Below, piece by piece: positions 1 to 12,951 of a stretch of DNA of 12,951 bases. Each line of letters opens with the position of its first letter. Positions within the stretch are counted from its first letter, which is position 1. This DNA is from an uncultured Lachnospiraceae bacterium. GTDB lineage: Bacteria > Bacillota > Clostridia > Lachnospirales > Lachnospiraceae. Made by a program: the position numbers and the translations under genes. The stretch is from NCBI GenBank assembly GCA_947178115.1, contig CAMWXF010000018.1, forward strand, positions 1 through 12,951, written 5' to 3'. Under the pieces are notes generated by a model. The model saw nothing but the letters and a program-made list of their open reading frames with translations, searched no databases and was not told the origin of the DNA.

Positions 1-820
1 CGGAACCGCAGCATACGGGAACTGCCGTACATTGGCAGGTACCCTTGCGCAGTGCTTTCTTCATATCTTCTACGGAAGGTTCTTCACCCTCCAGGTACAT
101 CATGGTCAGATCATCGTCCAGCTCGCAGACTTTCTCAACCAACTCATCATGGTAGAGTGCTGCGTCGTCCGCCATATCGGCAGGAATCTCTGTGATCGTG
201 ATATCCTCGCCCTTATCATCATTGTAGATATAGGCTTTCATCTCGAATAAGTCGATGATTCCTTTGAAATCATCCTCTTTACCGATAGGCAGCTGGAGGA
301 TAATCGCATTTTTACCTAATCTTGTTCTGATCTGCTCTACAGCACCGTAGAAATTAGCACCTAAGATATCCATCTTATTGATAAATGCCATTCTCGGTAC
401 ATTGTAGGTATCAGCCTGTCTCCATACATTCTCTGACTGTGGTTCAACACCACCCTTTGCACAAAATACGCCTACAGCGCCATCAAGTACGCGGAGTGAA
501 CGCTCAACTTCTACAGTAAAGTCAACGTGACCGGGAGTATCAATAATGTTGATACGATGCTCCAATGCGCCTTCCTTCGGTTTGCAGTTTTCTTCCAAAG
601 TCCAGTGGCATGTCGTAGCGGCTGATGTGATCGTAATACCTCTTTCCTGCTCCTGCTCCATCCAGTCCATGGTCGCAGTACCTTCATGAGTATCACCGAT
701 CTTGTAGTTTACGCCAGTATAATACAGGATACGCTCTGTCAATGTCGTCTTACCGGCATCGATATGCGCCATGATACCTATATTTCTGGTTCTCTCTAAC
801 GGATATTCTCTTCCAGCCAA
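1..820 (-). CDS. fusA: Elongation factor G (EF-G), N-terminal 273 codons, cut by window edge
   Basis: EF-G is the cytoplasmic translational GTPase that drives tRNA-mRNA translocation and, with ribosome recycling factor, splits ribosomes. The visible part is the G domain and the start of the G' region. Seen motifs: P-loop AHIDAGKT at residues 18-25, switch [12 protein letters not shown] at 60-70, DTPGH at 94-98, and NKMD at 148-151. The start is TTG at 820-818: it is preceded by AAGGAGG (829-835) with an 8-base gap, and no ATG lies in frame near it until residue 17, which would delete the P-loop approach. It follows rpsG by 21 bases and is clearly co-transcribed with it. A full EF-G is about 690-705 residues, so roughly 430 residues lie beyond base 1. 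The visible reading frame is intact. Identification is certain; only the TTG start is inferred. Confidence 0.98.
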
Positions 821-828
821 GGTTTTTT

Positions 829-835
829 CCTCCTT
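829..835 (-). promoter_or_regulatory. Shine-Dalgarno site of fusA (decides the TTG start)
   Basis: The minus strand reads AAGGAGG here, a near-perfect match to the 16S 3' end, 8 bases before the TTG at 820. This position makes TTG the only credible start. Confidence 0.85.
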
Positions 836-841
836 ATATTA

Positions 842-1312
842 CTAAAAGCGGTAGTGAGCAAACGCCTTGTTTGCTTCTGCCATTTTGTGCATATCTTCTT
901 TTCTCTTAACTGCTGCACCTGTATTGTTCGCAGCATCTAAAATCTCGTTTGCAAGTCTGTCCTTCATGGTCTTTTCGCCTCTCTTACGAGAAAACATTAC
1001 CAACCAGCGAAGGCCGAGAGCCTGACGTCTGTCCGGACGAACCTCGATCGGTACCTGATAGGTAGCACCACCGATACGTCTTGCCTTAACTTCGAGAACA
1101 GGCATGATATTGTTCATAGCCTCCTCAAATACGTCAAGTGCCGGTTTTCCGGCTTTCTCTTCTACTCGCTCAAATGCTCCGTATACAATCTTCTGGGCTA
1201 CACCCTTCTTACCGTCCAACATGATATTGTTGATCAGCTTGGTGACAACCTTATTATTGTATAAAGGATCTGCTAATACATCTCTCTTTGCAATATGTCC
1301 TTTACGTGGCAC
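842..1312 (-). CDS. rpsG: 30S ribosomal protein S7
   Basis: S7 is a primary 16S rRNA-binding protein that nucleates assembly of the 30S head and contacts the E and P sites. The predicted product is 156 residues, the usual bacterial length. Family blocks are clear: [16 protein letters not shown] at the N-terminus, [19 protein letters not shown] in the middle, and [17 protein letters not shown] followed by [20 protein letters not shown] and the end FAHYRF. The start codon is GTG at 1312-1310, with AGGAGG at 1321-1326 and an 8-base gap. It is the second gene of the str operon, 205 bases downstream of rpsL and 21 bases upstream of fusA. In Escherichia coli S7 represses the operon by binding the rpsL-rpsG spacer; whether that holds here is not shown by the sequence. 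No odd residues or disruptions were seen. Confidence 0.98.
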
Positions 1313-1517
1313 GATTCTTCCCTCCTTAAAAATTATTTTAATTCATCGGTACTCACATGTGTCCTCTAATTCAATGTGTACGTGCGGTATTTCTATTCAT
1401 ATCGAGTAGGGCAACCCTACTCGCCTCAAAAGAATCCCAACACTAAATTAGTTCTGTTTGTGGTACTAAAGCCTGCAGGCTATACGCCTTCCTCAACCCG
1501 AAAGTTTGTGAAATAGT
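1313..1517 (-). other. Structured 205-base spacer between rpsL and rpsG
   Basis: This is a long untranslated stretch inside an operon. It holds a perfect 9-bp inverted repeat CGAGTAGGG-CAA-CCCTACTCG (1403-1423) with a 3-base loop, not followed by a T-run in the transcribed direction, so it is not a simple terminator. It also holds a 12-bp perfect palindrome AGCCTGCAGGCT (1470-1481), the core of a weaker imperfect hairpin. No ORF, tRNA or convincing -35/-10 pair was found. The rpsG ribosome-binding site is at its downstream end (1321-1327). A role as RNA-level control site or processing site is inference. Confidence 0.6.
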
Positions 1518-1937
1518 TTACTTCGATGCTTTCGGTCTCTTAGCGCCGTACTTAGAACGAGCCTGCTTTCTGTTAGCGACTCCCGCGGTATCCAGCGTAC
1601 CTCTGATGATATGGTATCTTGTACCGGGTAAGTCCTTTACTCTTCCGCCACGGATCAGGACAACACTATGCTCCTGTAAGTTGTGACCTTCGCCCGGAAT
1701 GTAGCTTGTTACTTCAATTCCGTTGGAAAGACGTACTCTGGCGATCTTTCTGAGTGCGGAGTTAGGCTTCTTAGGAGTTGCTGTCTTAACAGCTGTGCAG
1801 ACACCTCTCTTCTGCGGTGAAGCCGTATCGATCGCTGTCTTGTGAAGGGAGTTGTAACCTTTCAACAATGCAGGTGCGGTTGACTTCTTTACAGATGTCT
1901 GACGTCCTTTTCTGACTAACTGGTTAAATGTTGGCAT
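1518..1937 (-). CDS. rpsL: 30S ribosomal protein S12
   Basis: S12 lies at the decoding centre of the 30S subunit and controls accuracy of tRNA selection. The product is 139 residues, longer than the 124 of E. coli because of an internal insertion (about residues 18-40) typical of Firmicutes S12. Conserved blocks: [12 protein letters not shown] at the start, [20 protein letters not shown] at 41-60, and [20 protein letters not shown] at 85-104. Lys56 and Lys101, the positions where streptomycin-resistance changes usually arise, are both wild type. The start is ATG at 1937: an upstream in-frame GTG at 1946 lies within the Shine-Dalgarno sequence itself and is rejected. It is the first gene of the str operon, with its own promoter at 2024-2052 and a 5' leader of about 80 bases. 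Confidence 0.98.
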
Positions 1938-1945
1938 TCTTTTCA

Positions 1946-1951
1946 CCTCCT
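1946..1951 (-). promoter_or_regulatory. Shine-Dalgarno site of rpsL (decides the start)
   Basis: The minus strand reads AGGAGG here, continuing into GTG, and sits 8 bases before ATG 1937. The competing GTG start at 1946 overlaps this site, so the ATG is chosen. Confidence 0.85.
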
Positions 1952-1993
1952 ACTTATTATTAGTACATGCCTTTATGACATTCTGTGCAACGC

Positions 1994-2045
1994 AAAAAAA
2001 TGCATTCACGTGCACACTAAAATAGTATACTTGCACGCGAATGCA
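1994..2045 (-). terminator. Rho-independent terminator of the rpoBC transcript
   Basis: In the transcribed (minus) direction the arms are TGCATTCGCGTGCA (2045-2032) and TGCACGTGAATGCA (2014-2001), giving 14 pairs with one G-U. The 17-base loop (2031-2015) contains a small ACTA/TAGT inner stem. The distal arm runs directly into seven T (2000-1994). It lies 53 bases past the rpoC stop codon. The hairpin has no immediate T-run in the plus direction, so it points at transcripts coming from rpoC. The promoter for rpsL overlaps it. Confidence 0.8.
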
Positions 2046-2052
2046 TTGTCAA
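2024..2052 (-). promoter_or_regulatory. Sigma-A-type promoter of the str operon (rpsL)
   Basis: The minus strand reads TTGACA (2052-2047), a 17-base spacer (2046-2030), then TATACT (2029-2024). The -35 is a perfect consensus, the -10 differs from TATAAT at one base, and the spacer is optimal. The expected start of transcription is near 2018-2017, about 80 bases before the rpsL ATG and inside the loop of the rpoC terminator hairpin. Confidence 0.88.
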
Positions 2053-2097
2053 CACATTTTTTTGCTTTATAAAGCGGTTTTAAACGGCTGCATTTTC

Positions 2098-5853
<3,756 letters not shown>

Positions 5854-5908
5854 TTTATATCACCATGCTCCTTCCAGATTATATATTTGCGCGGCGTCCT
5901 ATGACGTC

Positions 5909-8900
5909 TTAGAAAACCTCTTTCTCTTCTTCCGCGAAATCAGCGTCCAGATCCATATCGTCCTCTGCGAATGCGTCATCATCCTCATCGCTGCTTACCA
6001 GCTCTCCGCTGTCCTCATCGAACTCCTGTTTCTGGTATCCCATAGCGCCGAATGAATCTTTCTCATAATCATAATTTCTGGAATCACCCTCGATCTCATA
6101 GCGGTAATCGTTCTCACCGTAATCGATCGTCTCCATAATTTCTACTTCTGTCTGATCGTCACGGAGCACTCTCACATCCAGACCAAGAGACTGTAACTCT
6201 TTTAACAGTACCTTGAAGGACTCCGGAATGCCCGGCTCAGGAATGTTATCACCCTTGATGATCGCTTCATAAGTCTTGACACGTCCCACCACATCATCGG
6301 ATTTCACCGTAAGGATCTCCTGCAGGGTATAAGCTGCGCCGTACGCTTCCAGCGCCCACACTTCCATCTCTCCGAAACGCTGTCCGCCGAACTGTGCCTT
6401 ACCGCCCAGAGGCTGCTGCGTTACCAGCGAGTAAGGACCCGTGGAACGTGCATGGATCTTATCATCTACCAGGTGATGCAGTTTCAAGTAATGCATGTGT
6501 CCGATGGTAACCGGTGAATCGAAATATTCGCCTGTTCTGCCGTCCCTAAGCTGCACCTTACCGTCTCTGGAAATCTCAACACCCTTCCATACTTCGCGGT
6601 GATCTCTATTCTCATAAAGATATTCCATGATCTCGTCTGACAGGTCATCTTTATGCTTCTTCTCAAATTCTTCCCATTCCATATTGACATAGTCGTTCGC
6701 AAGTTCCAGCGTATCACCGATATCGCCTTCCTTCGCACCGTCAAACACCGGCGTTGCCACATTAAATCCGAGCGCTTTCGCCGCCAGCGACAAGTGAATC
6801 TCCAGTACCTGTCCGATATTCATACGGGAAGGCACGCCCAGAGGATTTAATACGATATCGAGCGGGCGTCCGTTGGGCAGATAAGGCATATCCTCCACCG
6901 GAAGTACACGGGAAACCACACCCTTGTTACCGTGACGGCCTGCCATCTTGTCACCTACCGAAATCTTCCTCTTCTGCGCAATGTAGATGCGAACTGCCTG
7001 GTTTACACCCGGTGACAGCTCATCGCCATTCTCTCTCGTAAATACCTTGGCATCTACAACAATACCATACTCGCCGTGAGGCACTTTCAGGGAAGTATCC
7101 CGCACCTCTCTGGCCTTCTCACCGAAGATCGCGCGAAGAAGTCTCTCCTCCGCCGTCAGCTCCGTCTCACCCTTAGGCGTAACTTTACCGACTAATATAT
7201 CACCGGCACGAACCTCCGCACCGATACGGATAATGCCTCTGTCATCCAAATCTTTGAGGGCATCGTCACCCACACCCGGAACATCTCTCGTGATCTCTTC
7301 CGGTCCTAACTTGGTGTCACGCGCCTCAGCTTCATATTCCTCAATGTGTACGGAAGTATAGACATCTTCCTGTACCAGTCTTTCACTTAAAAGAACCGCA
7401 TCCTCGTAGTTGTAACCTTCCCATGTCATGAATCCGATCAGCGGGTTCTTACCAAGCGCCAGTTCGCCGCCGTCTGTAGAAGGACCGTCAGCGATCACCT
7501 CGCCCTGCGCCACATGATTGCCCTTGAACACAATAGGCTTCTGGTTGTAGCAGTTGGACTGGTTACTTCTGGAGAATTTCGTCAAATGATATTCGTCCTT
7601 CTCACCGTCATCATAAGTCATCTTGATAAGATCAGCGGATACATAATCAATCGTTCCCGCCTTCTTCGCAACCACACATACACCGGAGTCAACAGCCGCC
7701 TTCGGCTCCATACCGGTACCTACCGCCGGTGCCTCGGTGAAGAGCAGCGGCACTGCCTGCCTCTGCATGTTGGAACCCATCAGCGCACGGTTCGCATCAT
7801 CATTCTGTAGGAACGGGATAAGCGCCGTCGCCACGGAGAATACCATCTTCGGCGATACGTCCATATAATCGAACATCGTCTTCGGGTATTCCTGTGTCTC
7901 ATCTTTATAACGGCCGGAAACATTGTTACGTGTAAAATAGCCGTTCTCGTCAAGCGGCGCAGATGCCTGTGCCACATGATAATTATCTTCTTCGTCCGCA
8001 GTCATGTAGACAACCCTGTCGGTGACACGGGGGTTTTGCGGATCGGACTTGTCAATCTCACGGTAAGGTGCCTCCACGAATCCATATTCATTGATCCGTG
8101 CATAGGATGCCAGTGAGTTGATCAGACCGATGTTAGGGCCTTCCGGCGTCTCAATAGGACACATTCTGCCGTAATGTGTATAGTGTACGTCTCGAACCTC
8201 GAATCCGGCTCTGTCTCTGGACAGACCGCCGGGACCCAACGCGGACAGACGTCTCTTATGTGTCAGCTCACCCAGCGGGTTATTCTGATCCATAAACTGG
8301 GACAACTGCGAGGAACCGAAGAACTCCTTGACAGCAGCCTGTACCGGCTTAATGTTAATCAGCACCTGCGGTGAGATCTCCTCCGCATCATGTGTCGTCA
8401 TTCTCTCGCGAACCACTCTCTCCAATCTGGACAGACCGATACGATACTGGTTCTGTAAAAGTTCTCCTACCGCACGAATACGTCTGTTGCCCAGATGGTC
8501 AATATCATCATCGTTGCCGATACCGTATTCCAAATGGATATTATAGTTAATGGAAGCAATAATGTCTTCTTTCGTAATATGTTTCGGGATCAGCTCATGT
8601 ACATTCTTCTGAATCGCCTCTGCCAGCATCTCCGGATCTTCACTATACTCCTCCAGAATCTGCTGTAACACAGGATAGTATACCAGCTCCGTGATGCCCA
8701 GCTCTTTCGGATTACACTCTACAAAGTTCGTGATATCTACCATCATGTTGGACAGAACCTTGACGTTCTTCTCTTCCGTCTGGATCATAACCGCGGGAAT
8801 TGCCGCATTCTGAATGGCATCAGCCAACTCGGCGCTGACCTTGTCGCCCGCCTTCGCAATCACTTCGCCGGTCAGAGTATCCACCACATCCTCTGCCAGT

Positions 8901-9778
8901 ACGTGATGTCTGATTCTGTTCCTGAACATTAACTTCTTATTAAATTTATACCTGCCGACTTTGGCAAGATCATATCTCCTGGGGTCAAAAAACATGGACG
9001 TGATCAGACTCTCCGCACTCTCCACACTTAAGGGCTCGCCGGGACGTATCTTCTTATATAATTCCAGAAGACCTTCCTGATAATTCTCCGCAGTATCCTT
9101 GGCAAAGCTTGCCTCGATCTTCGGCTCATCCCCGAACAGTTCCCTGATCTCATCGTTGGAACCGACGCCGAGCGCACGAATCAACACGGTGATCGGTACT
9201 TTCCTCGTTCTATCAACGCGCACGTAAAACACATCATTAGAGTCTGTTTCATACTCTAACCATGCGCCGCGGTTGGGAATGACGGTTGCGGAAAAAAGTC
9301 TCTTACCGATCTTATCATGTCCGATTCCGTAATAGATGCCGGGAGAACGCACTAACTGGCTGACGATAACACGTTCCGCACCGTTGATGACGAAAGTGCC
9401 CGTAGCTGTCATGAGCGGCAGATCTCCCATGAAGATCTCGTGCTCCGTGATCTCATCCTTCTCCTTATTAATCAGACGGACTTTAACCTTAAGGGGTGCC
9501 GCGTAGGTAGCATCTCTTTCCTTACATTTCTCAATCGAATACTTAACATCGTCCTCGCATAACTCGAAGTCTACAAACTCCAGACTCAAATGTCCGCTAT
9601 AGTCTGAAATAGGAGAGATGTCATCGAAAACTTCCTTCAAGCCTTCATCCAGAAACCACTGATAAGAGTCCTTTTGGACTTCGATCAGATTTGGCATTTC
9701 CAGAACTTCTTTCTGTCGTGCATAGGTCATACGCGTATTTCTGCCGGCGGCAGTCTTACGGATCCTGTTCTTTTCCAT
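5909..9778 (-). CDS. rpoB: DNA-directed RNA polymerase subunit beta
   Basis: Beta forms the other half of the RNA polymerase cleft and the rifampicin pocket. With the ATG at 9778 the product is 1289 residues. Visible blocks: RNAP lobe and protrusion regions (about 25-480), rifampicin cluster [17 protein letters not shown] at 488-504 with Asp497, His507 and Ser512 (E. coli 516, 526, 531) all wild type, [10 protein letters not shown] at 785-794, [13 protein letters not shown] at 942-954, and [20 protein letters not shown] at 1125-1144. Between [10 protein letters not shown] (1011-1020) and the [11 protein letters not shown] segment (1077-1087) there is a charged insertion of about 25-30 residues relative to Bacillus subtilis. 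The last 84 residues form an acidic tail. ATG 9778 is chosen because GGGGTGA (9787-9793) lies 8 bases upstream; the in-frame GTG at 9790 lies within that site. Confidence 0.98.
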
Positions 9779-9786
9779 CGACAATT

Positions 9787-9793
9787 TCACCCC
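9787..9793 (-). promoter_or_regulatory. Shine-Dalgarno site of rpoB (decides the start)
   Basis: The minus strand reads GGGGTGA, matching GGTGA of the ideal site, 8 bases before ATG 9778. The alternative GTG start at 9790 would overlap it and lacks its own good site. Confidence 0.7.
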
Positions 9794-9870
9794 GTTCTTT
9801 ATGATTTATTGCTCATTGATTAGAAATTACAATACAAATAAGCATACCACACCACAATAGTGCATTATCC

Positions 9871-9899
9871 ATTCTACTACAAACTTTTTGGGGAGTCAA
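9871..9899 (-). promoter_or_regulatory. Sigma-A-type promoter of rpoBC
   Basis: The minus strand reads TTGACT (9899-9894), a 17-base spacer, and TAGAAT (9876-9871). Transcription would start near 9866-9864, giving a leader of about 87 bases for rpoB. It lies just downstream of a hairpin at 9975-10020, so rpoBC can be expressed apart from rplJL. Confidence 0.78.
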
Positions 9900-9974
9900 T
9901 GATTATTTCTAGAATTTTACAAAAGAATTTTCTGATTTACTTATGAGAAAAAAGCCTGCCGCAAACAAGCATAA

Positions 9975-10020
9975 AACCGTTCATGCTGACGAAGCATAAG
10001 CCTGTCTGACATGAACGGTT
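9975..10020 (-). terminator. Hairpin after rplL: terminator or attenuator, possibly bidirectional
   Basis: Perfect 11-bp inverted repeat AACCGTTCATG (9975-9985) and CATGAACGGTT (10010-10020) with a 24-base middle that can form a further GAC/GTC pairing. In the gene direction it is followed by TTTTATGCTTGTTTG, a broken U-rich tract. In the plus direction it is followed by CTTTTT, a better tract. It lies 26 bases past the rplL stop codon. Partial termination here, leaving rpoBC partly fed by read-through, is inference from the weak tract and the promoter downstream. Confidence 0.65.
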
Positions 10021-10046
10021 CTTTTTACTTATGGTTGTTTCCCGGA

Positions 10047-10427
10047 TTATTTCAGGGTAACCTTAGCGCCTTCTGCCTCTAACTTAGCCTTGATGTCATC
10101 AGCCTCTTCCTTGGAAGCAGCCTCTTTCAATACCTTCGGAGCGGAATCAACTAAGTCTTTTGCTTCCTTCAGACCCAGACCTGTTGCTTCACGTACAACC
10201 TTGATAACCTTAACCTTGTTAGGACCAACCTCTGTCAGCTCAACATCGAACTCGGTCTTCTCTTCTGCTGCCGCTGCACCGGCGTCACCGCCTGCTGCTG
10301 CAACAACAACGCCTGCTGCTGCAGATACGCCGAACTCTTCTTCACATGCTTTTACTAAATCATTTAATTCCAATACTGTCAACTCTTTGATCGCATCGAT
10401 TAATTCCTGAGTAGATAATTTTGCCAT
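10047..10427 (-). CDS. rplL: 50S ribosomal protein L7/L12
   Basis: L7/L12 is the multicopy stalk protein that recruits translation GTPases such as EF-G and EF-Tu to the ribosome. The product is 126 residues, close to the usual 120-125. The N-terminal dimer domain (1-34, [20 protein letters not shown]) is followed by an Ala/Gly-rich hinge (about 35-54) and the C-terminal factor-binding domain containing [20 protein letters not shown] (59-78) and [20 protein letters not shown] (83-102). The start is ATG 10427 with GGAGG (10437-10441) 9 bases upstream. It is 49 bases downstream of rplJ and co-transcribed with it. L10-L12 complexes usually govern this pair through the L10 leader. Nothing unusual was seen in the protein. 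Confidence 0.98.
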
Positions 10428-10476
10428 TACTGTTTACCTCCGTTATTTTTGTTTAAATGTTATATGATACTTCTCA

Positions 10477-11118
10477 TTATTCTGCTGCAGGTGCTTCTGC
10501 TGTCTCTTCAGCGGGTGCCTCTGCTGCTGTTTCCTCAGCTGCGGGTGCTTCTGCTGCCGCTGTTTCCTCAGCCGCAGGCGCTTCTGCTGCCGGAGCTTCC
10601 TCTACGGGTGCCGCTTCTGCTGCACTCTCGGACGCGCCGCCTTTTTCCGCCAACTGATTCATGACGCGCGCAAAATTGGTGATCGGGGACTGGATGCTTC
10701 CAAGCAGCTTGGAAAGCAGCTCTTCTCTGGACGGGATCTTTGAGATATTCTCGATTCCCTTAGCATCATAAGCCACACCTTCCACAACACCGCCCTTAAC
10801 TTCAAGAGCGTTTGCCGTCTTAGCGAATTTGCATAATATTCTCGCAGGTGCCGTAGCATCCTCAGTGGAAATAGCAACTGCGCTGGGGCCTTCCAGATAG
10901 GGAGTAAGCGACTCAAAATCCGTACCCTTAAATGCAAAATTCATCATTGTGTTCTTGTAAACCTTGTAGGTAATTCCGGCTTCACGAAGCTGTTTACGAA
11001 GTTCCGTATCCTGCTCCACCGTAAGTCCGCGGTAATCAACCAGAACAACCGACTGCGCATCTTTCACGGAAGCCGCAATCTCTTCTACGATAGGTTTTTT
11101 CAGTTCGACCTTTGCCAT
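10477..11118 (-). CDS. rplJ: 50S ribosomal protein L10 with long Ala/Glu/Pro tail
   Basis: L10 anchors L12 dimers to 23S rRNA at the stalk base and, in many bacteria, represses its own operon by binding the leader RNA. Residues 1-160 match the family: MAKVELKKPIVEEI, VVLVDYRGLTVEQ, LRKQLREAGITYKVYKNTM, then the L12-binding C-terminal helix region around 130-160. Residues 161-213 are an extra tail made almost wholly of Ala, Glu, Pro and Thr. Usual length is 165-175, so the 213 here is long. The start chosen is ATG 11118, with AAGGAGG (11127-11133) 8 bases upstream. An in-frame ATG at 11163 would add 15 residues encoded by the ribosome-binding site and leader, which is unlikely. It is the first gene after the L10 leader. 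Confidence 0.97.
   Translation of the reverse strand: MAKVELKKPIVEEIAASVKDAQSVVLVDYRGLTVEQDTELRKQLREAGITYKVYKNTMMNFAFKGTDFESLTPYLEGPSAVAISTEDATAPARILCKFAKTANALEVKGGVVEGVAYDAKGIENISKIPSREELLSKLLGSIQSPITNFARVMNQLAEKGGASESAAEAAPVEEAPAAEAPAAEETAAAEAPAAEETAAEAPAEETAEAPAAE
10499..10591 (-). repeat. Tandem repeat in the 3' end of rplJ (33-base units)
   Basis: Two adjacent 33-base copies (10526-10558 and 10559-10591) differ at only three bases, all at synonymous third codon positions. Each encodes AAEAPAAEETA. A degenerate 27-base partial copy lies at 10499-10525. This points to duplication by slippage or unequal exchange inside the coding tail, with the reading frame and peptide kept. Confidence 0.85.
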
Positions 11119-11170
11119 TACATTTACCTCCTTATAGATTTTACGCCGAAAGGAGTTCACCATATAATAA

Positions 11171-11197
11171 ACCCCTTCCCAAAGACAGGAAAGGGGT
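11171..11197 (-). terminator. Attenuator hairpin in the rplJ leader
   Basis: In the transcribed direction ACCCCTTTCC (11197-11188), loop TGTCTTT, and GGGAAGGGGT (11180-11171) form a 10-bp stem with one G-U pair. It is followed by TTATTATAT. The U-tract is interrupted, so termination may be partial or conditional. It sits 53 bases before the rplJ start, as expected for leader attenuation. Confidence 0.7.
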
Positions 11198-11288
11198 GAC
11201 TTTACAAGCTAACTCTTATCCTCGGTAGGTGAATCTGCTTACGCCGACATTACGGCACCTACTGTCTTCGGCATGGTTATAACAACCT
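11171..11288 (-). ncRNA. L10 leader (autoregulatory 5' leader of rplJL)
   Basis: The transcript from about 11288 forms a stem GTAGGT (11262-11257) with ACCTAC (11230-11225). Inside it a smaller stem GCCG/CGGC (11256-11253 with 11246-11243) leaves an asymmetric loop. The 3' side carries CACCTACCGAGG (11231-11220), the type of conserved motif found in L10-binding leaders of Firmicutes. It lies directly upstream of rplJ and ends with an attenuator hairpin. Family knowledge: excess L10-L12 complex binds such leaders and lowers expression. I recall the pattern but could not run the covariance model. Confidence 0.75.
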
Positions 11289-11293
11289 TGACA

Positions 11294-11323
11294 ACTATAG
11301 CACACGGTGTTAATGGCTGTCAA
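11294..11323 (-). promoter_or_regulatory. Sigma-A-type promoter of rplJL
   Basis: The minus strand reads TTGACA (11323-11318), an 18-base spacer, and TATAGT (11299-11294), preceded by TGC, which makes an extended -10. Transcription would start near 11288-11287, giving a leader of about 170 bases. It separates rplJL from the unknown gene upstream. Confidence 0.85.
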
Positions 11324-11368
11324 GTCCTAATTTTTACACACTCCCCACACTCAGATACAAGTTAATAT

Positions 11369-12688
11369 CTACGGAGCCACGCTTGAGATATTGTCCCTGT
11401 CAATACTATGCCCCACATCTATCATCAGCCCGAACTTCTGTGCCTGCGTGACTTCCAGCTCCATCACGCCATAGGCCGTCTTGATCTGCAGCACTGTGGA
11501 GCCGTCCGGTTTCGTTATAAGCTTCGTTTCGATCTCATCCTCTTCTTCCGAATCTTTATCCGCTCCGACTCCTGCAGGGATCGTCATCTTGCCGTCATAA
11601 TATGAGAGTCGTGTCATATTTTTTCTGTTTTCATGCACTATGCCTCGCAGAATCAGCTCCATCTCTTCTCTGGTATAGAAACGCACACCGAAGTCATTCA
11701 TATATTTTGCATACTTGATCTTCTCCCGATCTATGTAAGTGGAGCCGTCCTTCTCATAGGTATAATCCGGCACTCCGTCCTTTGTTGTCTCGAAAAAAGA
11801 AACGAACTCATCCTCGTCGATCTCGCCCGCAAGGAAATCCTTCCAAAAATTCTCGTGGGCGGCAAACCGCAGGTTGGCATCCTGAGGAAACCGTTCCAAA
11901 AATGCCATGACCTTCTCATATTGCCCTTTTTCCGTATACGAAAAGCTCCACAGATCCTTGTTGACCCATCTCGTGCCGTCAAAATATGCTTCCTTACAGG
12001 AGATACCGTCCTGCCCGTAACAGGTAATATACCAGTGCTTCTGCTCCGGATTATCGGTGGGGTAACTGCATTTCGTGATTTCATCAGTAAGAAGCGCCGC
12101 TGCCTCCTCCGTTCCGATCTCCTCCGTCTTTATCGTGTCTGTTCCTGTCACTCCCGCTGCCGGCTGCTGCGGCACTCCTGTCACTTCAGTCACAGTCTGT
12201 GTCTCCGTTGTTTCTGACACATATGTCATTTCTTTCGGATCATGCATGCCGCTTTCGGCTTCCCGCCGTAACGCTTCCGCTTCCGCCTGCTTCTTGATCT
12301 CCTCGATCATCGCTTCCACTTCCTCGCGAAGCGCCTCCTCGGCAGCATCGAATTTCTCCAGAAGCTTTTCCCACTCTTTGATGGTATACTCCTGCGCACC
12401 GATCTTAAATTTCGGCTGGATCGTACCTTTTTTGATATTCTGCGCCATCTCCTCCATCTTCTCTAAAATCTGTTCTCTGTAAGACTTTGACTCAGTGGCG
12501 TCATCCTGCTTCTTATCCTTCGCATCCTCCCCGGCCTTTGCACTCTCATCTACTGTCTTCTGACCTTCTCCGAGACGATCCGCAAAGCTCATCGCTTCCT
12601 CATTTTCCGCATGATTTTTGCCATAGCTTCTGCCATATTCCGGATAATATCCCACTCTTGGGCTGTATTGATTCTGATTAATATTCAT
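11369..12688 (-). CDS. Uncharacterised 439-residue acidic, coiled-coil-containing protein
   Basis: I do not recognise a named family with confidence. The product is 439 residues, with no signal peptide and no membrane segment, so it is probably cytoplasmic unless exported by a leaderless route. In order: a polar Asn/Tyr-rich start (1-25), a short SFADRL motif (34-39), a charged low-complexity stretch (45-70), a Lys/Glu-rich helical and likely coiled-coil region (70-147), a Thr/Ser/Val-rich linker (155-195), a compact region with aromatics and Cys207, Cys223 and Cys231 (KHWYITCYGQDGISCKEA, 217-234), a helical block (252-300), and a C-terminal region with an acidic run at 379-386. The start is ATG 12688, because GGAGG (12698-12702) is 9 bases upstream; ATG 12697 abuts that site. 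It lies in the same direction as rplJ but has no clear functional link to it. Similar proteins seem to occur in Lachnospiraceae, from memory only. Confidence 0.88.
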   Translation of the reverse strand: MNINQNQYSPRVGYYPEYGRSYGKNHAENEEAMSFADRLGEGQKTVDESAKAGEDAKDKKQDDATESKSYREQILEKMEEMAQNIKKGTIQPKFKIGAQEYTIKEWEKLLEKFDAAEEALREEVEAMIEEIKKQAEAEALRREAESGMHDPKEMTYVSETTETQTVTEVTGVPQQPAAGVTGTDTIKTEEIGTEEAAALLTDEITKCSYPTDNPEQKHWYITCYGQDGISCKEAYFDGTRWVNKDLWSFSYTEKGQYEKVMAFLERFPQDANLRFAAHENFWKDFLAGEIDEDEFVSFFETTKDGVPDYTYEKDGSTYIDREKIKYAKYMNDFGVRFYTREEMELILRGIVHENRKNMTRLSYYDGKMTIPAGVGADKDSEEEDEIETKLITKPDGSTVLQIKTAYGVMELEVTQAQKFGLMIDVGHSIDRDNISSVAP

Positions 12689-12697
12689 ACAATCCAT

Positions 12698-12702
12698 CCT
12701 CC
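12698..12702 (-). promoter_or_regulatory. Shine-Dalgarno site of the 439-residue gene (decides the start)
   Basis: GGAGG on the minus strand lies 9 bases before ATG 12688 and directly touches ATG 12697. Normal spacing favours the downstream ATG. Confidence 0.75.
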
Positions 12703-12856
12703 ATCTCTGAACCGCCGATCACAATAGCACAGCTATTCCGGAACGCCCCCGGACAGCCTTCGCGTGAATTGCAGCTTTCGCTTATGTTCTTACTATAAAT
12801 ACGAATCACATATCCGAAAAGTTTCATCCGGTTTTATTTTTTTATGTTACGACCTT
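12703..12856 (-). other. Intergenic region upstream of the 439-residue gene
   Basis: Contains a perfect 6-bp hairpin AATAGC-ACA-GCTATT (12723-12737) in the likely 5' leader and a TATAGT (12797-12792) that could be a -10 box, but the sequence 17 bases upstream (TTTTCG) is a poor -35. No strong terminator was found after the partial gene at the window edge. The promoter is therefore unresolved. Confidence 0.4.
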
Positions 12857-12951
12857 TTACCAGGTAATATATCCCTCATCGTCAATCTGCACACCCGTTG
12901 ACATATTCCGCATGTCATTTAACACCCTCAATTTCTCCTCACCCTGCAGCA
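12857..12951 (-). CDS. C-terminal 30 codons of an unidentified gene, cut by window edge
   Basis: One minus-strand frame is open from the window edge to a TAA at 12859-12857. It reads LQGEEKLRVLNDMRNMSTG and then VQIDDEGYITW before the stop. The mix of charged and hydrophobic residues and the tidy end look like a real protein terminus, but 30 residues are too few to assign a family. The two other minus-strand frames read less like protein. It lies 168 bases upstream of the 439-residue gene, in the same direction, and may share its operon or be a separate unit. Confidence 0.55.
   Translation of the reverse strand, partial: LQGEEKLRVLNDMRNMSTGVQIDDEGYITW

Follow-up and report, generated by a model that had tools for sequence, protein, structure and literature searches.

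The original study of terminator-promoter overlaps in Salmonella is reportedly that of Brandis et al. In the available text of PMC7055797, such overlaps between operons are described for Salmonella, the tufB-secE junction being the one tested and others of the same ancient operon cluster being named; the evolution of this cluster is the subject of PMC8046335, as far as the available part of that source goes. The junction analyzed here belongs to the same cluster, and it shares with the Salmonella cases the overlap of one operon's terminator with the promoter of the next. However, it lies between rpoC and rpsL in different bacteria, a group of the gut, and here a single hairpin encloses the core of the promoter, with the spacer making up one arm of the stem and the second arm being able to form a leader hairpin as well, the comparison being with the Salmonella overlaps as described in that text. 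Overlap at junctions of this kind is already published for Salmonella in that source, and what appears to be new is the nested form with a hairpin that shares a third arm.

Other known systems resemble parts of this arrangement. The rpsL-leader attenuators presented in the accessible portion of PMC2965389 also have a terminator upstream of rpsL, with alternative hairpins proposed; in contrast, the 5' arm of the terminator precedes the inferred start in our case, and RNA from the promoter itself could not form the terminator. A structured, conserved mRNA 5' end is a feature shared with ribosomal protein leaders (Rfam; PMC7247131), whereas our element has no Rfam match at the gathering score; Table 1 of PMC7247131, in the form seen, contains no S7 or S12 leader, and the control of the str operon by S7 in Escherichia coli is reviewed in PMC10931766, a source available in part. 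Recycling of polymerase after termination, as presented in the available parts of PMC6978380 and PMC11347151, also involves a terminator close to a promoter, although the promoter of those constructs is a separate unit, unlike the nested one here. Among the titles and abstracts listed by our literature searches, none describes such a nested element in Lachnospiraceae. In a microbiome-derived Lachnospiraceae bacterium, 894 high-confidence transcription starts have been mapped, according to the available part of PMC4782308.

We consider it very probable, from the sequence analysis presented below, that a stretch of 50 bases at the rpoBC-str junction is a nested terminator-promoter in which pairing of arms A and B would stop the rpoC RNA and pairing of arms B and C would head the rpsL RNA, the likely use being to insulate the two operons.

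Predicted promoter and terminator at the rpoC-rpsL junction

The window, that is, the whole stretch of 12,951 nucleotides that was analyzed, makes up one of the 371 contigs of a 2.13-Mb assembly. The gene order on its minus strand is rplJ-rplL-rpoB-rpoC and then rpsL-rpsG-fusA, where the rpoB label comes from an earlier reader's description and the gene order. The upstream operon ends with rpoC (open reading frame 2098..5853, minus strand, stop codon 2100-2098), whose C-terminal part was matched in congeners by tblastn; rpsL, encoding ribosomal protein S12, occupies 1518..1937 of the same strand, with its ATG at 1937-1935, AGGAGG just upstream, and rpsG and fusA downstream.

In the gap between both genes, a TTGACA-17-TATACT promoter (2052-2024, minus strand) overlaps a stem of 15 pairs and a run of seven T (2046-1994), all of them on the minus strand. 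The -35 box TTGACA is at 2047..2052, the 17-nt spacer at 2046-2030, and the -10 box TATACT, inside the hairpin, at 2024..2029. Transcription would start at A2018 or G2017 (2017..2018), judging from the distance to the -10 box and from a conserved start sequence, AGTGTG and AGCGTG being common at the same offset. Arm A of the stem (2032..2046) is the promoter spacer and pairs with arm B (2000..2014), 2046-2032 against 2014-2000, through 15 pairs including one G.U, and the T run follows at 1994..2000. Between the arms, an apical stem of five pairs (2027-2023 with 2019-2015) contains the last four bases of the -10 box. Thus, the original prediction of a promoter nested in a terminator hairpin at this junction is confirmed at the level of boxes, stem, and T run. 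The 14-bp stem it had proposed is corrected to 15 pairs, one of them G.U; likewise, the spacer does form the upstream arm and the -10 box does lie between the arms, but what had been taken for a plain loop would fold into the apical stem.

The promoter matches the consensus at 11 of 12 bases, as does just one other of the 32 promoter-like sites of a window scan, and its conserved -35 and -10 boxes and 16-18 spacing are those of a sigma-70/A promoter. Exact TTGACA-17-TATAMT sites number only 12 in the 2.13-Mb assembly, with one in a backwards control, and among these 12 the pairing between spacer and own start region reaches -25.0 kcal/mol at rpsL, the next best being -8.6. The idea that the nested architecture is common in the genome was rejected, as only the rpsL site among 134 promoter-like sites in 400 kb of the congener G041 combines a pairing energy of -14 kcal/mol or lower with six or more T in eight. 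In the same congener, another TTGACA-17-TATACT promoter (locus L208, near 16.7 kb, minus strand) has GAACATTTGTTC-like repeats in the spacer and after the start, which we take to be LexA-box-like.

The stem and T run fold with -24.9 kcal/mol (z -6.25; none of 200 shuffles as good), and the stable stem directly before a T run on the transcribed strand, the sequence signature of an intrinsic terminator, is present in 55/55 congener loci as well. This terminator is absent from the list of the automated window scan, which allowed loops of at most 8 and would have passed over it. Folding is likewise predicted for the plus strand (-24.8 kcal/mol), but its main stem is 11 bases away from a T run; a bidirectional terminator was rejected given this gap and a G.U bias that favors the minus strand. 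A mini hairpin within arm B, considered as a cause of early termination in RNA started at the promoter, has only -3.7 kcal/mol and a z of 0.16, and this idea was rejected too.

Conservation in the genus and beyond

A profile search for S12 gave a match in 56 of the 77 genomes of the genus, including the window's own, at 57 places. The nested element is upstream of rpsL in 56/57 of these loci, one per genome, and is present in 56/56 genomes with an rpsL match; the absence of both stem and promoter in close relatives, looked for as evidence against the original prediction, was not observed. The exception is a second rpsL copy with 91% identity in genome G061 (L053), which lacks the element and could be either a true second copy or contamination. 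TTGACA and TATACT are each found in 55/55 congener loci, and so is a T-rich stretch (at least five in eight). In family loci with no nested stem, on the other hand, the -10 box is TATAAT in 54/87 and TATACT in 11/87, and pairing of the -10 box in the apical stem may be the reason for the invariant TATACT of the congeners. A stretch containing CTGGCTGAACTG is common to five loci of the collection (L006, L011, L025, L036, and L056) before the promoter and looks, by eye, like a dispersed intergenic repeat.

A covariance model (R1) built from 38 distinct rows detected the element in 61 of the 77 genus genomes, at one place each, eight extra rows being the same place on the opposite strand. Three congener assemblies with no rpsL match hold the element (G026:C126, G027:C174, and G029:C154), 95-190 bases from a contig start. 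In the family, 13 of 299 genomes were matched by the model; 11 of the 13 belong to other genera, and nine of these 11 matches precede rpsL. The other two (L068 and L069, at about 1500-1600) have no rpsL match nearby and show promoter boxes inside an inverted repeat before another reading frame; these could be nested terminators or operators. Moreover, 47 public records hold the element by pattern, 38 of them titled Lachnospiraceae bacterium and nine otherwise.

In a family sample of 90 loci (L071-L160) from which five model-positive genera were left out, three look nested. This count does not exceed chance at a cut-off of -10 kcal/mol (null mean 0.88, maximum 4) and exceeds it somewhat at -12 kcal/mol (null mean 0.30, maximum 2), and repeated independent origin across the family was found unconvincing. 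None of 29 class loci (L240-L268, of 57 genomes with a match) was flagged as nested, many of them having no promoter by the criterion used; 28 are from outside the family and one (L260) is from the same family.

Covariation and strand bias of the stem

Across the 38 distinct rows, 95.0% of the cells are paired, against 90.4 in shuffles and at most 53.3 in slid controls. The expectation of compensatory stem changes together with conserved boxes in relatives is borne out, since both sides have changed in 7 of the 20 stem pairs, giving 46 such cells vs 12.6 in shuffles; kinship inflates these counts, whereas the slid controls keep kinship. The pairs covary although arm A is also the promoter spacer, and in some relatives (e.g., L064 and L070) the stem is largely rewritten with its pairing retained. 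Counter to this evidence, one stem pair is unformed in 24/38 rows (G.A in most of them), and 4/38 rows have A.C at the outermost position.

These data bear on a different explanation, in which the inverted repeat would be a DNA operator for a dimeric repressor bound at the spacer and just past the start, with the T run incidental. Such a placement is usual for operators, and the congener promoter with GAACATTTGTTC repeats, presumably LexA-box-like, has this layout and no T run after it. However, G.U and A.C would be tolerated equally between the strands of a palindromic operator, whereas among 37 distinct stems, end pairs excluded, G.U is found in 21 sequence contexts and A.C in 3 (p 0.0003), contexts that are partly dependent on one another. 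The excess of G.U over A.C suggests that the stem is probably maintained as RNA of the rpoC-to-rpsL strand. The T-rich stretch of all congener loci also points to RNA of one strand, and the extensive rewriting of the arms in relatives and the scarcity of other terminators where the element is present further argue against an operator, which we regard as highly improbable.

Separate terminators upstream of the promoter

A separate terminator was sought in the 160 bases before the -35 box. It was found in 1/67 nested loci vs 21/86 non-nested loci, with shuffled rates of 0.006 and 0.009, respectively. When only loci with rpoC found upstream are considered, the figures are 1/52 nested vs 10/20 non-nested (Fisher p 3e-6), and in genera other than that of the window they are 0/12 vs 21/86 (p 0.064), the 12 nested loci including three weak cases (L088, L112, and L121). 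L005, the only nested locus where a second terminator was detected, is also the one whose nested stem is the weakest among the 56 (-15.9). A non-nested row placed in the nested branch of the tree described below (L090) was counted as having a separate terminator, which by eye may be in coding sequence. Judged by sequence and covariation only, the stop of one operon overlaps the promoter of the next at this junction.

No rpoC match was present in the fetched flank at five congener loci (L015, L016, L038, L045, and L050), and the element is kept in 5/5. Upstream frames, read by eye in four of these loci, are alike in L015, L038, and L050 and different in L045. The element as predicted is not tied to rpoC in particular.

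A probable leader hairpin that shares the terminator arm

Beyond the original prediction, arm B also appears to be part of a start-site hairpin conserved in the family. In the window, bases 2016-2005, which overlap arm B, would pair with arm C (1984..1996, minus strand), the fold of B:C having -12.5 kcal/mol (z -1.93) compared with -24.9 for A:B. Therefore, one arm would probably take part in two exclusive hairpins, the terminator in incoming RNA and a 5' leader hairpin in rpsL RNA.

Evidence for this hairpin comes from the 87/90 family loci without a nested stem, which have a -35 box TTGACA in 74/87, a 17-nt spacer in 77/87, and a -10 box TATAAT in the 54/87 given above. Their RNA often begins, at the inferred start, with (A/G)GCGUG, AGUGUG, or GGCAUG, and this sequence pairs with a downstream arm such as GUGCGC, e.g., GCGUGC..GUGCGC. 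A strict criterion for a hairpin beginning at the start was passed by 64/90 family loci, 56 of them better than -8 kcal/mol, and 26 failed; the 38 clean family hairpins show many pair changes on both sides. In the 87 non-nested loci, the own B:C pairing has a mean of -10.89 kcal/mol vs -8.64 when partners are swapped (z -11.1, 0/5000), while the same swap gives z 0.5 for a control region (33 loci long enough) and z -0.3 for spacer vs RNA start. In several family loci, a GCAACC motif is seen by eye downstream of the leader hairpin.

Within the genus, 51/56 loci show pairing above 0.5 between bases of the start site and sequence beyond the T run, and 5/56 do not reach this value. Folds of the started RNA are slightly better than shuffled ones (mean z -1.3, 24/56 below -1.64), and the genus B:C swap test is weak (z about -2.6) because the arm varies little. 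The 3' side of the leader hairpin aligned poorly. In Rfam, no match at the gathering score was obtained at the element or in 20 family loci, a permissive search returned nine weak sub-threshold matches with E of 2 or more, and over the whole window only the L10 leader was found, as a positive control. The fold and pairing data indicate that much of the family, including loci with no nested element, has a hairpin at the 5' end of the str mRNA. This would give the str mRNA across Lachnospiraceae a 5'-end structure for which no Rfam family matched in the loci searched.

Proposed mechanism and its alternatives

Polymerase arriving from rpoC would copy arms A and B; their strong hairpin, placed immediately ahead of the U run, would end the rpoC transcript near 1994-1998. 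In this incoming RNA, A:B (-24.9) should outcompete B:C (-12.5), and arm C, being made after the T run, could not rescue the transcript. On the other hand, rpsL RNA would start at about 2018, inside the hairpin, and never contain arm A, so that arm B would be free to pair with arm C in a hairpin at the mRNA 5' end. The absence of the upstream arm from RNA started here had been anticipated and holds, but arm B would not be spare in that RNA, given its possible pairing with arm C. The core idea, that the full stem exists only in incoming RNA, is supported by covariation, the G.U bias, conservation in the genus, and the scarcity of other terminators. The likely use would be to keep rpoBC transcripts out of the str operon without an extra terminator, with a strong promoter setting the output of str.

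If the terminator were instead an rpsL-leader attenuator, it would be switched to control rpsL in RNA coming from a promoter further upstream or from rpoC read-through. For several groups of bacteria, the available text of PMC2965389 predicts attenuators of multiform shape before rpsL. Nevertheless, an attenuator has its terminator wholly in the gene's own leader RNA, and here arm A is upstream of the inferred start, so RNA from the near-consensus promoter would not form it; arm C would be made too late to act as an antiterminator in read-through RNA, and in the interval from the stop codon of rpoC to rpsL the window scan listed no further promoter-like site on the minus strand. We give this explanation very little credence.

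Another explanation keeps the same anatomy as the insulating junction and differs in its use, which would be coupling: polymerase would restart at the str promoter after releasing the rpoC RNA, or paused polymerase would occlude the promoter. According to the available parts of PMC6978380 and PMC11347151, polymerase can be recycled in vitro once intrinsic termination has occurred and can reinitiate at promoters close by, and effects of the Salmonella overlap on expression and fitness are stated in the available text of PMC7055797. However, the element is kept at the five congener loci with no rpoC found upstream, which argues that rpoC in particular is unneeded, and both recycling papers, in the parts available, state that recycling in vivo was not shown. 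Coupling in place of insulation seems to us rather unlikely.

At a similarly tentative level, one RNA arm shared by two operons might serve as a hand-over device, a leader hairpin having been made into a terminator by placing its complement in the spacer of its own promoter, and released polymerase restarting on the str promoter would then tie ribosomal protein output to that of RNA polymerase. If this were true, changes confined to the spacer could be enough to add a terminator to a promoter that has a leader hairpin. The junction would be a natural case, backed by covariation, of a promoter spacer, usually treated as filler, that carries RNA information for the upstream operon, and it would offer a natural template for asking whether a terminator-promoter overlap insulates, occludes, or recycles polymerase.

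History of the element

A tree of 49 loci, drawn open, was made from rpsL, rpsG, and part of fusA. The nested rows, which are relatives and not independent, are mostly on one branch: all except L088 are on a branch of 20 with a weak support of 81, together with one non-nested row (L090). The trait nested/non-nested needs three changes on this tree, and a single origin with one loss is plausible. Since the hairpin occurs in much of the family, arm A probably came later; the B:C leader hairpin would probably be older, and the lineage of the window's genus would have acquired arm A, and with it the terminator.

Elsewhere in the window, a 442-aa open frame with no Pfam match at 0.001 lies upstream of rplJ (11369-12697, minus strand). 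The gap between rplL and the next gene (9970-9871) has a terminator-like site at 9970-9954 and then a promoter-like site at 9899-9871, both side by side and un-nested. Finally, a near-consensus promoter, TTGACA-18-TATAGT, is found just before the L10 leader (RF00557, 11289-11157) in the segment 11323-11157.
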